This document shows, piece by piece, positions 1-39,587 of a stretch of DNA of 39,587 nucleotides. Numbering within the stretch: the first letter of the stretch is position 1; each line of letters opens with the position of its first letter. The translations under genes were made by a program, and so were the position numbers. The DNA is from a virus: positions 1 to 39,587 of IMG/VR virus record IMGVR_UViG_3300021438_000033. One strand, 5' to 3'. The notes under the pieces were generated by a model that was not told the origin of the DNA, did not search any database, and saw only the letters and a list, made by a program, of their open reading frames with translations.

Positions 1-428
1 TGAGTCGGAGTGCCGGTCAGCTGACCAGGAGTACCAACAAGGTTGTAAACATTCAGGAACTGCTGAAGACCGTCATAATCGATCTTATTCGCAACAGCCG
101 CTACAGCAGGCTTGATGAAACGATCAGAGAAGTCGCTGATGTTCATCGTGAGATCCTGGGTCGTAAACGCCATGTCTACGCCGAACTGGGTTCCCAGAGT
201 CAGCGGTACATAGGTTTCAACAGAGGATTCAACCTGAAGCGCAGGGCCAGTACGACCGACATAACGCGGGGGTTTACGCAGATTGATAGTCGTACCAATC
301 TTTGCACCTTCGATTGCGAACTTATCGTCATACTGACGGCTAACTGCACGAGTAAATACCAACTGGTTGGTAAGTACGCGCAGAGCTTCGTTCGTAATCA
401 TACTAATAGTAAGCAACTGATTGCTCAT
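1..428 (-). CDS. Major coat protein, P22 gp5-like, intronless allele (3' end cut by window edge)
   Basis: First 142 codons of a P22-type (HK97-fold) major capsid protein that continues past the left edge. It starts MSNQLLTISMITNEALRVLT and is nearly identical in protein to the start of the spliced coat gene at the right end of the window. Near the edge it reads QLTGTPTQ where the other copy reads QLTNTVTPPTQ, so the two are real alleles and not a sequencing error. The start has a GAGG ribosome site about 8 nt upstream. The codons that flank the intron in the other copy are uninterrupted here (insertion point between bases 297 and 298). The simplest reading is that this end and the right end are the same locus from two strains, joined when a circular genome was assembled. 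Confidence 0.9.
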   Translation of the reverse strand, partial: MSNQLLTISMITNEALRVLTNQLVFTRAVSRQYDDKFAIEGAKIGTTINLRKPPRYVGRTGPALQVESSVETYVPLTLGTQFGVDMAFTTQDLTMNISDFSDRFIKPAVAAVANKIDYDGLQQFLNVYNLVGTPGQLTGTPT

Positions 429-481
429 AGTGATTACCTCAACTAAATGAAAAAACAAATGGTTAAACGCCCAATTATTTC

Positions 482-515
482 TTCAGATAGGAGCCTATCC
501 CTCGAATGATCTGAA
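482..515 (-). promoter_or_regulatory. Alternative hairpins in the coat leader
   Basis: The coat leader can form a 7-bp outer stem (TTCAGAT 482-488 with ATCTGAA 509-515) or an inner hairpin GATAGG/CCTATC (486-491 with 494-499). The two share bases 486-488, so they exclude each other in part. It lies between the predicted promoter and the coat start. A role in coat translation or mRNA stability is inference only. Confidence 0.4.
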
Positions 516-560
516 AACGCCGCAAGCACTCTAAGGGCCGTAGCAATGCCTGGTACTGAC

Positions 561-588
561 TTGATAACATAGTATTATTATTTGTCAA
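561..588 (-). promoter_or_regulatory. Sigma70-like promoter for the coat gene
   Basis: On the minus strand a perfect TTGACA (bases 588-583) is followed after 16 nt by TATCAA (566-561). It lies just downstream of a strong terminator and upstream of the coat start, as expected for an extra promoter that boosts capsid production. The predicted start near 554 gives a leader of about 125 nt. The -10 matches consensus at 4 of 6 bases. Confidence 0.55.
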
Positions 589-592
589 ACAT

Positions 593-621
593 AAAAAAGG
601 CCCAGATGATTAGTCTAGGCC
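593..621 (-). terminator. Rho-independent terminator after tRNA-Thr
   Basis: Read on the minus strand, GGCCTAGA pairs with TCTGGGCC (8 bp, one G-U pair) around a 7-nt loop, followed directly by six T. It ends the terminase-portal-scaffold-tRNA transcript before the coat promoter, separating coat expression from upstream genes. Confidence 0.88.
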
Positions 622-630
622 GATAGTGAG

Positions 631-663
631 GAGTAAGAACCAGCATTGCGCTGGCAGTTACTC
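631..663 (-). other. Hairpin between tRNA-Thr and terminator
   Basis: GAGTAA pairs with TTACTC, with an inner CCAGC/GCTGG stem closed by GCAAT. It begins 13 nt past the tRNA CCA and has no T tract, so it is not a terminator. It may be an RNA-processing or stability structure that helps release the tRNA 3' end (inference). Confidence 0.5.
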
Positions 664-675
664 TATATCATAGTA

Positions 676-751
676 TGGAGCTAACGAAAGGAATTGAACC
701 CTCAACCGGCGCATTACAAGTGCGCTGCTCTACCTATTGAGCTACGTTAGC
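676..751 (-). tRNA. tRNA-Thr (anticodon TGT)
   Basis: A 76-nt cloverleaf. The acceptor stem is GCTAACG/CGTTAGC, the D arm contains AGCTCAATAGGTAGAGC, and the anticodon loop CTTGTAA lies between GCGCA and TGCGC. The T arm has GGTTCAATTCC, and the discriminator T is followed by an encoded CCA. The anticodon TGT reads threonine ACA-type codons. It lies between scaffold and coat in the late transcript. The stop codon of the scaffold gene (747-749) falls inside the acceptor stem, so RNase P cleavage of the transcript would cut at the end of the scaffold message. No integrase is present, so an attachment-site role is unlikely. Confidence 0.97.
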
Positions 752-1628
752 GTTTGATTCTAGATTCCTTACGCGCACGCTCTTCAGCATTACGCGCAGC
801 AATAAACTCTGCTGGAGACATTTCATATAACGTCTTTGCTGGATTAGCGCCAGTAGTTCCAAGCGGCTTAATCGGTGTTGGCGCGTTGCTAGTCTTTCTC
901 GGCGCTCTGTTAATCAATTCAGCCAGACGCATACCGGCTTGGATCGGATTCATCTGTGAGATTTCATAGGCTACATCCAGATTCTTGCCGAGTGTGTACG
1001 CAATCTCTGGGCCATTATCCAAACCCAATAGCGCCTGGCGGATAGTGGGGTTCTGAGCAAGTCTGGGGTCCGAAGTGATGCCCTCGATAACCGCATCGTA
1101 ATCCGCAAACTTGGCCCGTGTAGCCGCTTCAGAAGCCTCCAATTTGGCTTGCGCCATTTGTTGGCGTTCCATTTGACTACGCTGTTCGTATTCGGCAGCA
1201 ACAGCTTTTCTCGCTTCTTCAATCGCCGATACTCGTGTGTATTCCAGCTGAGCCTGGATGTAGCGTGGATCATACTGCCCTCCAGCAAAGTCATCGGGAT
1301 TTGGCGGCTGAATGCTAGGCGCTACTGGTTCTGGCGCTTTCTGCTGAGTAGCCAACTGTTCCAGCATCTTTTCCAAGCGTTCCGCATGCCTACGCGCTTC
1401 ATGCTTGTCCTTAGTTAGTTCATCGATGCGCCGCTTATACCAAGGATCTTTTTGCTCCTTATCGTGTTCAGATTCAGCGTGAACCTCTTCCGTTTCAGCA
1501 TTAGCACCAGATTCCGATTCTTCCAGCGCATTCGCATTAGATGCTGCCGAATCCAGGTTGGCGCTTTCGGCTGTCTGATTGACGCTTTCAACCGCACTAT
1601 TGCCAAGTTCTTCAGTGGACGCATTCAT
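747..1628 (-). CDS. Scaffold (capsid assembly) protein
   Basis: A 293-residue highly charged protein in the position of P22 gp8, between portal and coat. The N-terminal third is acidic and low in complexity (Ala, Glu, Ser, Asn). A long predicted helix or coiled coil follows (about 60-185, rich in Glu, Arg, Gln and Ala). The C-terminus is strongly basic (ERARKESRIKR), matching the coat-binding helix-turn-helix of P22 scaffold. It would direct procapsid assembly and then leave. Start ATG is preceded by AAAGGAGTAAGT. Sequence similarity to P22 gp8 is not evident to me by eye, so the call rests on composition, length and position. Confidence 0.85.
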   Translation of the reverse strand: MNASTEELGNSAVESVNQTAESANLDSAASNANALEESESGANAETEEVHAESEHDKEQKDPWYKRRIDELTKDKHEARRHAERLEKMLEQLATQQKAPEPVAPSIQPPNPDDFAGGQYDPRYIQAQLEYTRVSAIEEARKAVAAEYEQRSQMERQQMAQAKLEASEAATRAKFADYDAVIEGITSDPRLAQNPTIRQALLGLDNGPEIAYTLGKNLDVAYEISQMNPIQAGMRLAELINRAPRKTSNAPTPIKPLGTTGANPAKTLYEMSPAEFIAARNAEERARKESRIKR

Positions 1629-1661
1629 ACTTACTCCTTTTACAATTATTAGATTGAATCT

Positions 1662-3860
1662 TTACATTTCATTCTTTTCTTCTGGCTTTTGTTCGCCAGT
1701 CAATGCAGCTACGTTAGGCTGTCTTGTCATTGCGCCAGGCTTTGGCATTGGCGCTGGTCCGTTTGCGCCTTTCGGAGCTGGCGTAACTGGAGCACCAACA
1801 GGACCGCCCATCGCCTCATGGATTCCAGGCGCTGCTGTGTTTTCCAGTGACTCAAACTCCATGTTTTCTTCTGGAAGTTCTTCAGCGCCCATGTTCATCA
1901 TCATCATCAGATTTTCACGCACTGCTGCCTGCAATTCCTGATCGGTCATCATAAGCTTGCCTTCAACATCCATGCGCTTAGTCTGAGAATCAAACCACTG
2001 GCGTTCTGCTTCTTGAATCTTCAGCATCGCTTCGTTGCGAGTGAACTGAAGCTCTTGGCTCATGTGTTCCATCTGCGAAGCCATTTGTTCAATCATTTGC
2101 TGTGCTTGAATGACTTGCGGATCAATCTTGGTTCCATCAGCAGTCGGCTGTAGCTGTGGCGGAAGCATAGCTTGCAGGCGCTTAGAGATTTCTTCAGCAC
2201 CAGGCCAGTCCATGTTCTTCAGCATCAGATCGCCAATCATGTTAAACAGGCTTGGGTTTGCCTGAGTCAGAGCAAGCATCATATTGGCCGCTTCATCGCG
2301 CTTAGTTGCATAACTTGGACCTGAGTCACATACAACGTCATACGTTCCGACTGCCGGATTGTAGATGCTATCAATGCCAGGATTGTCCGTGTAAGCACTA
2401 GCCTGTGGCATATTTGGATCAATGTTGACCTGTTTGGGCACACCATCTTCGCCGAGGATACGAATCACTCTGGCTCTATCGTATATCTTGGGAATCATAT
2501 CCAAAACGATACGACCCGCATGGCGAATAGAGCGGTTGAGATTGTCCTGATAATGGAAGTTGCCAGCCTCTGACTGCTTCTGACGCAGCATAAGTGCGCG
2601 GCCAGATGTTTCGTTGGACTCACCACCAAGGCTTGGCTGGTAGATACCCATTGACTGCATGATATCGTTTTCAGCAAGCTGAACTGCTTGCATGATTGCG
2701 CTTGATGCCTGCGGCGGCTGTGATCTTTGAGGAGGAGGCGCAGGCGTACCCGCGATTGATACGGGGTCATATTCCAGATAAGCAAGAGATTCCTGATTAG
2801 CTCTACCCCAACGCGGATCAGTTTCAAACTGTCCTGCAACACCAACAAACGGCGCTTTAGGCGCAAGTGCTACGTTTTCAGCATTGGCTGAAAGATAGTA
2901 GTTGTAGAGTCTCTGAGCATCCTTAGCGTTCCTAACAAGTCCTGACAGATACCTTCTGCCTTGTACCCAGACTTCATGCCCGAGCACCGGAATGATTGGA
3001 ATGTACTTTGTTGGAATCTCAGCTTCTTCTAGAATCGTTTGGCCTGTGACTTTGCACCACATGCAACGTCTAACATCTGCCATGCGAGAACGGCCAGTTT
3101 CCTCATCAAAAATTTCTTCTTCAGAATGTTCAATGTAGTAATACTCAGCAATACGGATAGAGTCTTTTGTGTACCAACCTTGCATATCGCCATTGCCAGC
3201 AGATTCCCAGTTAGTCTCTGGAACGTCTGGATACAAGCGCTTGAACTCATCCTTTGGTATTTCTTCAGCAATAATGCAGTATTCAGCATCTGACCCATCA
3301 GGCTGTTTGCTGTGCGGATCAAAGTAAACCTTCATCGGATCGACAATACGATCAATGTAGATTTCCTGATCGAATGAATTGTCATCAGCCCAGTCATTAC
3401 GAACGCGGAAATAACCGAGACCGGTATCAACCTGCCATTCCACAGCCGTGTCGTAAGCAATGGATGCGTTGCTGTTGTCTTGAATGTGGCGAATGATGCC
3501 CATTAATACTTCTGACGTTTCCTCATCAGCGCCATCATTGACAGGGCGAATGCGAATACTTGGCGTGTTCTGGCGGATCTCATTAACTACGCGGTCACGG
3601 AACTGGAGCAAGCGATTAACGACAAGCATTGGCCGTTCTTTACCAGGTCTAGCTCGGTCATACTTTGCAGCTTCAGGCCACTGATCTCCAAGCCTAGCAA
3701 AGCGAATGTCATCTAGCATTTCCTGACGATTCTGCGCGGTAGACTCCATGCAAATATCAAAGCGTTTGCGGATGGTTTCTAGCTTCTTTTGCGTAGCCTC
3801 TGAATTATCCTCATTGCCAACGCCAAGAGAATCAATGATTGAATCAGTACCTAAGTTCAT
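1662..3860 (-). CDS. Portal protein, P22 gp1-like
   Basis: A 732-residue protein, very close to the 725 residues of P22 portal, directly after the large terminase. It would form the dodecameric vertex ring through which DNA is packaged and ejected. The N-terminal and central region (RPGKERPMLVVNRL, NDWADDNSFDQEIYIDRI, SGRALMLRQKQSEAGNFHYQDN) is typical of the P22-type portal family. The last ~150 residues are Gln/Met/Glu-rich and helical, as in the barrel of P22 gp1, followed by a Pro/Gly/Ala-rich tail. It starts 2 nt after the terminase stop, so the two are co-translated. Confidence 0.95.
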   Translation of the reverse strand: MNLGTDSIIDSLGVGNEDNSEATQKKLETIRKRFDICMESTAQNRQEMLDDIRFARLGDQWPEAAKYDRARPGKERPMLVVNRLLQFRDRVVNEIRQNTPSIRIRPVNDGADEETSEVLMGIIRHIQDNSNASIAYDTAVEWQVDTGLGYFRVRNDWADDNSFDQEIYIDRIVDPMKVYFDPHSKQPDGSDAEYCIIAEEIPKDEFKRLYPDVPETNWESAGNGDMQGWYTKDSIRIAEYYYIEHSEEEIFDEETGRSRMADVRRCMWCKVTGQTILEEAEIPTKYIPIIPVLGHEVWVQGRRYLSGLVRNAKDAQRLYNYYLSANAENVALAPKAPFVGVAGQFETDPRWGRANQESLAYLEYDPVSIAGTPAPPPQRSQPPQASSAIMQAVQLAENDIMQSMGIYQPSLGGESNETSGRALMLRQKQSEAGNFHYQDNLNRSIRHAGRIVLDMIPKIYDRARVIRILGEDGVPKQVNIDPNMPQASAYTDNPGIDSIYNPAVGTYDVVCDSGPSYATKRDEAANMMLALTQANPSLFNMIGDLMLKNMDWPGAEEISKRLQAMLPPQLQPTADGTKIDPQVIQAQQMIEQMASQMEHMSQELQFTRNEAMLKIQEAERQWFDSQTKRMDVEGKLMMTDQELQAAVRENLMMMMNMGAEELPEENMEFESLENTAAPGIHEAMGGPVGAPVTPAPKGANGPAPMPKPGAMTRQPNVAALTGEQKPEEKNEM

Positions 3861-3862
3861 AG

Positions 3863-5140
3863 TTATGCGCCCATCCAGCTACCAGTTTGCCCATTATCAT
3901 ACTCTTTTCTGCGTTTTATATTGTCATTGCGGAACATGTCAACGCAAGTTGCCAAGTATCTGAATGCGTCTGCGCCGTGCGAGTATTCATCATGCAACGG
4001 TCCAGTCGGCTGACCAGTAGTCTGATTGATACTGCGACGATAACGCTTGAGGCATTCTTGCAAGCGTTTAGTTTTCTCTTTATCCATCCATAGACGCGGA
4101 AATAGCATACGACTTAAACGTATGCCATGCTCAACATCGCCAATGGGGATAACTTCAACTTCCCAACCAAGCGCAGTCATAATTTCTGCAGCTGATTTGC
4201 CGGTTTTGTAGTCCTTATGCACTGCATCATGCGGCAACCACATTTTGCCCCAGTTGTAATTACGTCTGCGAAGTTCGCCCGAATACCAATCAAGCGTCTG
4301 GAATGATTCTTCGATGTAATCAATCACGCGGCATTCAGAGCCTGCGCGTTGCACCATGATGATTGACATAGCGTCATTCCAACCCAAGTCAACGACAATA
4401 TGCGTCTTGAGCATCGGATCGTGCGTGACCAGGTTAATGCGATGTTGTTCGACCATGAGCTGATATTCATCAGCATAGATAGCGCCATCGACTACTGTCT
4501 TTGGCTTGCCCAACCAAATGTTGTCGTAATCCTTTTTGTTATGCGCTTCGCAATGAGCGCGTTCGACTTCAAGGACTGTCGGAAACCAAGGATTATCCAT
4601 GTAGTTGATCTGAACTACATAGCTGTCTGGAACTTGATTAGCAATGAATCGCGTATACGTATCATCTGTATCCAAGTCTGGATTCATCGTGACCCAGATT
4701 TCAGATCCTTCAGCACGGATCGTTGGGATGAGAATGTCCCAGGACTTCTTAGAGACTGACTGCGCTTCTTCAATCCAGCAAATGTTGATATTCGCCATCG
4801 ACTTGATGGACTCAACCGTGTGATTCGCCAAACCTGAGAACGTGAATATCGTGCCATTTAAGCCACGAATCTCTGTCTCTGTGACTGTGTAGAAGTAACC
4901 GAGATTTAATGTCTGTATTTGGTCCACAAGCAGTGTATGGACCGATTGCTTGATTGACTTCTGCACTTCTCTAGCACAGAGAATACGCATTGGCTTTTCA
5001 GCACCCTTGATGAGCAATGCAGCAGAGACAGAAAAAGACTTACCGGAGCCTCTGCCGCCATGCAGAATCTTGTAGCGGTAGGGATCAAATAAGCCTTTTA
5101 GCTTGGGGGGGAATTTAGCTGTGGTTTCCATCAATTGCAT
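3863..5140 (-). CDS. Terminase large subunit (TerL)
   Basis: The packaging motor ATPase and nuclease, about 425 residues, Terminase_3-like. The Walker A motif GGRGSGKS is at about 28-35, the Walker B NICWIEEA at about 118-126, and the coupling segment WVTMNP at about 149-154. The C-terminal RNase H-like nuclease begins at VVDLGWNDA (about 249-257, metal-binding Asp 251). A TTG at 5143 would add one residue; I chose the ATG at 5140. No strong ribosome site is seen, and the start overlaps the end of the upstream 61-residue gene by 26 nt, which suggests translational coupling. Portal follows 2 nt after the stop. Confidence 0.95.
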   Translation of the reverse strand: MQLMETTAKFPPKLKGLFDPYRYKILHGGRGSGKSFSVSAALLIKGAEKPMRILCAREVQKSIKQSVHTLLVDQIQTLNLGYFYTVTETEIRGLNGTIFTFSGLANHTVESIKSMANINICWIEEAQSVSKKSWDILIPTIRAEGSEIWVTMNPDLDTDDTYTRFIANQVPDSYVVQINYMDNPWFPTVLEVERAHCEAHNKKDYDNIWLGKPKTVVDGAIYADEYQLMVEQHRINLVTHDPMLKTHIVVDLGWNDAMSIIMVQRAGSECRVIDYIEESFQTLDWYSGELRRRNYNWGKMWLPHDAVHKDYKTGKSAAEIMTALGWEVEVIPIGDVEHGIRLSRMLFPRLWMDKEKTKRLQECLKRYRRSINQTTGQPTGPLHDEYSHGADAFRYLATCVDMFRNDNIKRRKEYDNGQTGSWMGA

Positions 5141-5300
5141 CAATGATGATAGCGCCCATCAGAATATCGCCAGCAGTGATGCCTTCGTTGTCACCTTCGT
5201 CAACAGGCCATGAAGCTGATTTAATTCCGGCCTCGGCTTCAGCCTTACCTAAGGCAACGCCACTGACAGCACTAAGAATAATTCCTTCAATGCCAAACAT
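5115..5300 (-). CDS. Small hydrophobic protein between terminase subunits
   Basis: A 61-residue protein beginning MFGIEGIILSAVSGVALG, with a short hydrophobic N-terminal stretch and a second hydrophobic stretch near the C-terminus (ILMGAIIIDAI). It lies exactly between small and large terminase and overlaps TerL. Many podoviruses carry a tiny gene here of unknown role. I do not recognise a family. Two membrane segments would fit a small membrane protein, but the Gly/Ala-rich segments are marginal. Confidence 0.65.
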   Translation of the reverse strand: MFGIEGIILSAVSGVALGKAEAEAGIKSASWPVDEGDNEGITAGDILMGAIIIDAIDGNHS

Positions 5301-5302
5301 GA

Positions 5303-5596
5303 TTAGTCTCCAAACTTCACCTTGATTGCATGTTGAACTGGGCCACCGTCTGGGCCGGTGATTTGATTCTTTACTTCGGCTGGAATGATCTTTCCAATCA
5401 ACGCCATGTAAGCGTTTGGGTTTTCTTCAGCTTGGCGTAGAAAGTATTGTTGGCCACCAGCTTGATCTAACGATGCAAGCAGCATGTCTTTGATGGCTAC
5501 TGTGCTTTTGTTGGCTGATCCTTTGGGCCTGCCTTTTCCGGCATTGCCTCTGTTTTTTGGCGTATCTTTGCCTAGTTTAGGTTCTTGCGTGTTCAT
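5303..5596 (-). CDS. Putative terminase small subunit / DNA-binding protein
   Basis: A 97-residue protein directly upstream of the TerL cluster, in the usual place of TerS. The basic N-terminus has an AT-hook-like GKGRPKGSANKST at about 21-33, followed by helices (DMLLASLDQAGGQQYF, AYMALIGKIIPAEV). This pattern is common in phage proteins annotated as small terminase or terminase-associated. It would recognise the packaging site. It starts 4 nt inside the upstream gene (ATGA overlap). Position and basic motif support the call; no structural HTH was confirmed. Confidence 0.65.
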   Translation of the reverse strand: MNTQEPKLGKDTPKNRGNAGKGRPKGSANKSTVAIKDMLLASLDQAGGQQYFLRQAEENPNAYMALIGKIIPAEVKNQITGPDGGPVQHAIKVKFGD

Positions 5597-6669
5597 TTTG
5601 TTTTCAATGAAACGTGATTTCTTGGATTGTAAATTTCTTCCAATGGAACATCGAGTTCATCAAGAGGAAAAATCAATCTTCTCAAGCCAGCAGGATATTT
5701 CAATCTTTTTTGAGTCAATCTTGATTCAGCTTCTCCGCCCATTTTGCGGTAAAGATCATCAGCTTCCTCCATCGTATATTGCTGTCCGGTTTCTGGATTA
5801 ATCTTTCCACCAGCGGTAAATTCTTCTGAACTTCCACCCCTTGCAAAACCCTCTAAATCTTGAATTGCGTGTTGCACTTCATGGATAATAGGAGACATGA
5901 AGCGTTCTTCATATTTTGACGGATAAATCATCCCTTGATTCATGTCAGAGATTTCATTTCTTACGTCTTTAGCGTGAGAAAGCATGTCCTTTAATCCGGC
6001 ACGATAAGTTGGATAATCTTGGTCGAAATATCCTTCAGCGGCCACGCTTTTCCAATAGTCGGGGGATTTTGGATCTCTTAGCCTTGAAAAGTAATCTTTG
6101 AGAGTTGCTGTAGCCTGTGGACGATCCAGCTTAACGCTAATCATATCTTCGCCAGTGGGTCCGGTTTCGTATCTGGCGCGACTGGATATGTCTGGATTTG
6201 CATAAACCTCTGCTTCAGCTAAATGCGGATAAGCTGAATAAAGTTCTTGATGTGAGTAAGCCTTTCCAAGATCGGTGTCTTGAATATTTGTTCCAGCAAT
6301 CGTTGATCGCCAATCGGCGGGAGTCGCTTTCATTTCCGCGTCCGAAATCTCAGAGCGCCATTTCTTGTCCCAAGGAGCCTTAAACCATCCAGTATCAAAC
6401 CAGATTTTTTTAGGATCTTCGCCAGCCTTCTCAAGTTGTTTTGCAACATCCAGAGCTTTCAGATCAGACGTTCGCGCCTTAGTGCCAACAAACGTACCAG
6501 CTAGCCCGCCAAGCCCATGCGATCCTGTACCAAACCCACTCAGTTTTTCAAACTGTTCCTGCGCCCTAGGATCTCCGCCAAAGAAATCCTGCCAACCTTT
6601 GCCCTGCTCCCATTCCTGACGACCACGCCAGTTGCGGTAGTCTTCAAGCCAATCTGATAGTCCAGCCAT
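5593..6669 (-). CDS. Polyvalent-type protein with HExxH metallopeptidase domain
   Basis: A 358-residue protein. The segment around residues 56-110 (AGTFVGTKART, KIWFDTGWF, DKKWRSEISD) resembles the LPD23-type domain of large polyvalent phage and conjugative-element proteins. The C-terminal half carries IIHEVQHAIQ (H263, E264, H267), then EGFARGG, then GGEAESRLTQKR near 313-324, whose Glu could be a third zinc ligand. That is the arrangement of polyvalent metallopeptidases. Start has GAGGA 8 nt upstream. Such modules usually occur in proteins injected with DNA; whether this one is packaged is unknown. A role against host proteins is inference. Confidence 0.75.
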   Translation of the reverse strand: MAGLSDWLEDYRNWRGRQEWEQGKGWQDFFGGDPRAQEQFEKLSGFGTGSHGLGGLAGTFVGTKARTSDLKALDVAKQLEKAGEDPKKIWFDTGWFKAPWDKKWRSEISDAEMKATPADWRSTIAGTNIQDTDLGKAYSHQELYSAYPHLAEAEVYANPDISSRARYETGPTGEDMISVKLDRPQATATLKDYFSRLRDPKSPDYWKSVAAEGYFDQDYPTYRAGLKDMLSHAKDVRNEISDMNQGMIYPSKYEERFMSPIIHEVQHAIQDLEGFARGGSSEEFTAGGKINPETGQQYTMEEADDLYRKMGGEAESRLTQKRLKYPAGLRRLIFPLDELDVPLEEIYNPRNHVSLKTK

Positions 6670-6786
6670 ACGGTGATCCTCAAAATAAGTTGCTAGTCTT
6701 TCCTAGCAGTCAGCAAGTGTACATCTTGCATTGCTTTACTGTTTGAGCCCCGCCAGATCCTCTAACGCATTAGACGGCTTGTAAAG
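6670..6786. other. Short intergenic region with one hairpin
   Basis: A 117-nt spacer between two leftward genes. It contains a 6-bp hairpin TGCTAG/CTAGCA (6691-6708) about 20 nt before the start of the next gene. No T tract follows, so it is not a terminator, and no convincing promoter is seen. Confidence 0.4.
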
Positions 6787-6957
6787 CTAATCTTCTTCGA
6801 CAGTCGATCCCATCCAGAAATCACAGCTATCTGTCGCTTTGACTGTTCTCATACCGTCATTGCCATGACAATCAAGAAAACAGTCACCATAGTTAGCTCT
6901 ATCACGAAGCGCCTCGTAGAATTCACAGTTAATACAGATATGTTCAAACTGATTCAT
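6787..6957 (-). CDS. Small Cys-containing hypothetical protein
   Basis: A 56-residue ORF starting MNQFEHICINCEFYEALRD, with cysteines in CINC, DCFLDC and SCDF arrangements that could bind one zinc ion. Its start lies 14 nt inside the end of the DUF3310 gene, typical of coupled phage genes. No family is recognised. Confidence 0.65.
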   Translation of the reverse strand: MNQFEHICINCEFYEALRDRANYGDCFLDCHGNDGMRTVKATDSCDFWMGSTVEED

Positions 6958-7195
6958 CTAGCGTATCCAGCAGCTTCATCAGGTAGTGATTTGCTTTAAG
7001 TATATCGCTTTTGAGGGAATTGTTCTCTTTTTTACCAGCGCGTGCAAGGTACTTGATGCATGAACCAATAAGGAATCCTCTGAACTCATCTTCAGTCATC
7101 CAAGATTTCATTGCGTTCCAAGGCTGAATGTCGGATTTGTAATGCGTTCCGTTGACCTGATAGGTGTCTGCATGTGTGCTGTTTTCACCTTTCAT
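6944..7195 (-). CDS. DUF3310 family protein
   Basis: An 83-residue protein matching the DUF3310 pattern: HYKSDIQPWNAMKSW, then FLIGSCIKYLARAGKKENN and DILKANHYLMKLL. T7 gp1.7, a nucleotide kinase, is usually linked to this family, so a role in nucleotide metabolism is possible but not shown here. It sits next to a MazG-like pyrophosphohydrolase gene, which supports a nucleotide-pool theme. The start overlaps the stop of the upstream gene (ATGA). Confidence 0.8.
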   Translation of the reverse strand: MKGENSTHADTYQVNGTHYKSDIQPWNAMKSWMTEDEFRGFLIGSCIKYLARAGKKENNSLKSDILKANHYLMKLLDTLDESV

Positions 7196-7362
7196 TTATT
7201 TGGCTCCAAAGACTTTTGCAGTAGCTTTCTATAGTGATCCGCTAGGATCTCAGCGTCTTTGCGTAAAATGCATGCAATGTGAAGTTTGTAACTTAAAACT
7301 GCAATCCAGATCCATAGAGCTGAGATTAGAACTAACAACCAGTAAGCAAGTTCGTTGTCCAC
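7192..7362 (-). CDS. Small membrane protein (GTG start)
   Basis: A 56-residue ORF starting GTG, with a strong GGAGGC ribosome site 8 nt upstream. Residues about 6-25 (ELAYWLLVLISALWIWIAVL) form a single transmembrane helix, followed by a basic cytoplasmic-type tail (CILRKDAEILADHYRKLL). It starts 3 nt after the MazG-like gene and overlaps the DUF3310 start by 4 nt. No known family is recognised. Confidence 0.65.
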   Translation of the reverse strand: MDNELAYWLLVLISALWIWIAVLSYKLHIACILRKDAEILADHYRKLLQKSLEPNK

Positions 7363-7365
7363 TAA

Positions 7366-7674
7366 TTAAGCCTCCTTTACAAACACACCAGCGCTATTTA
7401 ACTTTCCGCGTCTATCTTTAATTTCGTCGTAAGCGGCTTCTAGACACTCTAGGAGCGATAAACCAACGATGTCGCTACCAATGATGAGCGTGACAAGAAT
7501 ATCGCCATATGCGTCTCTCGCTGCGTCCTTGTCGCATGAATTGAGTGCCGCGACTAACTCACCAACTTCCTCGATTGTCTTAGCCGCTTGAGCCAGTCCA
7601 TTAGAGTGCTTGATGATGTCGCGCTGTTCAGCCCAGCGAAGGACTTTAAGTTCTAAATCGCCATAACTTGACAT
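7366..7674 (-). CDS. MazG-like nucleotide pyrophosphohydrolase
   Basis: A 102-residue all-alpha NTP pyrophosphohydrolase fold. The metal-binding signature is visible as TIEEVGELVAAL (Glu35, 36 and 39) followed by AARDAYGDILVTLI (Asp54 and Asp58). It would hydrolyse (d)NTPs to monophosphates, or act on (p)ppGpp-type signals as suggested for phage MazG. Start ATG is preceded by GGAGTAAG that overlaps the end of the upstream gene. It is close to the single-domain length of phage MazG-like proteins. Confidence 0.85.
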   Translation of the reverse strand: MSSYGDLELKVLRWAEQRDIIKHSNGLAQAAKTIEEVGELVAALNSCDKDAARDAYGDILVTLIIGSDIVGLSLLECLEAAYDEIKDRRGKLNSAGVFVKEA

Positions 7675-7680
7675 AATGTC

Positions 7681-7935
7681 TTACTCCTTAATCGCCTTGC
7701 GTTTTGCCCAGGCTTGTTCTTGATATTCCCTTGCGCGTTGCTTTTGAAGACAGCCGCAAGATTTTGATTTGCCGGATAGGATGTTCTGCTCTAACACTGA
7801 GCGCACTGTTCCACACCGGCACTTAGCAACTAGCACACGCTTCACTCCATTGCTTGTGTGCTTGTCAGCATCTGCTTCAATGATCGTCCAGTAGCCAATG
7901 GATTGACCAATGATGTTCCTTCTTGGCATTGGCAT
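7681..7935 (-). CDS. Stand-alone zinc-binding DNA-binding module
   Basis: An 84-residue protein with the start set at the ATG at 7935, which has GGAAGG 7 nt upstream and overlaps the previous stop (TAATG). The core GYWTIIEADAD then CRCGTVRSV then SGKSKSCGCLQKQR parallels residues 13-62 of the HNH endonuclease at 31533-32024 (GRLTVLARG, CECGSIVTV, SGHTQSCGCFRKE). It is therefore the small Cys-rich module often fused to HNH nucleases, here without the nuclease. It could be a DNA-binding regulator or the remnant of a homing gene. Confidence 0.75.
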   Translation of the reverse strand: MPMPRRNIIGQSIGYWTIIEADADKHTSNGVKRVLVAKCRCGTVRSVLEQNILSGKSKSCGCLQKQRAREYQEQAWAKRKAIKE

Positions 7936-8192
7936 TAGCAGCCTTCCTCTACCCAGTCGATTTGACTGGATGCTTTGACTGTTTGTGTACGTTCCCTGAT
8001 CTTCTTCTTGTCTGCTTCTGAATGCATCGGAAGAGAACAATACCACTGCCATTCGCAACCCTCATACCAAACGCCAATAACTGCTGGACCATGATCTGTT
8101 TTGAATAATAGCTTTACACCCTTGTAGCGGAAAGTGCTGTCAATCTCTTTCCACTCTGGCTTATATTCAGCCTTATATAATTGGTTACTCAT
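7935..8192 (-). CDS. Hypothetical protein
   Basis: An 85-residue protein rich in aromatic residues (EWKEIDSTFRYKGVKLLF, GVWYEGCEWQWYCSLP). No recognised family, signal or membrane segment. It overlaps the 3' end of rusA by 8 nt and the next gene by one base, so it belongs to the leftward early operon. Confidence 0.7.
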   Translation of the reverse strand: MSNQLYKAEYKPEWKEIDSTFRYKGVKLLFKTDHGPAVIGVWYEGCEWQWYCSLPMHSEADKKKIRERTQTVKASSQIDWVEEGC

Positions 8193-8550
8193 AATCTTCT
8201 ATTGTAACTAATAACGCACCAGATTCTACTGGCTCACCATAATAGAGATAAATACGTTTTACTTGTTTGTCATTGAGGAAGACGATTCCTTGTAATGCGT
8301 CTAGTGTTGCTTTAAGGCAGTTGTCTAAGTCAATAACTGTTTTACTTGCGTTGCCAGCAATAGTCATCTTTGGACGTAATTCAATAATTACACTGACTGG
8401 GCCAGTGATTAACTGCACTTTGCGCTGACTACAGATATACTTGATTTCGTTCTTGTAGCGTGTCGCTTCCTTAGACTGAACCTGCCTGCCTTTGTAGACG
8501 CGCCAGATCTTGTTCATCGAGACTGGATAGGGAAGTTCAAGTGTAATCAT
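8185..8550 (-). CDS. rusA: RusA-like Holliday junction resolvase
   Basis: A 121-residue endonuclease of the RusA family. The N-terminus MITLELPYPVSMNKIWR is typical. The catalytic aspartates are seen in DLDNCLKATLDAL (Asp74, 76 and 84) and LNDKQV (Asp94). It resolves branched DNA before packaging. It lies directly downstream of the iteron region, with no obvious ribosome site, and a TATAAT 15 nt upstream of the start suggests a very short leader. Confidence 0.93.
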   Translation of the reverse strand: MITLELPYPVSMNKIWRVYKGRQVQSKEATRYKNEIKYICSQRKVQLITGPVSVIIELRPKMTIAGNASKTVIDLDNCLKATLDALQGIVFLNDKQVKRIYLYYGEPVESGALLVTIEDYE

Positions 8551-8564
8551 ACGAGCATTGTTGC

Positions 8565-8570
8565 ATTATA
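8565..8570 (-). promoter_or_regulatory. Possible -10 element for rusA operon
   Basis: A perfect TATAAT on the minus strand, 15 nt upstream of the rusA ATG. No good -35 hexamer is seen at 16-18 nt; the first iteron lies just upstream at 8595. If used, the transcript would be nearly leaderless and could be controlled by the iteron-binding protein. Weak evidence. Confidence 0.3.
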
Positions 8571-8594
8571 AAGCATCTTGTGCAAACTTGATCT

Positions 8595-8801
8595 GACCCG
8601 TTCCCTGTTCCCTCACCTGTTCCCTGCTGTTCCCTAATTCCAAGGGAATGGGTGCAGGTCTAGTGAGAAGATTTAATTCTCACGACCTGTTCCCTGCATT
8701 TTTTCTTAAGGGGGAATAGGTCAAAGGGAATGGGTCAATTGACCAATTTTTGTACAATATTTTGATGGCGTTTTTCATAAAATTACGCTGACCCGTTCCC
8801 T
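8595..8801. repeat. Iteron cluster, candidate replication origin / control region
   Basis: Nine copies of a motif close to GACCYRTTCCCT lie in a 255-nt gap without genes. Forward copies are at 8595-8606, 8607-8613 (short), 8614-8625, 8628-8635 (short), 8684-8695 and 8790-8801. Inverted copies are at 8643-8655, 8711-8722 and 8725-8736. The region also holds a long dyad (8655-8689), a perfect palindrome GGTCAATTGACC (8733-8744) and an AT-rich stretch (8745-8788). This is the arrangement of an iteron-type origin, and it lies between the primase-helicase gene and rusA. It could instead be an operator array. Confidence 0.75.
8655..8689. repeat. Long inverted repeat inside the iteron region
   Basis: CAGGTC pairs with GACCTG and, after a TA bulge, GTGAGAA pairs with TTCTCAC around a 7-nt loop: 13 bp in total. 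Iterons of opposite orientation flank it. It could extrude as a cruciform or serve as a primase loading site (inference). Confidence 0.7.
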
Positions 8802-8805
8802 TTTT

Positions 8806-10767
8806 TTAGCTAGTTCTATGCTGTCTTGGATTGATGATATGGATCATTCTTGCGTTTCTAGCGCCAGAAAATTCACTTACAAGCTTCTGTTCAAGAAGCT
8901 CATCAATGACTTCACCAACGATTGCACCCTTACCTTTGACATGCTTTTTTAGCTGAGAAATTGACATGTCACCTTCATCAGAAAGCACCTGCAAAAGCTT
9001 TTCACGCACTTTTAAACGAGTTGCAATCTTTGCTGCGGTTGCGCCAGATTCCTTAACTTCTTTCCTTTCTTCAGTACTAGATATACATGGAATACCATAA
9101 CGATAACGTACTGTTTGCGTTTGACCCCAAGGCGTTAATACCTCTTCTGAATCTGAATATGAATCAAATTTAATATCAGTAAAATCACATTCAAAACGTC
9201 TTTTACCAAGCGTTAAAAACCTTTGACCATCAATATTTAATAAGTATGCAACAGCGTTTGCATCACCTTCAAATGCACCAGCGCCACGCGCAGACATTTG
9301 ATCTATATCATCTTTGCTTGCAATCTTACTAGTATGTGCAACTAACCAAATAGCGCATTTACCCATTGATTCTTTAATAGATGCAATAACCTTACCGGCC
9401 TCTGCATTATCGTTTTCATTATCTAAATCAATAGTCGCGTTTGAGGTATCAAGGACAATCAATGGCTCAGTGACGTAGCCATTAAACTCTGGACCAAGAT
9501 TGATAGCGCATTCGGCGCGAAGCTCTGCAATAAGATCTGACAAGTCACAGCCTTTTTGCCTTCTTGCATTGACAATCTTAAACCAGTAGCCAAATCCTTC
9601 CGCTGGCTCTTGAAGCTTTTCATGTTTACAGATCCCATACATGATGCGCTCAACCTGGTCAGCATCTTCTGTGATGTAGATAACGCGCCGCCTTAGTGAT
9701 GGCCGAAGATCAGCTTCCGGCACACAAAGATGCGCCGCATGAAACGCCAATGGCACTAAAAGACTGGTTTTACCAACACCTGGAGGACCAGCAATGACGG
9801 TGATTTTATTGCTGATAAATCCATCTATGACAAACTCAACTGGTTTTAGCTTGTCAAGTTTGTATTGATACTCAGCGCTATTCTGTGGTTGCTCTGGTTC
9901 TGCTTTTTTAAACTTTGCCGCTCCCTCAATCGATTTTGGAATGCTGTCATAGCGCGCCTTCCATGTTTTGTAGTCAGTGTTTTTGCGTAAAGACTGCTCC
10001 ATGATGGCTCTAACAATGTTAGTGGTTGCGCCATCGTTAAGACCAGATGCAATAAGACTTCCAGAAAGTTTGTTTATGTTGTGATGCAATGCATTGCCAT
10101 GCAAAATATCATGCACAGCGTTCATTAACTTAGTATCTTGAGGCTCAAATGATGAGCCTGATGCTTTCATTTGCTCCGTTGATTCAAAGCAAACACCGAA
10201 CACATCTGCTGCATCTAACAGCGTGTATTGATTCTCAGGATTCCATGCAACAAGCCTGTGATTAAACGCGCCATGCTTTGGCTTTTGATTCTGACCAACT
10301 GGCAATCGACAATATCTAACCGCATTGTTTCCGCTTTGATCGACTGGCATCAAGCCAATGCTTGCCATCGCTAAAAGAAGGCCATTGACTGCATTTATGT
10401 TTGCAGCATTTTCATCATCTTCAGCAATGAACAACCCAACCTGATAATTGCCTGGGCTTGTTTCTATGATGAAGCTTGGTTCACCATTGAGCTTTGTAAT
10501 GTCTGGATCGTCGGCAACAAGGACTAACAAGCGGTCAAAAAAATCATTCCGCCTTTTTACTTCTCCATTAATTGGCTTTAATGCAGCTACTGAATAATAA
10601 GTGTTGCGCTCAACAAGCGTGTCAACATCAGATTGATCGACAATGTAACGCTGTCCGCCCCACGGCGCTTTTGCATCTGGATCTCCAACAAACGCATTCC
10701 ACCAGACGCTAGAGCCATGCGGTGTTGACTCTAGCAAATGCGCTAAAAAATCTGAATTAAGGACCAT
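8806..10767 (-). CDS. Primase-helicase: RepB-type primase fused to RepA/RecA-like helicase
   Basis: A 653-residue replication protein. The N-terminal ~190 residues (LLVLVADDPDI, IIETSPGNYQVGLF, NAVRYCRLPVGQNQKP) follow the RepB-like archaeo-eukaryotic primase pattern. The C-terminal helicase has Walker A GPPGVGKT (327-334), Walker B PLIVLDTS (about 435-442), a sensor-like WLVAHTSK and a GAGAFEGDANAVAYL segment. A short winged-helix-like tail follows. It would unwind and prime phage DNA at the adjacent iteron region. No DNA polymerase gene is seen, so elongation probably relies on the host. Assignment of the primase half is by motif pattern. Confidence 0.85.
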   Translation of the reverse strand: MVLNSDFLAHLLESTPHGSSVWWNAFVGDPDAKAPWGGQRYIVDQSDVDTLVERNTYYSVAALKPINGEVKRRNDFFDRLLVLVADDPDITKLNGEPSFIIETSPGNYQVGLFIAEDDENAANINAVNGLLLAMASIGLMPVDQSGNNAVRYCRLPVGQNQKPKHGAFNHRLVAWNPENQYTLLDAADVFGVCFESTEQMKASGSSFEPQDTKLMNAVHDILHGNALHHNINKLSGSLIASGLNDGATTNIVRAIMEQSLRKNTDYKTWKARYDSIPKSIEGAAKFKKAEPEQPQNSAEYQYKLDKLKPVEFVIDGFISNKITVIAGPPGVGKTSLLVPLAFHAAHLCVPEADLRPSLRRRVIYITEDADQVERIMYGICKHEKLQEPAEGFGYWFKIVNARRQKGCDLSDLIAELRAECAINLGPEFNGYVTEPLIVLDTSNATIDLDNENDNAEAGKVIASIKESMGKCAIWLVAHTSKIASKDDIDQMSARGAGAFEGDANAVAYLLNIDGQRFLTLGKRRFECDFTDIKFDSYSDSEEVLTPWGQTQTVRYRYGIPCISSTEERKEVKESGATAAKIATRLKVREKLLQVLSDEGDMSISQLKKHVKGKGAIVGEVIDELLEQKLVSEFSGARNARMIHIINPRQHRTS

Positions 10768-10774
10768 GAAAAAC

Positions 10775-11056
10775 TTACTCCATGAATGGAAGCATTTGTT
10801 CTATTTTTTTTGCTGCATCAAGAATGTATTGCGCTCTACGCTTTTTCATCTTCCACCAATCTTCTGTTTTCATCAGATCATTAACTAGCGCTGGAACACA
10901 GTCCTTCGCGCAATTGCCACAAATAAAAGTGTCTTTTGCTATTGCTGAGTAATATCCATTCCAAACAATTCCACCAATTCTGTGGTCATAGACCTCGCCA
11001 CAATGAATGCATGGCGTGTCTGTTTCTGGAGCAAATGGCTGTGCAGGAATAATCAT
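10775..11056 (-). CDS. Zinc-binding hypothetical protein
   Basis: A 93-residue protein with CIHCGEVYDH and CGNCAKDC, two CxxC knuckles expected to bind one zinc ion, followed by a basic helix (WWKMKKRRAQYILDAAKKIEQ). It lies between the HTH regulator (ATGA overlap) and the primase-helicase. It may bind nucleic acid or the replication protein; no named family is recognised. Confidence 0.75.
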   Translation of the reverse strand: MIIPAQPFAPETDTPCIHCGEVYDHRIGGIVWNGYYSAIAKDTFICGNCAKDCVPALVNDLMKTEDWWKMKKRRAQYILDAAKKIEQMLPFME

Positions 11057-11229
11057 TGTTGCTTACCCTCAAAATAGTCGCTAAGAGCCTTCACAGTCTT
11101 GTATGAAGGATTGTCGTTTTTCCCAGATCGCACATCGCACACGGTGCTGTAATGCAGGCCAGTTGCATCTGCAACCATGTCTATACGTCTATCAAGCAAT
11201 TGTTCTCTAACCTCTTCAAGCGTCATCAT
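11053..11229 (-). CDS. Small HTH regulator (XRE/Cro-like)
   Basis: A 58-residue protein with an AGGAGG ribosome site 8 nt before its ATG. The segment DMVADATGLHYSTVCDVR reads as a helix-turn-helix (helix 2 and recognition helix), followed by NPSYKTVKALSDYF, the usual fourth and fifth helices of XRE-type domains. It is the first gene of the leftward unit and begins about 40 nt from the divergent promoters, so it is the obvious candidate to control them. With no integrase it is more likely a lytic timing regulator than a prophage repressor. Confidence 0.85.
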   Translation of the reverse strand: MMTLEEVREQLLDRRIDMVADATGLHYSTVCDVRSGKNDNPSYKTVKALSDYFEGKQQ

Positions 11230-11262
11230 TTAGGCTACCTCCTAATTTTTTGTGTGAACCTC

Positions 11263-11291
11263 TTGACATCTTAGTTTACGCTCTGTAGCAT
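11263..11291 (+). promoter_or_regulatory. Rightward early promoter
   Basis: A perfect TTGACA (11263-11268) followed after 17 nt by TAGCAT (11286-11291). It points toward the Sak4-like gene, with a predicted start near 11298 and a GGAG ribosome site at 11326. It overlaps the leftward promoter face to face. Confidence 0.7.
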
Positions 11292-11297
11292 TGTCAA
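11268..11297 (-). promoter_or_regulatory. Leftward early promoter, overlapping the rightward one
   Basis: On the minus strand TTGACA (11297-11292) is followed after 18 nt by TAAGAT (11273-11268). The -10 of each promoter lies beside the -35 of the other, so polymerase bound to one should block the other. The two TTGACA sites also form the arms of an inverted repeat that a dimeric regulator could read. Confidence 0.6.
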
Positions 11298-11301
11298 CAG
11301 T

Positions 11302-11317
11302 CCCAGAGATCACTGGG
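11302..11317. promoter_or_regulatory. Palindrome CCCAG-N6-CTGGG, candidate operator
   Basis: CCCAG and CTGGG flank A-GATC-A: a 16-bp near-perfect palindrome just downstream of the predicted rightward transcription start. The position fits an operator for the small HTH protein, or a hairpin at the mRNA 5' end. Confidence 0.5.
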
Positions 11318-11337
11318 CACACACTGGAGTAAGAATC

Positions 11338-12018
11338 ATGGCAATAAATCTCAAGTCCACTAAAGGAGTGGCTACAGATGGCGGTGTTAAAGTCCTTGTC
11401 TATGGCGGTGCTGGCGCTGGTAAAACTTCCCTCATTGGAACGCTTCCAGATCCAATTATCATTTCTGCTGAAGCTGGCTTATTGTCGCTGGCTGATCTTG
11501 ACATTCCATACATTGAGGTTACGGATATGGCTTCCTTGCGCGAAGCGTATAGCTTTGTCGCATCTAGCAAAGACGCTGAACGATTTAGATCAGTGGCAAT
11601 TGACTCTATATCCGAAATCGCAGAAGTCGTACTTAATTCCGAAAAGAAGCAAACCAAAGATCCGCGTCAAGCCTACGGTGCGCTACAGGAGCAGATGACT
11701 GATCTGATTCGCGCATTTCGTGATTTGTCTGGAAAAAATGTCTATATGTCAGCCAAGATGGAAAAAGTGCAAGACGAATCTGGACGCATTTTGTATGGAC
11801 CATCTATGCCGGGTAACAAGCTTGCACAGATGCTTCCATACTTCTTTGACGAAGTGCTTGCATTGCGCGTAGAAAAAGATGACGAAGGAAAGTCACAACG
11901 CGCTTTGATGTGCGACTCTGATGGCCTATGGTCAGCTAAGGACCGCTCTGGAAAGCTGGATGCTTGGGAAATGGCTGATCTATCTTTTATCTTTAACAAA
12001 ATAGCAGGTAACAAATGA
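11338..12018 (+). CDS. Sak4-like AAA/RecA-type ATPase (phage recombination)
   Basis: A 226-residue ATPase of the phage AAA_24 / Sak4 group. Walker A GGAGAGKT is at 23-30, IIISAEAGLLSL follows, and the Walker B-like RSVAIDSISEI lies near 84-94. Proteins of this type act in single-strand annealing recombination, typically with an SSB-like partner. Here a DUF669 protein lies three genes downstream and RusA is in the facing operon. It is the first gene of the rightward unit, with ribosome site GGAGTAAG. Confidence 0.85.
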   Translation: MAINLKSTKGVATDGGVKVLVYGGAGAGKTSLIGTLPDPIIISAEAGLLSLADLDIPYIEVTDMASLREAYSFVASSKDAERFRSVAIDSISEIAEVVLNSEKKQTKDPRQAYGALQEQMTDLIRAFRDLSGKNVYMSAKMEKVQDESGRILYGPSMPGNKLAQMLPYFFDEVLALRVEKDDEGKSQRALMCDSDGLWSAKDRSGKLDAWEMADLSFIFNKIAGNK

Positions 12019-12212
12019 AACTTGTAATCATTGACAATTCTGGTGCTGAACATGACCTTGATACCGTTATCCTTGGCATTGCTGGCGATATACATAGGCT
12101 TAACCAGCGATTGATTCGCGTAGAAACTGAACTTGGCATTAGCTATCAGGATGTTGAGGCTGAAGCAATTGCAGACACAGAGGAAGAAAATGGATCTGAA
12201 GAAGCTGTCTGA
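12015..12212 (+). CDS. Small acidic hypothetical protein
   Basis: A 65-residue protein, MKLVIIDNSGAEHDLDTVIL then a helix (IHRLNQRLIRVETELGI) and a strongly acidic C-terminus. It overlaps the ATPase stop by 4 nt. No family is recognised. Confidence 0.65.
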   Translation: MKLVIIDNSGAEHDLDTVILGIAGDIHRLNQRLIRVETELGISYQDVEAEAIADTEEENGSEEAV

Positions 12213-12573
12213 GCAATGGCTAGAAGCAAAGACATTAGAACGTGATGCAGCAGAGCGACGCAGAGTTATCGAAGATCAGATGCGTCAATGCTTGAAGATT
12301 GAAGATAGCGAAGAAGGCACTGTGACTAGCTTGATTGGCCCATATAAGATCAAAGCTGCATGCCGAGTCAACCGCAAGATTGATCCAGAAAAGTTTCTGA
12401 TGCTTGCAAATGACGCTAAGATTGAAGTTCAGGACTTTACGCGCTGGAAATGCGAACTAGTGATGTCTGCATGGAAAAAACAACCAGAGTATGTACAGCA
12501 AGTATTGTCACGCGCAATCACTGCTGAACCCGGTAGAGCTACGTTTACTGTTGAAACAATTGATAAGGAGTAA
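12190..12573 (+). CDS. Hypothetical phage protein of the recombination operon
   Basis: A 127-residue protein; I chose the ATG at 12190 (GAGGAAG upstream, overlapping the previous gene by 23 nt) instead of an upstream start at 12133, which would overlap it by 80 nt. A charged N-terminal helix (LEAKTLERDAAERRRVIEDQM) is followed by a beta-rich half (GPYKIKAACRVNRKIDPEKF). It resembles small phage proteins found beside SSB-like genes, but I cannot assign a function. Confidence 0.7.
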   Translation: MDLKKLSEQWLEAKTLERDAAERRRVIEDQMRQCLKIEDSEEGTVTSLIGPYKIKAACRVNRKIDPEKFLMLANDAKIEVQDFTRWKCELVMSAWKKQPEYVQQVLSRAITAEPGRATFTVETIDKE

Positions 12574-12578
12574 GAACA

Positions 12579-13031
12579 ATGCGTTTAGATGAAGTTTTCA
12601 CACTTGATTCCGTACCAGCACAGACGAACAGCTATGAAGCGCTTCCTGCTGGTATGTATGAAGCAACGATTGCCAATGCCGAGATCAAAGACTCAAAGTC
12701 TGGCGGCAAGTACATCAATGTTCGTTACGACATTACTGGGCCAAGTCACGCTGGCCGTGTAGTGTTTGGAATGATTACGATTAATAACGCTAATCCCAAA
12801 GCTGAGGAAGTTGGCCGCCAGCAGCTTGGCTCACTGATTCAAGCCATTGGTCTTGATAAGCTTGCAGACACAGATCAGCTTATTGGCGGTCAGCTCATTA
12901 TTAAACTGACTGTAGAAAACTCTGAACAGTACGGAGAACAAAATCGAGTACAGGGCTTCAGAGCGGCTAATAAAGCATCTAAGCCAAGTGCTGCTACAAC
13001 CAACACGCCACCTTGGGCATCCAAGAAATAA
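12579..13031 (+). CDS. DUF669 family, SSB-like protein
   Basis: A 150-residue protein with the DUF669 pattern: LPAGMYEATIANAEIKDSKS, KYINVRYDITGPSHAGRVVF, RQQLGSLIQAIGL and a low-complexity tail ending PPWASKK. DUF669 proteins are thought to bind single-stranded DNA in phage replication and recombination operons. Pairing with the Sak4-like ATPase in the same operon supports this. Ribosome site AAGGAGTAAG lies 5 nt from the ATG. Confidence 0.82.
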   Translation: MRLDEVFTLDSVPAQTNSYEALPAGMYEATIANAEIKDSKSGGKYINVRYDITGPSHAGRVVFGMITINNANPKAEEVGRQQLGSLIQAIGLDKLADTDQLIGGQLIIKLTVENSEQYGEQNRVQGFRAANKASKPSAATTNTPPWASKK

Positions 13032-13052
13032 GTTTCCACTCCCAGTGCTTAC

Positions 13053-13079
13053 GCCCACAAGGATGTGGGCATTTTTTTT
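13053..13079 (+). terminator. Intrinsic terminator inside the rightward operon
   Basis: GCCCACA (13053-13059) and TGTGGGC (13064-13070) form a perfect 7-bp stem with AGGA loop, followed by A and eight T. It lies between the DUF669 gene and the Cas4-like nuclease, and the ribosome site of the latter begins right after the T tract. Downstream genes therefore need readthrough, antitermination or another promoter. Confidence 0.93.
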
Positions 13080-13089
13080 GGAGTAAGTC

Positions 13090-14136
13090 ATGGCTACAAT
13101 GCCAGTATCAAAAAATTACATTGCTGAACAGATAGATATTGCACATGAGAAGAAAGCAGACGGATTCCGTGAACATCTTGGCGTTTCTCTTCTTGGTCAT
13201 TCCTGTGATCGTTATCTCTGGCTTTCTTTCCGTTGGGCTATTGCTAGTGCGTTTACTGGCAGGATGCTTAGATTGTTTCGCCGTGGCCATCTTGAGGAGG
13301 AGACAGTCATAGCAGACCTGAAGCTCATAGGATGCGCTCTTAATGAACGACAAACCCGCGTAGACTTTGGCGCATTTGTATCTGGCAGTTGTGACGGGAT
13401 TATCACATCTGGTCTACCGGGATATGAGAAGCACAAGGTAGTGCTGGAGATTAAGACACATTCAAAGAAGTCATTCGACGAACTCTGCAAGAAAGGCGTA
13501 GCGCTTGCAAAGGAACAGCATTACATCCAGATGCAGGGCTACATGCTTGGTCTTGGCGCTGAGTTAGCGCTCTATTATGCAGTCTGCAAAGACGATGACC
13601 GCATACATACAGAGATCATCCATCTAGACAGACAGTTAGCCGAAAAATACGTCAATCGCGGTAAGAAGATTGCCATGTCTGATTACATGCCAGAGCCATT
13701 GAGCGCTGATCCATCATGGTATCAGTGCAAGATGTGCAGCTTTTATGATTTCTGCCATGAAACAAAGCTAACGCAGCAGATCAATTGCCGTACATGCGTC
13801 CTGTCTACAGCTAACGCTGATAGCACGTTTACTTGCTCTAAGTACGACAACTATAAGATTGAGCCTGAGTACCAGCGCACTGGCTGTGAAGGTCATGTCT
13901 TGCATCCAGACTTAGTGCCATGGGAGCGCATGGAATCAGATAGCTTGCATGAAGCTGTCTACATCATAGATGGTCAGCCAGTACGCAATGGTGAGCCTGA
14001 TGAGCGTGTATACAGGTCATCTGAGATTATCGCTAACCCAGTAGCTTGTGCGCATCCTGATGAGACTACAGAGGCGTTGCGTGTGGTGTTTGATGCAAAA
14101 TTGGTGAATTGTGGTAGTCAAGAGCCTAAGTTTTGA
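13090..14136 (+). CDS. Cas4-like PD-(D/E)XK nuclease with Fe-S cluster motif
   Basis: A 348-residue nuclease. The core shows Glu in RRGHLEEE (69-71), Asp102 in GSCDGII, then VVLEIKTH with Glu120 and Lys122, and QHYIQMQGYMLGL near 143-155: the RecB/Cas4 motifs in order. Cys40 plus Cys213, Cys216 and Cys222 (CKMCSFYDFC) match the four ligands of the 4Fe-4S clasp in Cas4 and AddB. A second Cys group follows (CRTC at 233-236, Cys249). It probably supplies single-stranded DNA for the Sak4-like and DUF669 proteins. No CRISPR is present. Confidence 0.88.
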   Translation: MATMPVSKNYIAEQIDIAHEKKADGFREHLGVSLLGHSCDRYLWLSFRWAIASAFTGRMLRLFRRGHLEEETVIADLKLIGCALNERQTRVDFGAFVSGSCDGIITSGLPGYEKHKVVLEIKTHSKKSFDELCKKGVALAKEQHYIQMQGYMLGLGAELALYYAVCKDDDRIHTEIIHLDRQLAEKYVNRGKKIAMSDYMPEPLSADPSWYQCKMCSFYDFCHETKLTQQINCRTCVLSTANADSTFTCSKYDNYKIEPEYQRTGCEGHVLHPDLVPWERMESDSLHEAVYIIDGQPVRNGEPDERVYRSSEIIANPVACAHPDETTEALRVVFDAKLVNCGSQEPKF

Positions 14137-14740
14137 ACAAAAAGAAATCCTTGCTGGAATCATGCAGCTTTATGCGCCAGAAGGATTTGAGGCAGACATT
14201 AGTTACGGTAACGGAGCATTTTACAAAGATATAAAACAGCCAACTTACAAGTATGACATCAATCCACAATTAGATGGCGTTACAGAAGCCTGTAGCACTA
14301 ACATTCCACATAAAGACGCTAGTTTATCCAGCATTGTTTTTGATCCTCCATTTTTGACTTACGTCAGACAAGGAAGGGAAGGCAATGGAAATATGATAAT
14401 GGCCAAGCGATTTTCTGGCTACTGGCGATATGATGAGCTAGAAACGCATTACAAAAATACGCTAAAAGAGTGTGGCCGCGTATTAAAAAAAGATGGAATC
14501 ATTGTCTTTAAGTGCCAAGACATAATTCACAATCATAAAATGCATTGCACTCATGCAAACGTCATTAATTGGGGAAAAGAGAGCGGATTTGAGTTGCTTG
14601 ATTTGTTTGTTCTTGGAGCTTCACACAGGCTTCCAGCGCCAAACAGACAAGGAAAACAAAAGCATGCCAGAGTCTTTCAAAGTTTTTTTCTTGTTTTGCA
14701 AAAAAAATTCTCCAAACCTATTGACTCTCACATTCTATAG
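14111..14740 (+). CDS. DNA methyltransferase-like protein (DPPF motif)
   Basis: A 209-residue class I SAM-dependent methyltransferase related to phage DNA methylases. Motif IV DPPF is at 78-81, preceded by SSIVF. An N-terminal ADISYGNGAFYKDI and a YDINPQLDGV segment fit the target and SAM regions, and the C-terminus (LPAPNRQGKQKHARVFQSFF) is typical. DPPF suggests N6-adenine or N4-cytosine transfer. It starts at GTG and overlaps the nuclease by 26 nt. No restriction enzyme partner is seen, so it is an orphan methylase, perhaps protective. Confidence 0.82.
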   Translation: MVVKSLSFEQKEILAGIMQLYAPEGFEADISYGNGAFYKDIKQPTYKYDINPQLDGVTEACSTNIPHKDASLSSIVFDPPFLTYVRQGREGNGNMIMAKRFSGYWRYDELETHYKNTLKECGRVLKKDGIIVFKCQDIIHNHKMHCTHANVINWGKESGFELLDLFVLGASHRLPAPNRQGKQKHARVFQSFFLVLQKKFSKPIDSHIL

Positions 14741-14781
14741 TCTTAGTATTATCACCAAGCCAAGGCAATACGGAGACATTG

Positions 14782-14967
14782 GTGAACGACATAGACCAAC
14801 CAAACACTAAACCAGGCTACTGCCCAGTATGTTCACTGCAAGCAAACATCTGGGATGTGATGAACGCACACTGGTGCTGTAGCTACTGCAACTGGACTGG
14901 CTCATTTCCTGACAAAGAACCAAAACTAAAAACAATCTACGGAGCTGAAAACAATGGACACAATTAG
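14782..14967 (+). CDS. Small zinc-ribbon protein
   Basis: A 61-residue protein with CPVC near the N-terminus and CCSYCNW about 20 residues later, a zinc ribbon. The GTG at 14782 has GGAG 6-7 nt upstream; a TTG one codon earlier is less likely. Function unknown; such ribbons are common in phage accessory operons. Confidence 0.65.
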   Translation: MNDIDQPNTKPGYCPVCSLQANIWDVMNAHWCCSYCNWTGSFPDKEPKLKTIYGAENNGHN

Positions 14968-15067
14968 AAACACTATCATTATTCTTGCGCTAACCATGGC
15001 GTATGTCTATGCAAGCAATATGGATTATGAAGACGCTGTAATTGCACAGCAAGCACATAGTAAATAA
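14954..15067 (+). CDS. Tiny membrane protein
   Basis: A 37-residue ORF, MDTIRNTIIILALTMAYVYA followed by a short polar tail. It is one transmembrane helix or an uncleaved signal. It overlaps the end of the zinc-ribbon gene by 14 nt and has a GGAG-type site upstream. No family. Confidence 0.55.
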   Translation: MDTIRNTIIILALTMAYVYASNMDYEDAVIAQQAHSK

Positions 15068-15082
15068 GCGAGTAACTGTAAG

Positions 15083-15169
15083 CCAGCAGAGCAGTCATTG
15101 ATCGCTGGAGCCAAGACAGAGTGCTGTCACTCTCTCCTCATGTCTAATGGCAGAATACGCGAACTTGGC
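15083..15169 (+). ncRNA. Possible structured RNA / leader element
   Basis: In a 148-nt gap without genes, CCAGC (15083-15087) pairs with GCTGG (15104-15108). Next GCCAAG (15110-15115) pairs with CTTGGC (15164-15169), enclosing a perfect hairpin AGAGTG-CTGT-CACTCT (15118-15133). No T tract follows, so it is not a terminator. It could be a leader of the next gene or a small RNA; I see no known family. Confidence 0.35.
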
Positions 15170-15215
15170 AATTTCTAACTAAAACAACGATTTAATACAA
15201 GTAAGAAGTAACTAA

Positions 15216-15599
15216 ATGAACGTAGAACAGATTCTAGAAATGATGGATCAGATGGTGTTGCCTGCAAGCACTGCTGATATTTACAACCGCGCATTGCGCT
15301 CAGGTATCGCCAAGGGCGCAAACATTCAACGTGAACGCGCAGACATGTCTTCATTCTTAGCACGTATGCGTAAGAAAGACCTAGTGTTCAGTCTTCACGA
15401 TGACGCTGGTGTATTGCTTTGGGATATGAAGAAGATCAAGCAACCAGTACGCGCAGTGCAGGAAAACACCAAGGCTGTGCATGACGAGATTCAACGCATC
15501 CGCAAAGATATTCCATTCAATATTGTTCTAGCTACGCTGTTTGATGATCTATCAGACGCATTTGCTGGCGCAGCTAAATCACTACGGCGCTTTCAATGA
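15216..15599 (+). CDS. Hypothetical helical protein
   Basis: A 127-residue protein, largely alpha-helical and with many basic residues in the middle (LARMRKKDLVFSLHDDAGVLLW). The segment from about 15 to 70 could be a winged helix: helices ADIYNRALRSGIAKG and MSSFLARMRKK, then a beta hairpin. I cannot name a family. A DNA-binding role is only a guess. Confidence 0.65.
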   Translation: MNVEQILEMMDQMVLPASTADIYNRALRSGIAKGANIQRERADMSSFLARMRKKDLVFSLHDDAGVLLWDMKKIKQPVRAVQENTKAVHDEIQRIRKDIPFNIVLATLFDDLSDAFAGAAKSLRRFQ

Positions 15600-15874
15600 G
15601 CTGTATTAGCGACAAGCAACTTATCCTAGAAGAAGTCTCATACCTAATTGGTCTTGGCTTTAGAGAAGACGATAAAGACCTGATCCTGCTTGGTATGAAC
15701 GTAGCGCGTAATACCTACGATGATGACCGCTGGGACGAGATTGGCGGCGAGACTTTACGCTGGCATTGCGAAAACTTTTTTAGATTAGGAAACCTGACTT
15801 ATGCAAGAACTACGACAGTTGGAAACGGTTACGATCCACGAAACAAAGGATCTAGTGACGCTGACATGCAATGA
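15596..15874 (+). CDS. Hypothetical protein
   Basis: A 92-residue protein starting MSCISDKQLILEEVSYLIG, helical, with a YDDDRWDEIGG segment. It overlaps the previous gene by 4 nt, and its last 25 codons overlap the next gene by 74 nt, an unusually long overlap. No family recognised. Confidence 0.6.
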   Translation: MSCISDKQLILEEVSYLIGLGFREDDKDLILLGMNVARNTYDDDRWDEIGGETLRWHCENFFRLGNLTYARTTTVGNGYDPRNKGSSDADMQ

Positions 15875-16058
15875 TGGGTACGTTATCAAAGCGTATCGCA
15901 AGAGCCGCAAAGATCCATACAAATTTGACTGGAATCTTGACGATACTGACTGGGTTTACTCACCAACGAAGCCAGAGCATTTGACGATTCGCAAGATGCT
16001 GTCTGATGCGTTAAACGCTAAGAAGATCGCTAAACGGCCATTCTGGGAGAAAAAGTAA
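15801..16058 (+). CDS. Hypothetical protein
   Basis: An 85-residue protein with a beta-rich N-terminal half (TVTIHETKDLVTLTCNDGYV) and a basic C-terminus. It overlaps the preceding gene by 74 nt in another frame and shares one base with the next start. Unknown function. Confidence 0.6.
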   Translation: MQELRQLETVTIHETKDLVTLTCNDGYVIKAYRKSRKDPYKFDWNLDDTDWVYSPTKPEHLTIRKMLSDALNAKKIAKRPFWEKK

Positions 16059-16339
16059 TGGGAACTAAACACAAACACTACGATGTGATCGTCGCTTGGG
16101 CGGCGGGTGAGGAGATTGAATATAAAACAGCGTTAGGCGTTTGGAAACCAACGTATTGGCCTCCATTAAATGAGAATGAAACTTTCCGCATTAAACCAAA
16201 GCGCGTGAAGAGAGAGGGGTGGGTGAATGTTTATGGACTTGGGAGTGCTTACGTTTGGCCAACTAAAGAAGAAGCTGACCGAAAATCGAATGAAATAAGA
16301 GTAGCCTGCGTCCGCATCGAATGGGAGGAAGAAGCGTAA
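16058..16339 (+). CDS. Conserved phage hypothetical protein
   Basis: A 93-residue protein with the pattern HKHYDVIVAWAAGEEIEYK, then WKPTYWPPLNENETFRIKPK. I recognise this arrangement from many phage hypothetical proteins (a one-line AWA-GxxIE motif followed by a W-P-FRIKP strand). The molecular role is unknown. It is followed by a TAATG overlap. Confidence 0.7.
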   Translation: MGTKHKHYDVIVAWAAGEEIEYKTALGVWKPTYWPPLNENETFRIKPKRVKREGWVNVYGLGSAYVWPTKEEADRKSNEIRVACVRIEWEEEA

Positions 16340-16620
16340 TGCCTGGTCCAATCAAAACATTCCAAGAATGGTACTTAGCTCTTAGTCAGACAACTAAGGA
16401 ACGCATGAACCTGCATGACGCTGAATTTGTCTGGATGTCCTGCCTGCCAAACGTCAAAGCAGCAAAGCTACAAGGCCGCAGGGAAGCACTACGCGAACTT
16501 TATTACGAATTATCTAGCCATGACTATTTCAACGAAGCCAACCTTGTTAAGAGTTTTTACAAGACAGACATCAGCGCCGAAGATGGCGGAGAAGACTACT
16601 TTACGAACTGGAGTAAGTGA
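16339..16620 (+). CDS. Hypothetical protein
   Basis: A 93-residue helical protein starting MPGPIKTFQEWYLALSQTT at the ATG that overlaps the previous stop (TAATG). The GGAGGAAGAAG upstream is the ribosome site. Acidic and basic helices alternate; no known domain seen. Confidence 0.65.
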   Translation: MPGPIKTFQEWYLALSQTTKERMNLHDAEFVWMSCLPNVKAAKLQGRREALRELYYELSSHDYFNEANLVKSFYKTDISAEDGGEDYFTNWSK

Positions 16621-16621
16621 C

Positions 16622-16813
16622 ATGAGCAAATTTCAAACTTTTGTTATCGGATCATCATGTGTCATCCTTGCTGTATCAGCAATCTACTTTGGCTTTTTTG
16701 CCGGTCCAAAAACTGTTGAAATCGATGAGCAACACTTTCGATGCACAGCCGCTGAAGCACAAGGCATTAACGCTAAATGCACTCAGTACACCTATCTTGC
16801 TGGCGCTAGATGA
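16622..16813 (+). CDS. Small single-pass membrane protein
   Basis: A 63-residue protein, MSKFQTFVIGSSCVILAVSA followed by IYFGFFAG: one N-terminal transmembrane helix. A polar C-terminal part follows with two cysteines. The ATG at 16622 follows the preceding stop by one base and has GGAG 8 nt upstream. A longer reading frame opening at 16415 would overlap the previous gene by about 200 nt and is not used. Confidence 0.65.
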   Translation: MSKFQTFVIGSSCVILAVSAIYFGFFAGPKTVEIDEQHFRCTAAEAQGINAKCTQYTYLAGAR

Positions 16814-17073
16814 AAACATGCAATCTTTGTGGTGAATCCAAGCCAATGGATCAATTTACGATCCAATATGCTGGAACGCCAAAACAAAGACATATGGCCA
16901 GATGCAAGTCATGCAGAGCGAAAATCAACACAAAGATTAATCAACGAGCTAGGGAAGCTAAAGATTTAATCATCCATGAAGAAACGCCATGTCCTTGTGA
17001 TGCATGCTTCAAGCAACTTAATTGCAAAGCTGAGTGTGCAAGCTATAGGACTTGGATGGAACATGGTGTATAA
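16810..17073 (+). CDS. Zinc-finger protein, HNH/endonuclease-associated type
   Basis: An 87-residue protein starting MKTCNLCGESKPMDQF, with a second CKSC knuckle about 25 residues later. This is the zinc finger often found at the N-terminus of phage HNH or endonuclease VII-like proteins. Here the nuclease part is missing and replaced by a second Cys cluster (CPCDACFKQLNCKAEC). It probably binds DNA or protein. It overlaps the upstream gene by 4 nt. Confidence 0.7.
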   Translation: MKTCNLCGESKPMDQFTIQYAGTPKQRHMARCKSCRAKINTKINQRAREAKDLIIHEETPCPCDACFKQLNCKAECASYRTWMEHGV

Positions 17074-17079
17074 AGAGTC

Positions 17080-17135
17080 TGGCCCAGATCCAATTTAAAT
17101 AAATTGGCTGTATGGGAGTACATTCTGGGCCACCA
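17080..17135 (+). ncRNA. Compact three-way-junction RNA with tRNA-like ACCA end (element A)
   Basis: TGGCCCAGA (17080-17088) pairs perfectly with TCTGGGCCA (17124-17132). Inside are two hairpins: CCAATTT-AAAT-AAATTGG (17090-17107) and TGTA-TGGGAG-TACA (17109-17122). The three stems are joined by single nucleotides. CCA follows at 17133-17135, so the end looks like a tRNA acceptor with discriminator A, but a T arm is missing and the total is only 56 nt. No open reading frame covers it and there is no T tract. Function unknown. Confidence 0.65.
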
Positions 17136-17147
17136 TATAAAAAGTTA

Positions 17148-17213
17148 TGGGAACACCAATCACTTATTTTCATCAACGCCAGGTAAGAGGGGCGTGATTG
17201 AGTGTTCCCACCA
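17148..17213 (+). ncRNA. Long hairpin RNA with tRNA-like ACCA end (element B)
   Basis: TGGGAACAC (17148-17156) pairs with GTGTTCCCA (17202-17210) and, after a C / GA bulge, AATCAC (17158-17163) pairs with GTGATT (17194-17199). The 30-nt top may hold a small GCC/GGC stem. CCA follows at 17211-17213, and both elements are followed by TAT, so they share CCACCATAT. It starts 12 nt after element A. It is not a standard tRNA. The next gene starts 18 nt later. Confidence 0.6.
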
Positions 17214-17230
17214 TATTGAGAGTAAGAACA

Positions 17231-17464
17231 ATGACCGCACCGAAGAAGATTTGGATGTGTTTTGATGATGAAACTTGCGGTATGGGTAGAAATTACATCC
17301 GTGCCGACCTTGTTGATGGTTTGGTTGAGGCGTTGGGAGAATTATACGAAGTAGCAAAAAACGTAGAAGACGAAGGCCCATTAGGGGAGGGATGGCAATC
17401 AGACTGGTTAATCGAAGAGCTACAAAAAGCCCGAGCCGCGCTGAAAGCGTTGGAGGAAGAATGA
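17231..17464 (+). CDS. Hypothetical protein
   Basis: A 77-residue acidic protein, MTAPKKIWMCFDDETCGMGR followed by a long helix (LVDGLVEALGELYEVAKNVED) and a second one. The start at 17231 has GAGAGTAAGAACA upstream. This type of small protein is common in phage accessory operons; no function known. Confidence 0.65.
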   Translation: MTAPKKIWMCFDDETCGMGRNYIRADLVDGLVEALGELYEVAKNVEDEGPLGEGWQSDWLIEELQKARAALKALEEE

Positions 17465-17625
17465 ACAGCCATGAAACAGCCCTAGAAGAACTTCAAATGC
17501 TGCGCGCCTCTTTGCAAGTAGTCTCTTTTGCTTACATGAAAGATGCTCGATTGGTCGGCTCCGCTATAGCGTATTTAGCAATGTTGGAAGACTTGCTTAA
17601 AGAACGGCAAAAGGGGGAAAAATGA
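17461..17625 (+). CDS. Small helical hypothetical protein
   Basis: A 54-residue protein starting at the ATG that overlaps the previous stop (ATGA). It is a near-continuous helix (ALEELQMLRASLQVV, IAYLAMLEDLLKERQ). Upstream in-frame starts would overlap the previous gene heavily and are not used. Function unknown. Confidence 0.6.
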   Translation: MNSHETALEELQMLRASLQVVSFAYMKDARLVGSAIAYLAMLEDLLKERQKGEK

Positions 17626-18122
17626 GCGACAAAGAACTTACCCAGCTGGAATTACAAGAATGCCTTCGTTACGAGGAAGGTACAGGGTTCTTTTTCTGGA
17701 TTAAAAGAAACAGTAAACGCATAAAAGTTGGGGATAAAGCTGGAACAAGACCAAATTGTGATGGGTACGCAGAAATAATGGTGAACAATGTTTTGTACAA
17801 GGCTCATCGTTTGGCTTGGTTATATGTGTATGGCGAATGGCCTCAGAGTCAAATAGATCACATTAATGGCGATAGGTTCGACAACCGTATTGCAAATCTG
17901 CGGGACGCTACACCAAAGGAAAATTCTTACAATCGCATACGAGCAAGCAAAAATAACAAAACGTCTTTACTGGGCGTGGTGACAAAGCCGAACGGAACTT
18001 TTTACGCTGAGATTAGGGTAGAGAAAAAGAAGTTTCATCTAGGATCTTTCCCCTCCGCAGAGTTAGCGCATCAAGCATATCTTGAAGCCAAAGAAAAATT
18101 GCATACGATGGAGGCGGTATGA
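17622..18122 (+). CDS. HNH endonuclease with AP2 DNA-binding domain
   Basis: A 166-residue homing-type nuclease. The HNH core runs from AHRLAWLYVYGEWPQSQIDH to NPLR-like NRIANLRDATPKENSYN (about 61-104), with Asp79, His80 and the Asn residues at 88, 92 and 101. The C-terminal AP2-like domain is at about 115-160 (LLGVVTKPNGTFYAEIRV, FHLGSFPSAELAHQAY). It sits between small accessory genes, with ATGA overlaps on both sides. Free-standing enzymes of this kind spread by cutting related phages that lack them. Confidence 0.93.
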   Translation: MSDKELTQLELQECLRYEEGTGFFFWIKRNSKRIKVGDKAGTRPNCDGYAEIMVNNVLYKAHRLAWLYVYGEWPQSQIDHINGDRFDNRIANLRDATPKENSYNRIRASKNNKTSLLGVVTKPNGTFYAEIRVEKKKFHLGSFPSAELAHQAYLEAKEKLHTMEAV

Positions 18123-18409
18123 GCGAAGACAAAGAACTGTTGACCTTGGCGGCGAAAGCGGCGGGGATTGAGATTGCACATATTGAACTTCTGGGTGATG
18201 ACGGATGGAACCCCCTAACCGACGATGGTGACGCTCTGCGCCTTGCGGTGAAGTTGAGGATGAATGTTGAGTTCTTTGACGATGTTGTTTGGGCTTTCGA
18301 CAATGACTACATAGATCCTATTGAAGAGCCTTATAAAGACGACCCCTACGCCGCAACCCGTAGAGCCATCGTCCGGGCAGCGGCTGAGATTGGCAGGGGG
18401 ATGGAATGA
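18119..18409 (+). CDS. Conserved phage hypothetical protein
   Basis: A 96-residue protein with ELLTLAAKAAGI, then WNPLTDDGDALRLAVKL and a C-terminal RRAIVRAAAEIGR. I know this combination from many proteobacterial phage genomes as an accessory protein without known function. It overlaps neighbours by 4 nt on both sides. Confidence 0.75.
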   Translation: MSEDKELLTLAAKAAGIEIAHIELLGDDGWNPLTDDGDALRLAVKLRMNVEFFDDVVWAFDNDYIDPIEEPYKDDPYAATRRAIVRAAAEIGRGME

Positions 18410-18708
18410 GCGAAACAAAATTCACGCCGGGGCCTTGGAAAGTAACTGTTTCTGAGAATGGCATTGATGTGGGCGTTGACGGACTAGATGGAGAGACAAT
18501 AACCGGATGGATTGAACCATACGATGCCCACCTAATCGCCGCCGCGCCTGAGCTTTATGGGGTGGTTGAAAAATTGGCTAAGTGGAACAAGGATTACCCA
18601 TCAGCTCGCGTTTATGGCTACGGAGACATCAAACAAATCGCGGAAGAAATGGACGCAATTAACGCCCAAGCAATAGCCGCCCTAGCCAAAGCCAGAGGTG
18701 AAGCATGA
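18406..18708 (+). CDS. Conserved phage hypothetical protein (TPGPW type)
   Basis: A 100-residue protein beginning MSETKFTPGPWKVTVSENG, with DAHLIAAAPELYGVVEKL in the middle and a helix rich in Ala at the end. The TPGPW / LIAAAPELY pair marks a widespread phage accessory family of unknown function. It is coupled to its neighbours through ATGA overlaps. Confidence 0.8.
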   Translation: MSETKFTPGPWKVTVSENGIDVGVDGLDGETITGWIEPYDAHLIAAAPELYGVVEKLAKWNKDYPSARVYGYGDIKQIAEEMDAINAQAIAALAKARGEA

Positions 18709-18983
18709 GCTGCAACTGCAAATCAACCATTCAGGACAAGCTGGTGTCTTCTTACAGCGAAAAGAACCCAGAAGACTTCGACGTTAGCGCGACCATTGGC
18801 GGCTACAGCCTCGCCCTAAATTTTGAGCAAAACAAGATGCGATTAGCCGGGACTTTGCCGGTAACAATTGCTTACAGTCGGAAGAACAAAAAGGGCGAGA
18901 CAAAGGCCAAGACCACCAAGACCTTCATGTTTTTCAACTACTGCCCCTTTTGCGGAAAATCTGTTGCTGAGGATGAAGCATGA
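18705..18983 (+). CDS. Zinc-binding hypothetical protein
   Basis: A 92-residue protein with CNCK at the N-terminus and YCPFCGKSV at the C-terminus, bringing both ends together around one metal. A beta-rich middle (TIGGYSLALNFEQNKMRLAG) lies between. Common in phage accessory operons; function unknown. Confidence 0.75.
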   Translation: MSCNCKSTIQDKLVSSYSEKNPEDFDVSATIGGYSLALNFEQNKMRLAGTLPVTIAYSRKNKKGETKAKTTKTFMFFNYCPFCGKSVAEDEA

Positions 18984-19336
18984 GTAACGCAACTGAACTG
19001 CTCAGACGGACGATTGATGATCTTGAATTGCAAGTCGGACGCGCCATTGATGAAATCCGTGCTTACATCGCCGCCGAACCAGAAGCGGAGCCATACGCAT
19101 GGGCGTGGGATGAAATCATGTCAGACGGGCTTGAGCCAGTTGCCGACATAGATAAGCCGGTAGACAACGAACACCGCACAAACATTAGACCCCTCTACAC
19201 CAGACCCGAGCCAGCAAGGAAGCCGATGAGTGAGGAGGAGATCGATGAAGAGCTTGAAACGAATGAATATTACTGCGCCAAATCATTTGCTGATGGCGTC
19301 CGCTTTGCAGAAAAACACCACGGGATAGCAGAATGA
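18980..19336 (+). CDS. Conserved phage hypothetical protein
   Basis: A 118-residue acidic protein. It starts with a helix (ATELLRRTIDDLELQVGRAI), then a PLYTRPEPARKPMSEEEI linker and an FADGVRFAEKHHGI tail. The PLYTRP and RFAEKxHGI motifs recur in phage proteins, often as exchangeable tails. No function is known. Confidence 0.7.
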   Translation: MSNATELLRRTIDDLELQVGRAIDEIRAYIAAEPEAEPYAWAWDEIMSDGLEPVADIDKPVDNEHRTNIRPLYTRPEPARKPMSEEEIDEELETNEYYCAKSFADGVRFAEKHHGIAE

Positions 19337-19710
19337 GACATTGCGGCCAATGCACCAAATGCTGTGAAGGTTGGCTATCTACTACGGTATACAAACACCA
19401 GATTTATCCTGGCGTACCGTGTGCATATCTGAAGAAAGACTGCACAATCTACAAAAATCGCCCAGAAGATCCATGCAAAAAGTTTGTCTGCGAGTGGTTA
19501 GCTGATGAATCAATTCCTGCTTACATGCAGCCAAACTTGTCTGGCGCAATTATCATCAAGCATGAAGATCATGTGGAAATGATTGAATGTGATCCACCAT
19601 TAAAGACACAAGCTCTAGAGTGGTTTCTCATGGCATACATCTCTGGCAAATACGACAACGTATCCTACAGGATACACAATCATGCAAGACACATTAGGAC
19701 ACCAAAATGA
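19333..19710 (+). CDS. CxxCxxCC (YkgJ-like) metal-binding protein
   Basis: A 125-residue protein with CGQCTKCCEGWL at residues 4-15, the CxxCxxCC signature of the YkgJ / UPF0153 family. Further cysteines follow in VPCAYLKKDCTIYKNRPEDP and CKKFVCEW. The family binds zinc or iron. Related bacterial proteins may have oxidase or protein-modifying roles, but this is not settled. A phage copy in an accessory operon is uncommon. Confidence 0.8.
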   Translation: MRHCGQCTKCCEGWLSTTVYKHQIYPGVPCAYLKKDCTIYKNRPEDPCKKFVCEWLADESIPAYMQPNLSGAIIIKHEDHVEMIECDPPLKTQALEWFLMAYISGKYDNVSYRIHNHARHIRTPK

Positions 19711-19949
19711 AAGACTTAATCTTAGCCGCAGCAGTCACATGCTACAACTATGGCGCTAACATCACACAATGCAGTGATGGCACTACAGCCTACCAGTATG
19801 GCAATCAGACACAGATTGTTAGCCCAAACAATGACAGAACAACCGTATATCAGTATGGCAATCAATATCAGATTGACTCATACCAGAATACACAGCCGTT
19901 TATTCCGCCAATAGACTCAGGACTTAGAGTGCTTGAACCATTCAAGTAA
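19707..19949 (+). CDS. Small protein with YQYGNQ repeats
   Basis: An 80-residue protein, MKDLILAAAVTCYNYGANIT, then two copies of a TxYQYGNQxQI unit about 20 residues apart. The short hydrophobic start followed by Asn/Gln/Tyr-rich beta repeats suggests an exported or surface protein, but no clear cleavage site is seen. It is the last rightward gene and its end overlaps the facing gene by 33 nt. No terminator is visible between them. Confidence 0.6.
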   Translation: MKDLILAAAVTCYNYGANITQCSDGTTAYQYGNQTQIVSPNNDRTTVYQYGNQYQIDSYQNTQPFIPPIDSGLRVLEPFK

Positions 19950-20105
19950 ATGGTCAAAACCAACAAACAGCATAATAGAAAAGACAACGCCAAAGATGAT
20001 CTTGGCTGACTTACTCATAGCCGCAAGCTTTTTAAGTTCAGCCAACTCTTCTCTTGTCAGACTGTTACTGGTGTCAATGATTTTGAGGGACTCATCGTCC
20101 TTCAC
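19917..20105 (-). CDS. Small membrane protein of the lysis cassette
   Basis: A 62-residue protein: a charged helix (LTREELAELKKLAAMSKSAK), then one transmembrane segment (IIFGVVFSIMLFVGF) and a short tail. It overlaps the holin gene by 4 nt. Small proteins of this build follow holins in many podoviruses and may help membrane disruption or act as antiholin. It is the last leftward gene. Confidence 0.7.
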   Translation of the reverse strand: MKDDESLKIIDTSNSLTREELAELKKLAAMSKSAKIIFGVVFSIMLFVGFDHLLEWFKHSKS

Positions 20106-20281
20106 TTCTTTTCACCAGTCAGCATTAGAATCAAACTAGCAAGCGCAGCGCCAACCTGAGCAATCTGAGCAACCATAGCTGGATCAATATACCAGCCAAT
20201 AGAACTAGCAAGTCCTACAATTCCGATCCATGTGGTTTTTTCCTTGAGTCGATCAAGTGACCATTGCAAGAATGCTTTCAT
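20102..20281 (-). CDS. Holin
   Basis: A 59-residue protein with two transmembrane segments: WIGIVGLASSIGWYI (about 18-32) and VAQIAQVGAALASLILMLT (about 37-55), ending in GEKK. The sequence closely follows small two-helix holins placed next to M15 endolysins. Start at 20281 has a GGAG site; a longer upstream frame would overlap the endolysin gene. It would form inner-membrane holes that release the endolysin. Confidence 0.85.
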   Translation of the reverse strand: MKAFLQWSLDRLKEKTTWIGIVGLASSIGWYIDPAMVAQIAQVGAALASLILMLTGEKK

Positions 20282-20283
20282 AG

Positions 20284-20658
20284 TTAGCTCCGTTCTATCT
20301 GGAAATGAGGCCCATCTGGAAAGGTTTTCCAACTTCCGCCCCAGGTTAATTTTACACCAAGTTCTGACGCAGCCTGTTTCATTGCATCAGCAAGCACATG
20401 GAAGTATTTCCAATCCCAGGATACTTTTCCATCAACAATCGGAGCAATGTCTACAGCATGACCAGTCAAATGATAGCTTTTCATCGTGCGAGATTTGCCA
20501 GCATCTAATAGATATGCCTGACGCTCTTTAGTTCGCAAGCCTTCAACTACAACAAAGTCTACTGGTGTAATTTCTATTGCGCGTTTAACCACTTTGACCA
20601 GATCAGGCTTAACACCTTCTAGCCTGCGTAGTGATTTTTCTGAAAGCTGAAACGTCAT
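20284..20658 (-). CDS. Endolysin, M15 family L-Ala-D-Glu type peptidase
   Basis: A 124-residue zinc peptidase of the M15C type, like T5 endolysin. The zinc ligands are seen in SYHLTGHAVD (His63 and Asp70) and in FPDGPHFQI (His118). The WGGSW motif at about 106-110 is also typical. It cleaves the peptide stem of peptidoglycan. There is no signal peptide, so export depends on the adjacent holin, which starts 2 nt after this stop. Confidence 0.95.
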   Translation of the reverse strand: MTFQLSEKSLRRLEGVKPDLVKVVKRAIEITPVDFVVVEGLRTKERQAYLLDAGKSRTMKSYHLTGHAVDIAPIVDGKVSWDWKYFHVLADAMKQAASELGVKLTWGGSWKTFPDGPHFQIERS

Positions 20659-20840
20659 GCTATTGCGACCAATTTCGGATAACCAATCTTATCTGGATCA
20701 GGAGCAATCTCATAACCAGAAGCCTGACCATCAATCAAAAGAGAGTAGTCCTCAGCAGTAAGCTCTACACAATCATCTGGCACTAACGCATAGTCAATCT
20801 CAGACGCATAAAAACCATTAGTCGTAGCTGAATAGCGCAT
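20655..20840 (-). CDS. Tail fibre assembly-like small protein
   Basis: A 61-residue protein (FYASEIDYALVPDDCVELT, then LLIDGQASGYEI) that resembles the N-terminal part of phage tail fibre assembly (Tfa) proteins. It lies directly after the fibre gene, as expected. It is shorter than full Tfa chaperones, so the helper role is probable but not certain. Confidence 0.7.
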   Translation of the reverse strand: MRYSATTNGFYASEIDYALVPDDCVELTAEDYSLLIDGQASGYEIAPDPDKIGYPKLVAIA

Positions 20841-20842
20841 AA

Positions 20843-22024
20843 TTAGTACCCAAAAGCAATGTATGAAACTGGAGTGCTAGACGCAGCAAGCGCAGTAAAA
20901 CCATTGGTGTTTAGATTGTTTGCTGATGTGGCTATCGTAGTCGCGCTGACTGCTGTCACCAAAACACAGAAACAGAGATTAGGAAATGTTGTCGGATAAA
21001 GCACTGTGCTTCCACCAGAGGTCGCAGAGCCTTGGCCAAACTGCACAATTAGATCATTCGGAAGTTTGATGTATTTGCTGATGGATGGATCAGGAAGCGT
21101 AAAGCCACCGTATCCGTATTTTTGGTTTGACCTGTTATAGAACAAGGCATATCCAACAGATTGTTCAATTAGTCCCCAGGATGTTGAATCATTGACTAAT
21201 GACACATCATTAGTGCCAGACCGCCTTGCACTCAAAGAACCTTGCAGAGACGTTTGCTGAGTGGCAAACGCATTTGAATAGGCATTTGTTGCTGTCGAAG
21301 CATTGATAGGCCAAGATGCGCTAGAAGCATCGGAATTCTTTGACCATTTTAGATTCGTTCCATCATAGTCGATCCACATTTGGTACTGTGATCCAGATGC
21401 AGAAGAGCCTGCATTAACAGCAATCGGAATGCTAGAAATTGCGCCAGTTTCAATGAAACCATAGGATACTGATGAAATAAGACTACTGACAGATTCGCCA
21501 TAGTCAGGAGATACCGTGACAGTCGTTACGCCAGTAGCGTATGCGGAACTAACAACCGTTCCGTAGTATGTTGTCGAGTCGCTATTATTCATTTTGACTC
21601 TGCGACCAGTAAGGAACGTAGTCCTGTAATCGCTTGTCACGCTAAAGCTAGTGCTGCTGACATACGTTGGAGTACCGGCAAAAGCGACCCAATTCTGTAC
21701 GCTTGTCGTACCTGGATCGTTGACACCAGAAATGTTGTCAAACGTAGAAATAACTACGCCATGTGCTTGTCCGTATTCTGGCGGTCCTTCAAGAATCATC
21801 TTGTATGAAGATCCAGCTTTCAGCCAAATCTCACCACCAGTCTCACCGCGCTGATCTAACTGAATCGGATTAGACCATGCCGTATCGGCTACTGGTGTTG
21901 TATATGCAAGCAACGGAGTAGACGTACCGGCTTCATAGAACCAGATCAGACCGCCAACTAGAAACGTACCGTCATCATTAAACTGAGCGTCTTGAAGGAT
22001 CGGAGATAGATATGCGTTGGACAT
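20843..22024 (-). CDS. Tail fibre protein
   Basis: A 393-residue protein. The N-terminal FLVGGLIWFYEAGTSTPLLA and PIQLDQRGETGGEIWL form a domain found at the start of many podovirus fibres and spikes. The C-terminus has IKLPNDLIVQFGQGSATSGG and TFPNLCFCVLVTA, which match the gp53-like fibre tip. The middle is Ser/Thr/Asn-rich beta structure. It probably contacts the host surface and is followed by a Tfa-like gene. Confidence 0.85.
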   Translation of the reverse strand: MSNAYLSPILQDAQFNDDGTFLVGGLIWFYEAGTSTPLLAYTTPVADTAWSNPIQLDQRGETGGEIWLKAGSSYKMILEGPPEYGQAHGVVISTFDNISGVNDPGTTSVQNWVAFAGTPTYVSSTSFSVTSDYRTTFLTGRRVKMNNSDSTTYYGTVVSSAYATGVTTVTVSPDYGESVSSLISSVSYGFIETGAISSIPIAVNAGSSASGSQYQMWIDYDGTNLKWSKNSDASSASWPINASTATNAYSNAFATQQTSLQGSLSARRSGTNDVSLVNDSTSWGLIEQSVGYALFYNRSNQKYGYGGFTLPDPSISKYIKLPNDLIVQFGQGSATSGGSTVLYPTTFPNLCFCVLVTAVSATTIATSANNLNTNGFTALAASSTPVSYIAFGY

Positions 22025-22029
22025 GATGT

Positions 22030-23820
22030 TTACCTACTTACGTCTGCGCCAACCGTTGCGCCGAATGTTGAAGTGAATGGCTGCATTCTGGAAGCGCTAA
22101 ACAATTTAGCAAGAGGGCCAGACTCCCTTCTCAATAAGGCAGCAGTTTTCTTTGGATCAAGCAAAGCTTCAGCAAGCCTTCTTTGCATTTCTTCCTCATT
22201 GTCTTTCATCATGTAACCAATAAGAGGAGTAACCCTACCAAGCATTCTTCCTGGCAATCCGGCGCGTTCGGCAATGTTTTGCATTGCAAGTTTTTGGAAT
22301 GTATCAGATCCTATTCCTTTACCCGACGTAGCTGCTTGAGCTTGTCTAGTAAGGTCGTTGGCTACTGAATGATAAACATCAATATCGCTTGGCTGCATAA
22401 TGTCAGAAAGTCTTGCGCCTTTAAATCCAGTAGCTTGTTTTGCAGTGTAATCAGCATTTCTTAAAGCACTTGCATATCTTTCAGCATTTTCTTTTGTCAA
22501 AACGCCAAAATCAGACAACGCAGGCGCTAGTTTTTCATAAAGCGACTGACCTACATCCATTCTAGAAATTGGCCTAGAAAGCTCTCTAAATGCAGCTTGT
22601 GCTTCTGCATACTTAGGAATGTTCTGGCCGCGCCATTCTTCAAAAGCATTCACAGTGCCTTTAAGCGCATTTTGCTGTGCTTTGCTAAGTGAGGTTTTGG
22701 CTTCATCTCGCAATGAATCAAGACCAACCTTGAGCCAATGCAATCCTTGTCCTGAGATTTCAGCAGGCACTTCGCCAGACTCAATTGCTTTAATCAAATC
22801 GGCAGGAATTGGTGTACCTTGTTCTGCTGCAATTGCTTGAGCTTGAGAAAGCGCATTACGCATGCTTGGGCGCTTGAATAATTCCCGCAATGACTCATCC
22901 ACAGGAACATTTGTTTGCATTGCTTCTTCATAAAGAGGTTTTGCGGCAATATCTCTAGCTTCAATTGCTGCGGCTTTGTCTGCTTCAGTGCCAGCAATAC
23001 CTTCAAGCGCAGCTTTTCTTGCAGATACATTTTCAGCGCGTCTTAACGCATAAGGGTCAGGCAGTGCTTGTTCTGCCCATCGTTGTGTGGCTGCAAGACC
23101 ACCAGAACTAGGGGCGGCTTCAGCCGCAGTCCATTCAACACCTGGCGTTTTTGATGCAGCGGATTCTAATTCTGTTGCTATATCTTCAGCACGATTGCCA
23201 ACTTGTCTTTTTAAAAGCCTAGACAGTATGTTTTGTTGACCACCAGAATAAAATGGCTCAACCATTCTTTTTGCTGTCCCGAACGCATAGGGAATAGCCT
23301 CACCCACCATTGATCCGCCAGCCCCAAAAGCTGCGCCTTTTGCTCTGTCCGATGCCTCACCCGGAGTAAGTAAGCCACCGGTAAGACCAGCAGCACCTGT
23401 TCTTGCTGCAAATCCAGCCAATCCCCGCAGACCTGCACTAGCAACACCGGCAGGACCAACAGCATATTCTGCCGCTTCTACTGGAATACGCCCAAGTGAT
23501 GGCAAAAACTCCTGTTCCGCTTCAGAATAAGCTTTTCCAGCAGCAAGCTTTTGACGTTCTTCTGGAGTCAAATCGACAAATGGCAGCGCCTCTTTTAAGC
23601 CCAAAGCGCCTTCAGTCAGAGCGATATTTGCATGGCGCAAGAATCGTTTACCAGCAGACTCGCTCATCATATCCCTAGGAACTCCATATTGTTCCCAAGG
23701 CTGTTTTGCTCGACTCTTTAAGGCTTCTTCAGCGCTTAATCCATAAATGTCATCAGATGGTTTTTTTGCCTTAAATCTATTTAAGGCTTCATCAGCAGAA
23801 AGACTGTAAATGTCGCTCAT
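22030..23820 (-). CDS. DNA ejection (internal virion) protein
   Basis: A 596-residue protein; I chose the ATG at 23820 (ATGA overlap with the upstream gene) over a GTG 12 nt earlier. The start has two copies of a short repeat, DIYSLSADEAL and DIYGLSAEEAL. A Gly/Ala-rich hydrophobic region follows (about 110-170, GPAGVASAGLRGLAGFAART), then long Ala/Glu/Lys-rich helices. This is the build of P22 gp16-type ejection proteins, which enter the cell and help form a channel for DNA. It belongs to a three-gene ejection cluster. Confidence 0.78.
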   Translation of the reverse strand: MSDIYSLSADEALNRFKAKKPSDDIYGLSAEEALKSRAKQPWEQYGVPRDMMSESAGKRFLRHANIALTEGALGLKEALPFVDLTPEERQKLAAGKAYSEAEQEFLPSLGRIPVEAAEYAVGPAGVASAGLRGLAGFAARTGAAGLTGGLLTPGEASDRAKGAAFGAGGSMVGEAIPYAFGTAKRMVEPFYSGGQQNILSRLLKRQVGNRAEDIATELESAASKTPGVEWTAAEAAPSSGGLAATQRWAEQALPDPYALRRAENVSARKAALEGIAGTEADKAAAIEARDIAAKPLYEEAMQTNVPVDESLRELFKRPSMRNALSQAQAIAAEQGTPIPADLIKAIESGEVPAEISGQGLHWLKVGLDSLRDEAKTSLSKAQQNALKGTVNAFEEWRGQNIPKYAEAQAAFRELSRPISRMDVGQSLYEKLAPALSDFGVLTKENAERYASALRNADYTAKQATGFKGARLSDIMQPSDIDVYHSVANDLTRQAQAATSGKGIGSDTFQKLAMQNIAERAGLPGRMLGRVTPLIGYMMKDNEEEMQRRLAEALLDPKKTAALLRRESGPLAKLFSASRMQPFTSTFGATVGADVSR

Positions 23821-25241
23821 TTTTGATCCCACATGGTTTTAAATTGAGCCTCATCAATTTCGCCCTTATCAAGCATATCAAGAGCGGCTTTGCGTCTGCC
23901 TTTTACAGCTTCATCAAGATTTGATTCCTTACCGTACTTGATTTCATATTTATCAAGTAATCGCTTCATTTCATTTACTGCTGCAATCCTATCGCCTCTA
24001 GGTATACTAGGATTTGCAAGATTGCCAGCGGCTTTTTCATAAGAGGCTCTATCAGCATCTGATTGCGGTCCTTCAAATCTAGGAACTGACTGAAGCAATG
24101 CGGCAGCATCAATTCCTAACTGTGTATCTGCTTTGCTCCAAGGGGTAGATAAAGTTGCAGCTTTAGTTGCCATCGTTCCATATTCAGCAACACCACCAGG
24201 AGTTGATTTGTTAATCAAATCTTTCAAATGCTGCTCATCAAACGCAGAAGTCATTTTTTCGTGCTGAATTTCCCTTGTTGCTTCAGCTTCACCAACCTTT
24301 CTTCCTTTGGCTTCTTCTTTGGCAAATGCAGCCTTTTCTTCAGGCGTAATTCCTTTGGCTGTCGGAAGTTGTCCACCCTGCTGAACTTGATTGATGTAGA
24401 TTCCAAGTTTGCTTTTTACGCTTGGATTTTCAATCTTTTGATAAAGATCTTTCAGCTTAGGCAGATTTTCAGGAGAAAACGACACAAGATTGCCTTGCTC
24501 ATCAGCAATGTTGTAGTCAGTGAAATCTTCCATTGGAGCTTGTTTTCCTAGCTTGCCGCGCCTACCAGATGTCCCTGGCAAGATTTCAGGTCCATGGGTA
24601 ATTGGGTTTCTATCAACCCTCTCACTAGTGCCCCAATAATGTTCCGATGATTCCGCTGGCGGCAAATTCCTTAACTGCGCTTCTTGTGCAGTTTTAGCCC
24701 TTCTAGACGCATAACCAAGACTCTCAGCAGTGCCAAGCACTTGCTCAGGGTGATATAGATCAATCGGCACATCCGGTTTGTAGCCATACGTTTCATCAAG
24801 AAACTTTAACGCACCACCAAGTCGGCCTTTAAATGTTTCAAGATCCTGTGCCGTTGGCTGTCTACCAGCAAGAGATTCTTGCCAGTTTTCAATCAATGGA
24901 CCAAGCGTATTAGCAAACGTATGCTGTTTTGCTTCTTTGGTCTTACGCTGATTTTCTTCAATCTTGCCTTGCGATTCCAGCATCTGAAATTGACGCAGCA
25001 TTTGTTCATTATTGAACTGCTGCATTTTCTGAGCAAAAGCAGGATCAATAGCGGCTGCTTCACTAAAACTAGCATTTGGATTTGAAGCATAAAGCTCACG
25101 CAGTCTTTGAGCATCAGCAATTGCTCTCTGCTTTTCTTGCAAATCAAGCAATGACATTTGATGCTTGGCCTGACGCTCTTGCCAACCGCCAATATCACCA
25201 GATTCGGCTAGACCTTGTAAAAGCATTTGAGATAATGGCAT
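23817..25241 (-). CDS. DNA ejection (internal virion) protein
   Basis: A 474-residue helical protein, Gln/Lys/Glu-rich, with coiled-coil segments near the start (SLLDLQEKQRAIADAQRLRE) and in the centre. It is of the size of P22 gp20 (471 residues) and has the same neighbours, so a gp20-like role in DNA transfer is likely. Sequence similarity cannot be judged by eye. Confidence 0.72.
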   Translation of the reverse strand: MPLSQMLLQGLAESGDIGGWQERQAKHQMSLLDLQEKQRAIADAQRLRELYASNPNASFSEAAAIDPAFAQKMQQFNNEQMLRQFQMLESQGKIEENQRKTKEAKQHTFANTLGPLIENWQESLAGRQPTAQDLETFKGRLGGALKFLDETYGYKPDVPIDLYHPEQVLGTAESLGYASRRAKTAQEAQLRNLPPAESSEHYWGTSERVDRNPITHGPEILPGTSGRRGKLGKQAPMEDFTDYNIADEQGNLVSFSPENLPKLKDLYQKIENPSVKSKLGIYINQVQQGGQLPTAKGITPEEKAAFAKEEAKGRKVGEAEATREIQHEKMTSAFDEQHLKDLINKSTPGGVAEYGTMATKAATLSTPWSKADTQLGIDAAALLQSVPRFEGPQSDADRASYEKAAGNLANPSIPRGDRIAAVNEMKRLLDKYEIKYGKESNLDEAVKGRRKAALDMLDKGEIDEAQFKTMWDQK

Positions 25242-25249
25242 AAAAACTC

Positions 25250-26050
25250 CTACAAAGTGCCTGTTGGCGTTTGACCAAACATAGGCATCATTCCAGTCGG
25301 CAACTGTGGTTTATTGGAAGATTTATATAATTGGTCAAATAAACTAGCGCCATATTCACCAATGGCTTTACCGCTAGCTAATCCAAGATCAGCCATATTT
25401 TGTCCAGTGGCAAAATTAGACGTAGCCATTGGCTGGTACATGCCTTGAGCCGCCGCTGTCGGACCCATAGCAGCGGTGTAACCCATCTTTGTAATGTCAC
25501 CGAGCATACCGGCCTGCTGTGCTGCTCCAGCCCTCTGCGCTGATTGTCCTTGGTTATAGACATTAAACGCATTCATGTACGCATTCTGCGCTCTTTGCCA
25601 TGCGTCTTGAAAACCAGTAGCTGCCTGTTTTTGACCAAACTGTTGCGAGGCTTGCAATTGCGCTCCAGACAACATTCCACCACGCGCTGCGGCTGATTGG
25701 TCTATCTGTTTCTGACCTTGCTGAAGCTGAAACTGATAGCCTGGAGTAGCCTGCAACTCAGCCAAGTTACGCACCATTGGCGTATACAGTGGCGATTCTT
25801 TATACATTTCAGGCGTGTATTGCTGATATTGAGACTGTCTAAGCAATTCTGGTAGCATCTGCTGATACATTTGCATACCAGCCTTGCCAAACTTCTGATA
25901 TGGTGCAGCACCTTGCTGTGCAAGCGCCCATATCTGTTCCATCATTTTCTGATTAGCTTTGTTGGCCGCACTACTGGAGGCCATTCCCATACCAGCACCA
26001 GCAAGAGAACCGGCAGCGGCGATTGTTCCACCAATAATTGCACCAGCCAT
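25250..26050 (-). CDS. DNA transfer protein, P22 gp7-like
   Basis: A 266-residue protein starting MAGAIIGGTIAAAGSLAGAG, a Gly/Ala-rich membrane-active segment. It contains ATPGYQFQLQQGQKQIDQSA then ARGGMLSGAQLQASQQFGQ, a motif pair typical of podovirus injection proteins. P22 gp7 is 229 residues and also the first of three ejection genes. It would be the first protein to insert into the host envelope. Confidence 0.82.
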   Translation of the reverse strand: MAGAIIGGTIAAAGSLAGAGMGMASSSAANKANQKMMEQIWALAQQGAAPYQKFGKAGMQMYQQMLPELLRQSQYQQYTPEMYKESPLYTPMVRNLAELQATPGYQFQLQQGQKQIDQSAAARGGMLSGAQLQASQQFGQKQAATGFQDAWQRAQNAYMNAFNVYNQGQSAQRAGAAQQAGMLGDITKMGYTAAMGPTAAAQGMYQPMATSNFATGQNMADLGLASGKAIGEYGASLFDQLYKSSNKPQLPTGMMPMFGQTPTGTL

Positions 26051-26052
26051 AG

Positions 26053-26508
26053 CTATGCCTCTAATAATTCAATTCGTTTCTGATATTCAGCGTAAGTCTC
26101 TGTGAATATCTCTTCCTCAATTTCATCAACTGAGTCTGTGTTGGAGCAATGTACGTTAATCCAGCTTGTGTCTGTTTCACAGTAAATTGCCCTTTGCGTA
26201 CCAGGCTTAGTGATAAACATGTCAGGCCCAGTAATTATACTCTTTTTGCCCTGTTCGTTATAAACATGGCATGTCCCATATAGAACTATGCACACATGCT
26301 CTTTTGCATGAACTTTAGTGATAATTGTTACGCCGCCTTTCACCCAATTGCGTCTTGCATACAATCCTTTACAAAACAAATGGTCCAACGGAGGCTCAAA
26401 TTCCTCCATCAGACCACGTTTGCAGGATTCTTCCATGGCATAGCGCAAAGACTCTATGCGCTTTACGCCAATGGGTACAAGATCAGTGCTTACTTTTTCT
26501 TGCAGCAT
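26053..26508 (-). CDS. Cupin-like protein in the virion gene cluster
   Basis: A 151-residue protein with a cupin-type beta barrel at about 45-120: [20 protein letters not shown], then [20 protein letters not shown] and [16 protein letters not shown]. His in VHAKEH and the PGTxR turn fit the two cupin motifs, so it may bind metal. Similar phage proteins occur next to ejection genes, but their role is not known. It overlaps the small basic gene by 19 nt. Confidence 0.75.
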
Positions 26509-26636
26509 CCCGGCTTAGACTCTCTAGCTTTTGAGTAAGCAATAGCCTGGGCTTGCTTCATTGGCTTGCCAGCTTTTACCTCAGTCGCAATGTTTTTAGA
26601 AATTGTCTTCTGTGATGAACCTTTTTTCAACGGCAT
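26490..26636 (-). CDS. Small basic conserved phage protein
   Basis: A 48-residue protein: [20 protein letters not shown], then [17 protein letters not shown] and a CCKKK end. This small Lys-rich protein recurs in uncultured podoviruses beside tail and ejection genes. It is probably DNA-binding or a minor virion protein. Clear GGAG-type site upstream. Confidence 0.8.
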
Positions 26637-26648
26637 GATTGTCTCCTA

Positions 26649-28499
26649 TTAGCCTGACAAAATCGCAGTGTAATAAATAGTAACCGCTCCGCTTGAATTA
26701 TACCCAATAACTCTTACATCAAAACCTGTGCTGGAAACGCTTTTTAACTGAACTCCGACAGCACCGCTTATGCCAGATGGATCATAAATGTAAGCATTAA
26801 CTGCTGGTGTTCCTTGAAATGCCGTTGCAAATGTTTGAGAGGTGTCTCCGTAATATACCCCAGGGACACCGTACAGCGTTGTTGTAAATGCAAGAGGCAT
26901 TGAACCTGTCTGCATTTGACTGGCTGTAAATATAGTGTTTGCAGTATAAGAAATGTATCTTGATGCAAGGTTTGTCATGGATTGAGGACAAACATACACA
27001 GATGCCGACCCATAAATACCTATACCACCAGAAGATCCGCCTTGCCCATTTATGTTATTTGTTCCTATTGCTATTCCGTCACCCCCTGCGATTGAAATAG
27101 CTTTGCTGGATGGCTGAACTGCAAATTCATTCCCACCAATGTATGTGTTTGTTAATTGTGTACCTACAGTTTGTATGCCAATTGATCCAGAAACAGTGAT
27201 TTGATTTCCAGATATATTTACACCAGAAAATGAATTTGATGTGGTGTTGATCGCGATATTTGATGCGCTTGCAGATTCAGTGCTATTGCCGGTAAAAACA
27301 AAAATTGATGTGCTAGATGAAGATCCTGAACCTGTAACGAACTGCCCAATGTAATGATACAAACCACCTAAAAACTTGCATCCGATAACTTTTAGCCCTC
27401 CAGAGGAGTATTGATTGATGCCAATACCTCCAGAAGCCATAGAATACAGACTAGAAACAATTGCGCTATCACCAGAGTCAATATCATATTGATTTTCAAC
27501 AATTGTTGATGCGCCACTTTGTTGCTGGAATTGGCACGATGTAATTCTAAAATGAGACGCTTTTACAAAGTGAATGCCATCATATCCAGAAATGAATCCG
27601 CAATTTATGAAGCATGAATAGCTATTTTCTCCGCTAGATGCGCTGATTGATATGTATGAACCAGATGATCTTGTTGGATTTGTTGTAAATGTTATGTTTT
27701 GAAAAAAACAAGCCGATTGTGTTGATATTGATAAAACATCACCAGTTGAACTTGTAGCAACAATGGCCGAGCTATTTTGATTGTCCCCAACAAATGACAT
27801 TCCAGTAGAGCATGTCAATGAAGAAACAAGATACCGTCCAGCAGGGAAATACAAAGTCCTGTACGGATTAGCATTGATCGCGTTCTGAATGGCTGTGGTT
27901 GAATCTACCGTTCCACCAGGATCTGCTCCATACTTTTGAACATTGATATACGTTCCATACGATGCAGCATTGTTAAACGTATTCCAATCCGTACTGGTTA
28001 GATAGCCATTGGTCGTACCGTTTGCAGCCGCCATGCTAATCACCGGCGAAGTGCCGCCGGATGAGACTACAGGGGCCGTTCCACCGACTGAATTAACATA
28101 CGTTCCAGACGGTTGCTTATTGTTGAACGTATTCCAGTCAGCCGCGCTCAAATAGCCATTTGTTGTCGCATTAGCTTCTGTAATGCTAATGTTTGGAGTC
28201 GTTCCACCGGATGAAGCAATAGGCGAAGTGCCAGTAACGGCAGTCACTGTTCCAGTGGGCGATGACGTTACCCATGTGCTTCCATCCCAATAAATCGGAA
28301 CATTGATGGTCGTGTCAAAAAACGGCTGTCCAACCCAGAGATTAGCCGTTGGACGCGCAGACGTTGGGCCTGATCCAGTAAGCCCTGCCAAATAAATCTG
28401 GACTAACTGAAACCAGCTTTGCCATACAGCCTTGATTTTACTGCCAGCACCAGCAAGGTTTTCAATCGCAGAGTTAAGTGGCGGCTGTGGGAATGGCAT
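26649..28499 (-). CDS. Tailspike with pectate-lyase-type beta-helix
   Basis: A 616-residue protein. The first ~80 residues form the virion-attachment part (WFQLVQIYLAGLTG, PIYWDGSTWVTS). Two copies of an ATTNGYLSAADWNTFNN-type repeat follow (about 111-127 and 160-177). At about 186 the phrase NVQKYGADPGG, then AIQNAINANP and TLYFPAGRYLV, marks the start of a right-handed parallel beta-helix. The remainder is Ser/Asn/Ile-rich coils. Such spikes bind or cut surface polysaccharide; catalytic residues cannot be assigned by eye. Confidence 0.88.
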   Translation of the reverse strand: MPFPQPPLNSAIENLAGAGSKIKAVWQSWFQLVQIYLAGLTGSGPTSARPTANLWVGQPFFDTTINVPIYWDGSTWVTSSPTGTVTAVTGTSPIASSGGTTPNISITEANATTNGYLSAADWNTFNNKQPSGTYVNSVGGTAPVVSSGGTSPVISMAAANGTTNGYLTSTDWNTFNNAASYGTYINVQKYGADPGGTVDSTTAIQNAINANPYRTLYFPAGRYLVSSLTCSTGMSFVGDNQNSSAIVATSSTGDVLSISTQSACFFQNITFTTNPTRSSGSYISISASSGENSYSCFINCGFISGYDGIHFVKASHFRITSCQFQQQSGASTIVENQYDIDSGDSAIVSSLYSMASGGIGINQYSSGGLKVIGCKFLGGLYHYIGQFVTGSGSSSSTSIFVFTGNSTESASASNIAINTTSNSFSGVNISGNQITVSGSIGIQTVGTQLTNTYIGGNEFAVQPSSKAISIAGGDGIAIGTNNINGQGGSSGGIGIYGSASVYVCPQSMTNLASRYISYTANTIFTASQMQTGSMPLAFTTTLYGVPGVYYGDTSQTFATAFQGTPAVNAYIYDPSGISGAVGVQLKSVSSTGFDVRVIGYNSSGAVTIYYTAILSG

Positions 28500-30400
28500 T
28501 ATTTTGCTGCCTCAGTTGCGTATGCGGCTGCGCTCATCATAACAACCTTCACAGGATCGGTTATGCGGAACTTGAATACGTAGTTACGACTAACGCCAAG
28601 CCTGCGCCATTCTGCTCTGCGTAGATATTGACCAGCCTGACCAAAGCTAGTCCACATTTCGTTGCCGTATGTGTATCCACCATCACGGCTAACTTGCAAC
28701 ATAGCTTGCGGATCGTAAATCATTGGAACACTTCCAAGACTATAGCTTGCAATCAGGTCATAACCAGATTCGGTAGTAAGCAAATCGCCAGTTTCAGCAA
28801 GCAACAAATCCTCAACCTGTGTTGGAACAAGTCTAGTTGCATCACCAGTGCCTTGCTCCATATCCAAGCGCAACCGATAAATATGCAGTTTATTGAATGA
28901 TGTGCTTGCAAAGAAATGAGGCGTGATTAGCTCTCTGGCAATGTAATCGCCATTGTCAGTATAAGTCAGCGCGTCATAAGTGTAGAGATTGCCATTGCGA
29001 TAATCAGACACAAAAATCTGATTCTCAAACTGCGTAGCTCTTTGGCCGTAGTGCCTTGTATCAGCACCAGATGCAAGCTCAGACCAAACGTCTGACGTTG
29101 CGTCATACATCCATGTCTTTTTCTGTGACTGGAAGTTGATTACATAGAAGTCATGTCCAGTGAAACGGAATGAGTAAGCAATCGCATCCTCTGGAGAATC
29201 GTATTCATTGAATAGATAGTCTAGATCAGGCGTAGACACCGGTACGCAACGATAGTCCTGTACGCGAACAACAGAAATACCACCGCGCCTTGAGCGTCCG
29301 AGATAGAACAATTCGCCAGCACATCGAGCAATGGATCTGATAGCAACCAAGCCTACGTCAGTCGGAGATCCTGCAATTCTCTGCAACGGAAACGGATATG
29401 CGCCAGTGTTCTGCCAGTATTCTTGAGAAATTGCACCAAGAAGCACTAGCTGGCCGTTATCAACCGTCACTGCCTGCAAGTTATCCGTGTAGGACTCTTT
29501 GCTGGCGTACTGCAATGGGTCCCAATAGAAACCATCGTATGACGCTGACAGCCAAAATTGCTTAGTGCCAATGACATTGACAATGAAATAGCTGTCTAGA
29601 AATGTTACGGTCGTAGATTTTGGAAAGTTCGTCCCTGTGTACGCAGTCGTAATGTCTCTAAAGTTATTGACGATTTTGCATGTACCGGAATGAGTTCCGC
29701 CAAGCGGCACACCGATATGGAAACTATTAGCCGCAGTGCATACACCAGTACCAGGCGTTGGCCCTGTTGCTGTAAAGACCGTTCCAACCGTGTTTGTAGC
29801 AGCGCCAACTAACGTAAAGTCAGAGCTACCGACAGTTTCAATAACATATTCAGTGCTTGCCGTTAGATCCGGCGCGTTAGTCTCAATTAGGCTTACTGTA
29901 TAGTCACCGGAGGAAAGATTTGCATCACCAACAATGGATACGATCTGACCTGTTTTGCGCGTTGTCAGCGTCTCATAAATCGTTGCTACACGGCCTGATC
30001 GAGTGTATTGAAGTGTTGCCGTAGCTGGCTGGAAGATATAACCAGTAAGACCATCGACAATCATTAACTGAATGCCGTTATCCGACATGGACACAGTGCC
30101 AGTCGTTGTATTCAATTGGCCGCGTGTAACTACATTGCCATCTGGAGAGATTTCTAAAAGCTCATTGTATGCGACAGCAAACAACCGATTGACCGCTTGA
30201 AACCACCAGAGGCCACGAATCGGATTAGCACCTACATCCGTAAACGGCTTTAATCCTGGTGTGCCGTAAGCTACAAGGTTTGACTTGTCTTTTTCTGGCT
30301 TGATTTCAAGAAACAGATTCTGACGTTTCTGCGCTGATACCGCTCTAGCGCGGCCTGCAACACCAGGGCCAAGGATTGGGAGTTGCATTGTCTCAGGCAT
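28499..30400 (-). CDS. Tail hub / packaged DNA stabilisation protein, P22 gp10-like
   Basis: A 633-residue protein; P22 gp10 is 472. The N-terminal QLPILGPGVAGRARAVSAQK and VAYGTPGLKPFTDVG, and later DSYFIVNVIGTKQFWLSASY, LVLLGAISQEYW and GRSRRGGISVVRVQDYR, follow the gp10 beta-propeller pattern. The extra length contains Ser/Thr-rich insertions near 150-230. It would plug the portal below gp4 and hold the spikes. It has a TAATG overlap with the tailspike gene. Confidence 0.87.
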   Translation of the reverse strand: MPETMQLPILGPGVAGRARAVSAQKRQNLFLEIKPEKDKSNLVAYGTPGLKPFTDVGANPIRGLWWFQAVNRLFAVAYNELLEISPDGNVVTRGQLNTTTGTVSMSDNGIQLMIVDGLTGYIFQPATATLQYTRSGRVATIYETLTTRKTGQIVSIVGDANLSSGDYTVSLIETNAPDLTASTEYVIETVGSSDFTLVGAATNTVGTVFTATGPTPGTGVCTAANSFHIGVPLGGTHSGTCKIVNNFRDITTAYTGTNFPKSTTVTFLDSYFIVNVIGTKQFWLSASYDGFYWDPLQYASKESYTDNLQAVTVDNGQLVLLGAISQEYWQNTGAYPFPLQRIAGSPTDVGLVAIRSIARCAGELFYLGRSRRGGISVVRVQDYRCVPVSTPDLDYLFNEYDSPEDAIAYSFRFTGHDFYVINFQSQKKTWMYDATSDVWSELASGADTRHYGQRATQFENQIFVSDYRNGNLYTYDALTYTDNGDYIARELITPHFFASTSFNKLHIYRLRLDMEQGTGDATRLVPTQVEDLLLAETGDLLTTESGYDLIASYSLGSVPMIYDPQAMLQVSRDGGYTYGNEMWTSFGQAGQYLRRAEWRRLGVSRNYVFKFRITDPVKVVMMSAAAYATEAAK

Positions 30401-30402
30401 GG

Positions 30403-31527
30403 CTATCGTCCGTATCCGTCTGAATAGATATTGTAACGCAACTGGCTAGTATTCATCAGCGCAACATCAGTTTGCAAAGTCACAGTGCGCTGATTCAGAC
30501 GCTTAACGCGCTTGAGCGCATTGACCGCAAGTTGAACAGTCGTAGGACGAATGTCAAACTGATACTCTTCAGCTATCCGTACCGCCAGATTGAATACAAT
30601 CGCTTCCCAGTAACCGGGAGGGAATGACATATAAGCAGTAGGATCTAGCACCATATCAAACGGCTTCCAGCTAGTCAGATTGATATAGGCTGGTCCTTGT
30701 GTTGAAGGATCGTTTGGCGCAAAGATAGGATAAATATAGACTTCAGCCAGCGGAAAAGAAGGCTGATAGTAAATGTAGTTCGGGAAATTGGTGCTAAGAG
30801 TTTTAAGGCGCACAGCATTGTAGTCATCATATCCAAGCACTTGCATCGGATAGCTGACAGGAATCGAGCCATTGTTGAGGATTAGATACGCATCAACAAT
30901 TTTCATCGGCCTACTGGTATTGAAATCGCCACCGTAGCCCATGCTGTACGGATTCTGACCAGATACTAATGGGAATTGCTCACGGATAACCTGATACAGT
31001 GTTAATTCATCTGCTGACCAGCTATCCAGCATTCGATTGAGCGATTCAAGGCCATCTTGCAGCTCTTGAGCGGTTAGATCAGTATCAACCGCTGAAACCT
31101 GGATCAAACGCATAGCAGCGCGGATTAGATCGTTAGCCGTATACATTTGGCCGACATTCTGTGCTGTTTTAGTTGATACAGCTACAGGATTGTTGACGTT
31201 CCAGAGATCAGGATATTGCCAGAGTGATTCTGCTAGATCCCAGATGCCGTTAGGGAGGTTGGCTACGTCTACGATAGTTTCTGTGCGTACAAGATTTCCG
31301 CCAGCTACTGTCATGTCATATAGCAATGAACCATCAGCAACGTAATAGTTAATGATGCCGTCTTGCGGGAGCAAAATTGGCTGATCTACAAGTGTTGTGC
31401 AAGCAGAATCTGAATAGATTGGCACAACAGTCTTAGTGCCAGTGTAAAAAAACTCTCCAGCCGCAGTATCACCAAGATATGCACCAATCGGAGGAACAAG
31501 TGTTAATTCAATGAGTAGTGATGACAT
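30403..31527 (-). CDS. Tail accessory protein, P22 gp4-like, with N-terminal extension
   Basis: A 374-residue protein. The C-terminal ~245 residues (TANDLIRAAMRLIQVSAVDTD, GLESLNRMLDSWSADELTLY, PPGYWEAIVFNLAVRIAEEY) match the gp4 adaptor that binds under the portal. P22 gp4 is only 166 residues; here about 120 beta-rich residues (LGDTAAGEFFYTGTK, LPQDGIINYYVADGSLLYDM) are added in front, an arrangement seen in fibre-like proteins. So the protein may both close the head and carry a surface domain. Confidence 0.85.
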   Translation of the reverse strand: MSSLLIELTLVPPIGAYLGDTAAGEFFYTGTKTVVPIYSDSACTTLVDQPILLPQDGIINYYVADGSLLYDMTVAGGNLVRTETIVDVANLPNGIWDLAESLWQYPDLWNVNNPVAVSTKTAQNVGQMYTANDLIRAAMRLIQVSAVDTDLTAQELQDGLESLNRMLDSWSADELTLYQVIREQFPLVSGQNPYSMGYGGDFNTSRPMKIVDAYLILNNGSIPVSYPMQVLGYDDYNAVRLKTLSTNFPNYIYYQPSFPLAEVYIYPIFAPNDPSTQGPAYINLTSWKPFDMVLDPTAYMSFPPGYWEAIVFNLAVRIAEEYQFDIRPTTVQLAVNALKRVKRLNQRTVTLQTDVALMNTSQLRYNIYSDGYGR

Positions 31528-31532
31528 TGTTG

Positions 31533-32024
31533 TTACCTGGCGAGTGCGTTCTGGAAGGGGTCAAAAGTATTGTGCTTTTTCATATTTTCCAGCGCGGGTA
31601 GATATTGAAGATTCGACTCAACGTGCAATCCTGAGACAAGTTTACCGCGCAAAGGAATCACATGATCGACATGACAGCCATCTGGTTTATTGACGTAGAA
31701 ATCTCGGATTGCTTTTCTATCGGCCCATTTTGGGGTTTGTCTTGACTCCGCGATTTCACGCAATCGGCTGTGATACCGCTGATAACCTTTTGTTCTTGAC
31801 TGTCCGTGGATTTCTTCAAAGCCATTTCTCCAACAGACCTCTTTCCTAAAACATCCGCAAGATTGCGTGTGACCTGAGCGTAGCTTCTTACCTTGTACCG
31901 TAACAATGCTTCCGCATTCGCATTCACAGACCCAAGTTGCTCTGGTTATCTCTACATTTGAACCACGCGCCAACACGGTTAGCCGACCATGCTTTTGTCC
32001 AACCATGTCAATCAGCTTGCCCAT
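31533..32024 (-). CDS. Free-standing HNH homing endonuclease
   Basis: A 163-residue nuclease. An N-terminal Cys module (GRLTVLARG, CECECG, SGHTQSCGC; residues 13-58) is followed by the HNH core GCHVDHVIPLRGKLVSGLHV, with His118, Asp120, His121 and Asn138, and NMKKHNTF at the end. Start ATG overlaps the upstream stop (TGATG). It separates two virion genes that are normally adjacent. Its last residues PFQNALAR resemble the end of the upstream tail protein (FINSLAR), suggesting insertion at that gene's 3' end. Clear sign of horizontal arrival. Confidence 0.95.
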   Translation of the reverse strand: MGKLIDMVGQKHGRLTVLARGSNVEITRATWVCECECGSIVTVQGKKLRSGHTQSCGCFRKEVCWRNGFEEIHGQSRTKGYQRYHSRLREIAESRQTPKWADRKAIRDFYVNKPDGCHVDHVIPLRGKLVSGLHVESNLQYLPALENMKKHNTFDPFQNALAR

Positions 32025-34408
32025 CACCGCGCCAAGGAGTTTATAAATGCCGATTCAGCAAAAGCGGCATAAATATATGTTCCACCAGAGGAATTCACAT
32101 TTCCATAGTTGGCCCTAAACTTAAATCCATTTGAAAGCATATCGAATGGATAAGTGCTAGTGTAATCATCTTCAGCCGCCGACAAATTTGGGTACAGATT
32201 CAAATCTTGTGGGTTATAAACATTGCGCGAAGAATCAACGATGACCCAATTACTTGTTGTGTCAGTTCGCTTAATCATGATCCATCTAGGACGGAAATTC
32301 GTGAATACAAACGGTCCATCCGCAGACCCGTTGCCGGTATAGCTACCAAACGCGCTGTATCCGGGGATCGCGGCGAAGCAGTAGGCGAGAGCTAAATCAC
32401 CACTTGTATTATTATTCCTAGATAACGTCATTACGCTGGAAGTCGGCTCAGTATTATTGAACCAGCCGTTCCATACGTTTGCCGCTCCTGTAGTATTCAA
32501 TGAAAGTGCCTGTGTAGCGCCCAATGACTGATGATAGACACCCCATTCCTGTGTGCTTGAACGATCTTTAAAAATAATCATGGCTGGCTTAACACCGAGG
32601 CCGTGACCAATGGTTGCACTTGCCGACCCGTTCATTGTGTAAGTCACCACACTAAACCCAGCCGTCGTATTCGCACTCACTTGGCTAGTGATTGATCCTG
32701 CAGTGTTGCTGACTGCTGTGCCGTTGGCTTTCCATTGCCAGCCTACGTAGGTATCGCCGTTAAGATTTACATTGGCAGCGTCAGTTGATCCGGCTACAAC
32801 GGTAAATCCAGTAGTGGTTGTTGTCGATGGATATCCTCCACTTGGCGTTGCTGCTTCAGCATTCGTTAAATTAGATCGCAGTACATTTGTTACGCCACGG
32901 ACTGAATCTGATAATGAATGACTGTAGGCTTGGGTTCTATCCTTAACCCAAACAAAATCAGGCTGAAAACTCACTCCATTTACGGTGTTCGTAATGCTCT
33001 GCGTAGATCCATTCCCCGTGTAAGTCGTAGCCGCCATGTAGCTTGCACCGTTGACAATGCTTGCGGCTGGTAGGTTGTAGGTGCACAGGGATTTGTATCC
33101 GCTTGGCGGCGTGTAGGCGAAGGGGCGTTGGCCGAAGTTGGCGTTAAATGAAACGGCTTGAGCGTTACCATTTGACACAACAAAACAGTAGCTAATTGTT
33201 GAAGATGGCAGGCTAATTGCGCCCTGACTTGTATTGTTTTTATAGAACGTGACCGTTCCAGAATCAATGTCTAAAGCAATTCCGATAGTGTCAGTTGTAT
33301 ATGAAGCGCCATAAGATGATGCAGTGCCGTTTACGTTTTTGTCACCGTTGGCTCGATAAAGAACTGAATACTGCCCAGAATTACCGACATCTGTTGCCCA
33401 TCCATTTATGTCTGTTACTCCAACATAAGACCAAGTATCAGATGAGACAGGAGTAATTTCACAATACCATTTTCCTGATGAAGGCGCAGCCATCGTTGAG
33501 CGAACACCATAACCAGCTAGATAGGGAGGGCCACCAGCAGTAAGCGTTGCTGTTAAATTTGCATTAGATGCCGAATTTCCTTGAAGTTTTATTGCATTCC
33601 AAACCGCATAATTCCCAACCCCATAACTGCTTCCTGCAAACGGAGTCGGGCTATCAATCATCCAGTCATACGTGGAACCGGAGGTCAGGCTTATGTTGTT
33701 CGTAGTCCAGTTGTTGCCGTTACCAGAGGAATCGTAGCCTAGCGTGGTTGTGCTAGTGCCGTTGCTGAAGTTCAGCTTGAAGCCGTTGGTTCCGTAGGTT
33801 CCTGAGTAAGCAATCGGTTGCCATACGCCAGTGATCGTGCTGATCTGGCCGAATGATGATGGCGTGAGTGCTTGACCGTCGATGAAGTTGACGTCGGCTA
33901 GGTAGCCGTCGAAGTAATTTACTCCTGTTGATTGTGTTCCAATTCTTGCGGCAACAGCATTGTTGTTTATATTTGGAAAATTATAATTTTGAGTAGGCTG
34001 TGTACCAGTTAGGCTAATAGAAACGCCATTTACATATAGTTGGACTCTATTTGCTGCTGTTGCTTGCGTAGTATCAACAGAGACTACAATGTGATACCAA
34101 GCTGAAGGATCACGATAAACAGAGGTTGTAATTAAATCGTAAGTGCTTCCATTGGCAAAAAATATTTCTAATTGATCTGCGCTAGAAAAGTCTATGCCAT
34201 CGGTTGATGCGTTAAACGCCGTGAACAGATATTGTGTTGCACCAAGTTTGCCTCTTTTTACCCATTGACTTAAAGTAAATTTTTGCGTATTTCCTGATGC
34301 TTGAGTCCTATTCAAATACGCACTTGCGCTAGAACGGAAGCGGAGAGAGTTGGCGATCTGATAACCGCCAGAGGGATAGATATTCAGTAATTGCTGGATA
34401 CCAGGCAT
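32024..34408 (-). CDS. Tail protein with LamG-like and SPRY-like domains
   Basis: A 794-residue protein. Residues about 20-190 form a concanavalin/LamG-like domain (FTLSQWVKRGKLGATQYLFT, WYHIVVSVDTTQ, VQLYVNGVSI, YFDGYLADVNFIDGQAL). Around 300-420 comes a SPRY-like domain (GKWYCEITPV, SYVGVTDING, IGIALDIDSGTVTFYKN). The rest repeats beta-sandwich units (PDFVWVKDR, GWQWKANGTA, PAMIIFKDRSS, RPRWIMIKRTD). It is likely a carbohydrate-binding appendage protein. It ends FINSLAR, directly at the HNH gene. Confidence 0.85.
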   Translation of the reverse strand: MPGIQQLLNIYPSGGYQIANSLRFRSSASAYLNRTQASGNTQKFTLSQWVKRGKLGATQYLFTAFNASTDGIDFSSADQLEIFFANGSTYDLITTSVYRDPSAWYHIVVSVDTTQATAANRVQLYVNGVSISLTGTQPTQNYNFPNINNNAVAARIGTQSTGVNYFDGYLADVNFIDGQALTPSSFGQISTITGVWQPIAYSGTYGTNGFKLNFSNGTSTTTLGYDSSGNGNNWTTNNISLTSGSTYDWMIDSPTPFAGSSYGVGNYAVWNAIKLQGNSASNANLTATLTAGGPPYLAGYGVRSTMAAPSSGKWYCEITPVSSDTWSYVGVTDINGWATDVGNSGQYSVLYRANGDKNVNGTASSYGASYTTDTIGIALDIDSGTVTFYKNNTSQGAISLPSSTISYCFVVSNGNAQAVSFNANFGQRPFAYTPPSGYKSLCTYNLPAASIVNGASYMAATTYTGNGSTQSITNTVNGVSFQPDFVWVKDRTQAYSHSLSDSVRGVTNVLRSNLTNAEAATPSGGYPSTTTTTGFTVVAGSTDAANVNLNGDTYVGWQWKANGTAVSNTAGSITSQVSANTTAGFSVVTYTMNGSASATIGHGLGVKPAMIIFKDRSSTQEWGVYHQSLGATQALSLNTTGAANVWNGWFNNTEPTSSVMTLSRNNNTSGDLALAYCFAAIPGYSAFGSYTGNGSADGPFVFTNFRPRWIMIKRTDTTSNWVIVDSSRNVYNPQDLNLYPNLSAAEDDYTSTYPFDMLSNGFKFRANYGNVNSSGGTYIYAAFAESAFINSLAR

Positions 34409-37326
34409 TAGGTCAACCCCGTTCCGTTGATGATCCAGGATGTGCTAGTTATCTTTAACGCTGTTGCTTCGCCATATTGGGCTAATGTTCTACTGCCAGT
34501 AGAACCTGTTCCAGCGAGATACAACGTGTCTGACGTAATCGCAATCGTTACGTTGCTAGATGACAGATTTACAAACGAAATAGCCGTTCCAATCGGATAA
34601 GCTACGTTGGCATTGCTATCAATTGTGAATGTACGCGCATTTGCATCTGATGACGGATGGAAAATGTGCTTGCCAGAGTCAGAAAGAACAGTCGTATATG
34701 CAGCAGACTGGCTATTCTGAGGAATGTTACGGAAGCCAACAGCATTTGTTCCGTCAACCGTACAAGAACTTAAGGTTCCTGATGCCGGAGTATTAAGAAC
34801 CGCTCCAGATGCAAGCGTAGCAGTGCCAGTAGCATTAAGATTAAGGCATGTAAGCGTGTTTGTTACTGTGTCATAGCCAACATGAGTAACGGTTGTGTCA
34901 TTTGCAAAACTTGTACCGTCAAAATAAATCAATCCTTTGACGTTTCCAGATGGTGCAGTAAATGCAGTTTGATTTGTTCCGCCATTTGCAATAGGAAGTG
35001 TACCGGTTACGCCAGTTGTTAATGGCAAACCTGTGCAATTGGTCAGTGTTCCGCTAGTCGGAGTACCAAGAATAGGAGTTACAAGCGTAGGAGAAGTCGC
35101 AAGCGCAAGAACAGTGCCTGATCCAGTAGTGCTATAGCTAGTTTCCCATGCTGATCCAGTGCTGTTTGGAATACCAGAGCCTGGATAAGTCATTGGGCTA
35201 GAGTTACTGAGCGTTCCGGTACTGAAACTTAAACCAGTGCCGATAGTTGCATTGCTAAATCCACCTGATCCGTTGCCGTAAAGGATGGATGTGCCAGAAG
35301 TTGCTGAGAAACTGCCTGCAACAGAAACGGTCCAAGACGCATACGTTCCTGATCCGCCAGTGTTGTCTACATTGACTACAAGCGTTGTTCCAGAGAATGA
35401 TGTAATGACACCTTCCATGAAGTTTGCTGGCGTAACGCTGTAAGCCAAGCGAACTCTGGTTCCAACCGTGAATGCCGTTGCATTTGATGCAAGATTAGTC
35501 GTAAACGTCTTAGATCCAGTGCCAATCGTTGTTGACGTAGAGCTAGTTAGGCCATAGTAACCTACGCCGATCTGTGCTTGCTGACATGCAGTAACGATAA
35601 CGCCAGGAGTTTCTGGAGTGACGGGAGTTGTACCCGCAGGAATCGTTTCAATGTAAACCTGTGTGCTTTCCGTTTGCCACATGATTTCAAAGAAATCATT
35701 AGCAGCAGCAGTAAAGACGTAATTAACCGCCGCAATAAGCTGGCCGTGAACGCCTCCATGCGATCCGACCACGGCATACTGACTATTTGAATCAGCAACG
35801 TCACCAGTTACGCCGCTATCGTTCTTTCTCAGCCATACATTGACATTGTGAATTGATGTGTCAGTGTTTGTGAACTGAATGGAATACTGAAGATTGTATA
35901 CGCCAGCGTTTGCAAAAGTGATTCGAGTCGGATTGCCAGACAGATCATTGGCAATGCTTACGCCATTAGCTTCAAACGTGTGATTAATCTTAATCGCATA
36001 CGCAGTGGTCGTATTTGCCGCTGTCTGCGTTGCGTTAGTGTCATAAAAAGACCCGTAATAACCTGGTGAACCGACAATTGACGTAGTGGCGTTAGCGTTA
36101 AGCACACCACCAGAGAACGTCATGTTTGAGCCGATGCTGACGTTACTAAATCCACCAGCGCCATTGCCGTACAAAATCGAGCTACCGGACGTAGCTGGAG
36201 CGTAGTCTGTACCTGAAACAGCAGCAGAAACACCAGTACCGTTGCCTTTGAGAAGCCCGGTAACGGACGTTGAGAGCGTAATGGCTGGAGTAGTGGTTGC
36301 ATTCGCTACCGTTCCTGCAAAGCCGTTAGCTGAAGCAACAGAAACGCTAGTTACTGTGCCAGTACCGCCAGATGCACTTAGAGTGCCACCAGCAAACGTA
36401 AGGCCAGAGCCTACAGTTACAGCAGACAATGCGCCTGCATTGCCGTAAAGGATGCCTGATGTGGTCGTGGACAGCGTAATGGCTGGAGTTGACGTAGGTG
36501 TTTCAACCGTACCGGCAAAACCATTAGCTGTAACGACAGACGCGCTAGTTACTGATCCACCGCCAGCAGTCGTAGCAAGTACGCCACCGGAGAAAGACAT
36601 ATTAGAGCCAATGATAACATTGCTGAAGCCACCAGAGCCGTTACCATACAGAATGCTAGTGCCGCTAGTAGCTGGCGCATAATCAGTACCAGATATGGCA
36701 GCAGTGAATGCGCTAGAGCCATTGCCTTTAACCAATCCTGTGATTGAAGTTACGCCAGTACCGCCATTTCCTACCGGCAATGTACCAGTAACGCCAGTGG
36801 ATAACGGAAGTCCGGAACAGTTAGTCAGCGTACCGGATGTTGGTGTGCCAAGAATTGGCGTAATCAGCGTAGGCGTATTGGCGAATACAAGCGCACCGGA
36901 GCCTGTTTCATCTGTAACAGCAGTTTTAAGGTTTGCGCTAGATGGCGTGGCTAGAAATGTTGCTACACCAGTGCCAAGACCAGAAATGCCGGTAGAAACC
37001 GGTAAGCCTGTGCAATTTGTAAGCGTACCAGAGCTAGGCGTACCGAGTGCGCCACCTGGAACAATGTAATCTGTGCCTGCAACCGCATTAGAAAACAGTC
37101 CAGCAGTTGCTTTCTGAAGTCCTGATGCGCCAGTTAGCGTTAATGTGCTGAATGTGGCTCTATCTGGCGTATCGTCACCAATAGGACCAGGCGCAGGAAG
37201 AACGGATTGAACAATCTGATTTGGCGTTGCTTTTTGAGTAACACCAGAATGGACAATAGGCGCGACGTCTGCCGCTGGAATGATCGTACTTGCGGCTGGA
37301 AGCTGGGAGATTTTGACGTTTGCCAT
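34408..37326 (-). CDS. Long repetitive tail fibre protein
   Basis: A 972-residue protein, the largest in the window. The N-terminus MANVKISQLPAASTIIPAAD is a common fibre start. Most of the rest is made of recurrent units: ILGTPTSGTLTNCTGLPLTT followed by TGVTGTLP, and TSILYGNGSGGFSN followed by IGSNMSFSGGVL, several copies each. A non-repeated domain of about 150 residues (NHTFEANGVSIANDLSGNPT onward) resembles a C1q/TNF-like sandwich in the middle. The end resembles other fibre tips. The stop and next start overlap by one base. Confidence 0.87.
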   Translation of the reverse strand: MANVKISQLPAASTIIPAADVAPIVHSGVTQKATPNQIVQSVLPAPGPIGDDTPDRATFSTLTLTGASGLQKATAGLFSNAVAGTDYIVPGGALGTPSSGTLTNCTGLPVSTGISGLGTGVATFLATPSSANLKTAVTDETGSGALVFANTPTLITPILGTPTSGTLTNCSGLPLSTGVTGTLPVGNGGTGVTSITGLVKGNGSSAFTAAISGTDYAPATSGTSILYGNGSGGFSNVIIGSNMSFSGGVLATTAGGGSVTSASVVTANGFAGTVETPTSTPAITLSTTTSGILYGNAGALSAVTVGSGLTFAGGTLSASGGTGTVTSVSVASANGFAGTVANATTTPAITLSTSVTGLLKGNGTGVSAAVSGTDYAPATSGSSILYGNGAGGFSNVSIGSNMTFSGGVLNANATTSIVGSPGYYGSFYDTNATQTAANTTTAYAIKINHTFEANGVSIANDLSGNPTRITFANAGVYNLQYSIQFTNTDTSIHNVNVWLRKNDSGVTGDVADSNSQYAVVGSHGGVHGQLIAAVNYVFTAAANDFFEIMWQTESTQVYIETIPAGTTPVTPETPGVIVTACQQAQIGVGYYGLTSSTSTTIGTGSKTFTTNLASNATAFTVGTRVRLAYSVTPANFMEGVITSFSGTTLVVNVDNTGGSGTYASWTVSVAGSFSATSGTSILYGNGSGGFSNATIGTGLSFSTGTLSNSSPMTYPGSGIPNSTGSAWETSYSTTGSGTVLALATSPTLVTPILGTPTSGTLTNCTGLPLTTGVTGTLPIANGGTNQTAFTAPSGNVKGLIYFDGTSFANDTTVTHVGYDTVTNTLTCLNLNATGTATLASGAVLNTPASGTLSSCTVDGTNAVGFRNIPQNSQSAAYTTVLSDSGKHIFHPSSDANARTFTIDSNANVAYPIGTAISFVNLSSSNVTIAITSDTLYLAGTGSTGSRTLAQYGEATALKITSTSWIINGTGLT

Positions 37327-37368
37327 CGCTAACCTACTCGGTAAGGAACGGGGATATACCCCAAAAAA

Positions 37369-37569
37369 TTAACTGTCAGATTTTGCCGGTCTGCCCCGTT
37401 TTGGTTTATCTGAAACTTCGTCAGATTCTACTACATTCAGATAAGTTTCGTACCATTCTGCGCTTGTGATGTATCCCAGAGCGCGTAATTCTTTAAGATG
37501 TTCTGCGTCAGTTGCAATCTTGATTGAATCATAGTCTTCAAGATGCATTGCACATGGAAAATCAATCAT
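37369..37569 (-). CDS. Small hypothetical protein
   Basis: A 66-residue protein with a helix (IATDAEHLKELRALGYITSA) and a basic C-terminus KPKRGRPAKSDS containing an AT-hook-like GRP core. A strong AAGGAGTAAGAA ribosome site follows the terminator upstream. No family is recognised; the tail could contact DNA. Confidence 0.7.
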   Translation of the reverse strand: MIDFPCAMHLEDYDSIKIATDAEHLKELRALGYITSAEWYETYLNVVESDEVSDKPKRGRPAKSDS

Positions 37570-37583
37570 TTCTTACTCCTTAT

Positions 37584-37608
37584 AAAGAAAAGGGGGCCGA
37601 AGCCCCCT
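37584..37608 (-). terminator. Rho-independent terminator after head genes
   Basis: On the minus strand AGGGGGC-TTCG-GCCCCCT, a 7-bp stem with the stable UUCG tetraloop, is followed by TTTCTTT. It separates the coat and small head protein from the tail genes, so head proteins can be made in excess. Confidence 0.9.
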
Positions 37609-37621
37609 AATCTTAACCTTT

Positions 37622-37996
37622 TTACGGGTTTGTTCCAGCAACAATGCCCACGTTGTTAAACGCAGTAACACCGAAGTCAGTCTGGACAGGGTAAGAACGT
37701 GCAACAAATACCAGATAGGTATCAGCAGCAGTCGTTACATCGCCAGAAGTGACGTTCACATACTCAACACTGAGAGTATTTGCAGCAGAAACGTAAGCGC
37801 CACCGATGCTAACACCAGCGCCCACAGCCTTAGTTGCAGATACAGAGACAAAATCTCCTACTGCAAGGCCGCTGACAGTGTAGTCAACCTTGGTAACGGT
37901 TGCTTTGGTAGCAGTCTGAGCGGTAACTGCGACAGAGAGAACTGCCTGACCGCGCTGAATGCTAGGATTGACGATATTTGGACCTGGATTTGACAT
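37622..37996 (-). CDS. Small head protein, putative decoration protein
   Basis: A 124-residue beta-rich protein (TKATVTKVDYTVSGLAVGDF, SIGGAYVSAANTLSVEYVNV) 12 nt after the coat gene, with AGGAGG before its ATG. It shares a transcript with coat and is cut off by a strong terminator, so it is probably made in large amounts. A capsid decoration or cement role is inferred from position, size and composition. Confidence 0.7.
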   Translation of the reverse strand: MSNPGPNIVNPSIQRGQAVLSVAVTAQTATKATVTKVDYTVSGLAVGDFVSVSATKAVGAGVSIGGAYVSAANTLSVEYVNVTSGDVTTAADTYLVFVARSYPVQTDFGVTAFNNVGIVAGTNP

Positions 37997-38008
37997 AGTA
38001 ACCTCCTA

Positions 38009-39576
38009 TTAACCAGTTACGCGGGTAGCGAGTTCGGGATAGATGGTTGACCAGCCGTACAGTACGTCAAGTCGGCAAGGCAGCTGATCGCTGTTAATGT
38101 CGTACTGACGAACAAGACGGATAGAAACGCCATCTGCTGATGCGCGTCCAGCCATGTCAACACCCTGCGGCAGAATGAGATCCGCTGTGCCGAAAGCAAA
38201 AGCATCACGATGGAATGCAATAGCGTTCGGGTAAGAAGAACCATTGGAGCCAGAGATAACGGAAGCGTTACCACTCGGGATCGTACCGGTTGTGCTAGTT
38301 ACGTTCTGGAACTGACCAGAGAATACCGGAGTCGGGAACACAGAAAGGGTCTGTGAAGAACCAGTACCGGTAACGCCAGCAGTAAGAACGAAGTTACGCA
38401 GTGCGCCAGTAGACTGACGGTTCTGCGGGTTGACTGCATATACACCAGGAATGGTGAAAACAGTACCCTGAGTCAGCGTCTTGCCAGAGCTAATCGTTGC
38501 AGTAAGAGAGAATGCAGTCTGAGCATTCGTCTGAACTGAACCACCAGCCTGTGCAGCAACTGCCAAAGTGTCAGTACCAACAATGAACGTACCAGAAGTG
38601 AAGTTGCCTACGTTCTGATCCATTGCCATATTGAAGCCGAGAGTATTGTCTCCAAGCGCACCTTTTTCAAAGATACGAGAGATAGTACCCTGCGGATTGA
38701 ACAGGTTAGTAAGACCAGAAACGATGCCAACTTCCACTGTCGGATCGACAACAAAGTGACGATCTTCGTCAACCGGAGCCGCTTCCTGATTCAGACGAGC
38801 GCGAGCAGCAAGGATTGCAGCCGTAGACTGAGCCTGAGTCGGAGGAGTAACGGTATTGGTCAACTGACCAGGAGTACCAACAAGGTTGTAGACGTTAAGG
38901 AACTGCTGGAGACCGTCATAGTCGATCTTATTCGCAACAGCCGCTACAGCAGGCTTGATGAAACGATCAGAGAAATCGCTGATGTTCATCGTGAGATCCT
39001 GGGTCGTAAACGCCATGTCTACGCCGAACTGTGTTCCAAGCGTCAGCGGTACATACGTTTCAACAGAGGATTCAACCTGAAGCGCAGGGCCGGTACGACC
39101 GACATAACGCGGGGGCTTACGCAGATTGATTGTGGTGCCGCATTTTCTTATGACTAGCTTTTTAATTTCCTAGTCCTAGCCTTTTCAAGCTAGATGAGAC
39201 TATATCTTCATCCCAGTAGGATGCAGGGCACTCTTGGAACTTCATCGACCGTTCTGGCCGGTATGTTCTAGTCGTTGAACCTTCAACTCATTCCTGAGTC
39301 GCTTGGCTGCTGATTTCCCAATCCTAAAACTTTTCAGTCCTTCACGCTTGTCTTTGCAGACTACGTTGTGGCATTTAGGCTCTAAGGGAGTTCCAGCAAT
39401 TCACCCTGTTTGCATCTAAACCTTACGGCTTAGAGAGACCAGTTGATCTTTGCACCTTCGATTGCGAACTTATCGTCATACTGACGAGAAACCGCACGAG
39501 TAAATACCAACTGGTTGGTAAGTACGCGCAGAGCTTCGTTCGTAATCATACTAATAGTAAGCAACTGATTGCTCAT
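38009..39576 (-). CDS. Major coat protein, P22 gp5-like, split by a group I intron
   Basis: Two exons: 39446-39576 (131 nt) and 38009-39140 (1132 nt). Joined, they give 420 residues and stop, close to the 430 of P22 coat. The splice falls in the Ile44 codon after its second base and restores GAKIGTTIN, the same as the uninterrupted copy at the left end. Without splicing, translation would stop in the intron after about six codons. The protein has P22 coat features: N-arm, AFTTQDLTMNISDFSDRFIK in the core and LDVLYGWSTIYPELATRVTG at the end. Ribosome site AGGT precedes the ATG; the promoter would be the one seen at the left end. Confidence 0.93.
39141..39445 (-). other. Group I intron (class IA-like), 305 nt, no ORF
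   Basis: The 5' exon ends in U and the intron ends in G, as required. P1 pairs exon AAAGAU with GUCUCU (one mismatch, U-G at the splice site), and CUG before it can pair with exon CGG (P10). P2 is CUAAGCC-GUAA-GGUUUAG. P, Q, R and S are present: AATTGCTGGAAC (39390-39401), AAATCAGCAGCC start at 39316, GTTCAACGACTAGA (39267-39280) and AAGATATAGTCT (39197-39208). P3 is CAGGG/CCCUG, P7 GACUA/UAGUC, P8 CAUCC/GGAUG, with two P9-type hairpins at the end. Extra bases between P7 and P3 suggest class IA. No endonuclease gene is inside. Confidence 0.97.
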
Positions 39577-39587
39577 AGTGATTACCT

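Follow-up and report, generated by a model that had tools for sequence, protein, structure and literature searches.

Intron-plus and intron-minus alleles of the coat gene in a P22-like phage record, and probable spread of the intron by collaborative homing

One virus record carries two versions of the start of a coat gene, one of them interrupted by a predicted group I intron and the other intron-free. We consider it probable that the record represents two co-occurring P22-like strains that differ by this endonuclease-less, IA-like intron, and that the intron spreads by collaborative (trans) homing. The DNA analyzed, here called the window, is a 39,587-base IMG/VR virus contig classed as linear. 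Its gene content is that of a P22-like podovirus, with terminase, portal, scaffold, and coat genes on the minus strand and a gene for a head-closure protein. The window also contains phage genes of the Sak4, SSB, and Cas4 types, which could provide the repair machinery for homing. The features discussed below are listed in Table 1.

Table 1. Positions of coat-gene, intron, and recombination features in the window
Feature	Positions	Strand	Basis
Intron-free coat allele, 5' 142 codons; insertion point between 297 and 298	1..428	-	Alignment to 38836-39587
Empty endonuclease slot, approximate	583..589	-	Window gap compared with filled relatives
Recombination genes: Sak4-like annealing protein, ssDNA-binding protein (SSB), Cas4-type exonuclease	11338..14136	+	PHROG matches
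Coat gene exon 2, intron-plus allele, P22 coat protein family, 420 aa after splicing	38009..39140	-	PF11651 E = 5e-24; spliced ORF
Right terminal copy of coat 5' region, overlaps 1-439	38836..39587		Last 94 nt identical to 346-439
Predicted group I intron, 305 nt, without ORF, in codon 44 (AT^C)	39141..39445	-	RF00028; intron-free flanks
Coat gene exon 1, intron-plus allele, codons 1-44, phase 2	39446..39576	-	

Alignment of positions 1-439 with 38836-39587 contained a single large gap, which corresponds to the intron; the left end therefore carries the coat 5' region without the intron, as an earlier note on this DNA had stated. At 130 comparable codons there were 18 differences, all silent, and the encoded protein was identical to that of the spliced intron-plus allele. 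The earlier description of the two copies as very similar thus holds for the protein, in which no amino acid is changed, but not for silent sites, at which dS is about 0.26. Because of this silent divergence, the alleles appear to belong to distinct related strains rather than to near-isogenic variants. In the relatives (L003, L004, L006, L047, and others), the terminase, portal, and scaffold genes are followed by a single coat gene, whose start matches the left end of the window and whose body matches the right end. Because this one gene bridges both ends, the window is best read as a genome-length circle opened inside the coat gene, with ends that are two strain alleles and not tandem genes. 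The synteny thus favors the earlier proposal of strain variation at one locus, and comparison of related genomes for presence or absence of the intron turned up both forms.

Two other origins of the terminal copies were weighed against this arrangement. The contig could be a chimera that combines the intron-bearing coat gene of one phage species with another species' genome, in which case no population polymorphism is implied. The dS value, an indel that separates the alleles near codon 140, and an exactly shared segment of only 94 nt at the right end all fit such a joining; however, the gene order is correct across both ends in the relatives, and the two copies agree exactly in their first 27 codons and in the leader adjoining the start codon, so that we regard a chimera as improbable. 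Tandem coat genes in one genome, one of them with an intron, would account for the presence of both copies on one contig, but the copies lie at opposite termini of the contig, the left-hand copy is truncated, and every relative has a single coat gene here. We give this last arrangement hardly any credence.

Several other features of the coat region were observed. A conserved hairpin lies in the coat mRNA leader (window 482-515, minus strand), about 55 nt ahead of the start codon. In 23 distinct relatives it has the loop ATTCGAGGGATNGGCTCC and a 7-bp stem that covaries; 88% of cells were paired compared with 78% after shuffling, and there were 25 double changes compared with 7. This hairpin had no Rfam match and is possibly a regulator of coat translation. 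A small acidic ORF adjoins the coat gene in L002 (4617-4781), L005, L047, and L087, and resembles positions 12015-12145 in the early region of the window (74% DNA identity over 131 nt for L002).

All of codons 44-47, at the insertion point, differ between the alleles (ATT GGT ACG ACT in the intron-minus allele and ATC GGC ACC ACA in the intron-plus allele), and the alleles do not differ at all in the 41 nt on the 5' side of the insertion. Both the silent four-codon cluster and the roughly 40 identical bases on the 5' exon side had been pointed out in the earlier note, and both were confirmed. The chance of changes in all of codons 44-47 is low (P = 0.00025), that of a run of at least four anywhere is higher (P = 0.03), and among 97 pairs of relatives with similar divergence, 15 had a run of at least four somewhere and 4 had one at codons 44-47. 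The cluster is real and well placed, yet clusters this large are not unusual in this gene. The ATC GGC ACC ACA version is the ordinary haplotype among close intron-free relatives (L002, L005, and L009); of 12 near relatives, only L011 shares the changes that the intron-minus allele has at codons 44 and 46. The cluster thus marks the intron-minus allele as the unusual one. Because the intron-plus codons are common in close intron-free relatives, the cluster does not by itself demonstrate co-conversion. Co-conversion and target-site escape had both been suggested as its origin; because the intron-plus haplotype is ordinary, the four silent changes cannot be taken for a co-conversion footprint of this insertion. 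The cluster may reflect escape of the target site in the intron-free allele, a short patch imported from an L011-like phage, or a rare haplotype that was replaced when the intron was acquired. Two further interpretations were dropped: that the four silent codons are a donor signature, because the same codons occur in intron-free relatives, and that codons 44-47 are needed for P10 pairing, because by inspection the intron-minus UGGU can pair with the ACUG of the guide region no less well than CGG does.

The inserted element is, as judged from its sequence, an IA-like group I intron. A full-length match to RF00028 (positions 1-253) scored 85.9 bits against a gathering threshold of 50, the conserved ribozyme core P3-P8 including P7 is present, and compensatory changes were found in 34 of 89 pairs across six homologues. 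Intron borders were set by the flanks of the intron-free allele and of relatives, which placed the 5' splice boundary at AAAGAU^, with the guide GUCUCU, and the 3' end at ...AAAATG^CGG. The U at the 5' exon end pairs with a guide G, as expected for a group I intron, and the intron ends in G. Predicted splicing restores the reading frame of the 420-aa coat protein, which is of the P22 type by its PF11651 match (85.3 bits against a cut-off of 24), and the intron would self-splice to leave an intact coat mRNA. No ORF of note was found in the 305-307 nt introns of the window and its relatives.

A survey of 80 coat loci and further pattern matches identified related introns in the same coat gene of five further contigs. 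Two lie at codon 44, like that of the window, to which they are 95% (L087) and 88% (L047) identical; the others lie, in window numbering, at codon 11 (L006, 95% identical), codon 8 (L086, 89%), and codon 10 (L079, 73%). All six introns follow GAU, are in phase 2, and have a guide that starts with GUC. Matches in named phage records were mostly to the generic intron core, with coat relatives below 60% identity, and a scan of genome contigs gave two intron-free relatives at about 50%, in a Pseudomonadota MAG. Two other elements were seen in passing. In a Manatee Spring podovirus (MW202674.1, L162 2501-4016), a distant coat gene is interrupted near codon 88; the insertion, about 250 nt long, is unrelated, resembles a group I intron by eye, and falls below the Rfam threshold. 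On the reverse strand at about 12640-12687 of L085, a contig without this coat gene, there is another kind of group I intron, whose core is similar and which is followed by a long ORF.

Imported exon sequence adjoins the intron in both L047 and L087. Codons 44-125 of these two coat genes, a downstream exon stretch of about 250 nt, are 91.5-96% identical to the window clade, against a background identity of 72-83% (in codons 231-420, about 83% for L047 and 74-77% for L087). On the 5' side of the intron, the match extends for only 26 nt in L047 and 8 nt in L087 before it fades. Among intron-free, endonuclease-free pairs of similar distance, a comparable pattern was found in only 3 of 192. These tracts are what intron transfer at the DNA level with one-sided co-conversion of the exon is expected to leave. 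Co-conversion of flanking exon is thus better displayed by these relatives than by the window's own four-codon cluster. One-sided conversion tracts are known for I-TevI, where they are biased to exon 1 (PMC2988022).

An ORF of 200-235 aa lies between the scaffold and coat genes in many relatives (L003, L004, L006, L012, L046, L047, L049, L066, L070, L079, L081, L086, and others). It has GIY-YIG residues, NUMOD3-like repeats, and an AP2-like C-terminus, and it matches PHROG 314 (homing endonuclease) with E values down to 2e-28; Y-V-Y, F-Y-x-G, R51, E91, and N107 are invariant in all ten aligned sequences. The best score with the Pfam GIY-YIG profile was 19.5 bits, below the cut-off of 22.6, and this profile serves as a check on the name and not as a defining feature. 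A predicted structural model matched the UvrC GIY-YIG domain with a Foldseek probability of 0.93, but with E = 0.35. By these characters, the ORF is a putative GIY-YIG homing endonuclease gene. A scan for the family gave 26 loci, and all but three weak matches adjoin this scaffold or coat gene.

The gene lies directly upstream of the coat gene in four of the five intron-bearing relatives (L006, L047, L079, and L086, but not L087), and at least eight relatives have the endonuclease gene and no intron. Intron and endonuclease were associated by Fisher tests (P = 0.015 for dereplicated loci and 0.014 for loci found by coat sequence only) that involve 4-5 intron loci and ignore shared ancestry. 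No match to the gene was found in the window, which ends at the start of the intron-plus strain's leader. The gap in the window matches L003, L006, and L233 up to about position 158 of the gap, ahead of their endonuclease gene, and L046 from about gap position 164 onward, after that gene. A tRNA-Thr gene (TGT, window 676-751) is located between the scaffold and coat genes, directly ahead of this slot.

Coat genes beside an endonuclease gene show divergence over codons 1-43, followed by an abrupt change to a match with endonuclease-free relatives. This identity step had a mean of 16 points, compared with 4 (P = 3e-5, uncorrected for relatedness). Because coat identity steps up after codons 1-43 beside the endonuclease gene, we infer that the enzyme cuts near codons 43-55, an interval adjoining the intron site in codon 44. 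A free-standing HNH_3 endonuclease ORF in the early region of the window (17622-18122; Pfam HNH_3, PHROG 99) was considered as the intron mobilizer and rejected: it is distant from the coat gene and has no observed tie to the intron.

Introns at the four sites have similar cores and different P1-P2 guide segments. The window and L006 introns, at different sites, differ at 12 of 43 positions in P1-P2 and at 3 of 262 elsewhere, with a maximum chi-square break after nt 36 (P = 2e-4); for the window and L087 introns, which share one site, the counts are 2 of 43 and 13 of 262, with no break (P = 0.93). The L086 intron has P3-P6 of the window type (1 of 134 positions differ), an L047-like P7.1 (3 of 56), and its own P1-P2 and P9. 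Because the guide segment differs between sites against a near-constant core, and because of the L086 mosaic, the introns appear to recombine with each other, the guide segment going with the site; exchange between introns at different sites is supported for this segment by the sequence comparisons. Guide pairing is good at codon 44 and reaches only 3-4 bp at the other three sites, and an intron's own site is the best or tied guide match only for the codon-44 introns. The idea that guide sequence alone dictates the site fails for three of the six introns (L006, L079, and L086), which have better matches elsewhere in the gene. As a tentative proposal, about which we have more doubt than confidence, the family may change site within the capsid gene (codons 8, 10, 11, and 44) by P1-P2 exchange, and persist by riding the conversion tract of the upstream GIY-YIG gene rather than by disrupting its target.

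By collaborative homing, the intron would spread at the DNA level from one coat gene to another, by way of break repair and general recombination, with flanking exon copied as well. The break would most likely be supplied in trans by the free-standing GIY-YIG gene just upstream of the coat gene, whose product would cut a naive coat gene early in the coding sequence. Repair from a coinfecting relative could then copy the endonuclease gene, the coat 5' end, or the intron with its downstream exon, and repair that spans the interval between the endonuclease gene and a cut near codons 43-55 would produce the divergence of codons 1-43 and the step that follows. In this way the endonuclease would move the intron. 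Several observations speak against homing in trans: neither the window nor L087 has a GIY-YIG gene, at least eight relatives carry that gene and no intron, an intron at codon 8, 10, or 11 would leave a target near codon 44 intact, and the four-codon cluster is not specific to intron-bearing alleles.

The two alleles could also be explained with a passive intron, carried along in ordinary phage recombination beside an endonuclease gene that is only a neighbor homing on its own. This phage encodes Sak4/Cas4-type recombination genes, intron-free alleles recombine too (the L005/L032 tract), and the elements are often found apart, L087 and the window being without the endonuclease and many endonuclease-bearing relatives without the intron. 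In both L047 and L087, however, the imported tracts start at the intron, and the intron is enriched beside the endonuclease gene; we therefore hold passive carriage to be unlikely, while giving it real weight. For the site changes only, an additional route is that the intron reverse-splices into coat mRNA, after which reverse transcription and recombination return it to DNA. Introns that change site are usually proposed to do so by reverse splicing, with support that is circumstantial only (PMC3984707, PMC1299323); this route would explain insertion at codons 8, 10, 11, and 44, in every case after GAU with a GUC guide, and the first arrival at each site may have occurred in this manner. As a general account of the site changes it seems rather unlikely to us, because of the better guide matches that L006, L079, and L086 have elsewhere in the gene, and because the guide and P2 of L006 changed together with the core unchanged, as in recombination between introns.

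Collaborative homing, our preferred reading, has been described in T7-like phages and cyanophages (Bonocora and Shub 2009; Zeng et al. 2009; via PMC3984707). The present system resembles those, as reviewed in PMC3984707, in having an endonuclease-less phage group I intron, an adjoining free-standing endonuclease gene, and a presumed shared target; it differs in the capsid gene as host, the GIY-YIG enzyme, and the occurrence of one intron family at four positions, and the target here is inferred. Phage ICP1 T5orf172 is likewise a free-standing gene of GIY-YIG type beside exon 1 of an intron-split packaging gene, although that gene (terminase) and the phage family are different, and the present case adds presence/absence alleles, flank mosaics, and several insertion sites (PMC10448857). 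MobE, which moves the phage T4 nrdB intron in trans, is also encoded outside the intron, but it is an HNH enzyme, and the nrdB intron keeps a defunct endonuclease gene (PMC2988022). Fungal rDNA group I introns include close relatives at different sites that share a short 5' exon motif; in contrast to them, the introns described here lie in a phage protein gene at sites within 9 to 108 nt of one another, and their guide segment differs against a near-constant core (PMC1299323). A partial coverage of the literature contained no report of capsid-gene introns with guide exchange, which is not proof of novelty.

It has long been asked how endonuclease-less group I introns persist and how they arrive at new sites, and direct evidence on either point is scarce (PMC3984707). 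In this clade there are intron-plus and intron-minus alleles, filled and empty endonuclease slots, and near-identical introns at several sites, so that both questions become testable with small clones. The major capsid gene emerges as a hot spot of selfish-element traffic, and this traffic complicates phage trees based on the capsid, because the first 45 codons and the next 80 can differ in history.

Follow-up and report, generated by a model that had tools for sequence, protein, structure and literature searches.

Two adjacent structured RNA elements in an operon gap of a freshwater-type phage, one of them a member of a new conserved RNA family

The window analyzed here is a 39,587-base virus record from a freshwater-type phage and carries two folded RNA elements, A and B, which follow one another in a gap between two genes. 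Element A (17080-17132, + strand) is a member of a new conserved RNA family that Rfam does not hold, and the comparison of its relatives supports selection on A, with the shape kept while the letters change. Element B (17148-17210, + strand) represents a second, looser type than the A family. Our leading, tentative reading, drawn from sequence comparison, is that A and B are cis-acting structured elements of a polycistronic phage mRNA that would mark a segment border right behind a stop codon.

Element A reads as a three-way junction whose stems of 9, 7 and 4 bp are joined by the single-base linkers T, C and T. P1 pairs TGGCCCAGA (17080-17088) with TCTGGGCCA (17124-17132), P2 pairs CCAATTT with AAATTGG (17090-17096 and 17101-17107), and P3 pairs TGTA with TACA (17109-17112 and 17119-17122) around a TGGGAG loop. 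Element B is a hairpin of 9 bp plus 6 bp: its outer stem pairs TGGGAACAC (17148-17156) with GTGTTCCCA (17202-17210), an internal loop (C / GA) follows, and the inner stem, AATCAC with GTGATT, closes an apical loop of ~30 nt. In both elements the stem is followed by ACCATAT. The tail of A continues into the A/U-rich, single-stranded linker CCATATAAAAAGTTA (17133-17147, + strand), a possible nuclease site, and the tail of B is CCATAT (17211-17216, + strand). These folds and ends had been described in the original prediction; we read them directly in the sequence, and the minimum free energy (MFE) structures agree with them (A, -22.9 kcal/mol, z -2.9; B, -25.8 kcal/mol, z -4.3; whole gap, z -3.6). 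By energy, A ranks 20th and B 26th of 6,588 windows, and stability by itself is therefore unexceptional. Perfect stems of 8 bp or longer with ACCA directly behind them were found three times on the two strands, against 0.23 expected per genome, and two of the three are the neighbors A and B. None of 300 dinucleotide shuffles gave two such elements within 100 nt, in keeping with the earlier argument that the paired neighbors are not due to chance.

The two elements fill a 157-nt gap (17074-17230) in an operon whose ORFs elsewhere overlap by a few bases, as had been predicted. Upstream lies the gene for an 87-aa Cys-rich protein (16810-17073, + strand), which has a weak match to Lar-like/HNH families and none in the bacterial and archaeal genome collection; downstream lies the gene for a 77-aa protein (17231-17464, + strand) of the family APKKIW...YIRADLVDGLVEAL. 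No good promoter was found near A or B, and no terminator-like site on the + strand from 16682 to 18798. Neither element is an intrinsic terminator, as the tails CCATATAAAA and CCATATTGAG have no U tract. The prediction that the gap holds neither an ORF nor a T tract is right for the T tract and not quite right for the ORF: the frame of the upstream gene runs on past its stop for 63 codons, spanning both elements, to a TGA at 17263-17265. Another gap of the window (14968-15215) showed no unusual structure (z -0.08). Elsewhere in the window, a gap between minus-strand genes (8551-8805) contains a 15-bp perfect stem, AAAGGGAATGGGTCA...TGACCCGTTCCCTTT, followed by a T run, which is probably a terminator, and a group I intron (39176-39455, minus strand, 85.9 bits) lies near the record end, upstream of a minus-strand ORF (38009-39016).

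Relatives of A came in part from contigs gathered via the downstream protein family, whose gaps were scanned for inverted repeats with any tail allowed. This tail-blind scan found A-like folds in L192 and L167, a scan for stem plus ACC yielded L156, and a motif scan of viral contigs (TTTTAAC...GTA(N)GGAGTAC) added L223, L224, L225, L229, L234 and L249. An energy-ranked stem-ACC scan was swamped by GC-rich coding sequence, and the pattern GGGAACAC..GTGTTCCCACCA had zero matches in viral contigs. Counted as distinct contigs, with the duplicates L156/L212/L240, L192/L226 and L167/L188/L248 merged, the family has 10 instances and 6 distinct sequences, the window included. In a structure-based alignment 97.5% of the cells pair. 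Six of the 14 pairs of P1 and P2 are altered on both sides, U-G pairs among them, a level reached by none of 500 shuffles; the share from P1 comes largely from one sequence, L192. When the structure was slid along the alignment, pairing dropped to 26-56%. Leaving out the window, whose P2 is shifted relative to that of its relatives, gave 98.6% of cells paired and again six pairs altered on both sides. Two loops do not vary within the family: UUU.AA in the P2 loop and GUA..GGAG.UAC in P3, which is invariant in all members and whose pairing is unproven by covariation.

A covariance model built from the five non-window sequences matched A at 17081-17134 (34.6 bits, E 3.5e-6) and gave no other noteworthy match in the window. 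With the window included, the model recovered only known members over 1.05 Mb of related loci, the next match having an E of 2.1. The held-out match and the compensatory pairs together place A in the family, and the compensatory changes in relatives, which the original prediction had named as a check on its claim, are seen for A. The suggestion of an undescribed phage RNA also holds. A cmscan of Rfam 15, including C4 (RF01695), gave nothing at gathering score and three matches at E up to 10, far under their gathering scores. BLAST of the gap against 50,697 phage records returned one chance match, the strict A motif is absent from the bacterial and archaeal genome collection, and we found no description of the family in the open-access literature.

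The position of A is nearly as constant as its fold. In the window the upstream stop codon lies 6 nt before A. The orthologous Cys-rich gene precedes A in the window, L224, L225, L229, L234 and L249, and a shorter relative of that gene in L188 and L223; wherever the upstream gene is clear, as in all eight of these, A starts 5-6 nt past the stop. Unrelated genes stand upstream in L212, where A again starts 5 nt past the stop, and in L192, where the reading frame is uncertain and the distance is 8 or 13 nt. A is always on the operon strand. A thus keeps a near-fixed place behind a stop, lies consistently on the coding strand, brings no terminator with it and retains its fold while neighboring genes change, all of which points to an RNA element carried in the operon mRNA. 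In the close relative L109, which has both the upstream gene and an HNH gene, no element separates the two, so A is dispensable. The content of the gap also differs among relatives: further folds lie 3' of A in L225, L229 and L212, A stands alone right before a Shine-Dalgarno site in L188 and L223, and L234 is without the middle modules of L225, which suggests that modules can be lost singly. In the same operon, small ORFs consisting of nearly nothing except GN/GD/GY repeats occur at L223 6159-6446 and L144 about 4740-4990.

A stem so close behind a stop codon could also act on the terminating ribosome, by readthrough, slow release or re-initiation. The spacing of 5-9 nt equals that of many recoding stimulators, and the frame in the window does stay open past the stop; that open frame is not kept in the relatives, however, with a TGA inside P1 in L224 and L225, and single-base indels between L224 and L229 shift the frame and preserve the RNA. 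From these indels we conclude that A is not protein-coding, and we regard a role in translation as improbable. Farther still from likely is an element acting as DNA (a cruciform, a recombination site or a protein site) or a product of chance. The perfect palindromic arms and the gain and loss of modules would suit such an element, whereas the unvarying coding strand, the U-G pairs in the covariation, the near-fixed place behind the stop and the outcome of the 300 shuffles all speak against it.

Features in common with tRNAs are an acceptor-like stem, an ACC(A) end and a junction with arms. The earlier suggestion of truncated tRNA-like decoys, as mimicry of a tRNA 3' end, is not borne out by the relatives. 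The ACC tail of A is common to L212, L224/L225/L249, L229 and L234, but two A-type lineages, L188/L223 and L192, have ACT, and where ACC is present the next base is A in the window and L146 alone, being C or T in the relatives. A conserved CCA end is therefore absent. Also, unlike tRNAs, A and B have neither a T-loop nor an anticodon arm, and ARAGORN and Rfam RF00005 match only a tRNA-Thr (676-751) in the window.

Element B is likely akin, by sequence and flanks, to elements at L145 4712-4768 and L205 7468-7525 (GGGAAC...GUUCCCACC). Both of these read GGGAACC...GGTTCCCACCC, their flanks resemble those of B (TTAYGGGAAC, GTTCCCACC), and both lie in operon gaps, the one in L176, which is the same contig as L205, 5-6 nt past a stop. 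The type has only three members, with P1 nearly unchanged among them. A 16-mer of B had 100 matches in viral contigs, all without its 3' half. In L145 a tRNA-Gln (TTG) gene and then further hairpins (4522-4700) precede the B-like element. Two other stop-proximal types were found: an element in L146 (GGGGGCGG...CCGCCCCCACCATA), 7 nt past a stop, and a type GCCGCCC...GGGGCGGC in L111, L190, L199 and L200, which again has UUUUUAA or UUUUAA plus GGGAGUA. An element at L168 12724-12781 was excluded; it has the stem-ACC end and follows a promoter-like stretch, on another plan. Gap stems of 11-12 bp, AAGGGAACA...TGTTCCCT, in other relatives (L104 415-657 and L162 7516-7757) may be another element type.

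To avoid bias from the earlier ACC-based searching, we scanned blind to ACC, taking all stops of ORFs of at least 60 codons in the group of relatives and GC-rich stems of at least 7 pairs with any following sequence. Such stems numbered 19 at 5-9 nt past stops against 4.8 per 5-nt bin further off, a 4-fold enrichment; in two control sets of other viral contigs the ratio at 5-9 nt was 0.8- and 1.5-fold. Among distinct stems, ACC follows 9 of the 17 at 5-9 nt and 5 of the 91 elsewhere (Fisher p 8e-6). Of the five, one is B and another a repeat reading of L212. The p value is a guide only and an optimistic one, as homologous elements are non-independent, ORFs were called in a simple way and operon kinship was used to pick the group. 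The ACC-tailed stop-proximal stems fall into about four sequence types: A, B, the L146 type and the GCCGCCC type.

This association of stem and ACC is an argument for an explanation that we consider possible and rather unlikely, in which RNase P would read the stem plus ACC like an acceptor stem plus RCC and cut at the 5' foot of P1, 5-9 nt past the stop, thereby splitting the mRNA or freeing small RNAs. It is RCC, not the last A, that pairs with RNase P RNA (PMC12710915), and phages offer precedents in the phi80 M3 RNA and the P1/P7 C4 RNA, both reported to be cut by RNase P (PMC11143913). Like A and B, these are short phage folds, and the enzyme recognizes a stem with RCC behind it; they differ in that A and B are putative substrates only and that A and B have no Rfam match at gathering score (cmscan to E 10), sit in a gap between two genes and, for A, carry a conserved GGAG loop (M3 was compared by description only). 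ACT in two A-type lineages and the lack of a T-loop-like arm stacked on P1 weigh against RNase P. A broader proposal, which we put forward as a doubtful one, treats such elements as a class of exchangeable cassettes, of several unrelated sequences, built on one plan, a GC-rich stem 5-9 nt past the stop and then ACC. The terminating ribosome would decide on RNase P cutting: a ribosome at the stop would melt the stem, and an untranslated message would fold and be cut.

One of the folds behind A in some relatives has counterparts in other phages. A near-identical hairpin, GACAGCCNGGAAAGACNGGC, whose two N positions pair (CCGG/CCGG, CCCG/CGGG), occurs among the folds after A at L225 5212-5231, L229 6281-6300 and L212 6550-6569. 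It also occurs in gaps of unrelated phages and prophages: Enterobacteria phage mEp390, Stenotrophomonas phage BUCT708, Pseudomonas phage Medea1, Acinetobacter phage Alexa, Klebsiella phage P7641, Cronobacter phage ESP2949-1 and an E. coli prophage. Copies were located at L251 1503-1522, L254 454-473 and 1009-1028, L252 1502-1521, L255 2430-2449, L258 1502-1521, L259 1510-1529 and L260 1531-1550. The hairpin stands several times in fold arrays, and a scan of four loci gave no Rfam match; one BUCT708 copy overlaps a short annotated hypothetical ORF. Gut phages and the record of a Phocaeicola plasmid have a related exact match of 23-25 nt. Prophages and phages of E. coli and Klebsiella carry, behind a CI-type repressor gene, non-coding stretches 0.3 to 1 kb long (L260 1077-2109, L261 1300-2257, L255 1853-2555, L251 1473-1782) with many stable hairpins and a terminator-like fold behind GCTGTGTGTAGTCTT.

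Such arrays raise the thought that the gap is itself an array of stable modules cut from the transcript, which would act in trans as decoys for a host or defense protein. The invariant loops, the tandem modules (A and B in the window, A and more folds in L225 and L229) and the hairpin common to arrays in mEp390, BUCT708, Medea1 and prophages are consistent with this. A fixed spacing to the stop would not be expected of a free RNA, though, the lone A of L188 and L223 sits right before a Shine-Dalgarno site, and the shared hairpin is absent from the window; we consider trans-acting small RNAs unlikely. The arrays bear also on put-like antitermination RNAs, or other RNAs that bind RNA polymerase, since those of E. 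coli and Klebsiella are comparable: they separate the repressor gene from the genes that follow, contain a terminator-like fold and are preceded by a promoter-like stretch. The put RNAs of phage HK022 are about 70 nt long, form two stem-loops behind PL and PR (PMC9378689) and bind the zinc-binding domain of the RNAP beta' subunit. Two adjacent folds in a phage operon are a feature in common. Compared without sequences, however, the fold of A and B differs and they are not near a promoter, A lying ~5.7 kb downstream of the probable start of the operon near 11263-11338, whereas put RNAs sit behind early promoters. A put-like function thus seems quite improbable.

We return to the intercistronic border element as the reading that we tentatively prefer. 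The folded element would form the border between two mRNA segments, and the A/U-rich linker that follows would be cut. Most likely, it would then halt 3'-to-5' exonucleases chewing back from that cut, so that the upstream message would keep a stable 3' end a few bases past its stop codon. The ACC behind the stem may in addition permit an RNase P cut 5' of the stem; among possible nucleases this enzyme is the strongest candidate, because it contacts RCC behind a stem and cuts phage RNAs. A precedent is the galE hairpin, which at a cistron border blocks exonuclease and fixes the 3' end (PMC11925234). Like galE and REP-type 3' stabilizers, A and B place a stem at a cistron border within an operon; A differs in its three-way junction fold, its unvarying loops and its near-constant distance from the stop. 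Its occurrence behind unrelated genes (L212, L192) and the loss of single modules favor a border element; its absence from L109 weighs against one. The invariant UUU.AA and GUA-GGAG-UAC loops, which a generic exonuclease block does not require, argue against a plain block and for something more specific, and a protein or RNA may also bind them. CsrA/RsmA, considered as a ligand of a GGA loop because the loop of A contains GGAG, was dropped, B and its relatives having no GGA loop.

What is gained is a covarying phage RNA family that Rfam lacks, together with a measurable rule, a stem 5-9 nt past the stop with ACC behind it. The rule points to a connection of translation end with mRNA processing in compact phage operons. 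Gaps in phage operons can house modular RNA arrays that gene-based annotation overlooks.

Follow-up and report, generated by a model that had tools for sequence, protein, structure and literature searches.

A group I intron of subgroup IA type in a P22-type coat gene, with a candidate core-less mini-intron in relatives

Introduction

Group I introns in phage capsid genes have been described before. The mycobacteriophage LittleE carries one in its major capsid gene, and its splicing was demonstrated by RT-PCR and N-terminal sequencing (PMC3706429). The same paper (PMC3706429) cites lactococcal phage Tuc2009 for a capsid-gene group I intron as well, and one is annotated in Bacillus phage SP-15 (KT624200). 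The window studied here, 39587 bases long, comprises an entire IMG/VR virus record and carries such an intron in its coat gene. Like LittleE, it has a major capsid gene interrupted by a group I intron, with U before it and G at its end; LittleE differs in having an HK97-type capsid and an 819-bp insert with an HNH gene (PMC3706429), whereas the window has a P22-type coat and an ORF-less insert of 305 nt. Tuc2009 and SP-15 are other phage types with introns at other positions, the SP-15 core matching that of the window at 72% over 136 nt. Among the matches listed (40 of 122), IA introns of Staphylococcus, Bacillus, Streptococcus and Pseudomonas phages, both ORF-less and ORF-bearing, share a core of 125-140 nt at 69-77% identity, but they lie in other genes and no record covers 80% of the window intron. 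The complete circular genome MW202674.1 (Manatee Spring) likewise has a P22-type coat gene split by a group I intron; that intron belongs to a second family (see below), sits after HVD and is unrecognised by Rfam.

A literature search of open-licence papers found none on a group I intron in a P22-type coat gene. Capsid-gene introns are nevertheless already known from LittleE, Tuc2009 and SP-15, and the window intron adds another; an initial sequence-only reading of the window, which noted that phage introns are best known in DNA metabolism genes, was right to place an intron in the capsid gene, but that location is not new. No phage protein is more abundant than the coat protein, and a splicing-dependent coat gene therefore makes a stringent test of phage-intron splicing.

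Results and discussion

The interrupted coat gene

The coat gene lies at the right end of the window in two exons:

38009-39140, minus strand: exon 2 of the coat gene, beginning CGGCACC and including the stop codon
39141-39445, minus strand: group I intron, 305 nt, terminal G at 39141, from Rfam RF00028, structure and covariation
39446-39576, minus strand: coat-gene exon 1, 131 nt long (43 codons and 2 nt), 3' end ..GCAAAGAU

Joined in frame at the junction GCAAAGAT/CGGCACC, the exons translate into a coat protein of 420 residues. The exon-2 ORF matches PF11651 (P22_CoatProtein, E 5e-24) and phrog_283 (major head protein, E 5.5e-52), and the surrounding genes follow the P22 order, with P22_portal (E 4e-174), a scaffolding protein and a terminase; judged by the PF11651 match and this order, the coat gene is of the P22 type. 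Coat relatives in genomes, sought as a guide to the host, are only distant (40-46%, 7 genome loci, including Paraburkholderia and Burkholderia). Without splicing, the exon-1 frame hits a stop after 48 aa, and the first start codon in exon 2 gives a 335-aa ORF that begins 85 residues into the coat protein; gene callers would therefore lose 85 coat residues. Loss of the N-terminus had been foreseen from the letters, but its size had been put at 43 residues, which ORF translation corrects to 85. An ORF scan of the 305-nt intron found short frames only and no endonuclease ORF.

The complete group I intron claimed for 39141-39445 is borne out by a covariance-model search: above the gathering threshold of 50, RF00028 matches the minus strand at 39455-39176 with 85.9 bits (E 1.1e-20) over the full model, 1-253, which takes in part of exon 1, and Rfam finds only this one group I intron in the window.

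Fold, splice sites and covariation

The intron can be laid out in the following elements:

39436-39449, minus strand: P1, exon AGAU (39449-39446) with GUCU (39439-39436)
39138-39140, minus strand: P10, exon-2 CGG with intron CUG (39442-39440)
39416-39433, minus strand: P2 hairpin with GUAA loop, double changes in 4 of 7 pairs
39404-39408, minus strand: 5' strand of P3, 3' strand at 39228-39224, one double change
39308-39398, minus strand: P4-P5-P5a domain, P4 being 39398-39393 with 39313-39308
39284-39301, minus strand: P6 hairpin, from its pairs and the covariation alignment
39269-39273, minus strand: 5' strand of P7, GACUA, 3' strand at 39202-39198, invariant in five introns
39237-39268, minus strand: P7.1 and P7.2, between P7 and P3, double changes in both
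39209-39223, minus strand: P8 hairpin, from Rfam and standard pairs
39152-39193, minus strand: P9 and P9.1 hairpins, double changes in 7 of 13 pairs

Every one of the 72 pairs, across P1, P10 and P2-P9.1 including P5a, P7.1 and P7.2, is a standard pair in the window, and the conserved parts, the P2 hairpin with its GUAA loop among them, are as readable as had been claimed. The same is true of the U/G rule at the two splice sites: the last base of exon 1, U39446, faces G in P1 as a U.G pair, and the last base of the intron is G39141. The P3/P7 pseudoknot and the guanosine site in P7 have all their P3 and P7 pairs standard. P1 is short, with 4 bp in the window and 3 bp in L093 by eye. P7.1 and P7.2 between P7 and P3 are the mark of subgroup IA, and it is from these two elements that we place the window intron in this subgroup. 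A folding check, also named beforehand, agrees: the intron has a minimum free energy of -105.6 kcal/mol where shuffled sequences average -82.5 (z -3.87), and 0 of 100 shuffles fold as low.

Covariation was read from an alignment of five introns (window, L083, L084, L090 and L093), in which 98.3% of the 360 cells are paired. Double changes occur at 18 of the 72 pairs, against a shuffled mean of 6.7, and none of 500 shuffles reaches 18. Sliding the partners by 1 to 3 columns lowers pairing to 28-46% in these five introns, a control that somewhat favours the proposed structure because the window sequence itself served as the basis for drawing it. P4, P5, P5a, P7 and P8 do not vary in the five introns and are therefore backed by the family model and not by covariation here. 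P10 holds in 3/3 introns at the window site and is weak in L090 and L093; 80% of the P10 cells are paired.

An uninterrupted copy, probably an allele, at the other contig end

The left end of the window holds a second version of the same gene:

1-428, minus strand: 5' part of the coat gene without the intron, an intron-less allele at the opposite contig end
679-751, minus strand: tRNA (69.5 bits) lying shortly upstream of the coat gene, anticodon UGU (Thr) by eye

Positions 15-296 recur at 38858-39139 with 94% identity and positions 298-439 at 39446-39587 with 97%; the right-end copy has exactly 305 extra bases (39141-39445). Relative to the right-end exons, 21 of 413 nt differ in the left-end copy, nearly all at third positions, and 0 of 137 codons alter the protein; joining the exons at the proposed sites restores the frame and the protein of the uninterrupted copy, as the sequence-only reading had stated. 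That copy exists, but it is most likely the allele of a co-occurring strain at the same locus and not a second gene. Upstream of it stand the tRNA and the scaffolding gene, as with the intact coat gene of L002, and a tRNA likewise precedes the coat gene in L002 and L017. The simplest reading would be a single coat locus in a circularly permuted genome, the contig ends coming from a pair of co-occurring strains of which one has the intron and the other lacks it; that one genome holds two coat genes is left as a marginal possibility. The contig ends (1-439 and 38844-39587) overlap as two coat alleles. Though classed as linear, the record thus probably represents a circular genome that is close to complete.

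Splicing and its alternatives

Covariance model, covariation and uninterrupted allele agree, and on this agreement rests the group I reading with exact splice sites. Taken as a whole, the data are best explained, with a probability of about 0.92, by an IA intron of a mobile family that would be removed by guanosine-started splicing, its exons being rejoined into the 420-residue coat protein. In this proposal the intron would fold within the transcript into its P3-P8 core; guanosine bound in P7 would attack after U39446, positioned by P1; the freed end of exon 1 would then attack after the terminal G39141, lined up by P10; and the rejoined exons would encode the coat protein. We infer that the intron would splice without protein help and that capsid output would rely on splicing.

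It could be argued that the intron has decayed and no longer splices, the contig being a defective allele, since intron-less alleles are common (38 of 39 loci covering the site). However, all 72 pairs are intact in the window, the exons are open over their full length, and two more contigs, L083 and L084, share the site with intact exons and intron, which makes decay very improbable. These two contigs also bear on a wrong joining of intron and coat gene during assembly, a suspicion raised by a contig that ends inside the coat gene and whose two ends come from different alleles: the same junctions recur in L083 and L084, which are independent, and P1 and P10 match the flanking exon, so that the chance of such an artefact is negligible. 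Alternatively, the intron might be a switch, slow or protein-dependent splicing (by phage or host proteins) delaying the coat until late infection. Some phage introns are reported to splice in vivo and not in vitro (PMC11878797), but most relatives lack the intron, implying that such control is dispensable, and we consider a switch quite unlikely.

Spread of the window intron family

Coat relatives in IMG/VR number at least 594 stretches, and the best 80 of these at least 594 were used. The window clade is represented by 45 coat loci, 38 of them uninterrupted at the site, one (L004) with the intron and 6 not covering the site. A search with the exact exon-intron junction pattern returned L083, which is the contig of L004, and L084 as its two contigs; the intron-core pattern returned 11, every one confirmed by RF00028 (11/11); P22-type coat genes host four of the 11, namely L083, L084, L090 and L093. 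Plasmids gave only 2 intron-core matches. Insertion in the coat gene is at nt 131 (window, L083, L084), nt 23 (L090) or nt 32 (L093), each time after GAT; the three sites lie within 110 nt, in a family that has no endonuclease. The introns of the window and L093 are 95.1% identical at different sites, the coat genes being 89.6% identical over the first 413 nt. As judged from these comparisons, the intron family is mobile between sites without an internal endonuclease.

That the sites always follow GAT would fit either reverse splicing or an endonuclease encoded outside the intron. For such spread the textbooks favour reverse splicing, direct evidence for which is described as lacking (PMC3984707). 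The second option has a concrete candidate in the window, a protein with an HNH_3 match (E 1e-16) encoded at 17622-18122 on the plus strand, which could move the intron as a free-standing homing endonuclease (collaborative homing); ORF-less introns with separate endonucleases have been described (PMC3984707). Against it stand the three different insertion sites and the lack of a co-conversion tract: flank co-conversion, a usual trace of homing, was not seen when the window, L083 and L084 were compared with intron-less L002. We therefore hold a free-standing endonuclease to be unlikely. The window and L083 differ at 4 of 120 positions near the site and 43 of 293 far from it, the window and L084 at 9 of 120 and 46 of 293; co-conversion as a homing trace was dropped as a candidate because intron-less L002 shares the window flank equally. 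An intron present in some relatives and absent from most, at three nearby sites and with no endonuclease, makes RNA-level spread testable.

Introns of the window family also occur in other genes, capsid-like by eye, in L085, L086, L088 and L089, and an HNH-like frame lies downstream of the intron in L085, L086 and L088. The partial host frames of L086, L087, L089, L091 and L092 gave no Pfam match (none in 5/5).

A second intron family in another coat clade

A second coat clade (protein identity 46-51%) has other inserts. The 35 loci of this distant clade divide into 30 uninterrupted, 4 interrupted and 1 not covered, a split that accounts for L079, which is uninterrupted by the counting rule yet has other introns. 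At E up to 1, Rfam had no match for L055, L063 or L079; at E up to 5 it had none for L253, L114, L102 or L139 save an unrelated miRNA model. Nevertheless, 15 inserts share a consensus fold with the P3-P9 layout and double changes in 28 of 47 pairs (alignment A3), which marks the second-clade inserts as a group I intron family unseen by Rfam.

The core pattern of this family occurs in at least 120 stretches. Loci L117-L188 (72) were examined, L189-L225 being scanned only for an intron at nt 153; the coat gene is on the contig in 36 of the 72 new loci, and 33 of these 36 were mapped (L146, L149 and L180 were left out). Intron sites in the 33 lie near nt 109, 113, 135, 143, 153, 254, 326, 614, 1055, 1080, 1140 and 1150-1160, positions that are approximate since references differ between loci, and a single coat gene can hold up to three full introns (L122, L139, L187). 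These close relatives mark the coat gene as a favourite target of such introns. The consequences reach existing records: annotation drops the N-terminus of such coat genes, and the coat gene of MW202674.1 (L253:1201-2716) is already filed as a pair of P22 coat proteins together with a spurious hypothetical protein, a split that stems from the group I intron within it.

A mini-insert that may be a core-less intron

A much smaller insert, of 32-41 nt, follows coat nt 119 in 51 coat contigs (53 pattern matches, 2 of them outside coat genes); the window coat gene does not have it.

Mini-insert loci: L094-L116, L124, L129, L137, L141, L142, L144, L147, L181, L196, L219, L233, L236-L252

The insert shifts the frame or brings stops into it: in-frame stops are present in 26 of the 26 distinct cases checked, and excision after U and after G restores the AVVG(G/A)K of the clade. 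Within the insert, CCUGCCUCNG can pair with the joined exons CNGUGGU/AGG, a U.G pair falling at the splice site. Guide complementarity alone (9/10 pairs) was not convincing, being matched by 673 to 2546 of 20000 shuffled inserts in four haplotypes; only the covariation is. The search pattern fixed most guide bases but neither the exon base N nor its guide partner, and these two are complementary in 51/51 contigs, as T-A in 38, A-T in 11 and G-C in 2. What remains of the insert pairs with the following exon in a helix of 9-10 bp; across 22 distinct haplotypes 197 of its 198 cells pair, and one pair shows all four Watson-Crick forms; none of 2000 reshuffled pairings is as good (maximum 187). Unconstrained folding returns both hairpins in 8/8 haplotypes (z -1.4 to -3.0).

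In 49 of the 51 contigs the mini-insert is followed by a full group I intron at nt 153, 33-36 nt downstream; the other two end before it. The converse fails: L132, L190 and L199 have the nt-153 intron but no mini-insert. At 32-41 nt the mini-insert has no catalytic core of its own and does not qualify as an autonomous group I intron; it is too short for one, which makes the core of the neighbouring intron the natural suspect. We hypothesize, at about even odds, that it is a core-less mini-intron (guide P1/P10 plus next-exon hairpin) spliced by the core of the downstream intron: one ribozyme would serve two introns, as a natural cis-acting spliceozyme. Alternatively, some host activity might remove it. 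The contigs could also be non-functional alleles, an unlikely idea given that the pairing is conserved in so many of them. Ribosomal bypass of the T4 gene 60 type needs matched take-off and landing codons, and it was rejected because take-off GTA and the would-be landing TGA do not match.

If splicing by the downstream core is correct, one ribozyme found in nature takes out a second intron that lacks a core, an event long envisaged in accounts of how the spliceosome arose. Our literature search found no natural spliceozyme, such ribozymes having so far, within that search, been only engineered. If spliced as proposed, the mini-insert would be a new variant at least. In the engineered spliceozymes (PMC4509937, PMC4094466), the nearest analogue, a group I core removes an intron other than itself, which is what we propose for the mini-insert; those are designed and act in trans on a 100-nt intron, whereas the mini-insert, a candidate only, would be removed in cis and measures 32-41 nt.
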